Below are positions 1-64,000 of a stretch of DNA of 64,000 nt, in pieces. The position numbers and the translations under genes were made by a program. Source of the stretch: Sulfurimonas sp. (GTDB taxonomy: Bacteria; Campylobacterota; Campylobacteria; Campylobacterales; Sulfurimonadaceae); contig JAABQD010000008.1 of assembly GCA_011391635.1 (NCBI GenBank), positions 1 through 64,000 of the forward strand, in the 5' to 3' direction. Below the pieces are notes generated by a model. The model saw nothing but the letters and a program-made list of their open reading frames with translations. It ran no database searches and was not told where the DNA came from. The stretch's first letter is position 1. Each line of letters begins with the position of its first letter.

Positions 1-5
1 AAAGT

Positions 6-3000
6 TTATACGAAAAAATTCCAATCTTCTTTATTCTGGTATAAACCACTTAGCTCAACAGAGTGAACAAACTCTTCTGCTACTTGTTCAAATGTAGCAC
101 CAGAAGCAATATAGTTCAGCCAATTTTGTTTTCCTCCTGCTTCAGAAGCACGATCAAAGAAAGCCACATAAAGCTCTTCTACTTTATCTTCAGTAGATAA
201 AGTATTCCAATCTGTACTATTATTGATTTTATACTCTTGTGATTGCATAAAGTTAATAGCCATTGATCCAAGAGAAATATCTGTAGTACTACTGTGGTGT
301 GCCCAATGTTGGAATCCCCCTACTTCAGCTTGACGATCTAATATCATAGTATAAACTGTTGCTATTTGCGTGAGAGAAACACTATTTTCTACAGTGTAGT
401 TACTATCTGCAAATTGTATAGTTTCTGCATTGATGAGTGTATCTATTTCTGTTGGGTTGGATACAAGTGCAACATATGTTTTTCCTTCATCTCTTGTTAT
501 TGTGTAGTCTGACATATTGAGGGTATAGGTTACTATATCTGTACCACTTCCACCGTGAAGTTGATCATTTCCTTCACCTCCGAATACTGTGTCATTTCCT
601 GCTTCACCAAATATACTATCATCTCCACCTGCTGAACCAACTGTATCGTCTCCATCTCCAGCGTAGAGTTGGTCATCATCTGCACCTAGCATAATGTTTT
701 GGCTTCCTGCTCCTGTGAAGAGTATATTTTTGCCCTCTCCACCTCTGATTGTCAGATTTTCTCCGATAACAACTGCAAACTCAACATTTTGTAGGTTAAG
801 CATACTTCCTGCTTGGAGTGACTGTGCATCGATAACTAACGCTTCTACTGGAGCTATAGTTCCATCTGTTGTTACTACTGTATTTGCAGTTCCTGTTATG
901 GTTATAGGCACTTGTGATGCCTCTGTATTTGTTGTTGAGAGTGTTATCTTATTTACGACGAGTGTTTCAATATTTGAAAGTGCTTCAAGAAAAGTCGTTC
1001 CACCGTTTAACATCCCTGTTTTTCCACCATCTGTCTCTGGAGTGGTTGTGTCTATATAATAAATAAGGTCATCGAGAACTGTTTGTGCCGTCTGTGTCTG
1101 CGTAGGTGCACGAGAACCTTCTGATGTTAGACCAATACCTACAGGGATACTAGCGGTTGTCGCCCATTCTGTTCGAGAACTTTCTCCCCAAAAGAGTGGT
1201 ACATCTGCTGTTGTTGTACTCCCTGTATCTTCTGTGCGGTCTGAAGTAATAGGAGCGATAACTACTTGTTCTGTGTTTACTGTTCTCGTTGTTGTATGTC
1301 CATCTTCATCTGTTGTTGTACGAGTTTCAGTCACTTCATGTTCTTCTACCTCTGTTCCATCTACTGTTGTAGTTGTGGTTGTCGGTGGTGGTGGTGTTCC
1401 GCCACTGCTTGAAGCCGCTGTTGCACTCATAGAATAAAATGCTGTAGTTGTGATTGGTGTGCCTGAATTAACATTTGTATCTACAACACTCAGCGATACG
1501 CCCGCATTACCTGCTGCTGCCGCCGTAAATGTTGCACTTGCCAATGCCTCGTTAATATCTGCTGCCGTACCTATGAGCTGTATCCCGTCTATTTCCTCAT
1601 CAGCGTCTTCTAATCCGCCAATCGTGCCATTTGTAGCACTGAGGGTTACTGTAATTGTATTTTCATCAACATCCGCTACACGGATATCATCAAGTGCTGC
1701 TGCTGTACCTACTGTAACTGCTTGTGCTTCAGCTCTCAGACCTACGATAACTGGAGCAGTATTTGGATTATCGCCATTTTCTGCGACATTGAGGACTGTG
1801 ATAATTAGGTTTTGTACTTCGCTGCCACTCGTGCTTCCTGTTACGGTAACTTGCACGGCATAAGTGTTGTTAGCTGCTGTATCGCCTAAATCTGTTGGTG
1901 TTTCATAATCTGCTGGCTCCGCAAAACTTAGCAATCCCGTAGAAGCATTTACTGTAAATTTCGCCGCATCTGCTCCGCCAGTAATCTCATAGCTGAGTGT
2001 ACCGCTTGCCATAGTATTGTCTAGGAGCGAAATCGTACCTACTTCTGTTGTATTTTCGGCTATCATCGGCAAGAGTGCATTTTCACCAACGCCACCTGGA
2101 TCTACGATTACACCATTAGCAATACGGTCGGCATCATATACACCGCCATCAGTGAGAGAGAATTTGACAGTAGCTATGTCATCACTGGCATCATTAGGAG
2201 TGCCGTTATCATTGATAGTTACACCCTCCATGATATTGACCCATTTGCCAGTTACTAAGTTTTGTTTAAAGTAAGAGAACTGTTTGAAGTCCGCATCGGC
2301 TGTCATGCTCATTTCTACTGTGCCACCCACTGCGACACCTTCAAGCGTAAAAGCAAATTGTCCAAGTGGCATTTTGACATTTTTTGGTAAGCCGGTGATT
2401 GCACTGTTTACTGCACCACTGATGTTAATACCCTCTGGTGCAGCAATCGTAATAGCCGTTGTGTCTTCTTCAGGTGTAAACGGGTTTGCAACATTGAGTG
2501 TGACGCTACTAGTTATTTGCGGTGCAGGTATGGTTATATTTACCGTCTGTACAAATGTATCTGAAGTTACCGTGTCACTAAAAGTCCACACGAGGTTGAC
2601 CGTCGTATCCTCAGTGAGCGAGCTATCAGTGTTGGAATAGGCTATATTTCGGGCTACTTGATTGACCAAGCTGTAGTCATAATCTTTGTAAGCATCGCTA
2701 TTAAAAATCAGAGTCAAAGTTCCACCCACTTGTGTATATGTGCCGACTGTCACATTGTTATAAATATTTTCATCATCATAAATCACGATATTACCATCAG
2801 CTAGCGTCAAATCACCGCCGTCAATTGCCGAGAAAACATCATTAGCATTTGCGCCGTCTTCTCTTGCGATGGTGAGAGTAAAGCCGTTGAAGTCGCCGCC
2901 TAGGTCACCGTCATACTCTGCCAAATCGGGGTCATTCACACTGATACCGCTATCGAGTAGCACGGCATCACCGTCCTTTTCAAAAGTCGCTTTAGAGCCA

Positions 3001-6000
3001 AAATCCATATCCGGCGTGCCGTCGGCATTGAGTCTAGCTACCAAAAACTTCCCGTCGTAGTTTTCGCTATCTTCAAAACTTCCCGCAATAAGCAACTTTC
3101 CATCTGTAGCTATAAAGAGGCTTGAAGCCTCTCCATAACCAGAGATGTTTATCTCAGCTGTACCATCCGTACCAAATGTGCCATCTAATACTCCAGTTGA
3201 TGTAAATTTGGCAACGACATAATCATCACCACCTAAAACAAAGATATTGCCACTGCCATCTACAACCATATCGTTTATATCGTCTATATTGTATTGATTA
3301 TCATCGATAGTGACTTTGCCGCCTGTGCCAAATGTGTTATCTAGTGAGCCATTGTCATTGTAACGAACTAGAAGAAGTCCATCACCATCTGCCGTTCCGC
3401 CTACGAGTATTTTGCCATCAGACTGGACGACAACTTTATTAGCATACAGATAGTTGCCGTATCCACTCCATGCACCGCTGTTGTCTTCGACTATCATGCC
3501 TGTCGTGTTAAATGTCGTATCCAGCGTACCGTCGGTGTTGTATCTAGCGATAGCAACCTTATCATAACCATCAGAACTATCATAGGTATAGCCCACAACG
3601 ACTATTTTGCCATCAGCTTGCATAGCGATGTCCTTGGCATATGCTTCATCACCTATATTAGTGAAAGCGATACCGCCTGTTCCAAAAGTTGTATCTGTAG
3701 TACCATCGGCATTAAAACGCTCGACCGCAAAATTACTGTCATCATAATTGTTCGCTAATGTAACAATCTGACCGTTATTTTGGACGATAATTGCGCGTGA
3801 ATTACCATCTTGTGTCATTGAACTAATAGCGATGCCATCAGTCCCAAAATCAGTGTCTAAAGCTCCCGTATTGTCAAACTTGGCTACAAAGAATTTTGGA
3901 TATCCATGATTTTCATCGGACTTTCCGGTGAAATAGATGTTGCCACCATCGTCGAGCGTTGCATCACGGAATGAGGATATAGGGATACTGGTGACTATCT
4001 TCCCATCTTCTCCAAGTGCTGTGTTTAGGCTACCATCAGCGTTGTGGTAAATTAGCGTGAGATAACTATCATCGCCGCTTGTACCCACCACGACGAACTT
4101 TTCACCGCTAAGCTGGAGGATACTATAAGCCTCATCCCATGTCTCAGGGTCGATATCGGTTGTCATCACCCCGCCCGAAGAGGTGATAGTCGGTGCGTCG
4201 TTTTCGGTGGTTACAGTGACATCGACATATACGGGGTCACCTGCAAGTCCCGTATTGTCGGTGGCGACTATCTTTAGTCTTGTAGTGCTCATCGGAGCGT
4301 CATTTGTCTCATAAGTAAGCGACTGAATGAGTGCATCCACGGCTGCGGCAGGTACGGGGTTAGTCGTATTAAAATTGACATTCACACCATAGCTTCCAGT
4401 GGAGTAATTTCCTATGTAGGTCTCTTGATAAAATATCTCTTCATTACTAGTATCAATCGTAATATCGCCTTGTGTCTTAAAAGACAAAAATTCGTTGTAG
4501 AGATAGATTTCGCTGTTGCTTTCATCTACAAAATTGATATTGAGCATGCCGTCTGTCGAGCTGCCCCACTCATCATAAGTGCGATTCATCGTCACATCAT
4601 CCTCTGAGAATGTGACATCGTTATCGATGAGCTGCGGAGTTACTTGTGCATCGGCTTCCGTGAAGGTAATAGCCGTAACCATATTTGTCAAAGTCGGTTT
4701 TTGATTGACTATGATAGTGAGCTTGGCGGCTGTAAGTGTACCAAATGCGTCATTGCCGTCTCCGCCGTATTCGACGATGTATCCTTGAATACTTGAGTTA
4801 GTACTTGAATAATCATTCCAGCTTCCGTCACTTTCATAAAAGTGTGCTACATCCTCCCCAACATTGCCATCACTATTGTTCGGCTCGCCATTTGCCCAGT
4901 TTTCGTAGTGACCATCTACTGCGACATTTACAGTAGTTCCACCATTAGCGCTAAGATAATCACCTTCGCTATCGTAAACATCGGGGCCATTTACGCTATA
5001 GCTATCTGTCCCCGCATCAGCATAGCCGTTATAAAAATGCGTTCCAGATTCAGGTCCCGTGACCCATTTCCATGTTCCCTCCGTAGTCGCATCGCTCGCA
5101 CCCATCCAGCCATCACCACCTAGTTTTGGAGCGATAAAGTCGTTTTCGGCATCTGATGTGACCGTGACGAGATAACCATTGAGCCCATAGAGTTCTCTTG
5201 CCTCTGCCGCTGTTTTTGCCTCATCCCATGTGATACCGCTATCGCTGACAAATTCATAATAGTGCCCGTTTGGCGCATAATAAAACTTTCCGGGTACATC
5301 CACCGTATAAGGCTGCCAGCTTGCGCCATCATCGGCACTGATTTGGATAGTGAGCGGATCATTGGCGACATTGGTATCTTCAGGGTCGTATGAGAGGGAG
5401 TTGATAGCTGTGTGTAGGTCTGCTATCGTCCCTTTGAACTCTATCGTCTCGGCGCCGTTGTTTGTTGCGTTCGTGAAGCTAACTCCCGTCGTCGTGCCAA
5501 GCGTCAGCGTCCCATGTGCTGCGGCGATGCTTATCGTCAGTTCCGTCGTCGTGTCGTCCGCATCGCCTGCATTACCTAGCGTAAAACCGTTGATTGCAAG
5601 TGCACCATCGGCATCTTCATTGATAACCATCTGCTCTTTGCCGCTGATGTAGGGGGTGATTGTATCCGGCACAAGCGAACCACCCTCGACTGCCACCGTG
5701 GCGGTAGCCGCCGGTTGGAACTGATCATCTAAAAAGTAAAAGACACGATCGCCGGCAACACTGCCGGAAAACTTCATGTCCGTTTTCAAGAGTTGGGCAG
5801 TGCCTTCTGCACCCTGCCCGATCACGCTGATATAAATATATTCCTCAGTGCCAAAATACTGATCATAATTTCGATCGTTATAAGCTTCAATCGTTGATGT
5901 GCCAAAAGTCACAGGCGTTATATTGCCAGCAGTTCCTGTGATGGTATCCAGTGCGATCTCAACACCGCCGTTGGCAAGGTCACCAAAGATCAGCTTGTCT

Positions 6001-7715
6001 CCTGCCTTGATTTGACTTAAATCCAGATATAAAAAAATCATGGTTACTCCGGAGGTATCCGCATCACTATCGGCCAGCGCGACGGGGGTGCCTGCCAAGG
6101 TGACAGAAAAATCATTGCCATCTTCAGTACCGTTAAGGTCAAACGCTACAGGAGGGGGAGGAGGGGGAGGTGGTGGCGGCGTGACATCCAGGGCAAAATC
6201 ATTGAAATAGAGCGGAACCCTTTCGGTGTCGGCACCGCTGTCGAGTCGATAGCCCGGGTATTCACCAAAATCACCAGGAAGGTCAACGGTTGTCCATGCA
6301 CCTGCTTTTGCAGTAGCCGTTGTGGTTTTTTGTGCAGGATTGGCTGCTAGCCAGCTATCGAAAACCCCGAAAGAGGCATGTCCGGTAATGGTCAGCGTGA
6401 TGTCGCTCTGACTGTCGTTGTAGACTTTGAACTGATGAAGAAAGAAGGTCGTGTTGTCGTCAAAGGCGGTAAGGGCAAAGTACTCGACCTGTCCGTCAAA
6501 ACCGGTTACGCCAGAACTACCACCTATTTCACTAACTTTGGTGTAAATACCGTCGTTTACCCCGCCGCCAAAATAGATATTGGCGTGGTCAACAGCGACC
6601 GTGTTGCCCAAACTATTTTCCTGAGCCCAGCCGTTTGAAAAGTTAGTGCCGCTTGCATTGTAGGAAAAGCGAACAACTGGCACTTCAGGAGCTGGGGTTG
6701 TTGAGGCGCCAGAGATGTTCATGTTTATCAATGTCAGACGGTCCGCCATATCTCCTGCTGGAGTGTCGAAATAGACACGAACAGTATCTATCATCTTATT
6801 TGCAAATGGGGAGAAATAATCTTGTGAAAAAGTGTATGTTGGTTCTAATGCATCTATACTCGAATAAGTTGCAGTACGCGCCATCTCTACACCGTTCGCA
6901 TAACCGACAACATAAATATTCGTGTAATCGTTGTCGGCTGTTATGATTGTATAGGTCTCACCAATCACTGCACTATTTAAGGTAAAACTACCTGTCGTAG
7001 TCGGTTTAACTTCAAGATATGAAGTAGGGCTTGCAGGAGAAGAAGTTGGTCCTGAAACAGATAAACTCGCACCATCACCATCAGCATATACTAGGTCATC
7101 CGTTACATCTGCAACTTCACCGTTGACGGCACTAATCAAAAAGAAGCCATCCTCAGTCGTATAAGTTCCATCACTATTATCAACAGCATTGGCAAAAGTA
7201 TAAGTACCATCAACTGGAGCTGCCAAAACCCCTCTCCACTCTCTAGCCTCCAGCGACCCACTCATCACCATCGGAGCAAAGTCTAGCTCCCAGCTACCGC
7301 CAAGTTCATTGTGTCCGACTTTGTGCGTTGCAGCGGCGATTTTGAGTCCTGTTATATCTTGCAACATGCTAACAAACGCTGCTCCTCTCTCGCCAGAAGC
7401 TACTTCACATCCGTAGAGGAACAATTCTCCGCTTTCGCTCATGGCATCGCTAATTATTAGAAGCTCTTTGCCGTAAAGTGGAAGTGTTTCTAGCGATACG
7501 CCGTTTTTGCCTAGAAGTATCTCACCTGAACGACCGTGTGTGATGATGTGGAGAGCTTCAGCTCCGCTAGTGCCTTCGAGGGTATCTGCTATTTGAGAGA
7601 GAAGATTTTCATCGCTGTTTAAAAAAGCGATTTTTGTTGTATGAGGGAGGTGCATGGAGAGGGTTTCTAAATCCTCCAAATGTGCATCGACAAATACGAA
7701 AGTAGTATATTTCAT
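6..7715 (-). CDS. Giant RTX-type surface adhesin, 2569 aa
   Basis: Large secreted adhesin, probably exported by a type I system and calcium-stabilised. Domains in order: DUF4347 (about residues 5-165), usual at the N terminus of such proteins; a ten-proline linker near 515; a C-type-lectin-like domain (about 805-985, ending with WNDY-type residues); delta-60 beta-propeller-like repeats (about 1195-1570, each with DxxFGxxG-like turns); cadherin-like segments; a Thr-rich linker; haemolysin-type GGxGxDxx repeats (about 2330-2395); and a C-terminal DUF4214 region (about 2445-2569) with two repeats. No cleavable signal peptide is seen. The start is supported by AGGAG just upstream. No type I secretion genes lie in the window; they may lie beyond position 1. 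Phased GTCTCA repeats sit 40-95 bp upstream. The ligand is unknown. No GGCATGTGGA copy occurs in these 7.7 kb. Confidence 0.85.
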   Translation of the reverse strand: MKYTTFVFVDAHLEDLETLSMHLPHTTKIAFLNSDENLLSQIADTLEGTSGAEALHIITHGRSGEILLGKNGVSLETLPLYGKELLIISDAMSESGELFLYGCEVASGERGAAFVSMLQDITGLKIAAATHKVGHNELGGSWELDFAPMVMSGSLEAREWRGVLAAPVDGTYTFANAVDNSDGTYTTEDGFFLISAVNGEVADVTDDLVYADGDGASLSVSGPTSSPASPTSYLEVKPTTTGSFTLNSAVIGETYTIITADNDYTNIYVVGYANGVEMARTATYSSIDALEPTYTFSQDYFSPFANKMIDTVRVYFDTPAGDMADRLTLINMNISGASTTPAPEVPVVRFSYNASGTNFSNGWAQENSLGNTVAVDHANIYFGGGVNDGIYTKVSEIGGSSGVTGFDGQVEYFALTAFDDNTTFFLHQFKVYNDSQSDITLTITGHASFGVFDSWLAANPAQKTTTATAKAGAWTTVDLPGDFGEYPGYRLDSGADTERVPLYFNDFALDVTPPPPPPPPPPVAFDLNGTEDGNDFSVTLAGTPVALADSDADTSGVTMIFLYLDLSQIKAGDKLIFGDLANGGVEIALDTITGTAGNITPVTFGTSTIEAYNDRNYDQYFGTEEYIYISVIGQGAEGTAQLLKTDMKFSGSVAGDRVFYFLDDQFQPAATATVAVEGGSLVPDTITPYISGKEQMVINEDADGALAINGFTLGNAGDADDTTTELTISIAAAHGTLTLGTTTGVSFTNATNNGAETIEFKGTIADLHTAINSLSYDPEDTNVANDPLTIQISADDGASWQPYTVDVPGKFYYAPNGHYYEFVSDSGITWDEAKTAAEARELYGLNGYLVTVTSDAENDFIAPKLGGDGWMGASDATTEGTWKWVTGPESGTHFYNGYADAGTDSYSVNGPDVYDSEGDYLSANGGTTVNVAVDGHYENWANGEPNNSDGNVGEDVAHFYESDGSWNDYSSTNSSIQGYIVEYGGDGNDAFGTLTAAKLTIIVNQKPTLTNMVTAITFTEADAQVTPQLIDNDVTFSEDDVTMNRTYDEWGSSTDGMLNINFVDESNSEIYLYNEFLSFKTQGDITIDTSNEEIFYQETYIGNYSTGSYGVNVNFNTTNPVPAAAVDALIQSLTYETNDAPMSTTRLKIVATDNTGLAGDPVYVDVTVTTENDAPTITSSGGVMTTDIDPETWDEAYSILQLSGEKFVVVGTSGDDSYLTLIYHNADGSLNTALGEDGKIVTSIPISSFRDATLDDGGNIYFTGKSDENHGYPKFFVAKFDNTGALDTDFGTDGIAISSMTQDGNSRAIIVQNNGQIVTLANNYDDSNFAVERFNADGTTDTTFGTGGIAFTNIGDEAYAKDIAMQADGKIVVVGYTYDSSDGYDKVAIARYNTDGTLDTTFNTTGMIVEDNSGAWSGYGNYLYANKVVVQSDGKILVGGTADGDGLLLVRYNDNGSLDNTFGTGGKVTIDDNQYNIDDINDMVVDGSGNIFVLGGDDYVVAKFTSTGVLDGTFGTDGTAEINISGYGEASSLFIATDGKLLIAGSFEDSENYDGKFLVARLNADGTPDMDFGSKATFEKDGDAVLLDSGISVNDPDLAEYDGDLGGDFNGFTLTIAREDGANANDVFSAIDGGDLTLADGNIVIYDDENIYNNVTVGTYTQVGGTLTLIFNSDAYKDYDYSLVNQVARNIAYSNTDSSLTEDTTVNLVWTFSDTVTSDTFVQTVNITIPAPQITSSVTLNVANPFTPEEDTTAITIAAPEGINISGAVNSAITGLPKNVKMPLGQFAFTLEGVAVGGTVEMSMTADADFKQFSYFKQNLVTGKWVNIMEGVTINDNGTPNDASDDIATVKFSLTDGGVYDADRIANGVIVDPGGVGENALLPMIAENTTEVGTISLLDNTMASGTLSYEITGGADAAKFTVNASTGLLSFAEPADYETPTDLGDTAANNTYAVQVTVTGSTSGSEVQNLIITVLNVAENGDNPNTAPVIVGLRAEAQAVTVGTAAALDDIRVADVDENTITVTLSATNGTIGGLEDADEEIDGIQLIGTAADINEALASATFTAAAAGNAGVSLSVVDTNVNSGTPITTTAFYSMSATAASSSGGTPPPPTTTTTTVDGTEVEEHEVTETRTTTDEDGHTTTRTVNTEQVVIAPITSDRTEDTGSTTTADVPLFWGESSRTEWATTASIPVGIGLTSEGSRAPTQTQTAQTVLDDLIYYIDTTTPETDGGKTGMLNGGTTFLEALSNIETLVVNKITLSTTNTEASQVPITITGTANTVVTTDGTIAPVEALVIDAQSLQAGSMLNLQNVEFAVVIGENLTIRGGEGKNILFTGAGSQNIMLGADDDQLYAGDGDDTVGSAGGDDSIFGEAGNDTVFGGEGNDQLHGGSGTDIVTYTLNMSDYTITRDEGKTYVALVSNPTEIDTLINAETIQFADSNYTVENSVSLTQIATVYTMILDRQAEVGGFQHWAHHSSTTDISLGSMAINFMQSQEYKINNSTDWNTLSTEDKVEELYVAFFDRASEAGGKQNWLNYIASGATFEQVAEEFVHSVELSGLYQNKEDWNFFV

Positions 7716-7754
7716 AAGCTAACTCCTGTAAAAAAATTTGACTTATTCTACAAA

Positions 7755-7809
7755 GTCGCAGTCTCAGGGCAGTCTCAGTCCGACTTTCGCTGGTCTCAGT
7801 TTGGTCGCA
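7755..7809 (-). promoter_or_regulatory. Phased direct-repeat operator before the adhesin gene
   Basis: GTCGCA occurs at 7755 and GTCTCA at 7761, 7772 and 7793, with another GTCGCA at 7804. From 7761 the spacing is 11, 21 and 11 bp, so the copies lie on one face of the helix, as in binding arrays of OmpR/PhoB-type regulators. The adhesin start codon is 40 bp away, and a possible -10 (TAGAAT on the minus strand, 7745-7750) lies between. The same hexamer at 11-bp spacing recurs at 12604-12631 beside an OmpR-type regulator gene. Regulator assignment is inference. Confidence 0.55.
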
Positions 7810-7986
7810 ATTTCAAAAGAGAGTAAAAATGAAACACTTTTTGTGTTTAAATGGATGTGAAAACTACTCTTTGAGTGGTTCAGGACGAGCAGAAGTTGGC
7901 ATGTGGAAATGTTTTGGCATGTGGAAATATTTGAGACATGTTTAGATACAATTACCTGCAAAAAAAATCAAAATAAAGGGTTCCAA

Positions 7987-8211
7987 ATGCAAACAATTCA
8001 AATTAACAACTCTGAATTAGAACAATACATTAACCTCACATACGGTGATGATAAAAATAGTTTAGTAAATGATTTTGTTATGTTTTTAAAAACTGAACTC
8101 CACGCTAGCAATATTAAAAAAGCATTTGATGAAGTAAAACAGTTTCAAGATGAAAAAATAGATTTAACCGATGCTTCTGATTTTTTGAAAGAGTTAAAAA
8201 GTGACAATTAA
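7987..8211 (+). CDS. Antitoxin of a RelE-type toxin-antitoxin pair
   Basis: Small 74-residue protein directly before, and overlapping by 11 nt, a RelE-like toxin, so it is very likely the antitoxin. It is acidic in its C-terminal half (QDEKIDLTDASDFLKEL), as expected of the part that wraps the toxin; the N-terminal half would bind DNA and dimerise. I chose the ATG at 7987, preceded by AAAGGG; an upstream extension in frame would run through two GGCATGTGGA copies and is unlikely to be coding. It probably represses its own operon. The fold family (RelB, Phd or other) cannot be settled by eye. Confidence 0.6.
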   Translation: MQTIQINNSELEQYINLTYGDDKNSLVNDFVMFLKTELHASNIKKAFDEVKQFQDEKIDLTDASDFLKELKSDN

Positions 8212-8521
8212 AGTTACGGACTCTTTCAAAAAAGAATTCAAAAAACTTTTAAAAAAAGATAGATACCTTTTGGAACAATACGAATCACTTATAAATCAAC
8301 TTCAGCTGAACCCTACAGAAGGCGTCTCATTGGGGAATTGTAAATATAAAATCCGATTAAAAAATGAGTCCAACCATAAAGGAAAAAGTGGAGGATATAG
8401 AGTCATCACTTACACAAAAATAGAACAAACGATTGTATTGGTTTATATATATGCAAAAAGTGATGTGGAGAACATACTTATGAAAAAAATCGATACTATA
8501 ATCTCATCTATAGAAATATAA
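8201..8521 (+). CDS. RelE/ParE-superfamily toxin
   Basis: Toxin of 106 residues, near the usual 85-105 for RelE/YafQ proteins. These act as ribosome-dependent mRNA endonucleases or, in the ParE branch, on gyrase. The N-terminal helices are lysine-rich (SFKKEFKKLLKKD), followed by NPTEG, a core Y-K-I-R-L strand, a GGYRVITY strand typical of the fold and a final IYAKSD strand. The start is GTG at 8201, overlapping the antitoxin by 11 nt, which couples translation. One GGCATGTGGA copy follows at 8565. The exact cellular target is not predictable from sequence. Confidence 0.75.
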   Translation: MTIKVTDSFKKEFKKLLKKDRYLLEQYESLINQLQLNPTEGVSLGNCKYKIRLKNESNHKGKSGGYRVITYTKIEQTIVLVYIYAKSDVENILMKKIDTIISSIEI

Positions 8522-8648
8522 ATAATTCATCCCAAGGTATAGAGACTGTGAGTAAGTCAAAGTTGGCATGTGGAAACTCATAATCTCGAATATGTTACAA
8601 TAACGGCATTTGCATCAAAGAGGCAAATGATGGGAAAAGGGAAAAAAT

Positions 8649-8678
8649 ATGCTCATAAATTCTAAAAAAGTATTCTAA
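8649..8678 (+). CDS. Nine-codon leader ORF coupled to the histidine kinase
   Basis: ATG at 8649 starts a nine-residue frame (MLINSKKVF) preceded by AAGGG and closed by TAA, whose last base is the A of the kinase ATG (TAATG). The kinase has no ribosome site of its own, so reinitiation from this short frame would be a simple way to translate it. Only sequence geometry supports this; it may be fortuitous. Confidence 0.35.
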   Translation: MLINSKKVF

Positions 8679-10603
8679 TGCACCAAACGACACAAACGAG
8701 GACTTTACGGGATTTTTTTATTTTCTATACCCAGCTTTTTTTTATTGCATTGATTGTTTTTTTCTCCTTTTTTGCTTACATTTCAGAAAAAAAATCTATC
8801 GAAGAGTACAAAAAAATCATCTCTGCTGAGATTGGAGCACAGATTCATACACAGCTAAAGATGTTTTTCATCGAAGCACCACGAGTATTGAAAATAAATA
8901 GCGAATTTGCAAAAATAGGAATGCTCGATCTATCAAATCACACCCAAATGCAACAAACTTTTACCGCCCAAATCAAAAACCATCCCTATTTGACCTATAT
9001 TTCCTACGCAAATACAAAGGGAGAATATATAGGAGTAAATCGCTCAGTCGTGGATGGAGAGATATATTTTATCAATGCCCTTGAAAAAGAAAAAATGCAT
9101 TTCAATACATATGCAATTACTAAAAATGACACGAAAGGGGTATTGGTCGAAGAGGGAAATATTTACAATGCGACGGTGCGACCTTGGTACACCCATGCAA
9201 TACAAGAGGCAAAAAGCACATGGTACAATCCCTACAAACACGCAAACAATGAAAGTATGGGAATAGGAATATCTACGCCCATAACCGATTCTAACGGCAC
9301 GGTTATAGGGGTATTTTCCGCTGATCAGAGTTTGGTAAAGATTTCAGACTTTTTACAAACACTCAATCTTCAAAAAAATGGACTTGCTTTTATTGCACAA
9401 AAAGATGGCTCACTCATAGCAACATCCCTCAAAGAGCCAGTTTATACAACTCAAAAATCACAATTGATTCGATACACCTTAGAAAATTACCCAGATAAAA
9501 GACTCAATGCACTCTATCCTGCATTTCATACTTTTGAAAAATTGGAAAAAAACAAAAATATTACCATGGAGGGAAAAGAGTATCTTTATAACCAGTTTTT
9601 ATTTCAAGATGAGTATGGTTTATCGATTGCTGTTGGGATTTTACTGGCTGAAAAAGATTTTACTTCTGGATTTGAAAAAAATATTCTCCTATGGGGAGTG
9701 GCGATTTTTATTTTTATTGTTTTTGGTTTTTTTGTTTTCAATTCTCTTTCAAAAAGGTTGGTAACTCCTATTGAAAAACTCAATCTTTACACGAAAGATA
9801 TAGCTAAAGGGGATTTTGAAATACTCATCGAAAACCAAACAGATATAAGAGAATTTAAAGAACTTTCCGACTCTTTTGAAACAATGAAGATTAAACTCAA
9901 AGAGTCTTTTTATCTTTTAATCGCTCAGGCGAGTTTTACCAATATCGGAAAAACGCTCTCAAGTATCTACCATCAGTACAAAACACCGCTATCGCATATC
10001 AACTCACAGGTTTTATCCCTTGAAGCGTACCTTTTTAAGACAAAAAATCAAGATGTTTTTTTGGAAGATATCGCTCAAAAGATGCGAAAAAGTATCACTT
10101 TTATGGATACAACAATGATTGGGTTTAATAATTTTTATAAAAATTCACTTGAAAAAGAACCTCTTGATATCAAGAATGAGATACTTTTTATAGAAGAGAT
10201 GCTTAAAGACAGAATTATCCAAATCGACTTAAAAATAGAGATTCTCTGCGATGAGATTCTCTATATGGGGTATAAAAATAGTTTTGACAATGTTGTTATG
10301 ATTTTAATCGAAAATGCGATAGATATTTTTGAGAGTCGTAAGACAACAAAACCATCACTAAAAATCACCGCTCTAAAGGAAGAAGATACTCTGAAAATCA
10401 CTTTTCTCGACAATGGCGGCGGCATCACAATCAAGCCGACAGATACAGTTTTTAAAACTTTTGTCTCCAGCAAAGAGAGAAGCAGTGGACTTGGTCTTGC
10501 CATGTGTAAAATGTTGGTTGAGAAAAAACTAAGTGGCACCATACAAGCATACAACAAAGATGCTGGAGCTTGTTTTAAAATAGTTTTAATACATGATTCT
10601 TGA
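8678..10603 (+). CDS. Membrane sensor histidine kinase with Cache domain
   Basis: Sensor kinase of 641 residues. Transmembrane segments are at about 14-35 and 335-357. Between them is a periplasmic double-Cache-like ligand domain containing an RPWY motif typical of such sensors. A HAMP linker (about 357-410) follows, then a dimerisation helix with the phospho-accepting His near 432 (YHQYKTPL), an N box near 546 (ENAIDIF), a DNGGG box and a GLGLAMCK box. The kinase core closely resembles that of the kinase at 13371-15251, so both may feed the same regulator (12704-13381). There is no receiver domain in the protein. It is convergent with the cyclase gene, 11 bp away. The ligand is unknown. Confidence 0.85.
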   Translation: MHQTTQTRTLRDFFIFYTQLFFIALIVFFSFFAYISEKKSIEEYKKIISAEIGAQIHTQLKMFFIEAPRVLKINSEFAKIGMLDLSNHTQMQQTFTAQIKNHPYLTYISYANTKGEYIGVNRSVVDGEIYFINALEKEKMHFNTYAITKNDTKGVLVEEGNIYNATVRPWYTHAIQEAKSTWYNPYKHANNESMGIGISTPITDSNGTVIGVFSADQSLVKISDFLQTLNLQKNGLAFIAQKDGSLIATSLKEPVYTTQKSQLIRYTLENYPDKRLNALYPAFHTFEKLEKNKNITMEGKEYLYNQFLFQDEYGLSIAVGILLAEKDFTSGFEKNILLWGVAIFIFIVFGFFVFNSLSKRLVTPIEKLNLYTKDIAKGDFEILIENQTDIREFKELSDSFETMKIKLKESFYLLIAQASFTNIGKTLSSIYHQYKTPLSHINSQVLSLEAYLFKTKNQDVFLEDIAQKMRKSITFMDTTMIGFNNFYKNSLEKEPLDIKNEILFIEEMLKDRIIQIDLKIEILCDEILYMGYKNSFDNVVMILIENAIDIFESRKTTKPSLKITALKEEDTLKITFLDNGGGITIKPTDTVFKTFVSSKERSSGLGLAMCKMLVEKKLSGTIQAYNKDAGACFKIVLIHDS

Positions 10604-10614
10604 AGCTGGAATTG

Positions 10615-12546
10615 TTACCCCTTAAAAAGTACAAAACAGTTTTTCCCCTCCCTTTTTGCTTCATACATTGCACTATCTGCTTGGCTTATAAGATGTTTGA
10701 TAGAAACAGGGTTGTCATGTCCATAGAAACTTACCCCGATACTCGCAGAGACTTGAAGGCTCATCTCTTTTTCGTATTGAACAGGTGTGTTTGCAAGTTT
10801 TAAAAGTCTCTCTATCATTTTTTCGTATGACTCTTTCTCGTTGGTTGGGTGAAAAATAAGGGCAAATTCATCACCGCCGATGCGTGCTATGGTGTCTTCT
10901 TGGCGAATAGCTCCCTGAAATCTTTTTGCTAACTCCTTGAGCAACACATCTCCCGCATAATGCCCATAGGTGTCATTCATCTCTTTAAATCCATCTAAAT
11001 CTATAAAAGCAAGTCCAAAAATAGTGTTGCTTCTTTTTGCAAATGCATGTATTTTTTCAAGCATACTTTCAAAAAAGTGGCGATTTGGAAGATTTGTTAA
11101 AAAATCATTGTTCGCTTGAAGCTTAAGCAGTTCTTCTTCTTGTACTCTTTGGGTAATGTCGATAGCAAGAGAAACAATCTCATAATCATCCTCTTCTGAA
11201 CATTTGAGTAAAAGGGTGTTGTGCCATTCGCAAGTGATGAGAGTTTGGTTTTTTAAGATATTTTGATTGATAAAAATATGGAGATTGTTGTCTTTTGGTA
11301 CCATCTCAAGATTCTCTTTGATAATTTCTCTTTCATTTTCTGAAACTAAAAAGTCGAGAAAATTTTTCCCTCTCACTTCATTTGCACTCCAGCCAAAAAG
11401 TCTCGCGGCTTGTTCATTCCAATCTGTGACAATATAGCCCCTCTTCCACACAATCCCCGCTGAGGCTGAGTTTTGAAAAAGAATTTTGTGACGCTCTTCA
11501 CTCTTTGATAGTTTTTTGTTCATTTGATAGATATAATAGGCAATAGTTCCTACAACCAAAATAATCAAACTAGAGATAAAAATATAAAAATAGACCCAAG
11601 TCATGTTGCTGTGCTTTTCCTCTGCATAGAAAAAATCATCAAGTGTTCTCGTCTGTTTTATAACTCCAAACTCCTTATATGTTGCGACAATATGTTCCCA
11701 TCGCCCAGGATTGCTATGACCTACTTGGATAAAATCAGGATTGATAAGTTTTTTAAGAGTCATCGCTTCATAGAGAAGATGCTCTTTTGATTTGTTTTGC
11801 GTGTTGTAGTGTTTTTCTATAACTTCCACTGTCTCTTCTATATGTGCCAAAGCATATTCCCAGCCCTTAAATGTCGCTTGACGAAAATCTGAAACCATTT
11901 TTCTATTCTCTTCATAGAGTGCTGTGGAAGTAAAAAGTGTATCTCCATAAAAATCAAGTCCATACGCTCTTGGTTCTAAAATACTAAACTCTCTATTTTG
12001 TTTGGCGAGTAGATAGGGTTCGTTGGAGCTGTAGGCATTAATAGCAACTACTTTATTTTCAATAAGGTCATCGAGATGCTTTTGTTTTGGAACAAAATTG
12101 ACTTTTTTAAGGTCAATTCCTTCTCTTAGAAACATCGCTTTGAGTTCTATATCTTGATCTCCACCCATGAGTGCTATAGGACCTCCTTTGACTAAATCAA
12201 CCGGACTTTTGAACTCTTTTTTTGCGAGGAGAATATTGGGTGAATGTTGAAAAATTGCCCCTAGCATAACAACATCTAAACCATCAAGATAGTCAATAAC
12301 CAAACTAGAGTTTGAAACCCCAAACTCTGCTTTTTTTGATAGAACACTCTCTACAACATTGATATTTGCACCACCTTCAAAAAGTGTCACATCAAACCCC
12401 GCTTGTTTATAGAAACCTTTATTCAGTGCCATGTAATACCCTGCAAACTGAAATTGATGCTTCCATCGAAGTTGGACTGATATATTTTTAGTATTTGCGT
12501 GTAAAGTGGTAAAAAAAAGAGTAAAAAGAATAATTATAATTTTCAA
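10615..12546 (-). CDS. Diguanylate cyclase with THI5-like periplasmic sensor and PAS domain
   Basis: Makes cyclic di-GMP from two GTP. It has a signal peptide, then an NMT1/THI5-like substrate-binding domain (about 20-310, with WKHQFQFAGYY and FGVSNSSL), a transmembrane helix near 320-342, a PAS domain (about 350-465) and a GGDEF domain. The active-site motif GGDEF is intact near residue 556, with an RQED product-inhibition site five residues before it. I chose TTG at 12546, which has GGAG at proper spacing; a TTG four codons earlier would destroy that site. It faces away from the regulator gene, and the shared intergenic region holds the GTCTCA repeats in the same orientation and at similar distance as before the adhesin gene. 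Its likely role is to raise c-di-GMP and favour adhesion. Confidence 0.85.
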   Translation of the reverse strand: MKIIIILFTLFFTTLHANTKNISVQLRWKHQFQFAGYYMALNKGFYKQAGFDVTLFEGGANINVVESVLSKKAEFGVSNSSLVIDYLDGLDVVMLGAIFQHSPNILLAKKEFKSPVDLVKGGPIALMGGDQDIELKAMFLREGIDLKKVNFVPKQKHLDDLIENKVVAINAYSSNEPYLLAKQNREFSILEPRAYGLDFYGDTLFTSTALYEENRKMVSDFRQATFKGWEYALAHIEETVEVIEKHYNTQNKSKEHLLYEAMTLKKLINPDFIQVGHSNPGRWEHIVATYKEFGVIKQTRTLDDFFYAEEKHSNMTWVYFYIFISSLIILVVGTIAYYIYQMNKKLSKSEERHKILFQNSASAGIVWKRGYIVTDWNEQAARLFGWSANEVRGKNFLDFLVSENEREIIKENLEMVPKDNNLHIFINQNILKNQTLITCEWHNTLLLKCSEEDDYEIVSLAIDITQRVQEEELLKLQANNDFLTNLPNRHFFESMLEKIHAFAKRSNTIFGLAFIDLDGFKEMNDTYGHYAGDVLLKELAKRFQGAIRQEDTIARIGGDEFALIFHPTNEKESYEKMIERLLKLANTPVQYEKEMSLQVSASIGVSFYGHDNPVSIKHLISQADSAMYEAKREGKNCFVLFKG

Positions 12547-12603
12547 TAAAATCTCCAAAAATTTTTATAATGAACATATTTTATCAAAAAGCACTTGATA
12601 TTG

Positions 12604-12631
12604 GTGTCATACTAGTCTCAATTTAGTCTCA
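12604..12631. promoter_or_regulatory. Phased GTCTCA repeats between cyclase and regulator genes
   Basis: GTGTCA at 12604 and GTCTCA at 12615 and 12626 lie exactly 11 bp apart. They sit 58 bp before the cyclase start and 73 bp before the regulator start, so they could serve either promoter. The match to the array at 7755-7809 suggests one transcription factor, plausibly the product of the adjacent OmpR-type gene. Confidence 0.55.
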
Positions 12632-12703
12632 ATAATGCTTTTTCAGTCAGGATTTAAAATGGACTCTATATACTCACAAAATATCATACATAATAGGTGC
12701 AAT

Positions 12704-13381
12704 ATGAATAATTTATCCATACTTAAAAACAAAAAAGTACTTTATGTAGAAGATGATGAAGTGATACGAGAGAGTACCGCTCAAGTACTGAATATTTTTT
12801 TTGATAATATTACTTTAGCAATCGATGGTGAAGAGGCTATGGATTTACTTGACAATAGATTTGATATCGTGATTTTAGATCTTAACTTGCCAAAATACAA
12901 TGGACTTGAAATAGCACAAGAGGTGAGAAAACAGAGTGAGGAAGCTTTGATTTTTCTTATCTCAAGTTATCAGGAGACACAAAACTTAAGAGATGCAATG
13001 AAGTTGGGTGCTATAGATTATTTACCAAAACCTATACGATTTGAAGAACTTAAAAATGTTCTGAGTGAATGTGCCAATAGACTTTCAAAAAATGAAATCA
13101 ATTATTTTGGAGATGATCTTACTTACGATACAAAACTCAAGTTGGTTTTTAGAAATGATGAGGAGATTAAACTTACAAAAAATGAGATTATATTTTTGGA
13201 ACTTGTGCTATCAAACCAAAAACAGGTGATGCACCACAACCTTATTACACAAGAGCTTTTTCAAAGTAACAATAGTGATATCAATCTGGCATCCATAAAA
13301 AATTTGGTACTTAGACTAAGAAAAAAACTTGATACGCCACTAGTAGAAAGTGTCTCGGGAGTTGGCTATCGTGTTTTGTAA
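12704..13381 (+). CDS. OmpR-family response regulator
   Basis: Transcription factor of 225 residues with a receiver domain (acidic pocket E16-D17-D18, phosphorylation site D59, Lys in the YLPKP motif) and a C-terminal winged-helix trans_reg_C domain ending in VSGVGYRVL. The start is the ATG at 12704 with AGGTG upstream; a longer in-frame extension to 12635 would run into the promoter and operator region. It overlaps the downstream kinase by 11 nt, so the two form a coupled two-component pair. Predicted to bind the phased GTCTCA repeats before itself, the cyclase and the adhesin. Confidence 0.85.
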   Translation: MNNLSILKNKKVLYVEDDEVIRESTAQVLNIFFDNITLAIDGEEAMDLLDNRFDIVILDLNLPKYNGLEIAQEVRKQSEEALIFLISSYQETQNLRDAMKLGAIDYLPKPIRFEELKNVLSECANRLSKNEINYFGDDLTYDTKLKLVFRNDEEIKLTKNEIIFLELVLSNQKQVMHHNLITQELFQSNNSDINLASIKNLVLRLRKKLDTPLVESVSGVGYRVL

Positions 13382-15251
13382 AGCCATACTCTTTTTCTTT
13401 GTATTTGTTACTGTCTCTTTTAGTTTTGAGCTTAACGAGTTTGAGGGGCATCAGAATCTCAACAAACATATCACAATTTTTTACGATGCAAACGATCAGT
13501 ATACTATCCAAAATCTTCCTAAAGAACAATTCGAAACTACTGACAATCTCGCACTAGGTTATGTCAAAGGTGCAATTTGGAGTAAATTGGAGTTTACAAG
13601 CACAAGTTCCGCGAAGATACTTCTCATCAATCCAAAAATAAATATCAATACAATAGATATTTATGTTTTTGAAGAAAACAATTTGGTAAAAACACATAAA
13701 TTGGGAAACTACCGAAACATAGCACAAAACTCATTCAGCAGTAAATTTACAAATTTTTCTCTTGAGATGGAGCCCAAAAAAATATACACAATCATTACAA
13801 AAATAAAATCTAAAAGCCCTATTGATGCAAGTTGGTTTATAAGCGATACGAGTACATTTTTGTCATTTGTGATGTACGATATTCTCTTTTGGGGTGTTTT
13901 TTTAGGGTTTATTTTCTCTTTAATCATCTATAACTTATCCGTTTTTATAAGCCTTAAAGAATATACTTATGTGGCGTATGCCTTTCATGGATTGACTGCT
14001 TTATTATTTCAGTTCGCTACAAATGGTATTTTTTATCAATTCGGATTGTATGATAATCCACTTATTTTTAATTCAGTTAGTTGGATTTTGGCACAACTAA
14101 GCATTGCCAGTATTTTACTTTTTGCTGTCTTTTTTTTCAACACAAAAAAAACAATGCCCATCATACATGCTATCATACTTGGTCTATTTTTAATAGTCTT
14201 TGGGATGATTGTTTTGTTTTTATATTCTTTTTTTGATGTGGAAATTATCACAATTGTGCGAAGTATCACAAAACCTCTTTCTATATTTATCATCCTTTTT
14301 GTGTTGCTGATTGCTATTATCGGGGTGAAAAAGCAGATGCGTGGTGCTTGGTATTATCTCCTAGGGCATGGGATATTTTTACTTGCTATTGTATTTCAAC
14401 AATTTGGCGGTATTATCAACAATGAAACAAGTTTTATCTCTGTTTATATAGTTGCCATAGGGATACTTTTTGATGTGGTATTTTTGTCTCTTGCACTTGG
14501 AAAAAACATCAAATCACTCAAGTACGAAAAGGAGAAAAATGAAAAACTTCTTATCTCTCAATCAGGTTTTTCAGCCATTGGAAGAACTATAGGAAATCTC
14601 TCCCATCAATGGAAAATACCTGTCGCAAGACTAGGAAGTCTTATCACTCAAATCGAAGCCATTCTTTGGAAAAGAGATGACGCTCTCAAATATGAACTCG
14701 AAGAGATACTTACAAAAATGCATTCAAATCTGCATTTTATGCAAACTTCCATTAGTGAATTTAACAACTTTTATCTTCATTCATCGCAAAAAATGGAGTT
14801 TAATCTCTCGAACGAAATCGAAAGTATTATAGATATTTTAGGTGCGAAAATAATGTACACAAATGCAACCATTTCTAAAAATTTAGACAGAAGCATAGTG
14901 ATATTTGGTTACAAAAGTGCTTTTGCAAATATTTGTTTGATTATTATTGATAATGCCCTTGATATTCTCAAACAAAGAGAGATTACAAATGGAAATATTA
15001 CAATCACGCTTGTACAAGAGGGCAATTCGTTCAAGCTCATTATTGAAGATAACGGAGGCGGAATAAGTATGGAACCCATCACAAAGATATTTGATGTTTT
15101 CGTAAGTGATAAAGAAGATGGAAATGGTATGGGACTTGCGATGGTTCAAGTGCTTACAAATGAAAGAATCTGTGGAAAAATTGAGGTACGAAATAGTGAG
15201 AAAGGTGCTTTATTTGAGATTAAAGTTCCATTAACAATGCAGGGCAAATAA
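13371..15251 (+). CDS. 7TMR-DISM sensor histidine kinase
   Basis: Partner kinase of the preceding regulator, 626 residues. A signal peptide is followed by a periplasmic 7TMR-DISMED2-like beta domain (about 25-150), seven membrane helices (about 165-375) and a kinase core with His near 412 (LSHQWKIPV), an N box (IDNALDIL), DNGGG and GMGLAMVQ. This family is thought to sense extracellular carbohydrate-like ligands. I chose GTG at 13371, overlapping the regulator by 11 nt; GTG at 13350 is also open. Its end is 45 bp from the convergent lipoprotein gene with no clear terminator. Confidence 0.85.
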   Translation: MFCKAILFFFVFVTVSFSFELNEFEGHQNLNKHITIFYDANDQYTIQNLPKEQFETTDNLALGYVKGAIWSKLEFTSTSSAKILLINPKININTIDIYVFEENNLVKTHKLGNYRNIAQNSFSSKFTNFSLEMEPKKIYTIITKIKSKSPIDASWFISDTSTFLSFVMYDILFWGVFLGFIFSLIIYNLSVFISLKEYTYVAYAFHGLTALLFQFATNGIFYQFGLYDNPLIFNSVSWILAQLSIASILLFAVFFFNTKKTMPIIHAIILGLFLIVFGMIVLFLYSFFDVEIITIVRSITKPLSIFIILFVLLIAIIGVKKQMRGAWYYLLGHGIFLLAIVFQQFGGIINNETSFISVYIVAIGILFDVVFLSLALGKNIKSLKYEKEKNEKLLISQSGFSAIGRTIGNLSHQWKIPVARLGSLITQIEAILWKRDDALKYELEEILTKMHSNLHFMQTSISEFNNFYLHSSQKMEFNLSNEIESIIDILGAKIMYTNATISKNLDRSIVIFGYKSAFANICLIIIDNALDILKQREITNGNITITLVQEGNSFKLIIEDNGGGISMEPITKIFDVFVSDKEDGNGMGLAMVQVLTNERICGKIEVRNSEKGALFEIKVPLTMQGK

Positions 15252-15296
15252 AAAATTTGATGCAACGCCTACCCATCCCAATAAAAACAATTTTTT

Positions 15297-16283
15297 TCAC
15301 AGCTCCAACCCTAAAACCTTCGCAATTCCCTCTTTTTTAATCATCTCATTTAATTTTATGGCGATGTTCTCTTTTGCTATTGCGTAGCCTTGGGTGGATT
15401 GTCCTGTGATGTTGAGTTTATTACTTCCTACTATCGCACCGTTTGGATCTTTGGTAGTGATTTGTATTGCACATCTAGCGAGGGTAAATCCATACGAGGA
15501 GGCTTGTTCTATTTGAGAAGTGAGCTTGATTTTGAAGTGATTTTTGCCACTGCTCTCTTTGAGCGTGAAATTTTTTGCACTTAAGCCTTTTTGGATAGGA
15601 GCTTTGAGATTTTGCGACTCGCCATCACTCTCGATATGAAATGATATCGAACTCAGAAGCTCCGCATATCTCTCATCAAATTCTTTCAGTTTTTTGATAT
15701 ATTTTGAGCCATCAAAACTCTCATTGAGAACACTCATAACCGTGAGCATGTTTGGCACACTTTGAAGTAAAACTTTTTGCTCTTTGTAAATTGAGAGCTG
15801 TTTTAATCCATTTGAAGTCTCTTTTGTTTGTGCGAGAGAGAACTTTTGCTCTAACTCTTTTTGGAGACTCTCAAAGAGTTTTTTCTTCTCTGATTGCACC
15901 AAAACGAGATACTTTTTAAACCCAAACTCCTCTGTTTGAGCTACTTCATAGTGACTGATACGAATCTTTTGGACATCACTCTGTACTTCATTGGTACTTG
16001 TTGTTTGCACACTCTCAATCACTCCCTCTTGAACAACATTTTTTGTCTTAAATTGCGAAGAGATAGAAACACTCAAAGTCGAAGCCATCGCACTCAGAGC
16101 ATTGGCGATTGCCTCCTCCCTACTCTCTCCTTCTCCCGTTGCATAGAGCGTTGAAGTAGTAGATTTTGGAGGATTTGCGTACCAGAGTGGCATAGTTTTG
16201 CTTTCTGCTACAACCATGCGTTTAGGAGTTCCACATGCCGAAAAAAGAAGCAAAATTGCTATAAGTGTTGCAAAAATCTTCAC
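15297..16283 (-). CDS. LPP20-family lipoprotein
   Basis: Exported lipoprotein of 328 residues: signal peptide with lipobox LFSAC, then an LPP20/FlgT-N-like domain (about 30-145) with the typical ATGEGESREEAIANAL stretch, and a C-terminal region without assignment. I chose GTG at 16283, just after the stop of the CsgG-like gene; an earlier ATG would overlap that gene by 35 nt. It is probably cotranscribed with the CsgG-like gene, and the two may work together at the outer membrane. A GGCATGTGGA copy lies at 16230, directly after the lipobox cysteine region. Confidence 0.7.
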   Translation of the reverse strand: MKIFATLIAILLLFSACGTPKRMVVAESKTMPLWYANPPKSTTSTLYATGEGESREEAIANALSAMASTLSVSISSQFKTKNVVQEGVIESVQTTSTNEVQSDVQKIRISHYEVAQTEEFGFKKYLVLVQSEKKKLFESLQKELEQKFSLAQTKETSNGLKQLSIYKEQKVLLQSVPNMLTVMSVLNESFDGSKYIKKLKEFDERYAELLSSISFHIESDGESQNLKAPIQKGLSAKNFTLKESSGKNHFKIKLTSQIEQASSYGFTLARCAIQITTKDPNGAIVGSNKLNITGQSTQGYAIAKENIAIKLNEMIKKEGIAKVLGLEL

Positions 16284-16287
16284 GCTA

Positions 16288-17292
16288 CTATCTTGCCATC
16301 TGTTCTTGTGTTTTGTGTTCATTTTCTATTATAGAGTTGATTCGATTGTTGGCTATGCTTACCTCTTCGACAGGTTTTACCATCAAATCATCTGCCATTT
16401 TGTAATACTCTTTTGCTTTTTTATACTCGCCTTGAGCCTCTTTGACAACTCCTAGGTTATAAAAAGCAACATAACTTTGTCTCTTTGTCGAATCAACCAG
16501 CTCCATCAACAACTTTTCGGCTTTGTCATAGCGATTTTGCTCAATGTATTCGAGGGAACTCTCCAAAAGTCTCTCTTGGGCATCATTGTAATCCAAATCT
16601 GCATCTTCTAAAAGCGTCACATTAAAATAGTGATAGTGTGGTGTCAGCTTGTATGTAAAACTATTAGAAATCTCATTTGCCAACTCTTGGGCTGCTATCT
16701 CAGAAGATGGTAAAGCACTCGAATCATCACGACAGTGTCGAAATTCTGAGGCTCTGCTCATCGTATCTGCATAGATAATATCCCCTTTTGCAACATCAAT
16801 CATCTTAATTTGTGCAGATAAACCCACAAGTCGTTTCGTACACCCGACATTGTAATAAATCAACTCTTTACAATTTCTATCTGCACATCTTGAGCGACTC
16901 TCATAGTAATAAGTATCATTGGCACTCACTCTGCCAACATCTCCAGAGATGATTGCCCCAGCACCGATGAGATTGCCCACTTCGACTGCATCTTTTTCAT
17001 CGACAAGACCACTATTTTGTATCTTCTGCTCTCGCAACACTTTATCGATATCATTTCTACTCACAAGCGTAAAAAAGGGTTGATTATTGATTCTCTGGTT
17101 TGCAAGATTTGCTTCTATTTTTGAGCCAAGACCAACATAATCATTTTTGAACTCTGTAATGGCGATTTTTTTTGTACTCATCGCTCTATCAATCTCCGCG
17201 GGAACGAGTGCTTTGACACTCACAACTTGGGCACATCCATGCAACAACAAAGCGACTATAAAAGAAAAAAACAACCCAACGAATCTACTCAT
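16288..17292 (-). CDS. CsgG-like lipoprotein with C-terminal TPR
   Basis: Lipoprotein of 334 residues with lipobox LLHGC. Residues 35-215 resemble the CsgG/HfaB/TolB-N periplasmic fold (KIAITEFKNDYVGLGSKIE, then a GAGAIISGDVGRV strand). In the middle is a Cys-rich insert (SRCADRNCKEL) that could form disulfides. The C-terminal part (about 245-310) carries TPR-like helices. CsgG itself forms an outer-membrane secretion pore, but no curli subunit genes are near, so a secretion role is not claimed. It is 51 bp downstream of batD, same strand. Confidence 0.65.
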   Translation of the reverse strand: MSRFVGLFFSFIVALLLHGCAQVVSVKALVPAEIDRAMSTKKIAITEFKNDYVGLGSKIEANLANQRINNQPFFTLVSRNDIDKVLREQKIQNSGLVDEKDAVEVGNLIGAGAIISGDVGRVSANDTYYYESRSRCADRNCKELIYYNVGCTKRLVGLSAQIKMIDVAKGDIIYADTMSRASEFRHCRDDSSALPSSEIAAQELANEISNSFTYKLTPHYHYFNVTLLEDADLDYNDAQERLLESSLEYIEQNRYDKAEKLLMELVDSTKRQSYVAFYNLGVVKEAQGEYKKAKEYYKMADDLMVKPVEEVSIANNRINSIIENEHKTQEQMAR

Positions 17293-17343
17293 TTTTTTTC
17301 CTGCGGATATACGAATATTTGCGTGATTTTAGTACAAATGGAG

Positions 17344-18456
17344 TTAATACTCTATTAATGAAACCACCGCTTTTTTTGCTTCTTTGAGTGATTGTATCTC
17401 TTTTTTTTCTATTTGTGCAATCACATGCGTAAATTTTTGAGCATTTTTGAGAGCCAAAAGCATACATAAGGCATCAAGAGATTTTACACTCTCGACTTTA
17501 TCCAAAAATTCTTGCTCTTTGGCATGTGGAATATTTTTTTTGATTTTTATTTTTGAAGCCAAAAAACCTGCTATAAAAGTAAGAAGATAGTAGAGATATT
17601 CCAGCTTTAAAAAGCTCTCTTTTTTTTCATCCTCATCCAGTAACTCCTCTTTGCTAAAGGCTTGAGCCACTTCTACTTTTGTTGCTTCAAGTCGTAACTC
17701 TTTGATTTTTTGCTCCGTTTTATCAAAATATTCAAATGAAATAGCTGGTATTTCAAAATCTTTCTCACTTACAAAAGCAAACTTTTGACTCCACATGCCA
17801 CGCAAACCATCTTGTGTAAGCGTGCTATTTTCTATGGGTTTTTGAGCAAAAACTTTGACCCCTTGTATGGTAAACTCAAAAGGTTTTAAAAGCTCAAAAT
17901 TTCCAACACCCTCAAGAGTAAGCTCCATGTGATAGGGCTCGAATGCTTTTACTTTTGGACTCTCTTTTTTTACTCTAAAATCCAAAGAGCCAAACAATCC
18001 GCTCCTATTTTCTGAGACTTGCACAACAACACTCTCCTGACGCAATGCAGTAGCTGAAAACTCCTCTTTTTGCATGTTGTCTCGCCCTATCACTGTATTT
18101 TCTACCGAATCTCTGTTGGTTTTTTTCATGAGCGTATCAAACTCAAATCGTATCTCACCTGCATTTTTTGCAAATGCTACAAACTCGTAGATAACACTTT
18201 TTTTGCCATCTGTGATTTTTGTATTTTGACTCAAAGGCTCTAATTTGTACCGTTCATTTTCGCCAACAGGATTAAATTCTATCGAATATAGCTCCGCTCT
18301 ATCATCAAAATCACAACTATATTTGAGATAAATCGCTTCATTGACAACAGCACTTTTTTTGTTTACTTCCACATGCCAAACATAGTTGGAAGCAAAAATT
18401 TCCACATGCCAAAAGAGCAAATACAGAAGTAAAAATCTACCAAGGTTTTTGTTCAT
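17344..18456 (-). CDS. batD: BatD-like membrane-anchored protein
   Basis: BatD-family (oxygen-tolerance) protein of 370 residues: signal peptide, a beta-rich extracytoplasmic region typical of BatD, one transmembrane segment near 305-325 (YYLLTFIAGFLASKI) and a short cytoplasmic helical tail. It is shorter than many BatD proteins (500-600). The start is ATG at 18456, with AGAGGT upstream, overlapping batBC by 20 nt. Bat proteins in other bacteria support stress tolerance and envelope integrity. Four GGCATGTGGA copies lie in the gene; two encode WHVE close together near the N terminus. Confidence 0.7.
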   Translation of the reverse strand: MNKNLGRFLLLYLLFWHVEIFASNYVWHVEVNKKSAVVNEAIYLKYSCDFDDRAELYSIEFNPVGENERYKLEPLSQNTKITDGKKSVIYEFVAFAKNAGEIRFEFDTLMKKTNRDSVENTVIGRDNMQKEEFSATALRQESVVVQVSENRSGLFGSLDFRVKKESPKVKAFEPYHMELTLEGVGNFELLKPFEFTIQGVKVFAQKPIENSTLTQDGLRGMWSQKFAFVSEKDFEIPAISFEYFDKTEQKIKELRLEATKVEVAQAFSKEELLDEDEKKESFLKLEYLYYLLTFIAGFLASKIKIKKNIPHAKEQEFLDKVESVKSLDALCMLLALKNAQKFTHVIAQIEKKEIQSLKEAKKAVVSLIEY

Positions 18457-19951
18457 TTGTACCTCTTTTATTGATAAGTTCATACTGCTTGGAGCTAAGT
18501 TTTGCTTTGCCTCCACTCAGGTTGAGCATCCCTTCATTTTTTGTTTTTTTATCAGCATCACTCGCCCCGCTACTTGCATTTGCAGTTGCTTCCATGTTTG
18601 ATCCTCCACCCTCTTTTTGCTTTTTATTTGACTCTTGCTGTTTTGCAATTTCAGAGTTGTTTTTTGTTTTTTGTTGCCCAGTAGTCGCTGTTTTTTCTTC
18701 TGCAACATCTTGGATAAAGTGTAAATTTTCCTCTGCCTCTTTGGAGTACATGAGTGTGAGCGATTTTATAAATGCTTCTCTTGCTTTTTTATACTCTTTG
18801 AGCCTGATAAGAGTATTTCCCATATTATAAAAGAGTTCGGATTTAAACTTCACATCACTCGATTTCACACGCATAAAACTCTCAAGTGCTTTTTCATACG
18901 CACCCTCTTTGTACTCTGCACATGCCAAGTCATAATAGGCTCGTGCATCCTCAATTTTGCCGTAATGCTCCATCGCTGTTTTATAATCACTCTTCTCATA
19001 CGCACTTTTTGCGATATTTTCATGCACTCGCTCCAACAAAGAAGCATCCAAACTCACGCCAAAAAAGAGCAAATACGCAATCACATAGCGTTTGAGTGTT
19101 GTAGTCGTGACCAAAAAAAGAAGAAGTGCCACTACAACAAAAAAGTAAAAAAATTCTCTATTTTGCACAATAGAAGTTTGCGTTTTAAAAGCTCTATTTT
19201 TTTGCTCCTCGAGTGCATTTAAGAGCGTATTTACATCTTGCGTATAAACACCATTGGTTTGTGATGCAATAGTAGCTATCGCACTGTTTTCTCTTGAGAC
19301 TACGATATCGCCTTTGTCATCTTTGAGAAGTTCCCCATTTTCGAGATTGATTGTTCCACCCATCTGGGTTGCAATCATCAAAACATTCACATATAAACCA
19401 CTCTCTTTTGCTAGTTGTGCTTCTTTGACATAGCTTGGCTCATCCGCTCCATCACTCAAAAATACAACACTCAAATTTTTGGATTTTGACATCTTGCGAG
19501 AGAGTTCAAGTGCTGGTAAAACACTGCTTCCCTTAGTCACAATCAATTTATGTTCAAGTGAATTAAAGAGATGAAACAGAAGCTCACTATCCTCTGTAAG
19601 TGGCGATAACACAATCGCATTGGTTGTAAATCCAATCACTCCAAATCTGCTATTTTGCGTAGATTTGACAATAGTTTGTAATACCTCTTTTGCTTTTTCG
19701 AGTCGTGAGGGCAAAATGTCTGTTGCATTCATTGAGTAGGACAAATCCACCGCAATAATCACATCACTGAGTACCTGCTCACTTTTGAGTGGCTCTTGCT
19801 CTAGCACAGGGCGAGTCAGTGCTATCACAATAAATAAAAAGGTAAAAATATATCCATATGCCACAAAACCTATCTCTTTGAAACTCTTTTTGATAAAAAT
19901 AGGAGCAAGAAGGAGTAAAAGCCAAAAAAACTGAGGATACAAAAGCGTCAT
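18437..19951 (-). CDS. BatB-BatC fusion: von Willebrand A domain plus TPR
   Basis: A 504-residue protein combining two Bat components. Two N-terminal membrane helices lead to a VWA domain with an intact MIDAS motif (DLSYS, then a T, then SDGAD), then a membrane helix near 270-290 and another near 295-310, TPR repeats (about 320-420) and a low-complexity Lys/Gln/Ser tail. In Bacteroides BatB and BatC are separate. The start is ATG at 19951 with GGGAGG, overlapping batA by ATGA. It probably forms a membrane complex with BatA and BatD. Confidence 0.75.
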   Translation of the reverse strand: MTLLYPQFFWLLLLLAPIFIKKSFKEIGFVAYGYIFTFLFIVIALTRPVLEQEPLKSEQVLSDVIIAVDLSYSMNATDILPSRLEKAKEVLQTIVKSTQNSRFGVIGFTTNAIVLSPLTEDSELLFHLFNSLEHKLIVTKGSSVLPALELSRKMSKSKNLSVVFLSDGADEPSYVKEAQLAKESGLYVNVLMIATQMGGTINLENGELLKDDKGDIVVSRENSAIATIASQTNGVYTQDVNTLLNALEEQKNRAFKTQTSIVQNREFFYFFVVVALLLFLVTTTTLKRYVIAYLLFFGVSLDASLLERVHENIAKSAYEKSDYKTAMEHYGKIEDARAYYDLACAEYKEGAYEKALESFMRVKSSDVKFKSELFYNMGNTLIRLKEYKKAREAFIKSLTLMYSKEAEENLHFIQDVAEEKTATTGQQKTKNNSEIAKQQESNKKQKEGGGSNMEATANASSGASDADKKTKNEGMLNLSGGKAKLSSKQYELINKRGTNEQKPW

Positions 19952-20871
19952 CTTCGCACCTCCCTTAAAAGTAAGAAAAGTAATAATCCACATGCCAAAA
20001 GTAAAACAATCTGATAATAAAACTGCTTTTGTATATGCTCTTTACTTTTGATATTTGAAGATTCTAGCTCATTGATTTTATTATAGACTTCTTGAAGCTC
20101 CTTGGCGTTTATAGCTGTAAAAAACTCTCCACTACTCTCTTTTGCTATTGTCTGGAGAAGTGATTCATCTGCTTCGCCCTTGTTTCCAATGGCAATTGTA
20201 TAAATTTTGATATTTTCATTTTTGGCAAGTTCTGTTGCATCTTTTGGTGCAATTGCTCCGCTATTGTGTTCGCCATCCGTTAAAAGTATGATGATTTTTG
20301 TTTTTGCTTTTGAGTATTTAAAAGCTCTTACACTCATAGCAATGGCTTCACCAATCGCAGTATTTTGCCCCGCCATCCCTTGAGAGAGATAACTGAGCAT
20401 TTCATTTACTATCTCTTTTTCATACGTAATAGGCGAAGCGATAAAAGCAAAATCACCATACAAAACCACACCAATGTTATCACTTATACGATTATTTATA
20501 AACTCAGAAGCGATAATCTTGGTAATTTCAAAACGAGAGAGTCTCTGCTCTTTGCTCATCTCATTTTCAAAATCAAATCCAGAGGAGTTCATAGAACCAC
20601 TCGCATCAATCGCCAAAACAATATCTTTGCCATTTCTGTCATTTGTACTCAATTTATCCATTGCAATTGGCGACATAAGCGAGAGTGTAAGAAGGGTTAA
20701 TATCGCAATTTTTATAATCCATTCTAATCTTAACAAGCCTTTTTTTGCAGTTAAAAAATGGAGATGCACGAAGTAAATTGGCTTCATAAATTCCCTGCAT
20801 CTATAAAGGCATACTATAAGAGGAATAAGCAATAATAATAAAAATGGATATTCAAAAGTGTAATAATTCAT
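19948..20871 (-). CDS. batA: BatA-like von Willebrand A membrane protein
   Basis: First gene of the Bat cluster, 307 residues. Membrane helices near 8-25 and 53-70 are followed by a VWA domain with MIDAS residues DASGS, a conserved Thr and TDGEHNSG, and a C-terminal membrane helix (about 283-302). Usual neighbours moxR (AAA ATPase) and the DUF58 gene are not adjacent: the upstream 159 bp lead to a divergent gene. They may lie elsewhere in the genome. Confidence 0.75.
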   Translation of the reverse strand: MNYYTFEYPFLLLLLIPLIVCLYRCREFMKPIYFVHLHFLTAKKGLLRLEWIIKIAILTLLTLSLMSPIAMDKLSTNDRNGKDIVLAIDASGSMNSSGFDFENEMSKEQRLSRFEITKIIASEFINNRISDNIGVVLYGDFAFIASPITYEKEIVNEMLSYLSQGMAGQNTAIGEAIAMSVRAFKYSKAKTKIIILLTDGEHNSGAIAPKDATELAKNENIKIYTIAIGNKGEADESLLQTIAKESSGEFFTAINAKELQEVYNKINELESSNIKSKEHIQKQFYYQIVLLLACGLLLFLLLREVRR

Positions 20872-21030
20872 TGATGCTATTCTAACTAAAAATTTTTAAT
20901 TTTTTAAATGACTTCTTCTCTTCTCCTCCTTTTTTAACTCATACACAGTTTTGAATGCTAGAATTTTGACAAATTCATATTCTTCAGTGGTGTTCCTGAC
21001 ACTATTGTGATAAAAATCGAAGGATAAAAA

Positions 21031-21423
21031 ATGTTTAAAACATCTCTTTTTAGTTTTCTAGCACTACTTAACTTGTGGGCTGGAGCTATTCAAGAAGACA
21101 AGCAATTTAAAACAGCAGTTGCATCTATAAAAGATGAAAACAAACTTGTACTAATGATTTATACAACTGAAGATTGTCCTGAATGTGCCTATATGAAGAG
21201 TAAGGTATTTCATGATAAAAGCGTAGAATCGTATTTAAACCATAATTTTGTTATTGTAGAAAAAAATATACATAAAGATACTCTTCCTGATGGATATAAT
21301 TTTTTTGGTATTCCTACAATGTTTTTTATCGACAAATTAGGAAATAAAAAAGAGACCATTGTTGGAAGTAAAAGAGTGCAACCATTTTTAGACGAACTTC
21401 ATCGTATTCGAGAACTTAAATGA
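21031..21423 (+). CDS. Exported thioredoxin-like protein, CPEC motif
   Basis: Periplasmic thioredoxin-fold protein of 130 residues: signal peptide (about 1-18), then a thioredoxin_7/SoxW-like domain with redox motif CPEC near 47-50 and the cis-proline (GIPTMFF). It would reduce or isomerise disulfides of exported proteins. AAGGA precedes the ATG. It overlaps the pentapeptide-repeat gene by ATGA, implying a functional pair. It is divergent from the Bat cluster; the 159 bp between hold both promoters. Confidence 0.75.
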   Translation: MFKTSLFSFLALLNLWAGAIQEDKQFKTAVASIKDENKLVLMIYTTEDCPECAYMKSKVFHDKSVESYLNHNFVIVEKNIHKDTLPDGYNFFGIPTMFFIDKLGNKKETIVGSKRVQPFLDELHRIRELK

Positions 21424-22022
21424 GAAAATTTTTAACAACTATTACAATTTTTGGGGTTTTATCAATTTACGCATATGATACAGCAGATTTGAAAAAAGCA
21501 ATCGAAGAAAAAGAGTGTATTGAATGTAATTTAAAAGATGCTAATCTAAGCCAAAAAGATTTCAGTGGTGGTGATTTTCATAGAAGTAATCTTAGTGGTG
21601 CAAACTTACAAGGAAGTGTATTTGAAATGAGTAATTTGAACGATTGCAATCTCAGTGGCGTAAATGCGAATGAAGCCATTTTTTGGAAAGCATCCATTGA
21701 AAAGGCTGATTTAAGTTACATACATGCTGAAAATACGAACTTCAAAGGCACTCATCTCAATGAAAGCAATCTAAGCCATGCCAATATACAAAATGCTAAA
21801 ATATGGAAAGCTGATTTTACAGATTCCATACTAACTCAAACAAATTTTACAAATTCTGAACTTGGTAGTTCAAAATTTATTCGCAATGATTTACGCACAA
21901 CACAAATGAAAAATACCCTTTTATGGAAAACTTATTTTAGTGAAGTGATTATGACAAAAGAACAATACACCCACGCAAAAAATGAAGAAGCTTTTTTAAA
22001 CGAAAATATTCAATATAAATAA
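21420..22022 (+). CDS. Exported pentapeptide-repeat protein
   Basis: Protein of 200 residues with a signal peptide and a right-handed quadrilateral beta-helix built of A(N/D)Lxx repeats (about 35-180), for example ANLSQ, SNLSG, ANLQG, SNLND. It has two cysteines near the N terminus (KECIECN), which could be the substrate of the CPEC thioredoxin encoded by the overlapping upstream gene. Such proteins usually act as scaffolds; function is unknown. Three IWKA/FWKA variants recur about every 40 residues. Confidence 0.7.
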   Translation: MRKFLTTITIFGVLSIYAYDTADLKKAIEEKECIECNLKDANLSQKDFSGGDFHRSNLSGANLQGSVFEMSNLNDCNLSGVNANEAIFWKASIEKADLSYIHAENTNFKGTHLNESNLSHANIQNAKIWKADFTDSILTQTNFTNSELGSSKFIRNDLRTTQMKNTLLWKTYFSEVIMTKEQYTHAKNEEAFLNENIQYK

Positions 22023-22118
22023 TATAATTTATGCTTATCTTTTTCAAAATTTTACACTGCCAATTTAACCATATTTATAATTGCCACACTACAAATTTTA
22101 AAGGAATGCATCTATTTC

Positions 22119-22147
22119 TTGACATTTAAAGACAATTTGCCTATAAT
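22119..22147 (+). promoter_or_regulatory. Sigma-70 promoter of the tRNA-Lys/tRNA-Glu unit
   Basis: TTGACA at 22119-22124 and TATAAT at 22142-22147 with the ideal 17-bp spacer. A GC-rich stretch just after the -10 resembles a stringent discriminator. Confidence 0.85.
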
Positions 22148-22177
22148 TCGCGTCCACAAACAGAAATGCTTGTTGAA

Positions 22178-22253
22178 GTCTTGTTAGCTCAGCTGGTAGA
22201 GCACGTCACTTTTAATGATGTGGCCGATGGTTCGAATCCATCACAGGACACCA
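22178..22253 (+). tRNA. tRNA-Lys (TTT)
   Basis: Full cloverleaf: acceptor arms GTCTTGT and ACAGGAC, D-loop AGCTGGTAGA, anticodon loop CTTTTAA (anticodon TTT), T-arm GGTTCGAATCC and an encoded CCA end. Confidence 0.93.
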
Positions 22254-22269
22254 TTTACAAACTTAAGTT

Positions 22270-22344
22270 GGCCCCATCGTCTAGCGGTCAGGATCCATGG
22301 TTTTCATCCATGTTACAGGAGTTCAATTCTCCTTGGGGTCACCA
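22270..22344 (+). tRNA. tRNA-Glu (TTC)
   Basis: Cloverleaf with acceptor arms GGCCCCA and TGGGGTC, anticodon TTC in the GGTTTTCATCC context, T-arm AGTTCAATTCT and an encoded CCA. It follows tRNA-Lys by 16 bp and shares its promoter. Confidence 0.92.
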
Positions 22345-22376
22345 ACTTTTCTCTTTTTTACCCACATTCTTAATCA

Positions 22377-23060
22377 CTATTTCAAACTATAATTTATCGG
22401 TAGTTGCAAAAGCAAATTTTCTTTTGGTTTTGGAAAAGTTCCTGAGAGATTTTCTATGGTTTTTATCGCTGCATTTGAGAGTATTTCACTCCCATTTGAG
22501 AGAACTTCTACTTTTTGCACCTCTCCATTTTGAAGAATCATAAATTTTACAACCACTTCACCCACAATATTTCTTTCTCTTGCGGAGCGAGGATAATAAA
22601 GATTTTCTTGCAACATTTGTACTATTTTTTGCAGATGTTCTTGGAGGTACTCTTGTTGTACTTGTTTTGATTTCTCCTCTTTTTGCTCACTCAAAGATGG
22701 CGTTGGAGTTTGCACTTTCTCCTCTATTTTTGGAGTAGTTATTTGCTCTTGTATAATCTCTTTTGGTCTCTCCTCAGCAAGTGGAGCTGTTTTGGTCGTT
22801 TGTAGCTTTTTTGGTGGTTCTTTGGCTTTTGGAGGAGGAATTTTTTCTACTTTTTGTGGAATTACTTCCGTATTGGCATGTGGAATGGTTGGAGGTAAAC
22901 TCGCTGGCTCTTTTTCATAGACCCTATCACACAACTTTACACATAACAGTTTCTCTTTTTGTACCTCTTTTGGGATGCTTTTAAAAGAAAAAAAGAGCAA
23001 TAAAAACACAAGAGAGTGAAGGATAAGAGAGATAATAAATGAGCTTGAGTGTCTAATCAT
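22377..23060 (-). CDS. tonB: TonB-like energy transducer
   Basis: TonB protein of 227 residues that would pass proton-motive energy to outer-membrane receptors. One N-terminal membrane anchor (about 8-27), a Pro/Glu/Lys-rich periplasmic spacer (about 50-135) and a C-terminal TonB domain (about 145-227) with YYPRSARERNIVGEVVVKF. The ExbB/ExbD pair it would need is encoded at 54.5-55.3 kb. It stands alone between tRNA-Glu (convergent) and amt. A GGCATGTGGA copy at 22875 encodes IPHA in the spacer. Confidence 0.85.
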   Translation of the reverse strand: MIRHSSSFIISLILHSLVFLLLFFSFKSIPKEVQKEKLLCVKLCDRVYEKEPASLPPTIPHANTEVIPQKVEKIPPPKAKEPPKKLQTTKTAPLAEERPKEIIQEQITTPKIEEKVQTPTPSLSEQKEEKSKQVQQEYLQEHLQKIVQMLQENLYYPRSARERNIVGEVVVKFMILQNGEVQKVEVLSNGSEILSNAAIKTIENLSGTFPKPKENLLLQLPINYSLK

Positions 23061-23105
23061 AAAAAGGATAGTATCGAAATGTTTTTTATGTTTTTGTTAA
23101 AAGAG

Positions 23106-23132
23106 TGGCATGTGGAATATATCCACATGCCA
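23106..23132. terminator. Inverted uptake-motif pair between amt and tonB
   Basis: Two GGCATGTGGA copies face each other and form an 11-bp perfect stem with a 5-nt loop. It lies 14 bp past the amt stop codon, where a terminator is expected. There is no strong T-run, so termination may be weak. Confidence 0.5.
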
Positions 23133-23146
23133 AGAGCCAAATTAGA

Positions 23147-24322
23147 TTACATAGCTCTTTTAAATTCAGGATACGCTTCCACCCCACATTCATTGACATC
23201 CATCCCCTCTTGTTGCTCATCATCTGTCGCTCTAAATGGCACAAATTTATTGATAAGGTATAAAATCACAAAAGAGACACTAAACGCAAAAAGAGCCACA
23301 ATAGCGACACCTTTGAGCTGTGCCATGAAAGAGATCTCTGGTACGAAAATACCGACTGCCAAAGTCCCCCAAATACCATTGACCAAGTGAACAGACAAAG
23401 CCCCAACAGGGTCATCAAGTTTAAACTTATCAAAAACAGGTACTGCAAAAACAACCAACGCACCACCAATTGCACCGACTAAAATAGGTACATACATATT
23501 AAATAAATCTGGTCCAGCAGTAATCGCTACTAGCCCACCCAAAGCACCGTTTAATATCATCGTGATATCAAAAAGTTTATAGCGAATATACATCAAAATA
23601 CCTGCAATAATTGCACCTGCAAGTCCTGCTGTATTTGTATTCATAATTGTTTTCGCTACTGCGTTCGCATTTTCTACACTCGAGATAGAACCAACACTTC
23701 CGCCATTAAAACCAAACCAGCCTATCCAGAGCAAAAATGCACCCAAAACGACAAGTGGAATATTTGAAGCAGGAATAACACGAATCCCACCTTGAACATA
23801 ACGCCCTTTACGAGAACCGATGATGAGAATCGCCGCTAGAAGTGCCCAGCCACCTGTAGAGTGAATGACCGTCGAACCAGCCAAATCGTGCATAGTAATA
23901 TCGAACAAAGTATCTTTGAGTATATCTGCACCCCAACTGATATTGACCATAGATGGATAGATAAATCCACCCATAATAACTGCAAAAATAGCCAATGGAA
24001 TGATACGAACCCGCTCACTCACACCCCCACTCATGATATTGATAGTTTTTCCAACAAACGCCATCTGAAACAAAAATGCAGCCCAAATACTCATATTGGA
24101 ATTTTCCCAACTTCCAAATGCCAGTGTATAGCCGATAAGCAAAAATGCCAAAGAGGCAACTGCATAAATCATTACATTGATAGTGAGTACGGATGAAACA
24201 TTTTTTGTACGAACAAGCCCTGCTTCGAGCATCGCAAAACCTGGAACCATGAAGATTATAAGCACCATCGAAAAAAGTGCGAAGAAAGTGTCTATGATAT
24301 ATTTAAAATCAGCTTCTAGCAT
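23147..24322 (-). CDS. amt: Ammonium transporter (Amt), without signal peptide
   Basis: Amt/Rh channel of 391 residues with eleven expected membrane helices. Signature stretches are visible: FMVPGFAMLEAGLVRTKN, DLAGSTVIHSTGGWA with the conserved pore residues, and GWFGFNGGS. The start is ATG at 24322 with GGTGG upstream. Unlike the second Amt at 24869 it lacks an N-terminal signal sequence. The operon order is amt2-glnK-amt1, but a hairpin and a palindrome upstream suggest its own promoter as well. Confidence 0.9.
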   Translation of the reverse strand: MLEADFKYIIDTFFALFSMVLIIFMVPGFAMLEAGLVRTKNVSSVLTINVMIYAVASLAFLLIGYTLAFGSWENSNMSIWAAFLFQMAFVGKTINIMSGGVSERVRIIPLAIFAVIMGGFIYPSMVNISWGADILKDTLFDITMHDLAGSTVIHSTGGWALLAAILIIGSRKGRYVQGGIRVIPASNIPLVVLGAFLLWIGWFGFNGGSVGSISSVENANAVAKTIMNTNTAGLAGAIIAGILMYIRYKLFDITMILNGALGGLVAITAGPDLFNMYVPILVGAIGGALVVFAVPVFDKFKLDDPVGALSVHLVNGIWGTLAVGIFVPEISFMAQLKGVAIVALFAFSVSFVILYLINKFVPFRATDDEQQEGMDVNECGVEAYPEFKRAM

Positions 24323-24391
24323 AAAAACCACCATTTTTTAAAGTTAATGCGATGATTTTATCGAAGAAAAAAGGATTTTTAATTTGATTGT

Positions 24392-24408
24392 TGATTAAAA
24401 TTTAATCA
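24392..24408. promoter_or_regulatory. Palindrome upstream of amt1
   Basis: TGATTAAAATTTAATCA is a palindrome with 8-bp arms around one base, 70 bp before the amt1 start. A near copy sits at 26189-26205, 64 bp before the amt2 start. The shared sequence and spacing suggest a common regulator of ammonium uptake, identity unknown. Confidence 0.5.
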
Positions 24409-24426
24409 TTTGAGAGAATCTTTATC

Positions 24427-24451
24427 TTTCCACATGCCAAGCATGTGGAAA
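24427..24451. terminator. Uptake-motif hairpin after glnK
   Basis: TTTCCACATGC and GCATGTGGAAA form a perfect 11-bp stem with a 3-nt loop, 16 bp past the glnK stop. One arm is a full GGCATGTGGA, the other lacks its first G. No T-run follows on the glnK strand, so it may attenuate rather than stop transcription. Confidence 0.45.
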
Positions 24452-24466
24452 TTTTATGAGTAAAAA

Positions 24467-24820
<354 letters not shown>

Positions 24821-24868
24821 TTAATTTTAAAATTGTAACCATATTCACAGTTTAAATCAATTACAGCA

Positions 24869-26125
24869 CTATAAATTTAATGCTTTTTCACCATGTGTTG
24901 TTTCATCAAGACCTTTTGCTTCAGTCTCATCATCTACTCTTCCACCACCTGTCATCGCTGCAGCTATGTAATAAACCACTGCTGTTGCTATAGCACTGTA
25001 CACGATAGTAAGTCCTACTGCCTTAATCTGTTTTACAAGTTGAGCCATCATATCATAATCTGCTGGTAAAGCATATTCAGCTACAAAAAGAGCTGTTGCG
25101 ATTGAACCCCAGATACCAACTAAACCATGTACCCAAAAAGCATCTAAAGAGTCATCAATTTTAAGCATTGGTTTAAGTTTTGCAACACCGATAAAACCTA
25201 AGATTCCACCCACAAGACCAAGTACAATCGCACCATCTACACCGGCAAATCCAGCAGCTGGAGTAATTGCTACAAGTCCTGCAACAGCACCAGAAGCTCC
25301 ACCCACTAAAGTAGCTTTTTTGTACACAAACCACTCAACAAGCAACCAACCAATCACACCTACTGCCGCAGCAACATTTGTAACCAAGAACGCAGATGCA
25401 GCAACACCATCCGCAGCAAGTTCACTTCCTGCATTAAATCCGAACCATCCAAACCATAGAAGTGCAGCACCTAATGCTACTAAAACAGGAGAAAAAGGTT
25501 TAATCGCAACGCGTCCATAATCTTTTCTTCTACCTAAAATCATTGCAACCACTAAACCAGCAACACCAGCATTAATATGTACAACTGTTCCACCTGCAAA
25601 GTCCATTTCACCGAAGTTAAGTGTTGTACCACCGCCCCATGCCCAGTGTGCAACAGGTGCATAAACAGCAACAACCCAAAGAGCAACAAATATCATGAAT
25701 GTAGAAAATTTCACTCTCTCTATCATAGAACCACTTGCAATTGCCACAGCGATTGCTGCAAATGTTCCTTGAAACGCTACAAAGAGTAACTCTGGAATAC
25801 TTCCCTTAATAGTAGCAGAACCAATGCCTGTGAGAAGAACCTTACCAGTACCTATAATATCGCCATCACCAAATGCAATTGAGTAACCAACTAAAACCCA
25901 CACCAAACTACCAACTGCAAAAGCACCTAAACTCATACTTATTGTATTAATAACATTTTTAGAACGCGTAAGACCACCGTAAAAAAGTGCGAGACCCGCA
26001 GGAGTCATCAACATTACCAAAGCCGTAGCAACTAATATCCAAGCAGTGTTTCCACCGTTTATTACATCATCAGCAAATACCAGTGAAGGTAGCGCCAATA
26101 GAGCGAGAAAGTATTTTTTCATCAT
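24869..26125 (-). CDS. amt: Ammonium transporter (Amt) with signal peptide
   Basis: Second Amt channel, 418 residues. An N-terminal signal peptide (LLALPSLVFA, cut near residue 19) precedes the eleven-helix domain, as in E. coli AmtB. Key parts: GLALFYGGLTRSKN, AGGTVVHINAGVAGL and GWFGFNAGS. AAGGA precedes the tandem ATG codons. First gene of amt2-glnK-amt1. The two Amt proteins are clearly diverged, so they probably differ in affinity or role. Confidence 0.92.
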   Translation of the reverse strand: MMKKYFLALLALPSLVFADDVINGGNTAWILVATALVMLMTPAGLALFYGGLTRSKNVINTISMSLGAFAVGSLVWVLVGYSIAFGDGDIIGTGKVLLTGIGSATIKGSIPELLFVAFQGTFAAIAVAIASGSMIERVKFSTFMIFVALWVVAVYAPVAHWAWGGGTTLNFGEMDFAGGTVVHINAGVAGLVVAMILGRRKDYGRVAIKPFSPVLVALGAALLWFGWFGFNAGSELAADGVAASAFLVTNVAAAVGVIGWLLVEWFVYKKATLVGGASGAVAGLVAITPAAGFAGVDGAIVLGLVGGILGFIGVAKLKPMLKIDDSLDAFWVHGLVGIWGSIATALFVAEYALPADYDMMAQLVKQIKAVGLTIVYSAIATAVVYYIAAAMTGGGRVDDETEAKGLDETTHGEKALNL

Positions 26126-26188
26126 CTATCCTTATTGTTGAAGTGCCAAAATTATACAAATTTAATGAGATGTTTTAATGCAGTCAAT

Positions 26189-26205
26189 TGATTAATATTT
26201 AATCA
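26189..26205. promoter_or_regulatory. Palindrome upstream of amt2
   Basis: TGATTAATATTTAATCA matches the element before amt1 at all but one position and lies at a similar distance from its start codon. It is in the 211-bp gap between divergent amt2 and gyrA. Confidence 0.5.
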
Positions 26206-26336
26206 GTCAAAGAAAAGAGCTAGTTTTTCTCATTCCAAGTGCATTATTATACATTTTACTAATATTTATAAGAACCTTAAGGGATATTAAGATACTATAA
26301 AAACAATTTTTATTTTAATAAATTAGGTGTTACAAC

Positions 26337-28820
26337 ATGAGCAATTTGCTAGACAACAACGAGATACAAACTATTAACATTGAAGAGTCTCTTCAAAATA
26401 GCTACCTAGATTATTCTATGAGTGTAATTGTAGGTCGTGCTCTACCAGATGTTAGAGATGGTTTAAAACCCGTTCATAGAAGAATACTTTATGCGATGGA
26501 CAAACTTAACCTCTCTTATGGTGCGAAATACAAAAAATCAGCGCGTATCGTTGGGGATGTTATCGGTCAGTACCATCCACACGGTGACACGGCTGTTTAT
26601 GATGCACTCGTTCGTATGGCTCAAGATTTTTCGATGCGTATGCAACTCGTAGATGGACAAGGAAACTTCGGTTCAGTCGATGGCGATAGTGCAGCAGCTA
26701 TGAGATATACAGAAGCTCGTATGACAAAGTATGCAGGTGAACTTTTAAAAGATTTAGATAAAAACACTGTCAATATGATTGAAAACTATGATGGTACAAC
26801 AAAAGAGCCTGATGTTATGCCGACGCGTGTTCCAAATCTCCTTATTAATGGCTCTTCTGGTATCGCTGTTGGTATGGCTACTAATATTCCTCCTCATAAC
26901 CCAAAAGAGATTATGCTTGGATTGAAAGCACTTTTGGCAAATCCAAATATCTCTTTAATAGAAATAATGGAACACATTAAAGCTCCAGACTTTCCAACAG
27001 GTGGAATTATTTTTGGTAAGAAAGGGATTATGGATGCCTATGAAACTGGTCGCGGTCGTATCAAAGTCCGTGCAAAAGTTCATATTGAAAAAAAAGGTAA
27101 CAGAGATGTTATCGTCATAGATGAACTCCCTTATCAAGTCAATAAAGCGCGTCTTATCGAGAGCATTGCAAATCTTGTAAAAGATAAAATGATAGAGGGT
27201 ATTTCAGAAATTCGTGATGAATCTGACCGAGATGGTATTCGTGCTGTTATCGAACTCAAAAAAGATGCTATGAGCGAAATAGTTCTTAACAATCTTTTCA
27301 AGCAAACAAGTATGCAAACCACTTTTGGTATTATCATGCTCTCTATATTAAATCAAGAACCTAGAGTGTTTGGAATCATAACTATTCTAAAACACTTTAT
27401 AAATCACCGCAAAACAGTCATCATTCGTCGTACTATTTTTGATTTAGAAAAAGCAAAAGCAAGAGCTCACATCTTAGAAGGTCTTAAAAAAGCTCTTGAT
27501 ATTATTGACCAAATTATTAAAACAATTAAAGCAAGTAAAAGTATTGATGAAGCAAGAGACAATTTAGTTTCAGAATTCGATTTTACACCAATTCAAGCAC
27601 AAAGCATCGTTGATATGCGTCTTGGAAGACTTACAGGTCTTGAGAGAGAAAAAATTGAGAATGAACTCCGTGAACTTCTTACACTTATTGAGTATTTAGA
27701 ATCAATTCTTAGAAGTGAAGAGATTTTACATGGTATCATCGGTGAAGAATTTGATGAAATACTTGCAACTTACACAGATGAGAGAAGAACTGAGATAGAA
27801 GATGACTATGACGACATTGATATTGAAGATTTAATTCCAAATGAGCCAATGGTTGTAACAATTACGCACCGTGGATATATCAAAAGAGTTCCATTAGCTG
27901 CCTATGAAAAACAAAAAAGAGGCGGAAAAGGTAAAACTGCTGTAACAACTTATGAAGATGACTTTATTGAAAGATTTTTCACTTGTAACACACATGATAC
28001 TCTTCTCTTTGTAACAGACAGAGGACAACTCCACTGGCTCAAAGTGTACCGTATTCCTGAGGGAAGTAGAATTGCCAAAGGTAAAGCTGTTGTTAATCTT
28101 CTAAGCCTTGTTGCCGATGAAAAAATTCGTTCAATCATTCCTACAACAGATTTTAGCAACGAAAAATCTTTAATATTTTTCACACAAAAAGGTGTCGTAA
28201 AAAGAACAAACTTAAATGAGTTCTCAAACATCAGAAGCAATGGTGTAAGAGCAATTGTTTTGGATGATGATGATGCACTCATTACTGCAAGAATAGCAGA
28301 TCAGAGTATCAAATATCTCTTTATTGTAACGAAACTTGCACAATGTATTAAGTTTGATATAGAAAAAACTCGTGACCAAGGTCGTAGCACACGAGGAGTT
28401 CGAGGTATTAAATTTAAACATGAAGCAGATGAAGTTGTAGATGCAAATATCATTGCAAATGATGAACAAGAGATTCTTATAGTGAGTGAAAAAGGTATCG
28501 GAAAACGAACAGATGCTGGGGAATACCGTCTTACAAATCGTGGTGGCTCAGGTGTAATTGCTATGAAAATGACAAGTAAAACGGGTAAACATGTGGTCGG
28601 TTGTCTTATGGTCGATGAAACTATGGATATGATGGCACTCACAAATGCAGGAAAAATGATTCGTGTAGATATGCAAACTATCTCCAAATCAAGTAGAAAT
28701 ACAAGTGGTGTTTATATAGTAAAAGGTGATGATGTCTCAAGTATCTCTCGCTGTCCAAAAAATGAAGAAGATGAAGAAGAGTTTGAAGAGAATGAATATC
28801 CAACTTTAGACTTGGAATAG
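26337..28820 (+). CDS. gyrA: DNA gyrase subunit A
   Basis: GyrA, 827 residues. It cuts and rejoins DNA in the A2B2 gyrase that adds negative supercoils. The catalytic Tyr lies in [10 protein letters not shown]; the quinolone-resistance region reads [17 protein letters not shown] with the Thr and Asp found in susceptible Campylobacter. The C-terminal part has the six-blade beta-pinwheel with a GyrA box of form QKRGGKG, and an acidic tail. It is divergent from amt2. Its stop overlaps a sigma-54 promoter for the next genes. Confidence 0.97.
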
Positions 28821-28828
28821 AAGTTGCT
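28813..28828 (+). promoter_or_regulatory. Sigma-54 (-24/-12) promoter before the FlgP-like gene
   Basis: TGGAATAGAAGTTGCT has the GG and GC doublets separated by exactly ten bases, as sigma-54 needs. It overlaps the gyrA stop codon and lies 36 bp before the lipoprotein start. It is nearly the same as the element before flgI at 63208-63223. Confidence 0.6.
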
Positions 28829-28863
28829 TAAATTTCAGCAATAAATCACATTAGGATAAAAAA

Positions 28864-29310
28864 ATGAAGAAAGTGATATCTCTAAGTCTGTTTGTAGCAC
28901 TCATGACTGCAATGTTTGTTGGTTGTTCTACAAAAGAAACTCCTAAAAAAGAGTCTGATAAATCTATAGCAGTTGCTAAAGAAGAAGTTTTAGGAAAAAA
29001 TACTAGCTTAAGACTTGTTGCTCTTGGGCAAGGTGTTGCTCCAACAACTACAATTTCTCCAGCACAAGCTTATGCACTTGCAAAAAAAGCAGCTGTAGCA
29101 GATGCGTATAAAATCCTTGCAGAAAAGGTCAAGGGTGTTCGTATTGAAGGTGAAGATATCATAGGAAATATGATGATTAAAAAATCATCTATCCATACTT
29201 CAGTCAATGCAATGATTAAAGGTGCAAATATAGTTGAAACTAATTTCAAAGATGGTTTATGCGAAGTAGAAGTAGAACTTACTCTCTCACATTCTCAATT
29301 TACTCACTAA
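28864..29310 (+). CDS. LPP20-domain lipoprotein, FlgP-like
   Basis: Lipoprotein of 148 residues: signal peptide with lipobox MFVGC and an LPP20-type domain (about 50-145) including AYALAKKAAVADAYKILAEKVKGV. In size and domain it resembles FlgP of Campylobacter and Vibrio, a lipoprotein of the flagellar basal disk. The sigma-54 promoter upstream and the FlgR-type gene downstream support a flagellar role. The FlgP name is inference, so no symbol is given. Confidence 0.7.
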   Translation: MKKVISLSLFVALMTAMFVGCSTKETPKKESDKSIAVAKEEVLGKNTSLRLVALGQGVAPTTTISPAQAYALAKKAAVADAYKILAEKVKGVRIEGEDIIGNMMIKKSSIHTSVNAMIKGANIVETNFKDGLCEVEVELTLSHSQFTH

Positions 29311-29669
29311 TCCTCTTCAACTCACTTGCACTCCATGCAAGTGAATATCTTATCTCTTATCGTTATGTTGTCAAAGATTCAGCTCTTTATAATGAATCAC
29401 TTTCAATCTCCCAAGCTATGAAAAAATGCTCTGGAAGTCCACAAATAGCTTTAGAACTACAAACTGATGGGAATAAAAATTTAAAAAAAATTATTTCTCA
29501 AAACTCGGAAAAGTTCACAGAGTACATTCACAAACTTGGTATGCATGTAGAGTATAAAGATACTACTAACAAAGCTATGAACAAATCTACAACCATTATG
29601 ACACTCCAAACCACATGTTTTACAGTCGATTTTAATGATAATTTTGCTAAAATTGCACCTTTAAAATAA
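29259..29669 (+). CDS. Small exported protein between FlgP-like and FlgR genes
   Basis: Protein of 136 residues with an N-terminal export signal (about 8-28, ending LALHA) and no recognised domain. Two cysteines (KKCSG and TTCFT) may form a disulfide. The only ATG before the signal is at 29259 and overlaps the upstream gene by 52 nt, which is long but in accord with tight packing. In Campylobacter flgQ follows flgP; by position this could be its counterpart, but I cannot confirm it by sequence. Confidence 0.6.
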   Translation: MRSRSRTYSLTFSIYSLILFNSLALHASEYLISYRYVVKDSALYNESLSISQAMKKCSGSPQIALELQTDGNKNLKKIISQNSEKFTEYIHKLGMHVEYKDTTNKAMNKSTTIMTLQTTCFTVDFNDNFAKIAPLK

Positions 29670-29680
29670 GGGTATTTTTA

Positions 29681-30976
29681 ATGAAAATTGCAATAGTTGA
29701 AGATGATATCAATATGAGAAAATCACTTGAAATTGCTATGGGTGATTTTCTTGAATTTGAAATTCAAACCTTTAAAAATGCAAAAGATGCACTCAAATCT
29801 CTTGATGACAGCTATAATCTCGTTATCACCGATATTAATATGCCGGGAATGGATGGAATTGAGTTTGTAAAAGCTTTAAACGGGCGTTTCGAAGTTATTA
29901 TCATGACTGGCAATGCAACGCTCCAAAGAGCGATAGAATCTATCCATTTGGGTGTAAAAGATTTTTTACTAAAACCATTTGATATTGACACTCTTGTTCG
30001 TGCAATCAAAAGAGAAAATGAAATTCAAAAAGTTAATAAAAAAATATCTACAAAATCGGTTGAAGAAAACTCAATTAAAGGTTTTCTAGGAACATCCAAA
30101 TCACTTACAACTGTTTTAAATATCGCAAATAAAGCTGCAAAAACAGATGCAACGATTCTACTGCTTGGTGAAAGTGGTGTAGGCAAAGAAGTTTTTGCAA
30201 ATTACATTCATGAAAATTCACCACGGGCTAAAAAGCCTTTTGTTGCTATCAATATGGCTGCAATTCCTGAAAACTTAATAGAAAGTGAACTTTTTGGATT
30301 TGAAAAAGGTGCCTTTACAGATGCGAATGAAGCCAAAGCAGGACAATTTGAATTAGCCAACGGTGGAACACTTTTTTTGGATGAGATTGCTGAAATGCCC
30401 TATGGTGTACAAGCAAAACTTCTTCGAGCTTTACAAGAAAAAGAGGTACGACGCCTTGGCTCATCTAAAAGTATCAAAATAGATATCCGAGTTATCTCTG
30501 CGACAAATGCAAATCTTGCCCAAAAGATAAAAGAGAATCTTTTTAGGGAAGATTTGTACTATCGACTCAATACAATTCCCTTAAATATTCCACCTTTAAG
30601 AGAAAGAAAAGATGAAATTTTGCAAATTGCGGATAAAATTCTGCAGCAAAATTGTCAAAAGTACAATTTTTCTCTCAAAACTTTTTCAAACAAAGCAACT
30701 GAACAACTCTTAAAGTACAGTTGGCCTGGAAATATACGAGAACTTATTTCAGTTGTTGAAAGAGCTACAATTCTGAGTGATGGCGAAGAGATAACGGAAG
30801 ATGAGTTATTTTTGGAATCTCGTGGATTTCGAGATACCAAAGATATCAAAAGCATGGAAAAAGAACTTATTCAAGAAGTTCTCAACTCAGAAAATGGAGA
30901 TATTTTAAATACATCTGAAATCTTAGGCATGACCAAAGAAAACTTAGTCAAAAAAATAGAACAATATAAACTTTAG
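29681..30976 (+). CDS. flgR: Sigma-54-dependent response regulator, FlgR-type
   Basis: NtrC-class activator of 431 residues. Receiver with D51; AAA+ domain (about 136-375) with Walker A GESGVGKE, Walker B GGTLFLDEI and an R-finger region; Fis-type helix-turn-helix at the C terminus (TSEILGMTKENLVKKI). The sigma-54 contact loop reads GAFTDA instead of the common GAFTGA. FlgR activates rod, hook and ring genes in Campylobacter and Helicobacter; sigma-54 sites before flgI and before its own cluster fit this. Its partner kinase FlgS is not in the window. Confidence 0.82.
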   Translation: MKIAIVEDDINMRKSLEIAMGDFLEFEIQTFKNAKDALKSLDDSYNLVITDINMPGMDGIEFVKALNGRFEVIIMTGNATLQRAIESIHLGVKDFLLKPFDIDTLVRAIKRENEIQKVNKKISTKSVEENSIKGFLGTSKSLTTVLNIANKAAKTDATILLLGESGVGKEVFANYIHENSPRAKKPFVAINMAAIPENLIESELFGFEKGAFTDANEAKAGQFELANGGTLFLDEIAEMPYGVQAKLLRALQEKEVRRLGSSKSIKIDIRVISATNANLAQKIKENLFREDLYYRLNTIPLNIPPLRERKDEILQIADKILQQNCQKYNFSLKTFSNKATEQLLKYSWPGNIRELISVVERATILSDGEEITEDELFLESRGFRDTKDIKSMEKELIQEVLNSENGDILNTSEILGMTKENLVKKIEQYKL

Positions 30977-30984
30977 GAGTCAAA

Positions 30985-32019
30985 ATGAAAAAATATAATG
31001 TAGCGGTTGTTGGAGCAAATGGAGCGGTTGGAGAAGAGATTTTAACGGTTTTAGCAGAGGTAAACTTTCCTATAAATAAACTTGTGCCGCTTGCGAGTGC
31101 AAGAAGTCTTGGAAAAACAGTAGAGTTTAATGGAAAAGAGTTTCCTATCATAGAACTTACAGCAGATGTTTTTGAAAAAGAGGAAGTTGAAATTGCTCTC
31201 TTTAGTGCGGGTGGAAGTGTAAGTGCAGAGTTCGCTCCACATGCCGTAAAGGCTGGAGCAGTTGTTATTGACAACACTTCACACTTTAGAATGGATGCAA
31301 ATGTCCCTTTAGTTGTGCCAGAAGTAAATCCTGAGGATATTGCAAAATGGAAAGACACGGGAATTATTGCAAATCCAAACTGCTCAACCATTCAAATGGT
31401 TCAAGCACTCAAACCGCTTGATGATGCGTATGACTTAAAAAGGGTCGATGTTAGCACATATCAAGCAACTTCTGGAGCTGGAAAAGTGGCGATGGAAGAG
31501 CTTGTACGACAGATGCAAGACTTTTTTACTTTCAAACTTGACCAGTCAGAACACAAATCATTTAAACACCAAATTGCTCTGAATGTTATCCCTCAAATAG
31601 ATGTTTTTGTAGACAATGGATACACTAAAGAGGAGATGAAAATGGTGAATGAAACAACAAAAATCATGCACAAAAACATTGAACTTAGTGCAACTTGTGT
31701 GCGTGTTCCTACACTTCGTGGACATGCAGAAGCACTTTCTCTTACATTTGGATGTGATGTTGAGGCTCAAAATGTAAGAGACATTTTAAGTAAAGCTCCA
31801 AATATTGTTATCATGGACAAACCGTCTGAATCGATTTATCCTATGCCAGTTGCATGTACAGATACAAACGAAACTTATGTTGGTCGTATCCGCAGTGATA
31901 ACTTTAGAAAAAACATGATTCATATGTTTGTTGTAGCAGATAACCTCAGAGTAGGAGCTGCAACCAATGCTGTGCGTATCGCTCAAAAATGGGTAGAAAT
32001 GGAAGGGGAAAAATCATAA
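30985..32019 (+). CDS. asd: Aspartate-semialdehyde dehydrogenase
   Basis: NADPH-dependent enzyme of 344 residues making aspartate semialdehyde from aspartyl phosphate for lysine/diaminopimelate, threonine and methionine. N-terminal GANGAVGEE Rossmann motif, catalytic Cys133 in NPNCSTIQ and a conserved acid-base His in the RGHAEAL stretch. Usual length. It begins 8 bp after flgR and its stop overlaps the next start by one base (TAATG). Confidence 0.95.
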   Translation: MKKYNVAVVGANGAVGEEILTVLAEVNFPINKLVPLASARSLGKTVEFNGKEFPIIELTADVFEKEEVEIALFSAGGSVSAEFAPHAVKAGAVVIDNTSHFRMDANVPLVVPEVNPEDIAKWKDTGIIANPNCSTIQMVQALKPLDDAYDLKRVDVSTYQATSGAGKVAMEELVRQMQDFFTFKLDQSEHKSFKHQIALNVIPQIDVFVDNGYTKEEMKMVNETTKIMHKNIELSATCVRVPTLRGHAEALSLTFGCDVEAQNVRDILSKAPNIVIMDKPSESIYPMPVACTDTNETYVGRIRSDNFRKNMIHMFVVADNLRVGAATNAVRIAQKWVEMEGEKS

Positions 32020-32537
32020 TGATTGAAAAAATATTTGAAAACAGTTTATGGACTTCAAGATTTGTCATCATTCTTGCTGTAGTATTTGGTCTCATCGGTG
32101 CTATTGTTCTTTTTATAGTTGCTAGTTTTGATATCTATGACACTGCAAAATATGTACTTACCTCTTACATGACACATGCCCACCCTGAACACTTCCATGA
32201 AGAGGTTGTAGGTGGTATCATCGGAGCAGTGGATTTATACTTAATTGGTGTGGTTATGATTATCTTCTCTTTTGGTTTATATGAGCTTTTTATTTCGGAT
32301 ATAGATCCTGCAAAAGATGAAGATGGTGAAGAAAATCAGCTTTTAGCTATCCACTCACTCGACCAGTTAAAAGATAAAATTTCTAAAGTTATTGTTATGG
32401 TTTTAGTTGTTGGATTTTTTCAAAAAGTTGGACACACCATTTATAATGGGGCTTTAGATTTATTTTATCTTGCTCTCTCTATTACTGCTGTTTCTGTTGG
32501 ACTTTACTTTCTTAGCAAAGTCGGAAAAGCACATTAA
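32019..32537 (+). CDS. YqhA-family (UPF0114) inner-membrane protein
   Basis: Membrane protein of 172 residues with about four helices (22-45, 68-92, 122-142, 148-165), matching the YqhA/UPF0114 family, whose function is unknown. A His-rich loop ([11 protein letters not shown]) lies near residues 52-62, which is unusual and could bind metal. The start is ATG at 32019, with AAGGGG ten bases before it; the gene is coupled to asd. Confidence 0.75.
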
Positions 32538-32581
32538 TTATTATCCGCAAAAGTAAAAATATACAAAATTTAAGGACTAAA

Positions 32582-33613
32582 ATGAGTAAAATATTTGTAG
32601 ATGCATGTTTTGGCAAAGAGACTCCATACACTCCAGTTTGGATGATGAGACAAGCGGGAAGATACCTTCCTGAGTATATGAAAGTTCGCGCACAAGCTGG
32701 AAACTTTTTAAACCTTTGCCATAACCCAGCATTGGCATGTGAAGTCACACTTCAGCCTGTGGACATCATCGGTGTAGATGCTGCGATTCTCTTTAGTGAT
32801 ATTTTGGTTGTGCCGAATGAAATGGGCATGGATTTGGAGTTTGTTACAGGCGAAGGTCCTCAGTTTAACAATCCAATAAAAACCGAAGCAGACATCGACA
32901 GACTTATCGGTGGCGAAGAAGCAGCAAGTAAACTCACTTATGTTTATGACACTATCAAACTTATAAAAGAACAGTTAGCAAAGGACAAAGCTCTCATCGG
33001 TTTTACAGGTGCACCGTGGACTTTGGCGACTTATATGATTGAGGGCGAAGGGACAAAAACTTACAATATTTGTAAAAAAATGATGTATTCAAACCCTGCT
33101 CTTTTACATAAAATTTTGGCAAAAGTTACAGAAGTTGTAAAATTTTATATGGAAAAACAGATAGAAGCTGGTATCGATGTCGTTCAAATCTTTGACTCAT
33201 GGGCAGCCGCAATCGAGCCTTCAAAATATGATGAATTTTCTTGGAAATATATGGTTGAAATAGCTGATTATCTCAAATCAAAATATCCACATATTCCAAT
33301 CATTATGTTTCCTAAAGGTATTCCAGCATTTTTAGATAAAGTGTATGGAAACTTTGATGTTTTTGGAGTGGATTGGTCAACTCCTATGGCTCTTGCAAAA
33401 GAGAAACTCGGAGACAAATATGTACTTCAAGGAAATATGGAGCCATGCAGATTATATTCACAAGAAGAGACAACAAAGTGCGTCGAAGCTCTACAAGAAA
33501 TCATGCAGGGCAAACGCCATATTTTTAACCTAGGACATGGAATCCTTCCTGATGTACCTGTTGCAAATGCAAAACACTTTATCAATGAGTGCCATAGAGT
33601 AAGTAAAAAATAG
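32582..33613 (+). CDS. hemE: Uroporphyrinogen decarboxylase
   Basis: HemE, 343 residues, removes four acetate carboxyls from uroporphyrinogen III to give coproporphyrinogen III in haem synthesis. Signature [11 protein letters not shown] near 22-31 holds the substrate-binding Arg; the second signature [16 protein letters not shown] and the catalytic Asp in ILFSDILV are present. Last of the asd-yqhA-hemE run, with a hairpin after it. Confidence 0.95.
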
Positions 33614-33634
33614 TAAAATTTAGTTTCAAAACAA

Positions 33635-33660
33635 GGAAACCGCTCGCGAAAGCGATGTTT
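33635..33660 (+). terminator. Hairpin after hemE
   Basis: GAAACCGCT and AGCG-AT-GTTTC form a 9-bp stem with a two-base bulge and a six-base loop, followed by TTTA. It is a moderate terminator candidate 22 bp past the hemE stop. Confidence 0.5.
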
Positions 33661-33666
33661 CTTTAG

Positions 33667-33710
33667 ACATGCCAAGAATGTTGGCATGTGGAAATCTCTT
33701 GGCATGTGGA
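33667..33710 (+). repeat. Cluster of uptake-like motifs before the radical SAM gene
   Basis: Two full GGCATGTGGA copies start at 33683 and 33701, and a partial inverted copy (ACATGCCAA, 33667-33675) can pair with the first to make a 9-bp stem. The cluster fills the leader of the radical SAM gene and ends 8 bp before its ATG. Confidence 0.7.
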
Positions 33711-33718
33711 ACACAACT

Positions 33719-34666
33719 ATGAATACAATCTTCGGACCAATCAACTCTCGCCGTTTTGGCTCATCTTTGGGCATCGATCTCTCTCCCTCGACAAAACAAT
33801 GTAACTTTGACTGTCTTTACTGCGAACTCGCACCCATGGCAACCGTTGCTTCACAAAAAGAAGTTGTGGAAGTCGAACAAATCATAGAAGAACTTAAGCA
33901 ACATCTCAATGAAAAAATAGATGTCATCACCCTCACAGCCAATGGTGAACCAACACTTTACCCTCACTTAGACCAACTCATAGATGAGATAAACAAAATC
34001 AAAGGGCAAACGCAGACGCTCATTCTTACAAACAGTGCTTCGCTGACAGATAATAAAGTTTTCAATACACTACAAAAACTAGACCAAGTCAAACTCTCAC
34101 TCGATGCAATCAGTCCTGATATTTTCAAAAAAATAGATAGACCGCATGAAAGTATAAAAATAGAAGATGTTGTACAAAAAGTTCAAGAGTTTAGTAAAAT
34201 TTACAAAGGTAAACTCTTCATAGAAATACTTTTCGTGCATGGGCTTAATGACACAAAAGAAGAGATACATAAACTCAATCATGTTTTACTCAATATAAAT
34301 GCTACAAGAATCGATTTAGGCACGATAGACAGACCACCAGCATACGATGTTGTAGGTATTAGCTACAACGAGTTGCATGATATCTCCTTGATGTTTGACA
34401 AAGCTCTACCCATCCATATAGCCTCAAGAAACCATGCCCAGCCAAATAACTCCAGCTACACAAACGAAGAGATACTTAATACTCTCGATAAACGACCGCT
34501 CACAATGGATGATATCAGCCTACTTTTTGATGAAGCAAGTCAAAAACGCCTAGAAAAACTTATAGATACAGAGAAAATAGTGAAAAAAACAGTATCAAAC
34601 CTAGAATTTTTCATTCCACATGCCAATATAAAAAGAAAACACCAAAAAGACCCCCAATCAACTTGA
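33719..34666 (+). CDS. Radical SAM protein (COG0731-like)
   Basis: Radical S-adenosylmethionine enzyme of 315 residues. The [4Fe-4S] motif is CNFDCLYC (Cys 28, 32 and 35), followed by a TANGEPTLYP glycine-rich SAM site. It resembles the COG0731 group related to wyosine-base synthesis proteins; its substrate in bacteria is not known to me. I chose ATG at 33719, since the in-frame ATG at 33686 would translate the motif cluster. A motif copy at 34615 encodes IPHA near the C terminus. Confidence 0.75.
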   Translation: MNTIFGPINSRRFGSSLGIDLSPSTKQCNFDCLYCELAPMATVASQKEVVEVEQIIEELKQHLNEKIDVITLTANGEPTLYPHLDQLIDEINKIKGQTQTLILTNSASLTDNKVFNTLQKLDQVKLSLDAISPDIFKKIDRPHESIKIEDVVQKVQEFSKIYKGKLFIEILFVHGLNDTKEEIHKLNHVLLNINATRIDLGTIDRPPAYDVVGISYNELHDISLMFDKALPIHIASRNHAQPNNSSYTNEEILNTLDKRPLTMDDISLLFDEASQKRLEKLIDTEKIVKKTVSNLEFFIPHANIKRKHQKDPQST

Positions 34667-34691
34667 CTTTTTCATCTTCATAAAGTATAAT
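34663..34691 (+). promoter_or_regulatory. Sigma-70 promoter of the tRNA-Asn genes
   Basis: TTGACT at 34663-34668 and TATAAT at 34686-34691 with a 17-bp spacer; the -35 overlaps the end of the radical SAM gene. Confidence 0.8.
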
Positions 34692-34708
34692 TGCGGCTCA
34701 ATAAATAT

Positions 34709-34783
34709 TCCGAATTAGCTCAGCGGTAGAGTAGGTGACTGTTAATCACTTGGTCACTGGTTCGAATCCAGTATTCGGAGCCA
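34709..34783 (+). tRNA. tRNA-Asn (GTT), copy 1
   Basis: Acceptor arms TCCGAAT and ATTCGGA, anticodon loop CTGTTAA (anticodon GTT), T-arm GGTTCGAATCC, encoded CCA. Identical to the next copy. Confidence 0.93.
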
Positions 34784-34814
34784 TTTATTTGAACTTTCTA
34801 AATTTTTTTCACAT

Positions 34815-34889
34815 TCCGAATTAGCTCAGCGGTAGAGTAGGTGACTGTTAATCACTTGGTCACTGGTTCGAATCCAGTATTCGGAGCCA
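34815..34889 (+). tRNA. tRNA-Asn (GTT), copy 2, integration site
   Basis: Identical to copy 1, 31 bp downstream. Its last 13 bases are part of a 26-bp direct repeat shared with 35767-35792, so this copy served as the attachment site of an integrative element. The hairpin CACCTAAAATAGGTG after it is a probable terminator. Confidence 0.93.
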
Positions 34890-34902
34890 CCTAAAATAGG
34901 TG
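34877..34902 (+). repeat. attL: 26-bp repeat at the tRNA-Asn 3' end
   Basis: The 26 bases from the T-arm edge through the terminator hairpin recur exactly at 35767-35792, 890 bp away. This is the layout left by a tRNA-targeting tyrosine recombinase. Confidence 0.85.
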
Positions 34903-35017
34903 TTTTCCAACGTTTTCCCCCCCACTTAAATTTCATTCAAAATAAACAAAAAACTTAAAGCTTTTATATAAGATTTTTGAATATCTTACACTCACTCTTT
35001 TTTGACCTACAAATCTA

Positions 35018-35041
35018 TGGTAGCTAAAATGGTAGCTAAAA
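35018..35041 (+). repeat. Tandem TGGTAGCTAAAA repeats
   Basis: Two perfect adjacent 12-bp copies (35018-35029 and 35030-35041) just past the integrase stop codon. They may be recombinase arm sites; this is inference from position. Confidence 0.5.
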
Positions 35042-35044
35042 CTT

Positions 35045-35191
35045 TTAGAACAATCCGATTGATTTGTCAATCTTTCTTATTTCTGCGGGAATAAATTTGT
35101 TGTACTTGTGAATCAACATATCTATATTAGTATGTCCCATCATTTGAGCAATATGATTTATGCTAAATTTTCCGCTTGAGAGCATTATCAT
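35045..35191 (-). pseudogene. Tyrosine recombinase (integrase) C-terminal remnant
   Basis: An open stretch of 48 codons encodes the end of a phage-type integrase: the box IAQMMGHTNIDM with its conserved His, then the catalytic Tyr in IHKYNKF and a normal-looking tail. The rest of the gene, with the Arg-Lys-His-Arg residues, is missing; the frame is closed by TAA right upstream. It sits next to attL with its 3' end toward the tRNA. Confidence 0.75.
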
Positions 35192-35269
35192 ACTTTAAAA
35201 GTACAACTTCAGTCTTAACTATTTTTCTATATTCTTTCAAGCCTTTGCCTTTATAATAAATTGATATTC

Positions 35270-35515
35270 CTATTCATAGCTATTTTGTCTATGCAAAACC
35301 CTACCTATAATGATTGTCTCATTTACTACATCAAAAAGTATTCTATAATCACCAACTCTTAGTCTATATGCTGGCTCAAAATTTGTAAGTTTTTTAATAT
35401 TTGATAAATTGGGAAAGTTTTGAAGTTCTAAAATCTTATTGTGCAGTTTTGTTTTGAATGGCTCATCAATAGAATTTAAATCTTTAATGGCACTTTTTCT
35501 AATCTCAATTTGCAT
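35270..35515 (-). CDS. RelE/ParE-family toxin of the mini-island
   Basis: Toxin of 81 residues with RelE-fold landmarks: KSAIKDLNSIDEP helix, a NLSNIKKL turn, YRLRVGDYRILFDV strands and a final IIIGRVLHRQNSYE strand with the Arg and His often used for mRNA cutting. Overlaps its antitoxin by 11 nt. Clearly different from the toxin at 8201. Confidence 0.75.
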   Translation of the reverse strand: MQIEIRKSAIKDLNSIDEPFKTKLHNKILELQNFPNLSNIKKLTNFEPAYRLRVGDYRILFDVVNETIIIGRVLHRQNSYE

Positions 35516-35693
35516 TTTTTAAGTATTCATCAAAAGATATACTCTCTTCATGTCTTGTTGCACTTAATAGTTTTAAATCTTCTATATCTTCTTTTGAAAC
35601 TATCTCTAAACCATCATTTTTAAAGTGGTCTAGCAACCAAAGAACTTTTTCAACAAGTGATTCATTTTGAATATTGATTGTTAATGATTGCAT
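35505..35693 (-). CDS. Antitoxin of the mini-island
   Basis: Small 62-residue protein upstream of and overlapping the toxin gene, with an N-terminal beta strand and helix (LTINIQNESLVEKVLWLLDHF) and an acidic flexible tail. This is the order and size of RelB-type antitoxins. The family is assigned mainly from position. Confidence 0.65.
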   Translation of the reverse strand: MQSLTINIQNESLVEKVLWLLDHFKNDGLEIVSKEDIEDLKLLSATRHEESISFDEYLKNAN

Positions 35694-35766
35694 ATGACTA
35701 CCTTACATTTAATTCTTGAACATATTTTATCATATTCACAAAACTTTTTATGTTATTTAAAACATT

Positions 35767-35792
35767 GTATTCGGAGCCACCTAAAATAGGTG
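35767..35792 (+). repeat. attR: 26-bp repeat
   Basis: Exact second copy of 34877-34902, holding the last 13 bases of tRNA-Asn and the terminator hairpin without the rest of the tRNA. Confidence 0.85.
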
Positions 35793-35842
35793 CTTCTTTT
35801 ATTTTATCTCTTCACTTAAATTCTACAAACAAACTCTTGAAT

Positions 35843-38173
35843 TTAACTATACTTTACTAAAAACTCTCTCAATTCATTTTCAGGTAATGGTTTGGAATAA
35901 AAATACCCTTGTATATCATCACAGCCCTCTTCTAGTAAGAAATCCAGCTGTTCTTGTGTTTCAACACCTTCTGCGATAAAACTGAGCTTTAAGCTTCTTG
36001 CTAGGGCAATGATAACACGCACAATAGCTGCATCATCTTCATCTTTGTACGCATCTTTGACGAAAGCTCTATCTATTTTTAGATTATCTATTGGTAAGCG
36101 TTTGAGATAGGAGAGTGATGAATACCCTGTACCAAAATCATCAACTGATATTTTAATACCCAAATTACGAATATAATTGAGTGTATAAATCGCAGACTCT
36201 GGATTTTTCATAATCTGACTCTCCGTAATTTCTAACTCTAAATACTTAGTATCAAAACCTATCTCTTCTATTAAATCCTGTAAATACTCAATAAATTTTT
36301 TATTTTCAAGTTGCTTCATCGATACATTCAAAGAGAGCACTCCAGTTTCAATCCCCTCTTCTTTGAATCTCATTATGGTTTTCATAGCATTCATCATCAT
36401 CCATTGGTCTATATTTTTCATCAGACCAATATCCTCTGCTAAAGGGATAAATTGAATTGGAGAAACAAGACCAAGCTCAGGATGCAGCCAACGAACAAGA
36501 GCTTCCAAACCAATAACAGAGCCTGTCGTTGCATTGACTTTTGGTTGATAGTAAGTTATAAACTCATTTTCATCAATAGCTTTTCTTAAGCTACTCTCCA
36601 AAACTACTCTCTCAAAAGCAAGTTCGGTCATTTTTGTATTATAAAACATATAATTATTTTTGCCATTCTCTTTGGCTTTATACATCGCTGTATCTGCATT
36701 GCGTAACAAAATAGTAGAAGTATTGCCATCTTCTGGATAACTACTTATTCCAATACTTGCAGTTGTATAAAGCTCCTGCTTATTTATTATAATCGGCTCT
36801 TGAATCACACTCACTATTTTTTTTGCAATATTTACTATCTGATACTGTGTAACATTTTCCAAAAGGATAGTAAACTCATCTCCTCCAAGCCGTGCAATAG
36901 TATCTTCTTCTCTTACACATGCCAAGATTTTTGTCGCTACATTTTTTAAAAGTTTATCTCCTATGCCATGCCCATAGGTATCATTAATCTCTTTGAAACG
37001 GTCCAAATCCAAAAATAAAATAGCTACATTGTGATTGCGTCTTTTTGCAGATTTTATAGCCTGTTTGAGTCTATCCAAAAAAAGTAATCTATTGGGCAAT
37101 TCTGTTAAAGAGTCATGATGTGCTAAATAGTTCATGCTATCAGATTGTTCTTTAAGCTCTTTTGTTTTTTCTTCAATTTTTTCTTCAAGTTCTACATTGA
37201 GCTTATTGATAAAATTTTGATATCTACTAATATATGTGTAATAAAAAAGAATTAAGACTAAAATATAAACAGCAATAAATGTTAATAACAGCCTGTCACT
37301 TGTGCGGATTACAGCTATCATATCTATCTTATTTAAATCATGAAACATGATAAAATGCCCCATAGCACTATTATTGTGATCTGGTAAATGATAAACTGTC
37401 ACAAGTTGATTTGTCTCTTCGCATATGTCATACGAATCTATCTTTAAATAATAATCAACTGTTTTCTTTTTTACTAATTCAAGCAACTCTTGTTTTGCAT
37501 CAATATTTGCCACATAATAGTCATCCACAAACTTTTTTGTATAAGCATACTGGAGTTGCTGTTTATACTTTTTATCTGCCAAAATCAAAGTGTCAAAATT
37601 TTTATTTTGCATTTTCAGTGCTATAGAATTAAATTTTGCCATTGTTTCAACCATACCAATAAACTTTCCATTGTCATAAATAGGCACCATTGATTTGAAT
37701 GTAAAATCAAATTTACCTACACTAATGGATGAGATTACTTTTGGAGTCCGTATCATTTCTGCGATATCTGATCGAACCCCTAATAAATTATCCCCTTTTT
37801 TATCGCTCCAACTTCTATATAAACTTGTACCATCTGCAGTAGTAATTTGAAACCATAATGTTTTAAGTGATGTTTGCTCACTCATTAGTTGTGCAAATTT
37901 ATCTAAGTTTATATCAGAATTATTATTTAGTATTGCATTTTTTAGTTCCATATTTTGTGCTACTGCCAAGGAGACAATAAGAATGGCTTCTGCTTTTTCT
38001 TCTATCAAAAGCTTAACTTCATGCTTCATTTTATTTGATATTTCAGTATATTTTTCATTTTTTATACTATTTACACGATTTGTTATTACAAAAAATGCAA
38101 CAAAAATCCAAGCAATAGTCATAACAAATATCAATAAAATAAATTTCAAACGCATTGTTTTAAATCTAAACAT
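35843..38173 (-). CDS. Membrane GGDEF-EAL cyclic-di-GMP enzyme
   Basis: 776 residues: membrane helices near 10-30 and 295-320 flank a periplasmic dCache/CHASE-like sensor (LYRSWSDKKGDNLLG), followed by a short coiled coil, a GGDEF domain (intact motif near 429 with a REED inhibitory site) and an EAL domain (EALVRW near 556, DDFGTGYSS). Both catalytic centres look intact, so it could make or break cyclic di-GMP; which wins cannot be told by sequence. It overlaps the upstream GIY-YIG gene by 8 nt. Confidence 0.88.
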   Translation of the reverse strand: MFRFKTMRLKFILLIFVMTIAWIFVAFFVITNRVNSIKNEKYTEISNKMKHEVKLLIEEKAEAILIVSLAVAQNMELKNAILNNNSDINLDKFAQLMSEQTSLKTLWFQITTADGTSLYRSWSDKKGDNLLGVRSDIAEMIRTPKVISSISVGKFDFTFKSMVPIYDNGKFIGMVETMAKFNSIALKMQNKNFDTLILADKKYKQQLQYAYTKKFVDDYYVANIDAKQELLELVKKKTVDYYLKIDSYDICEETNQLVTVYHLPDHNNSAMGHFIMFHDLNKIDMIAVIRTSDRLLLTFIAVYILVLILFYYTYISRYQNFINKLNVELEEKIEEKTKELKEQSDSMNYLAHHDSLTELPNRLLFLDRLKQAIKSAKRRNHNVAILFLDLDRFKEINDTYGHGIGDKLLKNVATKILACVREEDTIARLGGDEFTILLENVTQYQIVNIAKKIVSVIQEPIIINKQELYTTASIGISSYPEDGNTSTILLRNADTAMYKAKENGKNNYMFYNTKMTELAFERVVLESSLRKAIDENEFITYYQPKVNATTGSVIGLEALVRWLHPELGLVSPIQFIPLAEDIGLMKNIDQWMMMNAMKTIMRFKEEGIETGVLSLNVSMKQLENKKFIEYLQDLIEEIGFDTKYLELEITESQIMKNPESAIYTLNYIRNLGIKISVDDFGTGYSSLSYLKRLPIDNLKIDRAFVKDAYKDEDDAAIVRVIIALARSLKLSFIAEGVETQEQLDFLLEEGCDDIQGYFYSKPLPENELREFLVKYS

Positions 38174-38411
38174 AAATCAAATCCAACTTTTTTTTTCTAG
38201 TGAGCTTTTTTATAGCGTTCTCTCTTTTACTTGCACTACTTCTATCTTCTAATTTTTCTTCATAAACAAGCTCTACTGGTCTGCGTACCCTTGTGTACTT
38301 TGCACCTTTATCAGAATTATTATGCTCATCAATTCGCTTATTTACATCTTTAGCGATGCCTGTATAAAGAGTATTGTCATTACATTGTACTATATAAACA
38401 CTATAAGACAT
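38166..38411 (-). CDS. GIY-YIG nuclease-domain protein (UPF0213-like)
   Basis: 81 residues, the full size of the YhbQ/UPF0213 group: motif VYIVQCNDNTLYTGIAKDV in place of GIY-YIG, catalytic Arg in NKRIDEHN, then KGAKYTR and a late Glu/Asn pair. Such proteins are suspected DNA-processing nucleases. The 257 bp between this gene and the next (38412-38668) are AT-rich and show only divergent promoter space. Confidence 0.8.
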   Translation of the reverse strand: MSYSVYIVQCNDNTLYTGIAKDVNKRIDEHNNSDKGAKYTRVRRPVELVYEEKLEDRSSASKRENAIKKLTRKKKLDLIYV

Positions 38412-38668
38412 AAATCATAAAACTCCAGTTTTTGTTAATGATTATTGTACTATAAAATCTTTGTAAATGGGCGTTCTTGAGCAAATATACAGATATATCA
38501 TCTTTTTTCATTTTAAGTTTTTTTATTTTATTATCTAAACAAATATAAATAATAATATATATTTACATTTTATAAATCATCTATCTCTTGTCAATAATAA
38601 AAAGTTATATTATAATAACAAGAAAAATCATCACAAAGTTATTATTTTTTAATATCAGGGATTTACGC

Positions 38669-39418
38669 ATGCAAGATAAAAATATTCTTATTATAGAAGA
38701 TGATGAAATCACAGCACTCAACCTAAGCTTATCACTCCAAAGACTCGGATACAATATCGTTGCGACATGCGATAACGCAGTAACAGCTAAAAATAAAATC
38801 CAAGCCTACTCTCCTGATATTGTCATCATTGATATCTCTTTGCAAGAGAGCAATGATGGAATACGCTTGGCAAAAGAGATAAAAACAAGATTTAACCTCC
38901 CTTTTATATATCTAAGTGCACATAGTGACGATGAAATAATTTTTCAAGCAAAGCAGACAGAGCCTTATGGCTATATAGTTAAACCATTTAATCCAAACTC
39001 TTTACATGCGACTATACAAATGGCTCTTTTCAAATATGAAATAGAAAACGAAAGAAAAAATGACATTCACTCTCTCAAAGTCGATAAACAAAACTTAGAA
39101 AAACTTCTCTATGCAAAAAAAGCATCCGATAAACCTGTTGTCTATTTTGGTCAAGATTATTACCTTGATATTCATATTTGTGAAACTTTTTACAAGGGTA
39201 AAAAGATTATGCTTACAAAAAAAGAGAACGCTTTTTTGAGGCTGTTGGTAGCACAGTTGGGTCTTGTTGTAAGCTTTGAACAAGCAATGAATTATGTTTG
39301 GGAAGAAAACGGTGCAACAGAAAACAGTGTACGCACATTGGTCTGGAGACTTCGAAGTAAACTCCAAGATGACATTATAAAAAATGCATCTGGGATAGGC
39401 TACTATATAGAGAACTAA
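38669..39418 (+). CDS. Response regulator with winged-helix output
   Basis: 249 residues: receiver with E10-D11-D12 pocket, D55 and the IVKPF lysine motif, a linker of about 30 residues and a C-terminal trans_reg_C domain (LTKKENAFLRLLV to SGIGYYIEN). I chose ATG at 38669 (AGGGA upstream); earlier in-frame codons are AT-rich leader. The receiver is of the ANTAR/CheY-like kind (PDIVIIDISLQ with Q in place of MP), unlike typical OmpR regulators. It converges with the hybrid kinase at 39415, overlapping by 4 nt, and may be its partner. Confidence 0.8.
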   Translation: MQDKNILIIEDDEITALNLSLSLQRLGYNIVATCDNAVTAKNKIQAYSPDIVIIDISLQESNDGIRLAKEIKTRFNLPFIYLSAHSDDEIIFQAKQTEPYGYIVKPFNPNSLHATIQMALFKYEIENERKNDIHSLKVDKQNLEKLLYAKKASDKPVVYFGQDYYLDIHICETFYKGKKIMLTKKENAFLRLLVAQLGLVVSFEQAMNYVWEENGATENSVRTLVWRLRSKLQDDIIKNASGIGYYIEN

Positions 39419-41700
39419 GCTGTTTTTATCTCTTGAATAATTCGTTGTATATCTAAAAATGTCTCTTCATATATATACTCACTATTTTTATCTTTAGCCA
39501 TTCGCTCCATCTCTCCTGCCCTATTTTGTAACACTTCCAATCGAAAATTTGCACTTGAACCTTTGATATTATGAGCAAGTAACGCTATTTTTTTATACTC
39601 TTTTTCTTTGATTGCATTTTGCAAGTCAAGTAATGATTGTTGCATCTTTTTGAGAAATAGATCCACAAGCATTCTAATCTCATCATCGTCTAATAAAAGC
39701 TCATCTCGAAGTTTTTGCATATCCAAGCCTCGAATAGACTCTTTTAAAATAGTTTTTGGCATGTGGAGTGGTGGAGAACTCTTTTTCACTTTGAGATATG
39801 TTAAAAAGAGTCTCTCAAGCTCTTTGAAACTAATAGGTTTTCCTAAAAAAGAGTCAAAACCACTCAGAAGTCCTCTCTCTCTCGCACCCTTAATTACATT
39901 TGCGGTCAATGCTGAGATGGGAGTATGCCTTGCTCCAATATCATTTTCATACTTCAGTATCTCTTTGAGAGCTTCTATACCATTCATAAGTGGCATTTGC
40001 TCATCCATCAAAATCAAGTCATATTTATTCTGTTTATAAAGAGTAAGAGCTTCTAAGCCATTGTTTGCTATATCAAAACTAAGTCCATATTTTGTCAGTA
40101 TAATCTTAACAAGTTCTTGATTTGCTTCATTGTCTTCAGCAATCAATATGTGACCATCAAATTGATACAAAGAGTTTTTATGAACACTTTTTTGAGAGCT
40201 TTGATAGAGCAACTCATTAAAAGCAGCGTAAATTTTTGAACAATAAAGTGGAAAACACATAGAAACAATATGCTCTTGTGTATCATACTCATCGTAATGT
40301 TTACTCATCAATGCAATAAACTTTTTGTGTGAGTTCAAAATACTATTTTTAAGCTTATAATCCATCTCTTCGTGAACAAAGAAGTAGATATCATGTCCCT
40401 CATCCAAAGTATCAACAAAACTCATAGTTATGCCAAAAGTATTTGCATATTTTAAAAGCGATTCATATTGATAGATAGTTTTTTTATTTTTAGAGTAAAG
40501 TGCTATTTTAAAGTTTTGTAAATTTCTCAAATCCTCAAATACATTACAGTCATTTGAATGAATTTCTACAGGAATCTCCATCCAAAAAAGACTTCCCTCG
40601 CCAAGGGTTGATTCTACATTAACACTTCCTTGCATATGCACTGCCAACTGATTACAGATAGACAATCCAAGCCCTGTTCCCCCACAGTTTGTGAGTTCAT
40701 CCGATTGTGCTTGAGCGAAAGCTGTAAATATCTTTTTGATATCTTTTTGCCCTATTCCGATGCCATTGTCTCGAACACTAATGCGTAGTTGTTTGGCTTT
40801 ACAACTTGCTTCTACAAAAATGACGCCACCACTCTTTGTAAATTTGATTGCATTACTCAAAAAATTAGACAAAATTTGTTTTATTCGTAGTGAATCAGCA
40901 TACAACTCTTTTGGAATAGCGGGGTCTATAAATGATGTGATAGTGATATCTTTACTCGTTGCACTGGCTATAAAAAGCTCCATAGTGTGACTAATCTCCT
41001 CATGGAGTGAAAAGATTTTTGGCTCAATAGTAAACTCGCCACTGCGAAGTTTTGAAAAGTCCAATATATCGTTGATGATACACAAAAGATTTTCACCACT
41101 ATTTTGAATGATATCGAGATATTTTCTATGTTTTTTTGATATGTCATCATCTATCAACAGATTTACAAATCCTAAAATTGCATTGAGAGGTGTTCTTATT
41201 TCATGAGACATATTGGAGAGAAAATACTCTTTTGCCTGAGAAGCATTCAAAGCTTCAAGCCTTGCATCGATAAGCCTTTGAAAAATAGTATCTGTATAAA
41301 ACTTCAAAATACCTCTAAAATTTTTATCAAAAATATAAGAAATTTCATCAAATATATTTTTAGAATTAAATCCAGCATCATACGAAAAATCAATCATAGC
41401 ACGGCGAAAATGGCTACATATCTCAAATAACTCATCCGCACTGATATCTTTATCTTTTAAGTATGCCAACAAATTTTGCATCACAGGGCAATTTCCTATT
41501 TCCACATTTCCAGAAATAACACCCATAAAATAGTCAAAAACTCCTCCAGCATATTTTGTAATAAACATTTGGGGTTCGATGTTGTGTTGCAGTAAAATTT
41601 TTTTAGGTGAGTCATATGCTATCCAATCTCCAAGAATTGTATCCTTGGAGGCTATAAACGCAGATTGGACTTCTACAAGAGAGTGAATATTGAGATTCAT
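39415..41700 (-). CDS. Hybrid histidine kinase with receiver and HPt domains
   Basis: Soluble phosphorelay kinase, 761 residues. N-terminal sensor (about 1-155) is all-helical with no clear family; it is followed by HisKA (His in [13 protein letters not shown]), an ATPase domain (N, G1 and G2 boxes with TGLGLS), a degenerate receiver, a real receiver (LILMDEQMPLMNG) and a C-terminal HPt with AHNIKGSS. No membrane segments, so it senses something inside the cell. A GGCATGTGGA copy at 39758 lies between receiver and HPt. Confidence 0.85.
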   Translation of the reverse strand: MNLNIHSLVEVQSAFIASKDTILGDWIAYDSPKKILLQHNIEPQMFITKYAGGVFDYFMGVISGNVEIGNCPVMQNLLAYLKDKDISADELFEICSHFRRAMIDFSYDAGFNSKNIFDEISYIFDKNFRGILKFYTDTIFQRLIDARLEALNASQAKEYFLSNMSHEIRTPLNAILGFVNLLIDDDISKKHRKYLDIIQNSGENLLCIINDILDFSKLRSGEFTIEPKIFSLHEEISHTMELFIASATSKDITITSFIDPAIPKELYADSLRIKQILSNFLSNAIKFTKSGGVIFVEASCKAKQLRISVRDNGIGIGQKDIKKIFTAFAQAQSDELTNCGGTGLGLSICNQLAVHMQGSVNVESTLGEGSLFWMEIPVEIHSNDCNVFEDLRNLQNFKIALYSKNKKTIYQYESLLKYANTFGITMSFVDTLDEGHDIYFFVHEEMDYKLKNSILNSHKKFIALMSKHYDEYDTQEHIVSMCFPLYCSKIYAAFNELLYQSSQKSVHKNSLYQFDGHILIAEDNEANQELVKIILTKYGLSFDIANNGLEALTLYKQNKYDLILMDEQMPLMNGIEALKEILKYENDIGARHTPISALTANVIKGARERGLLSGFDSFLGKPISFKELERLFLTYLKVKKSSPPLHMPKTILKESIRGLDMQKLRDELLLDDDEIRMLVDLFLKKMQQSLLDLQNAIKEKEYKKIALLAHNIKGSSANFRLEVLQNRAGEMERMAKDKNSEYIYEETFLDIQRIIQEIKTA

Positions 41701-41718
41701 ATGAGTAACTATGAAATT

Positions 41719-42525
41719 CTATATTAGAAAGTATGAGACTATTGTTATCACCACTATTTTTACAAGTGCAATAAGTGTTGTCCCTATTATATTACCACTT
41801 TGACAACTCACACATGATGTATATAGCTTAGCTTCGTAATGTGCATAAAAGAAATAGCCAATATTTGTTACAAGTGCAACAAGCGAAAGAGTAAGTTGAA
41901 TATTCCACATGCCAGAATGTATTGCATCACTCACAAAAAAGGATGCACCAAGAAGCAGAACCATTGCAATGAGTAAAATATTGGAAGCTTTTACAAAATA
42001 GTCTCTTTTAAAAGTCGTAGGACAACTCTCTGAAATAACTATATCTGAACCAAATTCTAATTGTTTCTCAAATTTTGCTTTTTCTTGTTTAGATAATTTA
42101 CTTAAAAAGGTCGCACCAAAATTATAATCTAGCTTTCTTTGAATCAAAACGCTTCTTGCTCCACTTGCTTTGAGTGAGCATTGGGTGGCATCTCTATCTT
42201 GATAAATGATACTAATTGCATCATGTCTTTGAATCTCTGCACTACGGTTTGGAAAGTAGGCTGTTGTTTCTATTGTTGTTATTTTATCTTTTGTACTTAT
42301 AAGTCTTGGGTTAATTAACTCTAAAAAAGTTCCATCTTCTTCTTTTATGACAACAACATTAAAATAACTCCCAATCTGAAATGCGGCGAGAGCTTCCAAG
42401 TTATTTGCATTAATAGTGTCTTTTAAATCTTCAATAAGTGAAAATATATCTTCGTTAAAATTTCTAACATCTGTTCCATACTCAACACTTGGTGGCGTTG
42501 GATATTTGATTATCTCTTGTACCAT
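41719..42525 (-). CDS. Membrane protein with inactive peptide-deformylase domain
   Basis: 268 residues. Residues 1-150 follow the peptide deformylase fold: IIKYPTPP start, ALAAFQIG for motif 1 (usually GLAAPQIG), INPRLI, then ETTAYFP for EGCLSxP and QRKLDYNFG for QHExDHLxG. The Cys and both His metal ligands and the catalytic Glu are thus replaced (T88, R130, Y134, K131), so it cannot be a working deformylase. Residues about 185-268 add three membrane helices and a CVSC pair. It may have become a binding or regulatory domain. It lies after the SQR-like gene and a small-protein gene on the same strand. Confidence 0.75.
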   Translation of the reverse strand: MVQEIIKYPTPPSVEYGTDVRNFNEDIFSLIEDLKDTINANNLEALAAFQIGSYFNVVVIKEEDGTFLELINPRLISTKDKITTIETTAYFPNRSAEIQRHDAISIIYQDRDATQCSLKASGARSVLIQRKLDYNFGATFLSKLSKQEKAKFEKQLEFGSDIVISESCPTTFKRDYFVKASNILLIAMVLLLGASFFVSDAIHSGMWNIQLTLSLVALVTNIGYFFYAHYEAKLYTSCVSCQSGNIIGTTLIALVKIVVITIVSYFLI

Positions 42526-42570
42526 AAATTATTACCTTGTTAAAAAATAGAATGATTACTTTGTGAAGGG

Positions 42571-42598
42571 AAATGCCCTAGAAAATTCTAAGGCATTT
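42571..42598 (-). terminator. Strong hairpin between small ORF and pseudo-deformylase gene
   Basis: AAATGCCCTAGAA and TTCTAAGGCATTT pair over 13 bp with one mismatch and a 2-base loop. It follows the 54-residue ORF by 7 bp and precedes the next start by 46 bp. There is no T-run, so it could stabilise or partly terminate the transcript. Confidence 0.55.
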
Positions 42599-42604
42599 GG
42601 AGTA

Positions 42605-42769
42605 TTAGTGGCTTTTACTTACTACCACTAGCATCTTGATGTTAATTATTACAAATCGAATCGCTTGAAAAATCACACAAGTTCTTAAGAACTTTGCAAC
42701 TGGTCCAGGTGTCATTGTAGTAAAATTGTTTCCGTACGCTCTAATGTTTTTTTCGCCATATTTTGACAT
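42605..42769 (-). CDS. Small 54-residue protein after the flavoprotein gene
   Basis: Short frame opened by an ATG with AAGGAA at ideal distance. The product starts MSKYGEKNIRAYGNNF, has TTMTPGPVAK in the middle and a hydrophobic, basic C-terminal helix (about 33-51). One Cys (RTCVIF). I do not recognise a family. It is 25 bp downstream of the flavoprotein gene on the same strand, so it is likely part of that transcript. Confidence 0.6.
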   Translation of the reverse strand: MSKYGEKNIRAYGNNFTTMTPGPVAKFLRTCVIFQAIRFVIINIKMLVVVSKSH

Positions 42770-42794
42770 ATTTTTTCCTTTTATTATCTAGTTG

Positions 42795-44264
42795 TTATTC
42801 TGGGATAAGTGTCCAGCCAGCTTTTAGCTTAGCTTTCCAAATAAACAAGTGGTGTAAAATGTGTTTAATCCAGTGACCTGCAAGACCGATTTCACCAAAA
42901 GTATAATCTGTATCACGACCAGTTCCTGGGTATTTTTCAAAGTCTGGCACAACTGGATAGATTGTCATCGCAGCTGCAGTTCCAGTAAATAAACCTTTAC
43001 CAGCAGAAGCAACACAAGCAGCACCCATGTGAGCCATAGAAGCTTCATGTAATGGAGCATCTGGACCTTTTGTAATTAAATCACACACAGAATGAGCAAC
43101 AGCTTTACCCATGATACCTGAAGGCATACCAGTTCTTGGAGGTGTTGGGTTGATTGGAGTACCATTTGGTGAACTCATTGGTTTAGAAATTGGATGTGGT
43201 GGTGCAAAAGCGATTCCACAAGCAAATAAGTTTTTATATGTAGGGTTTTGGTACGTTTTAGGCCAGTCACTTGCTTTCCAATTTTCATACGCACCCGCTG
43301 CATAGTTCGCATCTACTTTCATAAATCCATTTGGAGCAAAAACAGTAGCTGTAATATCTTCACCTGCTTTGTTAATAGCTTTTAAGCCAACACCAGCAAA
43401 CGGAGGAATAAGCATAGAGAAGTCAAACTCTTCTTCACCCATACTTCCATCAAGAAGTTCATAGTGAACTTTTCCTTTTTCTACTTTGTTTACATGTGCA
43501 CCGATAATCCAATCCACATCTCTCTCAGCAAATAGAGACTCAGCGAAAATTTTTGAACTTACCGCAAAGCCCATAGCTTTCATGTGAAGTCCGCCAACAC
43601 CAAAGTCACCTAAGAATGACTCATTTGAAATCCACTTGATTTCAGCCATATCACGAACACCCGCTTTTTTCAACTCATGTTCTATATTGAAAATATACTC
43701 AAAAGCAGCACCTTGGCATGTACACATACCATGTCCAGTTCCGATTAGGAACTTTTGGCGTTCCCCTTTTTTCATTTTTTCTATAGCTTTTTGAAGCTCT
43801 TCATTTGCATGAGTAGCGTGATCTGCTGTACAAACAGAAACAGTAAATTCACCTAAACCATTTGCATCACCCAAACCTGGAGTTGCTGCAAAGTTCAGTT
43901 TTGGTCCTGTTGCGTTGATAAGATAATCATATTCTATGTTCTCAATCTGCCCAGCTTTACCAGCTTCTGTTGACTCTATAACAACATAAGGTTTATCACT
44001 TGTCTCATTCCCTTCTGGGTGAATTCCAAGTGCTTTTGCTTGGTGATACTTAATACCAGCCTTCGCATATACAGGTGCTAAATCAAAAGTAACATCTTCT
44101 TTTGTCATTTGACCAACACCAACCCAAATATTTGATGGAATCCAGTTCCACTTTGCATTTGGAGTTACAACTACAACTTCATGAGCTGAACCTAACCATT
44201 CTGCTGCGAAAGTCGCAGCAGTGTGTCCTGAGACACCGCCCCCTAAAACAACTAATCTTGCCAT
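42795..44264 (-). CDS. Sulfide:quinone reductase-family flavoprotein
   Basis: FAD-dependent pyridine-nucleotide-disulfide oxidoreductase of 489 residues. N-terminal dinucleotide site GGGVSGHTAA, an ATGP motif, Cys-rich HGMCTCQGAAFE near 205 and a later Cys in HMGAACVASAG. The paired distant cysteines and the C-terminal amphipathic/aromatic tail (HILHHLFIWKAKLKAGW) fit sulfide:quinone oxidoreductase or flavocytochrome c sulfide dehydrogenase relatives that oxidise sulfide and pass electrons to quinone. The exact type is not settled. GAGGA precedes the ATG. Confidence 0.75.
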   Translation of the reverse strand: MARLVVLGGGVSGHTAATFAAEWLGSAHEVVVVTPNAKWNWIPSNIWVGVGQMTKEDVTFDLAPVYAKAGIKYHQAKALGIHPEGNETSDKPYVVIESTEAGKAGQIENIEYDYLINATGPKLNFAATPGLGDANGLGEFTVSVCTADHATHANEELQKAIEKMKKGERQKFLIGTGHGMCTCQGAAFEYIFNIEHELKKAGVRDMAEIKWISNESFLGDFGVGGLHMKAMGFAVSSKIFAESLFAERDVDWIIGAHVNKVEKGKVHYELLDGSMGEEEFDFSMLIPPFAGVGLKAINKAGEDITATVFAPNGFMKVDANYAAGAYENWKASDWPKTYQNPTYKNLFACGIAFAPPHPISKPMSSPNGTPINPTPPRTGMPSGIMGKAVAHSVCDLITKGPDAPLHEASMAHMGAACVASAGKGLFTGTAAAMTIYPVVPDFEKYPGTGRDTDYTFGEIGLAGHWIKHILHHLFIWKAKLKAGWTLIPE

Positions 44265-44430
44265 AAATAAATCCTCTTTATAAAAAGTTCTTAAAAACTT
44301 TAGCTAAATAATATCACAATTACATCACAAAGAATTATAATTTTTATAATAATTATTATATATTCTCTTTATGAATAATTGCGATGCCCCATTTTAGCGG
44401 TATTAACTAGGTCTAAATTAATAATTCTAA

Positions 44431-46992
44431 TTAAATTTTTAAGATTTTACTAATAATTTCATATGCATTTTTTGAGAGTGAGTGTGTAGAAATGATACGC
44501 TCTAACTCTTTTTTCATAAGATTTTTATTCACAAGATTAAGTTTTTCGTAGATTTTAAATGCCGAACAGAGACCTGATGCCATCTGTGGATTGATTTTGT
44601 CTATCTCTATTATCTTATCTGCGATAAATGCATACCCATATCCATTTTTTGCATGAAAATGCTTATAATTTCTTGCGAAGACACCGATGAGTGAGCGAAC
44701 TAAGTTTGGTACTTTTTCATCATACACGCTGTCATTTTGCAAAGCCATCACCCTATCAAGTGTCCCTGTTCTATGTGAAGCTGCCAAAATAGAGAAATAT
44801 TTATTCATTACTAAAGTATCATCTTTATATTTTGCATAAAAATCTGCTTGTGCCACTTCGGCATGTGGAGCTGAAATATTCTCTAAAATATCAAGTGCCA
44901 CAACTCTATCTGTCATCGTCAAAGACTCTTCATACTGCTTTTGTGCAATTGAGACAACTTCTTCATTTTCCAAAGAGGAGAGAATTCTCAGCACACGATT
45001 TTTTATCGCTCGATTTGCAATACTCAAAGCATCTATTTTTGTATTTTTTGGCATGTGGAATGTATGATAAATAGAGAGTAATTTATCCTTATAAGTCGTT
45101 GCTATATGTTTTGTGAGTCGCTCTTTTGCCTCATAAATCGGCTCAAAATCCACCTCTTCTTGTCGTTGCATCAATGTAGAAATAGAAGGAAGTTCAAGTA
45201 AAAGAGATTTATAAGAGAGGTCGATATCAAGAGCTAAAACATAACCATACGCTTCTATAAACTCCTCATCTATCTTCCCATTTAACATGATATTTTCAAC
45301 TGTTTTAATAGCAAAAGATTGTGCAGATTCGTATCTTACAAAACTATTTGTGTCATGCTTCATCAAAAATGGGTAGTTTGTCTGCTCTTGTTCGACTCGA
45401 ATTGGAGCTGAAAAATCACGATTGATTGATAGGATTGGCAGAGATGCCAACCCTTTATAAGTAAATTCCTCTTGCTCCTTTTGAACAATCAAAGTCTCAT
45501 TCACAATCTCCTCTCCTGCTTCATTAAAAAGTGCTATTTTGAGCGGATAGAAGTGAGGCTTTTGTACTTTACCATCTACGGCATGTGGAACTTTCTGCGT
45601 CAGGGTTAATGTGTAAACACCATTTTCATACTTCTCTTTAACGATTAATTTTGGTGTTCCCGATTGATGGTACCAAATCTCAAATGCACTCAAATCTACT
45701 CCCGAAGCACTGCTCATCGCCCATAAAAAATCATCCGTTCGCACAGCCTGTCCATCAAAAGTCTTAAAGTACAAATCCGTCGCTTTGCGGTAATTCTCTT
45801 CTCCTAAAAGAGTATGAATCATACGAATCACCTCCGCACCTTTTTCATACACAGTAGCGGTGTAAAAATTGTTGATAGCCATGTAAGAATCGGGCTGAAT
45901 CGGGTGTGCGGTTGGCGAAGCATCTTCGACAAACTGTCTATCTCGAAGGGCGATAACACTCTCGATTCTCTGCACCTCTTTTGAGTTCAAATCAGCGGAG
46001 AAACATTGGTCTCGAAAGACTGTCAGCCCCTCTTTGAGTGTCAGCTGAAACCAATCACGGCAAGTGATGCGGTTTCCTGTCCAGTTGTGAAAATACTCAT
46101 GGGCGATAACGCTTTGAATTCCCATAAAATTGGCATCCGTAGCTGTGTCTTCATTTGCCAGAACATATGCAGAGTTGAAGATATTTAAGCCCTTATTTTC
46201 CATCGCACCCATGTTAAAACTATCTACTGCCACGATATTGTAAATCTCTAAATCATACTCTCGCCCATATTTTTCTTCATCCCAAGTCATAGACTCTTTG
46301 AGCGATTTCATAGCATGTGCACATTTGGATTCATTGCCCAAATCACAATAGATATTGAGTTCCACATGCCGAGCATTCATGGTCATAAAGCTATCATTGA
46401 CATACCCCAAATCCCCAGCTACAAGGGCAAAAAGATAGGATGGTTTTTTGTGTGGGTCTTCCCAAGTCACGCTGTGTCTTCCATCTTGTAAATCCTCTGT
46501 CGCTCTTTTGTTTCCATTACTGAGCAAAATCGGATACTTCTTTTTATCCGCTATAACAGTCGTTGTAAAAACGCTCATAACATCAGGACGGTCTAAATAA
46601 GGAGTGATTTTTCTAAACCCTTCTGGCTCGTTTTGTGTACAAAAAATCGTTCCTGATTTATAGAGACCTTCAAGTTCTGTATTGGCATGTGGAAATATTT
46701 TATTTTTGATTTTGAGCGTAAATTCATCGGGGACATTAAAGATAGTAAGACTCTCTTTTTCGATTTTGTAACGCGGTTCTTTAAGCTTGAGGTCATTGAG
46801 CCACAACTCTAAAAGCTCCAAATCAATGCTATCTAAAACTATCTCCTTGATACTCTCATCTAATTTTTTTATTTTCATACAGTTGGTTACTATCGTCTCT
46901 TCTTCAAAGAGTTCAAACTTCAAATCACATGATACAACACTAAAGAGTGGTGCTTTATAATTTTTCAAATATATCGTTTTTACTTCGCTCAT
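44431..46992 (-). CDS. pepN: Aminopeptidase N
   Basis: M1-family zinc aminopeptidase, 853 residues, close to E. coli PepN. Substrate motif GAMEN (in NMGAMENKGLN), zinc site HEYFHNW near 298-302 with the downstream Glu, and a C-terminal helical ARM-like domain. It trims N-terminal residues from peptides in the cytoplasm. The gene carries five exact GGCATGTGGA copies (44860, 45050, 45580, 46361, 46684), the densest in the window. Divergent from the biotin carboxylase gene. Confidence 0.93.
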   Translation of the reverse strand: MSEVKTIYLKNYKAPLFSVVSCDLKFELFEEETIVTNCMKIKKLDESIKEIVLDSIDLELLELWLNDLKLKEPRYKIEKESLTIFNVPDEFTLKIKNKIFPHANTELEGLYKSGTIFCTQNEPEGFRKITPYLDRPDVMSVFTTTVIADKKKYPILLSNGNKRATEDLQDGRHSVTWEDPHKKPSYLFALVAGDLGYVNDSFMTMNARHVELNIYCDLGNESKCAHAMKSLKESMTWDEEKYGREYDLEIYNIVAVDSFNMGAMENKGLNIFNSAYVLANEDTATDANFMGIQSVIAHEYFHNWTGNRITCRDWFQLTLKEGLTVFRDQCFSADLNSKEVQRIESVIALRDRQFVEDASPTAHPIQPDSYMAINNFYTATVYEKGAEVIRMIHTLLGEENYRKATDLYFKTFDGQAVRTDDFLWAMSSASGVDLSAFEIWYHQSGTPKLIVKEKYENGVYTLTLTQKVPHAVDGKVQKPHFYPLKIALFNEAGEEIVNETLIVQKEQEEFTYKGLASLPILSINRDFSAPIRVEQEQTNYPFLMKHDTNSFVRYESAQSFAIKTVENIMLNGKIDEEFIEAYGYVLALDIDLSYKSLLLELPSISTLMQRQEEVDFEPIYEAKERLTKHIATTYKDKLLSIYHTFHMPKNTKIDALSIANRAIKNRVLRILSSLENEEVVSIAQKQYEESLTMTDRVVALDILENISAPHAEVAQADFYAKYKDDTLVMNKYFSILAASHRTGTLDRVMALQNDSVYDEKVPNLVRSLIGVFARNYKHFHAKNGYGYAFIADKIIEIDKINPQMASGLCSAFKIYEKLNLVNKNLMKKELERIISTHSLSKNAYEIISKILKI

Positions 46993-47076
46993 AATTATCT
47001 CTTTTAATTTTAATTACTTTATAATACCAAACTATTTTTTAAATAATCTACATAATCGAACTAAAAGGATATTCCC

Positions 47077-48528
47077 ATCAGTAAAATCACAAAAGTCCTC
47101 ATAGCAAATAGAGGCGAAATTGCGCTCAGAATCATTCGAGCATGTAAAGAGCTAAGTATCAAGAGTGTTGTTATCTTTTCTGAAGTTGATGTCAATGGCA
47201 TTTGGGTGAGAAAAGCAGATGAGTGTTATCCGATTATGGGTGATCCTATCCAAGCGTACCTCGATTATGAACGCATTATCGCTCTAGCAAAAAAAGCAGA
47301 TTGTGATGCTATCCATCCTGGGTATGGCTTTTTATCTGAGAGTGCAGAGTTTGCAACTGCATGTGCAGAGAATGGGATTATTTTTATCGGTCCAAAACCT
47401 GAACATGTCGCACTCTTTGGCGATAAAATGGCATCCAAAGTAGCTATGAAACAAATTGGTGTTCCTGTATTAGAGGGAACAGATGAACCAATCAAAGGCA
47501 AAGATGAAGGTCGCACAATCGCTACACAGATTGGTTTTCCTGTTATTATCAAAGCTGCATTTGGCGGAGGTGGACGAGGGATGCGAATCGTCAAAAGTGC
47601 AGAACTTTTTGATGAAATGTTTGATTCAGCAACCAATGAATCTATCAAATATTTCGGTAAAGGCGATGTTTTTATCGAAAAATATGTAGAAAATCCAAGA
47701 CATATAGAGATACAAGTTGTAGCCGATAAATTTGGGAATGTGATACATTTGGGAGAAAGAGACTGTTCTATCCAAAGAAGACATCAAAAAGTTATCGAAA
47801 TCGCACCATCCCCTCGCCTCAACGAGAGTGTCAGAAAAGAGCTTTTTAGAACCTCAACAAAAGCGATGTTCAAACTAGGCTATGAGAGTGTTGGTACTAT
47901 TGAATTTTTGGTGGATGCAGAGGATAATTTTTACTTTATAGAGATGAATACGAGAGTTCAAGTCGAACATCCTGTTACAGAGACTATCTCAGGTATCGAC
48001 ATCATCCAGCTTATGATAGAAATCGCTGAGGGCGACAAACTCAAATTTCTCCAAGAGGATGTAAAATTCCGTGGTTATGCGATTGAATTTCGTATCAATG
48101 CTGAAAATCCTCAAAAAAACTTTATGCCATCCGTTGGAACAATTACAACCTATATAACCCCTGGAGGGCCAGGTGTGCGACTTGATTCAAGTGCTTATAC
48201 GGGATACACAGTTCCATCAAACTATGATTCAATGATAGGTAAACTCATCGTTTGGGCGTTAGATTGGGAAGGAGCTGTAAAAAAAGCAACAAGAGCTTTG
48301 GATGAGTTTTATATAGAGGGCTTCCCAACCAACATTCCACTTCATAGAGAGATTGTGCGAGATGATGATTTTATAGCTGGAAACTTAGCAACCAATTATC
48401 TTGACACGAAATTAGATCTTTTCAATCTCCATGCGATTGATACTATCGCTGAAGAGAATATCAAAGTCGCAAATATAACAAACTTGATAAAAATGATTAA
48501 TGAGCACAATATTACGGCAAGACATTAA
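47077..48528 (+). CDS. Biotin carboxylase subunit with non-standard start codon
   Basis: ATP-grasp biotin carboxylase of about 483 residues, longer than AccC (about 450) and near the size of pyruvate or 2-oxoglutarate carboxylase subunit A, so PycA/CfiB and AccC are both possible. Conserved N terminus KVLIANRGEIALRIIRAC begins right after position 47089, but no ATG, GTG or TTG lies between it and the in-frame TAA at 47062. The only codons possible are ATT 47071 and ATC 47077; AAAAGGA at 47063-47069 fits ATC best. Other marks: FGGGGRGMRIV, EMNTRVQVEHPVTE. The next standard codon (GTG 47206) would remove the conserved N terminus. Confidence 0.8.
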   Translation: MSKITKVLIANRGEIALRIIRACKELSIKSVVIFSEVDVNGIWVRKADECYPIMGDPIQAYLDYERIIALAKKADCDAIHPGYGFLSESAEFATACAENGIIFIGPKPEHVALFGDKMASKVAMKQIGVPVLEGTDEPIKGKDEGRTIATQIGFPVIIKAAFGGGGRGMRIVKSAELFDEMFDSATNESIKYFGKGDVFIEKYVENPRHIEIQVVADKFGNVIHLGERDCSIQRRHQKVIEIAPSPRLNESVRKELFRTSTKAMFKLGYESVGTIEFLVDAEDNFYFIEMNTRVQVEHPVTETISGIDIIQLMIEIAEGDKLKFLQEDVKFRGYAIEFRINAENPQKNFMPSVGTITTYITPGGPGVRLDSSAYTGYTVPSNYDSMIGKLIVWALDWEGAVKKATRALDEFYIEGFPTNIPLHREIVRDDDFIAGNLATNYLDTKLDLFNLHAIDTIAEENIKVANITNLIKMINEHNITARH

Positions 48529-48561
48529 AAATATTAGTGTAAAATAGTAAACTAAAATTTT

Positions 48562-48588
48562 TTGGCATGTGGAAGTTCCACATGCCAA
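48562..48588 (+). terminator. Inverted uptake-motif pair after the biotin carboxylase gene
   Basis: Two complete facing copies make a 13-bp perfect palindrome around one base (arms TTGGCATGTGGAA). It lies 33 bp after the carboxylase stop and 18 bp before the mutase start, where inverted uptake sequences in Neisseria often act as terminators. Confidence 0.6.
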
Positions 48589-48606
48589 GTTCAAAGGGTG
48601 GTTATC

Positions 48607-49965
48607 GTGAGTATTTACAGAGAGTATGACATTAGAGGGATTTACGAACAAGAGTTAAATGAGAAAAGTGTTACTCGTATCGGGTATGCTTTAGCTTCAA
48701 AGATAAAAGGCGATTATGTCGCTGTTGGGTATGATGCTCGAAGTCACTCCCCTATTCTCTTTGAATACCTTGTCGCAGGGCTAAATGCTGGTGGCAAAAA
48801 AGTCTTAAATATGGGACTTGTTCCTACTCCTGTCAACTACTTTTGTAACTACAACGAGTTTGATGGCATTCTTGTTTCAGCCTCTGTAATGATTACAGGT
48901 TCACACAATCCAAGCGAATACAACGGTTTTAAAATCACAATCGACAAAGGACCATTTTTTGGCGAAGATATCTACGCACTTGGAAGAGAGTGTGAAGCAA
49001 TGGGTGCAATTCCACATGCCACTCGTGAAGTAAAAGATATCGACGCAGTAACGCGTTATGTTGACTTTTTAGTTGGCGAGTTTCAACACCTCAAAGGTAT
49101 GCCTACAAAAATTGTTTACGACTGTGGAAACGGTGTTGCTGGTGTTGTAACAGAGAGAATTTTCTCTGCTCTTGAACTTCACACAAAAGGTCTTTTTGTT
49201 GACCCAGATGGAACTTTTCCTAACCACCATCCTGACCCTTCGGATGAACATAATCTTGAAGATATCAAAAAACTCTTAGCAACCGATGGTGACATCGCTT
49301 TTGCATACGATGGAGATGCGGATAGAATCGCAGTTTTGACGCACGAAAACAACATCAAGGGCGATATGATGGCTCTTTTGTTTGCGATGAAAATGGACAA
49401 ACCAGTCGTTGTCGGCGAAGTAAAATGTTCACAAGTAATGTACGATGAGCTTGAAAAACGCGGTGCTACGGCCATCATGTACAAAACAGGGCACTCAAAC
49501 CTCAAAGTAAAAATGAAAGAAGTAAACGCTGACTTGGCATGTGAAGTGAGCGGACATGTGTTTTTCAAAAACCGTTATTTTGGTTATGATGATGCGATTT
49601 ATGCAACACTTAGAATGCTTGAACTTGTACACGATGGAATTGATTTGGATGCAGAACTTGCAAAACTTCCACATGTTTTCTCAACAGAAGAGATAAAAGT
49701 AAAAACAACAGATGCAGAGAAATTCAAAATCATTGATAAAGTAAAAGAGCTTCTTAAAAATCCACATGCCGGTTTTCCAACTATCCGTAACATTATCGAT
49801 GTAGATGGTGTGCGTATAAACTTTGAAAATGGCTGGGGACTTGTTCGTGCGAGTAACACGACACCGATTTTGGTTACGCGTTTTGAATCGACTTCCAAAG
49901 AGACTGCTAAAGTGTATGAAGATGCGGTCAATGGGCTGATTGAAGAAGCAAAAAAATTGTTATAA
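48607..49965 (+). CDS. Phosphomannomutase/phosphoglucomutase
   Basis: Alpha-D-phosphohexomutase of 452 residues moving phosphate between C6 and C1 of mannose or glucose for sugar-nucleotide synthesis. Phospho-Ser99 lies in TGSHNP, metal loop DGDADR, sugar loop CEVSGHVF (GEMSGH-type) and phosphate loop RASNTTP. I chose GTG at 48607 behind AGGGTGG; upstream in-frame codons run through the hairpin. Two motif copies encode IPHA/NPHAG. Confidence 0.88.
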   Translation: MSIYREYDIRGIYEQELNEKSVTRIGYALASKIKGDYVAVGYDARSHSPILFEYLVAGLNAGGKKVLNMGLVPTPVNYFCNYNEFDGILVSASVMITGSHNPSEYNGFKITIDKGPFFGEDIYALGRECEAMGAIPHATREVKDIDAVTRYVDFLVGEFQHLKGMPTKIVYDCGNGVAGVVTERIFSALELHTKGLFVDPDGTFPNHHPDPSDEHNLEDIKKLLATDGDIAFAYDGDADRIAVLTHENNIKGDMMALLFAMKMDKPVVVGEVKCSQVMYDELEKRGATAIMYKTGHSNLKVKMKEVNADLACEVSGHVFFKNRYFGYDDAIYATLRMLELVHDGIDLDAELAKLPHVFSTEEIKVKTTDAEKFKIIDKVKELLKNPHAGFPTIRNIIDVDGVRINFENGWGLVRASNTTPILVTRFESTSKETAKVYEDAVNGLIEEAKKLL

Positions 49966-49992
49966 AATAGATATTGTAAGGGTAAACAAGTA

Positions 49993-51990
49993 ATGCATAT
50001 AAATGAATCAAGTTCTCTCTCATCTGGCGACAACTTATCTATTTTATATGCACAGCACACGGAAGAGAGTTATTTCAATCAAAAGATACTCTCATCCATT
50101 GCAAAAATTTTTCACAGCTCTCTAGGGCTAGAAGATACACTCAACAAATATAACAATTTCAAAGATATACATGGCTTCTATATTGATTTGATTATTATCG
50201 ACAATCGATTTGGTTTAGATATTTGCCATAAAATTTTGGCTATAAATCCAGCACAAAAAATCATTATCAAAGTCAGATTAGATAACAATCAATATTTATC
50301 TCACTTTTATGTCAATGGATTTGATGATTTTATTTATGAACCACTGAGTAAACTCTCCATAGAAAAAACTATCTCTCAAATCACTCAAAAAACAAATAAA
50401 CAAAACAATGATATAGAAGATTTAGTCTCAAAATATGAAGACAAACTCTACGAAGCACAAAGAAAACTCGAACAAAGAAGTGAATTTTTTGCAAGTATGA
50501 GCCATGAGATACGAACACCTATGAATGCAATCATAGGTCTCTCACAGACACTTATGCAAGATGAAACACTCGGTAAAGAGCAAAAAGCAACTGTGCAATC
50601 CATCCACCAATCTTCCAATATGTTGCTTACAATTATCAACGATATTTTGGACTTTTCAAAAATAGAAGCTGGAAAAGTATCTTTAGAAAAAACATCCTTT
50701 GATTTAAATATGATTTTGAGTTATTTAGCAGACATGATGAGTCTCAAAGCTCAAGAAAAAGGGATTTCACTTACATTTTTGATAGACCACAATATTGGCA
50801 AAAATTATTTGGGTGACCCTTTGCGTATCTCACAAGTGCTTCTCAATCTACTCTCCAATGCTGTCAAATTCACCAAAGAGGGTGGAGTCACACTCCACAT
50901 AAAAACCGTGGATACCATAGATGGAAAATCTACACTTGAATTTGAAGTAAGCGATACCGGTATAGGTCTCAGCCAAGAGCAAATCCAAAATCTTTTTCAA
51001 AGCTATTCACAAGCCTCCTCCGATACAAGCAGAAAATTTGGTGGCACAGGATTGGGTCTGAGTATCTCGAAAAACTTAGTAGAAATTATGGGTGGAAAGA
51101 TTTGGGTGCGAAGTAAATATGGACAAGGCACATCTTTTTTTGTAAATATCACTTTAGACAAAGACGATGACAAACGAAAATACCGTCTCCCTTCAAAAGA
51201 TATCATGGAAATGAGTGTTCTCATCATTGATTCAGATTTTAAATCACTCTCTTCACTCAAAAATTTAATCAACTACTTCCACATGCCAGTTCAAGGTGCT
51301 ACTATAATCAAAGAGGCCCAAGCGTTGTTGCAAAAGAGAGTATTTGACTTCATATTTATTGATAAAAATATGTTTGACCTTCTTGATATAGATGCGTATA
51401 AATCCAAAAATAAAACGCATATAGTTCTCATAGAAGCTTGGAGTAGCATACTTAAAAATGAAAAAATTGATTATGCTGTTGTAGATGAAGTGCTAAAAAG
51501 ACCATTTCATCAACAAAGAATTTTTGAAATTATCTCAAGTTTATACAATATCGATGGAATTTCAACCAACAAAGAGCAAGTTGATATCTACAATAGAGAC
51601 GCGATAAAAGCTCTTGGTATACATAGAATACTGATTGCTGAAGATAATCTCATCAATCAAAAAGTTATGCGTGGACTCCTCAGAGATACAGATTTGGAGC
51701 TTGTATTTGCCAATGATGGACAAGAAGCAATCGAAAAATTAAACACCGCACAAACACCTTATGAACTCATTTTTATGGATATCAATATGCCAAATTTAGA
51801 TGGTCTTATGGCATCCCAACTCATACGCAAAAATACCCTCTTTGATACAATCCCTATCATTGGACTCAGCGGATATGCAAGTGATGAGGACAAAGAAAAA
51901 GCAAAAGATGCAGGAATGCAAGAGTATCTGCTCAAACCAATCGATGTAAAAGCTCTCTATGAGCTGTTAATAAAATACTTAAAACCTTAA
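49993..51990 (+). CDS. Soluble hybrid sensor kinase with receivers
   Basis: 665 residues: N-terminal receiver-like domain lacking the normal acidic pocket (about 15-130), a coiled coil, HisKA with [12 protein letters not shown], ATPase domain with [11 protein letters not shown], a degenerate receiver (about 405-520) and a C-terminal receiver with [11 protein letters not shown] and LLKPID. No membrane helices or HPt, so phosphate must pass to a separate HPt, possibly that of the kinase at 39415. AAGGG precedes the ATG. Confidence 0.85.
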
Positions 51991-52009
51991 TTTTACTACA
52001 AGGAAAAAA

Positions 52010-53017
52010 ATGAAAACTCATACACTTTTAATGCCTCTGGATATGCATCTTCATCTTCGTGATGGAGTGATGCTAGAGACTGTTGCTCCACTCTCTGCTT
52101 ATAGCTATAGCGGTGGGGTTGTTATGCCAAATTTAGTCCCTCCGGTGGAGACACTAGAAGATATCAAAGCCTACAAACAACGCATTATGGCGGCTGTTCC
52201 TAATGACTTTTTTGAGCCTTATATGACACTTTTTTATAAAAACTACGACAAAGCATTTTTAAAAAGTGTTGTAGATGACATTATCGCTATCAAGCTCTAT
52301 CCTGCGGGAATTACAACAAACTCAGAGGGTGGCGTTGCATCGTTCAACATAGAAGAGATGCGAGAAACACTCCAAACTATGAGTGATTTAGGAATTCCTC
52401 TTTGTGTGCATGGAGAGACAGATGGTTTTGTGATGGACAGAGAGGCAGAGTTTATGAGCATTTATGAACTTCTTGCTACAAGCTTTCCAAAACTCAAAAT
52501 CATCATGGAACATATCACAACCAAAGCAGCCGTAGATATGCTTGATAAACATGAAAATCTTTATGCAACCATCACAGTACATCACCTTATTTTAACGCTC
52601 GATGATGTCGTCGGTGGCATGATGCGACCGCACCTTTTTTGTAAACCAATCGCGAAACGACCTGAGGATTTAGATGCACTTCTCTCTGTCGCTCTCGAAG
52701 CACACCCAAAAGTAATGTTTGGCTCAGACTCAGCACCGCATCCAAAAGATAAAAAAGAGGCATGTGGATGTGCAGCTGGAGTTTTTACAGCTCCTATCTC
52801 TCTTCAACTCTTATGTGAAATATTTGAACAGTATGATAAGCTCCAAAATCTCCAAGCTTTTGTGAGTGACAATGCACAAAACATCTACGGAATCTGCCCT
52901 GAATTCAAAGAGATTACCCTAGAAAAACGCCCTTTTGTTGTACCTGCTACTTATGGCTCCGTTGTACCGATGTACGCTGGAGAAGTTATTGCATGGGCTA
53001 TTGAAAGTGTCGATTAA
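52010..53017 (+). CDS. pyrC: Dihydroorotase
   Basis: Class II dihydroorotase of 335 residues that closes carbamoyl aspartate to dihydroorotate in pyrimidine synthesis. Zinc ligands H13 and H15 in DMHLHLRDG, the carbamylated Lys in IKLYPAG, later His in CVHGE and MEHIT, and Asp in GSDSAPH. First gene of a five-gene run with a two-component pair and exbBD that all overlap or nearly overlap. Confidence 0.95.
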
Positions 53018-53663
53018 ACTTCTCCTGCTTGAAGATGATCTGCTTTTTGCAGAGACACTTACAGATTTACTTGAGGAGAACAGCTTTGACGTCATCCATG
53101 CACCCAATGGACAAGATGCCTTGGATGCAACTTATCATACCAAATTTGACATCTATCTCTTAGATATCAATGTCCCACTCATCAATGGAATGACACTCCT
53201 CCAAGAGCTTCGCCATGCAAATGACACCACACCAACTATTTTTTTGACTTCACACAAAGATAAAGAGATGCTCAAAAGTAGTTTTATAAGCGGAGCGGAT
53301 GATTATATTACCAAACCTTTCGATTCAGAGGAGCTACTCCTTCGAATCGAAGCACTTTTACGACGCACCAAACGCGAGACGATAGAGTGTGCCCATCTTC
53401 TTTGCCATGATGCACTCCATCAAAGATTTTTGTATGATAGAGTCGAAGTGGAACTCTCAAAAAAGGAATACGACCTCCTTTTGCTTCTTTTTCGGCATGT
53501 GGATAAAGCTGTGCCTAAAGAGCTTATTTTAGATGAGCTTTGGAGTGTTTCAGAATCTGGAAGTGATGGAGCGATACGCGTCTATATCAACCGTATCAAG
53601 CAGCTTCTTCCACAAATGGAGATACAAAATATTCGTGGGATTGGCTACAAACTTGTTTCGTAA
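53007..53663 (+). CDS. OmpR-family response regulator
   Basis: 218 residues: receiver with E9-D10-D11, D53 and the ITKPF Lys, then a trans_reg_C winged helix ending [10 protein letters not shown]. No ATG is near; GTG at 53007 gives a normal N terminus and overlaps pyrC by 11 nt (TTG at 53001 is a second choice). Its kinase follows with an 11-nt overlap. A GGCATGTGGA copy lies at 53494 in the output domain. Confidence 0.85.
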
Positions 53664-54483
53664 TCTTCGCATCCACATTTTTATTTACTACTTTTTAACT
53701 GTTGTAGTCTTTATGGCTATTTTATACTACTTTTTAAAAGTAACACAAACAGGAAATCTTTTTTTACTTGCAACTGTTTTACTCTGTTTTGTGACGCTTT
53801 CAGGTGTTTTTATCTCCAAACTCTCCATCGACCCACTTGAAGAGCATGTACAAAATCTCCAAAATCTCTCCAAAGAGACGCTCCATGAGCTCAATCTCCC
53901 TATCAGCACCATTATGACCAATGCCCATATGCTCAAAAAAAATATGGCAAATGAGAAAGATATCAAACGAATGCAGAGAATAGAGTCGGCATGTGGAATG
54001 CTTCAGGAGCGATACAACGAACTCGATTACATGATAAAAACACAAACACAAAAAATCATCCAAGAGCCTTTTGCCCTCGATGAGCTTGTGCAAAAAAGAG
54101 TCGATTTTGTGAGTTCTCTCTATCCACATGCCACATTTACAACCGAGCTTCAAAAAACAGAGATTATTGGCGATAGTGTCGGCGTAGCAAAGGTTGTTGA
54201 CAACATTATCGATAATGGGGTAAAATACTCGCCTCATAGTCCAAAAATAGAGATAAAATTAGAAAATTTTGAGCTTCATATTCAAGACTACGGATGTGGG
54301 ATGGATGAAGTTGAACTTTTACAAATTTTTGACAACTACTATCAAAGCAACACAAATATGCAGGGTTTTGGCATAGGTCTGAGCATGGTCAAGAGATTTT
54401 GCGACAGACACAACATTGGACTCAATTTTAAATCCAAAAAAAACAGAGGCACAACTGTAACACTACAATTTAAGGATAATTAA
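53653..54483 (+). CDS. Small membrane histidine kinase
   Basis: 276 residues. Two membrane helices (about 8-28 and 38-56) with almost no periplasmic loop, so it senses within the membrane or through a partner. His in LHELNLPIST, N box (DNIIDNGVKYS), G boxes DYGCGM and GFGIGLSMVK. No ATG fits; TTG at 53653 gives [10 protein letters not shown] and an 11-nt overlap. Ends in TAATG shared with exbB. Confidence 0.82.
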   Translation: MFRNLRIHIFIYYFLTVVVFMAILYYFLKVTQTGNLFLLATVLLCFVTLSGVFISKLSIDPLEEHVQNLQNLSKETLHELNLPISTIMTNAHMLKKNMANEKDIKRMQRIESACGMLQERYNELDYMIKTQTQKIIQEPFALDELVQKRVDFVSSLYPHATFTTELQKTEIIGDSVGVAKVVDNIIDNGVKYSPHSPKIEIKLENFELHIQDYGCGMDEVELLQIFDNYYQSNTNMQGFGIGLSMVKRFCDRHNIGLNFKSKKNRGTTVTLQFKDN

Positions 54484-54935
54484 TGCAAACAGAAGGTTTA
54501 CTACTTTACGCTGAACAGGCTCTGGATTACGGAGTTATGGGACTTTTGGTACTTATGAGTATCGTCACTTTATGGCTCTTTATAGAGAGAATGATGTTTT
54601 ATGCAACGGTAAGGATTCAAGATTATACGCATAGAGATAGTTTAGAGATGGACTTAACAGACAATTTAAGCATCATCAGTGCTATTGGCTCGAATGCTCC
54701 TTATGTTGGACTTTTAGGAACTGTTATAGGAATTATGCTCACATTTTATACGATGGGGGATGTGGGTGCAGTGGATGCCAAAAAAATCATGGTGGGACTC
54801 GCTCTTGCACTCAAAGCAACTGCAATGGGCTTAGTTGTGGCGATGCCAGCAATCGTTGCGTATACAATTTTGCTCAGAAAAGTAGAAAAGATTTTAACTG
54901 TTTTTGATGTCAAAAACGACAAAAAAGCTGAGTAA
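54483..54935 (+). CDS. exbB: ExbB-like proton channel subunit
   Basis: 150-residue MotA/TolQ/ExbB-type protein, the short form usual in Campylobacterota, with three membrane helices (about 17-37, 70-92, 106-130) and the conserved NAPYVGLLGTVIGIM and LALKATAMGLVVAMPAI stretches. Powers TonB by proton flow together with ExbD. The ATG overlaps the kinase stop by one base. Confidence 0.9.
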   Translation: MQTEGLLLYAEQALDYGVMGLLVLMSIVTLWLFIERMMFYATVRIQDYTHRDSLEMDLTDNLSIISAIGSNAPYVGLLGTVIGIMLTFYTMGDVGAVDAKKIMVGLALALKATAMGLVVAMPAIVAYTILLRKVEKILTVFDVKNDKKAE

Positions 54936-54939
54936 TTCC

Positions 54940-55326
54940 ATGCTACGAAAAAACAGAAAAAGATTTGATGAGATAAATGTAATCCCTTTTATAGACATCA
55001 TGCTTGTTCTTTTGGTGATGGTTCTCACAACCGCTACATTCATCAAGCAAGGTGTCATTCCAGTAGAGCTTCCTGAAGCAAAAACAACAACCAAAGAGGA
55101 TGTCAAAAAAGAGGTCACAGTCTATGTAAACTCAAAAGGTGAGATGTTTTTTGAGAAAGAAAAAGTAGAGCTCAAAGCCCTAGAAGAGAAACTCTCCAAA
55201 ATTCCAAAAGAGCAGACTGTTGTTCTTAGAAGTGACAAAGAGTCGAAGTTTCAAGATTTTGTGAGTGTGATGGATATCCTCAAACGACTAGGACACGAAC
55301 AACTCTATATTGTTACCAAAGAGTAG
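54940..55326 (+). CDS. exbD: ExbD-like proton channel subunit
   Basis: 128 residues with one membrane helix (about 14-35) carrying the essential Asp in INVIPFIDIMLVLLVM, then a periplasmic domain ending in the QLYIVTKE strand. I chose ATG at 54940, four bases after exbB; TTG at 54904 or ATG at 54907 inside exbB are also open. Its TAG is one base before a palindromic element. Confidence 0.9.
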   Translation: MLRKNRKRFDEINVIPFIDIMLVLLVMVLTTATFIKQGVIPVELPEAKTTTKEDVKKEVTVYVNSKGEMFFEKEKVELKALEEKLSKIPKEQTVVLRSDKESKFQDFVSVMDILKRLGHEQLYIVTKE

Positions 55327-55327
55327 T

Positions 55328-55599
55328 TTAAGTCCCAAGTAATAAGAAACCCCAAGTTTCAGAAGCTTAAAAAGATAGCTAATGCAAGGCGAAAGTACGC
55401 AGGAACTACTAGTAGTTTCAAGTGCTTTTAACAAAGCAGTAGCTGTCTTTTTAAGCTTCCCTTCGGGCGATGAGTAAATAGCCCTATTGCGTCGTTAGAT
55501 TTATTTGGATTAGCAAAGCTAGTCCTGCATAAATCCGCCTAGCACTAGAGCTATTTACTCATCGCTGAAATTTGGAGTTTCTTATTACTTGGGACTTAA
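55328..55599. mobile_element. 272-bp cloverleaf-like palindromic element
   Basis: The ends are inverted repeats of 35 bp with two mismatches (55328-55362 and 55565-55599; outer part TTAAGTCCCAAGTAATAAG). Inside are two more long hairpins: 55363-55380 with 55441-55458 (18 bp, one mismatch) and 55467-55482 with 55550-55565 (16 bp, perfect). A small CCCTTCGGG hairpin lies between them. The whole folds as a junction with several arms and encodes no protein, as do MITEs and palindromic repeat elements. It exactly fills the space between two convergent genes. Confidence 0.7.
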
Positions 55600-55823
55600 T
55601 ACGCTTTTGGTAACAACCGAACTGCCGAACTATTGATTTCTACTATATTTTCCATCTGCTTCTTGGCATCTGGAACTTCGCTCATATCAAAAACTTTTTT
55701 TTCTACACTTGGCACTTCATTAAAAAGGGTACTTGCGATAAAAAAAAGTATCATAATAACAACCACACTCACATAAAGAAGGATGTAATTTTTAATGTGA
55801 CCTGATTCGAAAGGATTTTGCAT
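55596..55823 (-). CDS. Small single-span membrane protein
   Basis: 75 residues with one membrane helix (about 13-32, YILLYVSVVVIMILFFIAS) and a short periplasmic tail. No family recognised. The stop codon TAA lies in the terminus of the palindromic element at 55328-55599, so the original end may have been different. Convergent with exbD. Confidence 0.6.
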   Translation of the reverse strand: MQNPFESGHIKNYILLYVSVVVIMILFFIASTLFNEVPSVEKKVFDMSEVPDAKKQMENIVEINSSAVRLLPKAY

Positions 55824-55931
55824 GAGAACTCTTTACATTTTTGTAATGATTATAGTCAAAGATTGTAGTGCATAAGATAAATTACACGCTTTTTATGCTA
55901 ACATAACCCCAAAATTCTTTAAGGAAACTTT

Positions 55932-56441
55932 ATGCAAACAACGATGTTTAAAGGGACAACTGTAAACCTAGCAGGGAATGCTATCAATGTAGGCGACAAA
56001 GCACCAATTGTAAGTGCTGTAGGCGTTGACTTAAATGATGTAGAGATAGGCGGAGCCAAAGATAAGATACAACTCATCGTCACTGTTCCCTCGTTAGAGA
56101 CAAAAACATGTGCTGCTGAAACCAGAAGATTTAACGAAGATGTCAACAACCTTGACATCTGTGAGACAACAGTTATCTCTATGGATTTACCTTTTGCATC
56201 AGAGCGATTTTGTACGACAGAGGGAATTGAAAACCTTACTGTTGCATCTGATTATATTGACAAAGCAGTCAGTAAAGCGTATGGCGTACTTATGAGCGAT
56301 AACAAATTAAAAGGTCTCAGTGCAAGAGCTGTTTTTGTTATCGATAGAAGTGGGCATGTGGTTTACAAAGAGATTGTCACAGAAGTAACAGAAGAGCCAA
56401 ACTACGCAGCGGCACTCGAAGCAATAAAAGAAGCGAGATAA
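55932..56441 (+). CDS. tpx: Thiol peroxidase
   Basis: Atypical 2-Cys peroxiredoxin, 169 residues, reducing peroxides with thioredoxin. Peroxidatic Cys60 (LETKTCAAE) and resolving Cys94 (ERFCTTEG) match E. coli Tpx. AAGGA precedes the ATG. Stands alone, converging with the sensor kinase 4 bp away. Confidence 0.95.
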   Translation: MQTTMFKGTTVNLAGNAINVGDKAPIVSAVGVDLNDVEIGGAKDKIQLIVTVPSLETKTCAAETRRFNEDVNNLDICETTVISMDLPFASERFCTTEGIENLTVASDYIDKAVSKAYGVLMSDNKLKGLSARAVFVIDRSGHVVYKEIVTEVTEEPNYAAALEAIKEAR

Positions 56442-56445
56442 TTTT

Positions 56446-58296
56446 CTACAATTCCAAAGTCATTGGAATTGTAATCACAAACTCAGCACCGCTGAGTTTT
56501 TTCCCTATATAGTTATAGTGTGCATTATTCACTGATATCGTTCCATTGAAGTGTTTTGTCACAATTTCATAAGTGATATAAAGCCCCAATCCAGTGCCAA
56601 GCGATTGCTTTTTTGTCGTAAAATAGGGTTCAAATATCTTTCCTGTAATATCTTCTTGAATTCCTCCACCAGAATCTTTCAGTCTTATAATCACTTCTTC
56701 TTGCATACATCGTACATCAATAAAAAAATATTTTTCTGCTGATGCGTTATCTATAATCGCATCTTGTGCATTATTATAAATATTTAATAGAGCCTGTACT
56801 AAAAGATTTTCATTATGTGTTAATAGACAATCATCCACAGAAGTGACAACTTCAATGCCATTTGTTCGAAAAATTTCCCGTGTGAGATCTGATACTTTTT
56901 TTATTGTGTTACTAATGTGAAAAGGTGCTATATCTTCCATATTTGAGCTGAAATAGTTTCTAAAATCATTAATTGTTTGTGAGAGATATTCTGTTTGGCG
57001 ATTAATTTCCTGACTTATTTGAAGATACTCTTCATTTTTCATTTTTTCACCAAGAAGTATCGAAGTCTCAAGTTTCACTGTGCTTAAAGATATGATATTC
57101 AGAGGCTGTCTCCATTGATGTGCAATATTACTTAACATCTCTCCGATAGCACCTATTTTTGATTGTGCTATTATCATTCGATTCTGTTTTTCAATCTCTT
57201 TTTTTTGTTTTTCAATTTTTTCTTTGAGATACCCTTTGGTATGAAGCCAATGATTTCTTAAACTAATAAAAAGTATGCTTAAAATGAAAATAATCAATAC
57301 AAGGACAAACACAACTACACTAAAGAGAATTTCATCATTACGGAGTATAAATTTGAACTCTTTTGGGTGGTTATGTTCATATACAAAAGTATCTAAATCA
57401 ATATTTTTTGTCACAAGTCCCAAAACTTTATAAGTATTCATAATCTCACCCAGTTTACTTTTGCTGATATACCCAAGTCCATCCTCATTCTGAGCTAATT
57501 CTCTTAATACCTCACCCTCTTTTATAAGTTGCATTACTGTTTTATTTTGAGTATTGTAAAGTTTATGAATAAGTTCTGCCGTAAATGAAATATTTTCAAA
57601 TGCATATTGCCAACCTTTGAGCGTTGCTTCATAAAAATCTTTTGTAAGGTGTGGATTTTTTTTGATAAAAGCTGAGGAGCTAAAGAGAATATCATCATAA
57701 AAATGAAATCCATAATCTTTGGGATCAAAAATTTTATATCCAATTCCCTTATCTGACATAACTATAGGCTCATTCGAAACATACGATGCCATGGCATCTG
57801 TTTTATTATGAAGAAGATCATTTAATTCAAAGCTATGCGGTAAAATCTGTATATCTTGTTGCATGATGCCTTTTGATGAGAGCATTGCCATAATAGATGC
57901 TGTATTTTTTGCATCTCCTGTAAGCATAATTCGCTTATTTTTCAAATCATTTAAAGAGTTTATATGACTCTCTTGTGTTACTAAGAGCATAAGTGGTGAT
58001 TCTTGAAAAATTGCTCCCAAGGCAACAACATCTTTCCCATTTATCTTCTCTATCAAAAGAGATGAACGACCAACAGCAAAATCCGCCTCTCTATTTTGAA
58101 CAACACTCGTCAAATCTGTTTGAAAGTTAAACTCTTTTATCTCAACTTCTATTCCAGCCTCTTTATAGTATCCCAACTCTTTTGCTACATAGTACCCAGC
58201 AAATTGGAATTGATGCAACCAACTCAGTTGCAGAACAACCTTCTCTTTACCAAAGAGTGTCATAAAAAGAAGGAGGAGTAAAAGAGCTGTTTTCAA
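56446..58296 (-). CDS. Histidine kinase with THI5-like periplasmic sensor
   Basis: 616 residues: signal sequence, NMT1/THI5-like binding domain (about 15-300, with LSWLHQFQFAGYY and FAVGRSSLL), a membrane helix near 320-345, coiled coil, HisKA (His in NIAHQWRQPLNI), N box (NAQDAI), DSGGG and GTGLGLYI. The sensor is clearly related to that of the diguanylate cyclase at 10615. The likely start is TTG at 58296, overlapping the permease stop (TTGA); open codons upstream lie inside the permease gene. The kinase may sense the ligand the permease carries. Confidence 0.85.
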   Translation of the reverse strand: MKTALLLLLLFMTLFGKEKVVLQLSWLHQFQFAGYYVAKELGYYKEAGIEVEIKEFNFQTDLTSVVQNREADFAVGRSSLLIEKINGKDVVALGAIFQESPLMLLVTQESHINSLNDLKNKRIMLTGDAKNTASIMAMLSSKGIMQQDIQILPHSFELNDLLHNKTDAMASYVSNEPIVMSDKGIGYKIFDPKDYGFHFYDDILFSSSAFIKKNPHLTKDFYEATLKGWQYAFENISFTAELIHKLYNTQNKTVMQLIKEGEVLRELAQNEDGLGYISKSKLGEIMNTYKVLGLVTKNIDLDTFVYEHNHPKEFKFILRNDEILFSVVVFVLVLIIFILSILFISLRNHWLHTKGYLKEKIEKQKKEIEKQNRMIIAQSKIGAIGEMLSNIAHQWRQPLNIISLSTVKLETSILLGEKMKNEEYLQISQEINRQTEYLSQTINDFRNYFSSNMEDIAPFHISNTIKKVSDLTREIFRTNGIEVVTSVDDCLLTHNENLLVQALLNIYNNAQDAIIDNASAEKYFFIDVRCMQEEVIIRLKDSGGGIQEDITGKIFEPYFTTKKQSLGTGLGLYITYEIVTKHFNGTISVNNAHYNYIGKKLSGAEFVITIPMTLEL

Positions 58297-59096
58297 CTTT
58301 GTATCTGCTTTTGATTTGTCATTTGCTGTAAATAATTTGATATATTTATCAAAGAAAATGTCACTAAAAATATCATAAGCCCAGGAGCAAATGTAACCCA
58401 CCAAGCTATTTCAATGACATCTTTTCCACTACTGATTATCGTTCCCCAACTCATCTGCGGAGCAACAATACCAAGACCTAAAAAACTCAGTCCTGATTCA
58501 GCAAGAATCGCACCGCCTACACCAAAAGTAAAACTTACAAAATATATAGGAGCAAGTATAGGTGCATAATATTTAAAAAGTATCTTCGTTTTACTCACCT
58601 TTGCAATATTGAGTATTTTGATAAATGGCTGCGATGTTATTTTAAAGCTCTCAGAGCGAATAAGCCTTGCAATAGTCATCCAGCCCGTGACTGAAATAAT
58701 CACAATCAAAACCCATACAGAAGCATTGATATAACTCACTAGTGCTAAAAGTAAAAAGAAAGTTGGAAAAGTCAGAAATAAATCTACAATAATAATAAAA
58801 CTTTTATCAAAGGAACCTCTAAAATATCCTGCCATAGAACCAAAGACAAGACCAATAACAGAAGCGATAAATGCACTTCCAACCCCAATGAGGAGTGAAA
58901 CTTTACCACCTTCAATGACTCTTGCTAAAATATCCCGCCCAAGCCTGTCTGTACCAAAAGGGTGTGCAAATGTGGGTTCTAAAAGAATCGAAGCATAATC
59001 AAGAGCATGTGGATCTACAGAATAAAAAAAAGAGCCAAAAAAGGAGAAGAGTGTAATAAATGCAAGAAGTGCAAAACTAAAAATTGGCAACTTCAT
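58293..59096 (-). CDS. Oligopeptide/nickel-type ABC permease (OppC/DppC)
   Basis: 267 residues, about six membrane helices, with the DppC-type N terminus (HPFGTDRLGRDILARVIEGG) and the EAA loop ILAESGLSFLGLG. It needs a second permease, ATPases and a binding protein; none is next to it here. ATG at 59096 is preferred, TTG at 59102 is open too. Located after flgK on the same strand, overlapping the THI5-like kinase. Confidence 0.85.
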   Translation of the reverse strand: MKLPIFSFALLAFITLFSFFGSFFYSVDPHALDYASILLEPTFAHPFGTDRLGRDILARVIEGGKVSLLIGVGSAFIASVIGLVFGSMAGYFRGSFDKSFIIIVDLFLTFPTFFLLLALVSYINASVWVLIVIISVTGWMTIARLIRSESFKITSQPFIKILNIAKVSKTKILFKYYAPILAPIYFVSFTFGVGGAILAESGLSFLGLGIVAPQMSWGTIISSGKDVIEIAWWVTFAPGLMIFLVTFSLINISNYLQQMTNQKQIQS

Positions 59097-59108
59097 GGAC
59101 AAACGCTT

Positions 59109-59118
59109 GGCATGTGGA
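59109..59118 (+). repeat. Uptake-like motif between flgK and permease
   Basis: One exact GGCATGTGGA in the 24-bp gap between flgK and the permease gene. Confidence 0.8.
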
Positions 59119-59120
59119 AC

Positions 59121-61001
59121 CTACTGTTTAATTCCAAGAAGCGTTTGCATCATCTGATCAATTGTAGTAATGATTTTTGCTGCAGCACCATAAGAAGTTT
59201 GATATTTAATGAGATTTGTCATCTCTTCATCTATACTTACTTTTGAAGTTGAAAAATACTCCATCTCCACTGCATTAAATTGAGCACTCGCTGTTTCATT
59301 TCTCATAATAGCTGTATTTGTAGCAGTCCCTACTCCAGTAGCTACAGTATCAAACATTCCATTTGTTGTACTATTATATGTTTTCGCACCTACTTTAAAA
59401 TCAAATTTTTCAAATTGGTGCTGAATCATACTAAGAGCAAGTTGATTATCCCCAGATACTGGAGTTAAACCAGCTGAAATAAGGGTAGGATTGGTTTGAA
59501 AAACTTCATTCAAGCCAATATCAGTTGCATCTTTACCTGAAAAAAATCTGTTCATTCCTAGAGCACCTGCAAAATTTGAACCAGAAGAAAAATCCGTTGT
59601 TTTAAGAGCATCTTTAATAGCAAAAGTATATCCCTGTGACTCAGACATAGATGTAAGAGAAAATTCTACCCCATGTTTCCCTGTGGCATATGTCGCCCAG
59701 TTAAAATCTATAAAGTCATCTACATCGTTATTTGCACTTCCATCTGCATTATCATCTTTTTGAGCTATCATCTGCCCTTGTATAGAATTTGATCCTGCAA
59801 CACCTGTCATGGTTGTCGCCTCATCGATTGAAATTCTTCTACTACCAACCTGATTTCCATCTACATCATAAATAACGATATCAAAAGCACCTTTTTTAAA
59901 ATTTAAAGATGAACTCATTAAAGCATCTGTTGGTGTGATTTCCAAATCATTTGAGACCATTTTCGTTGTTGGACTTGCTGCATAGAGATTGTTTGTCGAT
60001 TCTATGAGACCCATTGCAAAAGAGTTAAGTTCTGAAATAGTATTTTGCAAAACTCCATCCACTGGAACACCACTTGTAGTGTCAATCGTTCCACCTCGCA
60101 AATCCAAGATAGCACCAATTTTTCCACCTGTTATGGTCTCTTCAATAGGTACCAAAACTCCATCTTGTCGTTCGTAGCGTAGCTCAAAAAATCCATTTTT
60201 ACTCTCAGAACTTGAGACATGCAAAGGATGATAAGTTGCTCCATCAACGATATTAAGTCCATTGATACTAAGCGTATAACTTCCAGATTTAGTGTTTGAG
60301 TTACTGTCTATTTGAATATTAGATTCCATCTGCCCAGTAGCAGAGTCAGAACCTATCAATCTTGCTAAATCTCGCTCAATTACATTTCTTTTATCTCTTA
60401 AGTCATTTGCGTTGTAAAATCCACCTGCCTCAGCATTATCTATAGCTTGATTTGTTTCCGCCAATTTTTTTGCAAGAGAGTTTACTTCATTCACATTGAC
60501 CTCTAATTGATCATTGAGCTGTGACTGCAAATTTTTAACCATATCTTGTGTGTAAGTTATATGATCAGATAAAAGTTGTGTCTGTTTTGCAAGAGCAAGT
60601 TTAATTGAATCGTTATCAGGATTATCTGAAAATACCTGCCAAGAGTCATAATACTTGTGTAAATCAGCTTTAATACCAGCATTATCTATCTCTGGAAAAT
60701 AGGTTGAAAGTTGTTCGAGTGTTTTTTTAGAAAAATCAGTGTACTCTTTATCCGAATATTGACTTGTGTATCTATCATACACAAAATTATCAAAAATCCG
60801 TTTAATTGCTAAAATATTGACACCATTTCCAACCTGACCAGCAAAAGAGTCTACAGATGTTGCAGCAGCTGTGACAACAGTCTGTCTTACATAGCCATCA
60901 GATTCAGCATTTGCGATATTATGACTGGTTGTATTAATCCCAACCTGAGCCGCATTAAGACCAGAATAACCTACACCAAGTGTATTAAAAATAGATGACA
61001 T
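59121..61001 (-). CDS. flgK: Flagellar hook-associated protein 1
   Basis: FlgK, 626 residues, first junction protein between hook and filament. Conserved N-terminal flagellar rod-type helix (GVGYSGLNAAQVGINTTSHN, with NIANAESDGYVRQ) and C-terminal helix (VSIDEEMTNLIKYQTSYGAAAKIITTIDQM...), with a variable middle. Distal end of the flgI-J-M-N-K run; it follows the FlgN-like chaperone gene by one base. Confidence 0.95.
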   Translation of the reverse strand: MSSIFNTLGVGYSGLNAAQVGINTTSHNIANAESDGYVRQTVVTAAATSVDSFAGQVGNGVNILAIKRIFDNFVYDRYTSQYSDKEYTDFSKKTLEQLSTYFPEIDNAGIKADLHKYYDSWQVFSDNPDNDSIKLALAKQTQLLSDHITYTQDMVKNLQSQLNDQLEVNVNEVNSLAKKLAETNQAIDNAEAGGFYNANDLRDKRNVIERDLARLIGSDSATGQMESNIQIDSNSNTKSGSYTLSINGLNIVDGATYHPLHVSSSESKNGFFELRYERQDGVLVPIEETITGGKIGAILDLRGGTIDTTSGVPVDGVLQNTISELNSFAMGLIESTNNLYAASPTTKMVSNDLEITPTDALMSSSLNFKKGAFDIVIYDVDGNQVGSRRISIDEATTMTGVAGSNSIQGQMIAQKDDNADGSANNDVDDFIDFNWATYATGKHGVEFSLTSMSESQGYTFAIKDALKTTDFSSGSNFAGALGMNRFFSGKDATDIGLNEVFQTNPTLISAGLTPVSGDNQLALSMIQHQFEKFDFKVGAKTYNSTTNGMFDTVATGVGTATNTAIMRNETASAQFNAVEMEYFSTSKVSIDEEMTNLIKYQTSYGAAAKIITTIDQMMQTLLGIKQ

Positions 61002-61002
61002 T

Positions 61003-61431
61003 TTATACTCTCACTTCCAAAATAGCAGAATCTTTCGATGCTACTTTATGATACCCTTGCATCTCTGTAGGAACTAGTTTTTCTAAAAATGTATTGTATA
61101 AACTACTTACTGCAAGGACTAATTTTGCATACTTTTTGTTCACAATTCTAAGGTTTGACAACTCAACTTTAAGATCGGACAACGCTTGGTGTTGCTCCTC
61201 ATTGAGTAGCTGTGGTAAATCTCTATCAGGGTGTGCACTCATCAACGAAGATATCTCATAATCAATCATCGCTTTTTTAGCTTCAAAGCCTTTTAGTTTC
61301 TCATCTTTAAGGGAAAGTCTCTCAAACTGAGAATCATTTTTCGCTTCTTTTATATCCGCTATATCTAATTCGGTTATTGCAATTAAATCTTTTAAATCAT
61401 TTAATGCACCTTGTAAGTGATGAGACAACAT
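61003..61431 (-). CDS. flgN: FlgN-like export chaperone
   Basis: 142 residues, almost wholly helical and coiled, of the FlgN size and in the usual position between flgM and flgK. FlgN keeps FlgK and FlgL soluble before export. Sequence identity in this family is low, so the call rests on order and shape. Start 29 bp after flgM. Confidence 0.7.
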   Translation of the reverse strand: MLSHHLQGALNDLKDLIAITELDIADIKEAKNDSQFERLSLKDEKLKGFEAKKAMIDYEISSLMSAHPDRDLPQLLNEEQHQALSDLKVELSNLRIVNKKYAKLVLAVSSLYNTFLEKLVPTEMQGYHKVASKDSAILEVRV

Positions 61432-61459
61432 GTTAAAACCCCTCTGTTACTTTAATTAT

Positions 61460-61672
61460 CTACAGCAACTCATCCGCAATTTTTTGCGATAAGGCGTGTA
61501 AATTTACTTTATACTCACCAGATTCAAGAGCTGTTTTAATCTCTTCTATCTTGCTAGTATCACCTTGTTTTGACACACTAAGCGTCTCATTTTTTGTAGC
61601 TTCTTTTGCCTCACCAAAACTATTGGGCGCATAAGCATTTCGGATAACCGAACTGTTAAGTTGTGATATCAT
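61460..61672 (-). CDS. flgM: Anti-sigma-28 factor FlgM
   Basis: 70 residues, short like Campylobacter FlgM. The C-terminal FliA-binding half is clear (KIEEIKTALESGEYKV, then a SQKIADELL end). It holds sigma-28 inactive until the hook is complete. Confidence 0.85.
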   Translation of the reverse strand: MISQLNSSVIRNAYAPNSFGEAKEATKNETLSVSKQGDTSKIEEIKTALESGEYKVNLHALSQKIADELL

Positions 61673-61713
61673 TGTAAATCCTTCATATAATCACTTTGTA
61701 TTTCATATGAAGC

Positions 61714-61719
61714 ATATCG
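61714..61719 (-). promoter_or_regulatory. Possible sigma-28 -10 box before flgM
   Basis: CGATAT on the minus strand, 42 bp before flgM, resembles the sigma-28 -10 of Campylobacterota. No clear -35 was identified, so this is tentative. Confidence 0.3.
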
Positions 61720-61737
61720 ACACATAACAAAAAAAAA

Positions 61738-62133
61738 TTAGGCTTTTCTACTCAAAAAGTCATAAAGCATCTGCGAAAATCCAAATCCACCTGAACTTAC
61801 CTTTGCGAGTTCATCTCTATACATAGATTTGTAAATTTCATCTCCTGGATCTTTTTGAGCAGTAAAAAGATTTTTTTCATCTTTCATTGCATTATCCATA
61901 ACCATTTTAAGAATCACCGATTCAAAAGCATCTGTTTGCTCTCTAAGTTTAATATTTTCTGTTTTAGGAGCTTCTAATTTTGAGTTAATTGATTTTACAT
62001 CCACATTTGATTGAGCGGCTAATATCTCTTTAAAATCAGACTTAGTATCGCTACTCTCTATCTCTGGCATTGCACCATTTTGCATCACTGTTTGTGCATA
62101 GGAGCGGATTGGATTTGTACTGCTAAAACTCAT
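61738..62133 (-). CDS. flgJ: Rod-binding protein, FlgJ N-terminal type
   Basis: 131 residues with the rod-capping domain only (ESVILKMVMDNAMKDE, DEIYKSMYRDELAKV, GGFGFSQML); the muramidase half of enterobacterial FlgJ is absent, as in other Campylobacterota. Begins one base after flgI. Confidence 0.85.
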   Translation of the reverse strand: MSFSSTNPIRSYAQTVMQNGAMPEIESSDTKSDFKEILAAQSNVDVKSINSKLEAPKTENIKLREQTDAFESVILKMVMDNAMKDEKNLFTAQKDPGDEIYKSMYRDELAKVSSGGFGFSQMLYDFLSRKA

Positions 62134-62134
62134 C

Positions 62135-63178
62135 TTATATCACCGACAATTCAGCAGATATACTACCTGCAACTTTCATAGCTTCCAAAATAGAGATAAT
62201 ATCTTTTGGAGTAGCACCTAATTTTTGTAAGGAACGCACTAAATTGGCAACCGTAGTCGTTCCCTCTTTTGTGTAGAGTTCATTCTCATTTATTCCGATA
62301 ACCAAATTGCCATCTATCACCGTTGAACCTGCTGGTTTATCGGGAGTTTTTTGCTCTTTTATTTTAATTGTTATATCACCATGTGTCATAACAATTGGTT
62401 TAACTTCCACTCCAACACCAGCAATAATAGTTCCCGTTCTCTCATTGATAACAATTTTCTCTTTTACTTTATAATCCATATCAATGTTTTGAACTTCCGC
62501 CAAAAACTCTATCATTGATTTGTCTTGTGGTTTTTTTAGATTAATGGTTCTTGAATCCATCGCAACAGCCACTTTATTTTTATAAAAATCATTAATTACT
62601 TTTTGAATCTCTACACTATTTTTAAAATCTGACTCTTTAAGTGAAAGTGTTGCAAACTCTTGATTGTACAAATCTATATTGATTTCTCGCTCAACCAATC
62701 CACCTTCAAAAACAGATCCAACTGTCGGGTGTGACTCTCCAGCACCTTTAGAGTTTTTACCACCAATCGTGATATTTCCCTGAGCGAGTGCATAAATCTT
62801 CCCATCCACCCCTTTGAGTGGTGTCATAAGAAGCATTCCACCCTCAAGTGATTTTGCATCCCCAATAGATGAAACAGTGATATCAAATTTATCCCCCTGC
62901 TTTGTAAAGGGTTTAAGCGTAGCAGTGACAACGACTGCGGCAACATTTTTTGATTTGATATCTGCTGGGCTCATATCGATATTCATCGATTTAAGCATGT
63001 TGGCGATAGATTGAAGTGTAAATTTTGAAGTCGTTCCATCCCCTGTTTTGTTCAGACCAACAACAAGAGAGTAACCGATAATTTGATTGTCACGAACACC
63101 CACTATATTGGCAACATCATTGATTTTTGTTGCATAAATAGAAGTTGCGAAAAGTAAAAAGAGAGCAATTTTTTTCAT
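62135..63178 (-). CDS. flgI: Flagellar P-ring protein
   Basis: FlgI, 347 residues with a signal peptide (cut near residue 17). Conserved stretches: VGVRDNQIIGYSLVVGLNKTGDG, SPADIKSKNVAAVVVTA, NERTGTIIAG. Assembles in the periplasm at the peptidoglycan around the rod. First gene of the run, behind a sigma-54 promoter. Confidence 0.95.
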   Translation of the reverse strand: MKKIALFLLFATSIYATKINDVANIVGVRDNQIIGYSLVVGLNKTGDGTTSKFTLQSIANMLKSMNIDMSPADIKSKNVAAVVVTATLKPFTKQGDKFDITVSSIGDAKSLEGGMLLMTPLKGVDGKIYALAQGNITIGGKNSKGAGESHPTVGSVFEGGLVEREINIDLYNQEFATLSLKESDFKNSVEIQKVINDFYKNKVAVAMDSRTINLKKPQDKSMIEFLAEVQNIDMDYKVKEKIVINERTGTIIAGVGVEVKPIVMTHGDITIKIKEQKTPDKPAGSTVIDGNLVIGINENELYTKEGTTTVANLVRSLQKLGATPKDIISILEAMKVAGSISAELSVI

Positions 63179-63207
63179 AACAAATCCTTACATTGTAATA
63201 AGGATAT

Positions 63208-63223
63208 AGCAAAAATTATTCCA
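63208..63223 (-). promoter_or_regulatory. Sigma-54 (-24/-12) promoter before flgI
   Basis: TGGAATAATTTTTGCT on the minus strand has GG and GC exactly ten bases apart. It overlaps the 3' end of rsmD and lies 30 bp before flgI. The likely activator is the FlgR-type protein at 29681. Confidence 0.65.
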
Positions 63224-63818
63224 CTTGTTCTCGTAAGGCGTAATATGTGAGAGAGGTATTACCAAATTTTTTTGTTTTCTTTTGGCGTAATGCACCAATA
63301 TCTAAGGGAAGTTCAAGCCCGCTCATATGTTCTATAATAACGAGTTTCAGACTCTCTTTTGGCAAGAAAGCTATAAGAGCTATCATTTTTTCATAAATAT
63401 CTTCCATCCCTTCACGAATACTAAAAGGTGGGTCAATATAAAAAAATGCCTCTTCATTTACTCTTTGAAGCTGTTTGACTACTGCATGAATGTTAGAAAA
63501 GCTATCTCCAAGAAAGAGGTCACATCTACTTGGATCTGTTTGTGCGATATTCTCTTTAAGCACTTTAATCGCCGCAGAATTTTGCTCCATAAAAATCACT
63601 CTTGAAGCTCCACGACTCAAAGCTTCAAGCCCAATCGAGCCACTTCCTGAAAAAACCTCAACAAAATAAGAGTCGATAATATCAAATCCTATGGTATTAA
63701 AAAAAGACTCCAAAACAATAGCCTTAGAACTTCTAGTCGTTGTTGCAGAGGGAAGTTTGATAGTTTTTCCCTTAAACTTTCCAGCAACTATTTTTTTGAT
63801 AAGTGGTTTATTTTTCAT
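63216..63818 (-). CDS. rsmD: 16S rRNA (guanine-N2) methyltransferase RsmD
   Basis: 200 residues; methylates G966 of 16S rRNA with SAM. Motif I EVFSGSGSIGLEALSRGA, catalytic DPPF in FYIDPPFS. The ATG overlaps the upstream frame by 11 nt. Ends over the flgI promoter. Confidence 0.9.
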   Translation of the reverse strand: MKNKPLIKKIVAGKFKGKTIKLPSATTTRSSKAIVLESFFNTIGFDIIDSYFVEVFSGSGSIGLEALSRGASRVIFMEQNSAAIKVLKENIAQTDPSRCDLFLGDSFSNIHAVVKQLQRVNEEAFFYIDPPFSIREGMEDIYEKMIALIAFLPKESLKLVIIEHMSGLELPLDIGALRQKKTKKFGNTSLTYYALREQVE

Positions 63819-64000
63819 AAAATGCTTTCACAGCCCTTAATATATTCTCTTTATACTCTTGTGTTAAGGTATCTATTCGTTTTTCTAAAATATCAAAATT
63901 GAGTGGTTCATCGCCATATTCCCTCTCTATCTCTTCTCGGATGCCTGTAACAGATTTTTTATATCTATTTTCGAGTGCCAAAATAAGCTGAGATTTTGAA
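63808..64000 (-). CDS. Partial gene upstream of rsmD
   Basis: The last 63 or so codons of a frame that continues beyond the window: a charged helical C terminus (REEIEREYGDEPLNF, then YKENILRAVKAFYEK). It overlaps rsmD by 11 nt, so is probably cotranscribed. No family recognised from this part. Confidence 0.5.
   Translation of the reverse strand, partial: SKSQLILALENRYKKSVTGIREEIEREYGDEPLNFDILEKRIDTLTQEYKENILRAVKAFYEK

Follow-up and report, generated by a model that had tools for sequence, protein, structure and literature searches.

A pseudo-deformylase with a membrane tail, genomically linked to sulfide:quinone oxidoreductase in Campylobacterota

Few bacterial enzymes have been studied as thoroughly as peptide deformylase, which is also a drug target. 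The window analyzed here, a 64,000-nucleotide stretch of Sulfurimonas sp. DNA, contains a gene whose product resembles this enzyme, lacks its catalytic residues and carries three membrane helices, which raises the question of what such a protein is and what it is kept for. The gene and its parts are as follows:

41719–42525, minus strand: pseudo-deformylase gene, 268 aa, with three C-terminal transmembrane helices (Pfam, AlphaFold, 97 distinct relatives)
42052–42525, minus strand: deformylase-fold domain, residues 1–158, predicted cytoplasmic (Pfam match to residues 3–149; Foldseek TM 0.86 by target to 2ew5)
42370–42399, minus strand: motif I, LEALAAFQIG (GIGLAAxQV in active enzymes), with Q50 kept and the first half altered
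42250–42270, minus strand: motif II, ETTAYFP (active, EGCLSxP), with the metal-binding Cys replaced by T88
42115–42141, minus strand: motif III, QRKLDYNFG (active, QHExDHxxG), with His-Glu-His replaced by R130, K131 and Y134
42016–42024, minus strand: conserved juxtamembrane CPT motif with C168 (Cys in 93/97 relatives)
41935–42012, minus strand: predicted transmembrane helix 1, residues 172–197 (AlphaFold model, topology prediction)
41824–41928, minus strand: predicted transmembrane helix 2, residues 200–234 (AlphaFold model)
41803–41814, minus strand: CxSC motif (C238, C241) in the loop between helices 2 and 3, predicted on the cytoplasmic side (both Cys in 97/97; positive-inside bias)
41725–41781, minus strand: hydrophobic core of predicted transmembrane helix 3 (AlphaFold model, topology prediction)

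The initial annotation of this locus, whose coordinates for the open reading frame proved exact, had proposed a deformylase fold in which all three motifs can still be aligned, and both Pfam and the alignment with PDB entries agree. The Pfam family Pep_deformylase (PF01327) matched residues 3–149 with E=4.5e-28 and 98 bits, where the cut-off is 22.8. When the pseudo-deformylase family was searched as a profile, essentially deformylases alone were retrieved from the PDB; the NCBIfam equivalog models for the active enzyme stayed below their curated cut-offs on the window protein (68 bits vs 104). Structure prediction, the check that had been suggested, was performed with AlphaFold on 61 sequences and gave a mean pLDDT of 87, with about 95 across most of the deformylase domain. 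The top PDB match of the model in Foldseek was the H. pylori deformylase 2ew5 (E=3.2e-15, TM 0.86 by target); as the alignment included 52 active viral deformylases, picked by their HExDH-type motif, the model is biased toward this fold, while the sequence evidence is independent of it. With nine close relatives alone the pLDDT was 61, and that model was left out of the fold search. A single-protein scan of viral proteins with a real Def as query gave no match. Homology of the fold to deformylase is certain.

In the model, residues 172–267 form three helices (172–197, 200–234 and 236–267) with CVSC at residues 238–241, in line with the membrane tail described initially. The charge distribution (positive-inside) favors placing both the N-terminus and the CxSC loop in the cytoplasm. 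A Pfam match of the tail to KdgT (E=0.03) was put down to noise. The third conserved cysteine, C168, had been missed in the initial annotation.

The metal ligands Cys90, His132 and His136 and the catalytic Glu133 of the active E. coli enzyme are all absent from the window protein, where T88, R130, Y134 and K131, respectively, occupy the aligned positions. The solved deformylases in the alignment give the identical pattern. The replacements proved conserved among 97 distinct relatives: position 88 is T in 88, S in 4, D in 4 and N in 1, never Cys; position 130 is R in 92 and His in 2 (as QHQ..Y); position 131 is K in 91, Q in 5 and M in 1, never Glu; and position 134 is Y in 90, never His. No relative has an intact active site, while the full catalytic set is kept in 8/8 real Def proteins of the same phylum. 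The claim that every metal ligand is replaced therefore holds for the window protein, but not strictly for the family, since the first His persists in two of the 97. A sub-branch (L239, L240, L242) has QHQ or QQQ plus Y at motif III; its two His-keeping members lack the Glu, the second His and the Cys. Invariant scaffold residues are N72, E86, R100, Q129, D133 and G137. C238 and C241 occur in all 97 relatives and C168 in 93.

Features behind substrate binding and ribosome docking have been lost as well. In active deformylase, the hydrophobic residues I44 and L125 of the S1' pocket accommodate the Met side chain of the substrate; in the pseudo-deformylases these positions are mainly D/E/N/A. 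The C-terminal helix, which is basic and docks the active E. coli deformylase onto the ribosome, carries a charge of +6 to +9 (mean +7.6) in real Defs and of −1.0 on average in the pseudo-deformylases. The polar pocket and the lost charge argue against binding of formyl-Met or the ribosome.

The pseudo-deformylases group as a single clade in a phylogenetic tree (support 100/100), and the stem leading to it measures 0.77 changes per site. Pairwise dN/dS between relatives was 0.06–0.15, indicating purifying selection; several pairs had saturated dS, and the less diverged ones gave 0.07–0.15. A search for a real def gene elsewhere in the genome, also suggested initially, found one with intact EGCLS and QHEMDH on contig C26 (G000:C26:13738). 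Catalytic residues have thus been lost in a clade that is under purifying selection and whose active paralogue is kept, and on sequence grounds the window protein is a pseudoenzyme derived from deformylase. A recent wreck was rejected because of the conserved replacements, the single clade, the purifying selection and the true def elsewhere. Among 72,556 plasmids searched, one match to the membrane tail was obtained, in Sulfurovum. On a Sulfurovum mangrovi plasmid (NZ_CP087125.1; L247:5868-6683), a break in the reading frame divides the pseudo-deformylase copy, which is annotated as two 'peptide deformylase' genes. As a database-pipeline name for this family, 'peptide deformylase' is misleading.

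The surroundings of the gene point to sulfide oxidation. The neighboring features in the window are:

42795–44264, minus strand: type IV-like sulfide:quinone oxidoreductase (SQR), 489 aa, first gene of the cassette (PDB 3hyv match, E=1e-42)
42605–42769, minus strand: unannotated small gene, 54 aa, with a C-terminal hydrophobic segment ending in KSH (conservation; dN/dS 0.02–0.06)
42571–42598, minus strand: 12-bp RNA hairpin between the small gene and the pseudo-deformylase gene (z=−4.07)
39415–41700, minus strand: hybrid histidine kinase (HisKA, HATPase, receiver, Hpt), 18 bp downstream of the pseudo-deformylase gene, lineage-specific and outside the conserved core

Relative to the Aquifex SQR (3hyv), the window SQR keeps three Cys positions (C124, C156, C347). 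In a published survey, type IV is the SQR type shared by every Sulfurimonas genome covered (PMC4584964), and because the window SQR is similarly widespread we take it as type IV-like, an assignment by resemblance and published distribution rather than by a typed tree. Across 397 Campylobacterota genomes, the pseudo-deformylase was found in 79 and SQR in 111. All 79 genomes with the pseudo-deformylase have SQR, and none of the 286 SQR-negative genomes has the pseudo-deformylase (Fisher p=1e-57, which overstates independence, as the genomes are related by ancestry). In 71 genomes both genes are same-strand neighbors, always with SQR first and 206–571 bp apart; among the first 68 loci, the pseudo-deformylase directly follows an SQR-like gene in about 57, and most of the remaining loci are second copies or lie at contig ends. 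The initial suggestion of a job near sulfide oxidation fits this strong linkage. The pseudo-deformylase is missing from 32 of the 111 SQR-positive genomes, and in an SQR tree obtained by a quick search the early branches lack it, with the carriers nested and losses scattered. The SQR–small protein–pseudo-deformylase cassette was also seen in isolated Arcobacteraceae-like genomes (L241 in G128; L037). The SQR of G128 is 91% identical to that of the window, which suggests that the whole cassette may have been transferred into this genome.

Not all copies lie beside SQR. In the 24 listed loci that are non-SQR or unclear, a MerR regulator is close by in nine, a CMD/AhpD-like gene is present in eight, a DsrE-like gene in four and YeeE/YedE-type sulfur transport in two. 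The neighborhood of MerR, CMD (AhpD-like), DsrE and sulfur transport recurs (L049, L050, L235, L237, L222, L223, L239, L240, L047). Other SQR-distant copies sit among housekeeping genes.

Between SQR and the pseudo-deformylase gene, the initial annotation had left out both the small protein and the hairpin. The small gene is preceded by a ribosome-binding site, and its product occurs in 57/57 SQR-linked pseudo-deformylase loci with the consensus TM.PG.fa..mRTC.IwQfIRF..INiKM..VV.KSH. It also follows every examined SQR that has no adjacent pseudo-deformylase (32 genomes and three second SQR copies), is kept behind SQRs as distant as about 53% identity, and follows SQR on plasmids of Thiodictyon (gammaproteobacteria) and Marivivens (alphaproteobacteria), whose annotation calls it 'hypothetical protein'. 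Altogether, this membrane-type protein of about 54 aa was found behind SQR in all of the approximately 90 loci examined, and no Pfam or NCBIfam family matches it. In one locus (L240), the small protein and the pseudo-deformylase occur with SQR absent. As the small protein follows SQRs that lack the pseudo-deformylase, SQR and the small protein appear to be the older pair and the pseudo-deformylase a later third member, an order with which the SQR tree agrees. The small protein may be a small subunit common to type IV-like SQRs in general, and it is perhaps of more far-reaching interest than the pseudo-deformylase itself.

In 62 of 83 loci, some of which are redundant, the gap between the small gene and the pseudo-deformylase gene holds a stem of 9 bp or more with a changed sequence. 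No U-tract follows the stem in the window. The hairpin may stabilize or separate the message of SQR and the small protein, and suggests that the pseudo-deformylase is expressed below SQR.

Which function do these data favor? We lean toward the pseudo-deformylase being a membrane-anchored accessory of the type IV-like SQR, a reading that we consider somewhat more likely than not. The core module would be SQR with the small membrane-type protein, to which the pseudo-deformylase would have been added in a single event as a third component, within part of the Campylobacterota SQRs. We infer that its binding partner at the cytoplasmic membrane face is SQR, the small protein or both, possibly contacted via the old substrate side of the fold, which is now lined by T/R/K/Y. 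More speculatively, C168, C238 and C241, clustered at the predicted cytoplasmic face, might accept or relay SQR-derived sulfane sulfur; equally speculatively, they might form a redox or metal site. The lower expression that the hairpin suggests would suit a factor for assembly or transfer, not a subunit present at 1:1. The DsrE, YeeE/YedE-type sulfur transport and CMD/AhpD-like genes beside some non-SQR copies are supporting context. Counting against an accessory role, SQR can work without the pseudo-deformylase, as the 32 SQR-positive genomes lacking it indicate; some SQR-distant copies have plain housekeeping contexts, the co-occurrence is inflated by shared ancestry, and C168 is missing in four relatives. 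The more specific proposal, a multi-component type IV-like SQR in which the empty site and the three cysteines of the pseudo-deformylase receive sulfane sulfur (persulfide or polysulfide) and pass it on, we regard as possible but rather unlikely.

Other readings were weighed against an SQR accessory. A dedicated maturation or membrane-insertion factor for SQR, active in flavin loading or placement with no role in turnover, is likewise an unlikely but serious candidate: the positionally conserved hairpin suggests lower expression, the genes seem to travel together, as into the Arcobacteraceae genome, and TAT motifs have been reported for the type II SQRs of Sulfurimonas and not for type IV (PMC4584964). 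Against this, SQRs without the pseudo-deformylase are common, and maturation alone leaves the three nearly invariant cysteines unexplained. The membrane cysteines and the pocket could instead sense sulfide or polysulfide and signal to the downstream hybrid histidine kinase. This kinase is soluble and has no sensor domain recognized by Pfam; no Pfam family matches the roughly 150 aa of its N-terminus. Its cluster adjoins the pseudo-deformylase in 45 of 68 loci, and a response regulator lies beside it. Other genome families with SQR and pseudo-deformylase have no adjacent kinase, and we hold a sensor, though still a serious rival, to be quite improbable. The response regulator (38588–39418, plus strand, beside the kinase) recurs near the pseudo-deformylase.

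Two further readings start from the deformylase itself. The initial annotation had considered binding of N-terminal formyl-Met peptides, and a membrane receptor that reads such peptides or nascent chains and binds them without cleavage would make use of the retained fold and oxyanion Gln (Q50). The exchange of I44 and L125 for D/E/N/A and the helix charge of −1.0 instead of +7.6 disfavor it, and it would leave the restriction to SQR-positive genomes unexplained, which makes this receptor very improbable. A functionless, decaying duplicate of def would account for the missing catalytic residues. It has already been refuted by conservation, namely by purifying selection on conserved replacement residues, one ancient origin, frames that are open in nearly all genomes and a conserved context, and we give it practically no credence.

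The deformylase fold has thus apparently been given a second job in sulfide oxidation, and a sulfur relay, if true, would be a new role for it. In agreement with the initial statement that such a pseudo-deformylase has no described role, the open-access literature yielded nothing relevant on a pseudo-deformylase, on a deformylase with SQR or on a deformylase in Sulfurimonas, nor any described deformylase family that lacks the whole metal site and is kept by selection for another task. In the open-access literature on SQR, neither a small accessory protein nor a pseudo-deformylase was found, and the small protein, conserved with SQR across phyla, has been overlooked.

Compared with peptide deformylase (Def/PDF, PF01327; H. 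pylori 2ew5, E. coli 1bs4), the pseudo-deformylase shares the fold, the motif order, about 25–32% identity and the residues Q50, E86, R100, Q129, D133 and G137. It differs in lacking the metal ligands, the catalytic Glu and the basic ribosome-binding helix, in its polar S1' pocket, and in having a three-helix membrane domain with CxSC and a linkage to SQR. Two E. coli deformylase structures with hydrosulfide (4al2, 4az4) were among the Foldseek matches, a curiosity only, as the hydrosulfide is presumably held by the metal. The fold is also common to phage-encoded deformylases, of which the PDB entries 3uwa and 5mtc were among the family-profile matches; unlike the pseudo-deformylase, the phage enzymes compared here were chosen by an HExDH-type motif. 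We know of no phage deformylase in which every ligand is replaced or that carries a membrane tail. Relative to type IV SQR (SqrD; Chlorobium CT0117; Sulfurimonas type IV), the window flavoprotein of 489 aa has its cysteine positions as in the Aquifex SQR. The SQR to which the pseudo-deformylase is tied occurs in nearly all Sulfurimonas and is also common among related sulfide oxidizers. How the SQR types differ in role and product is a recognized gap in knowledge (PMC4584964); through the pseudo-deformylase and the small protein, the function of the extra parts of type IV SQR and the destination of its sulfur become directly testable.
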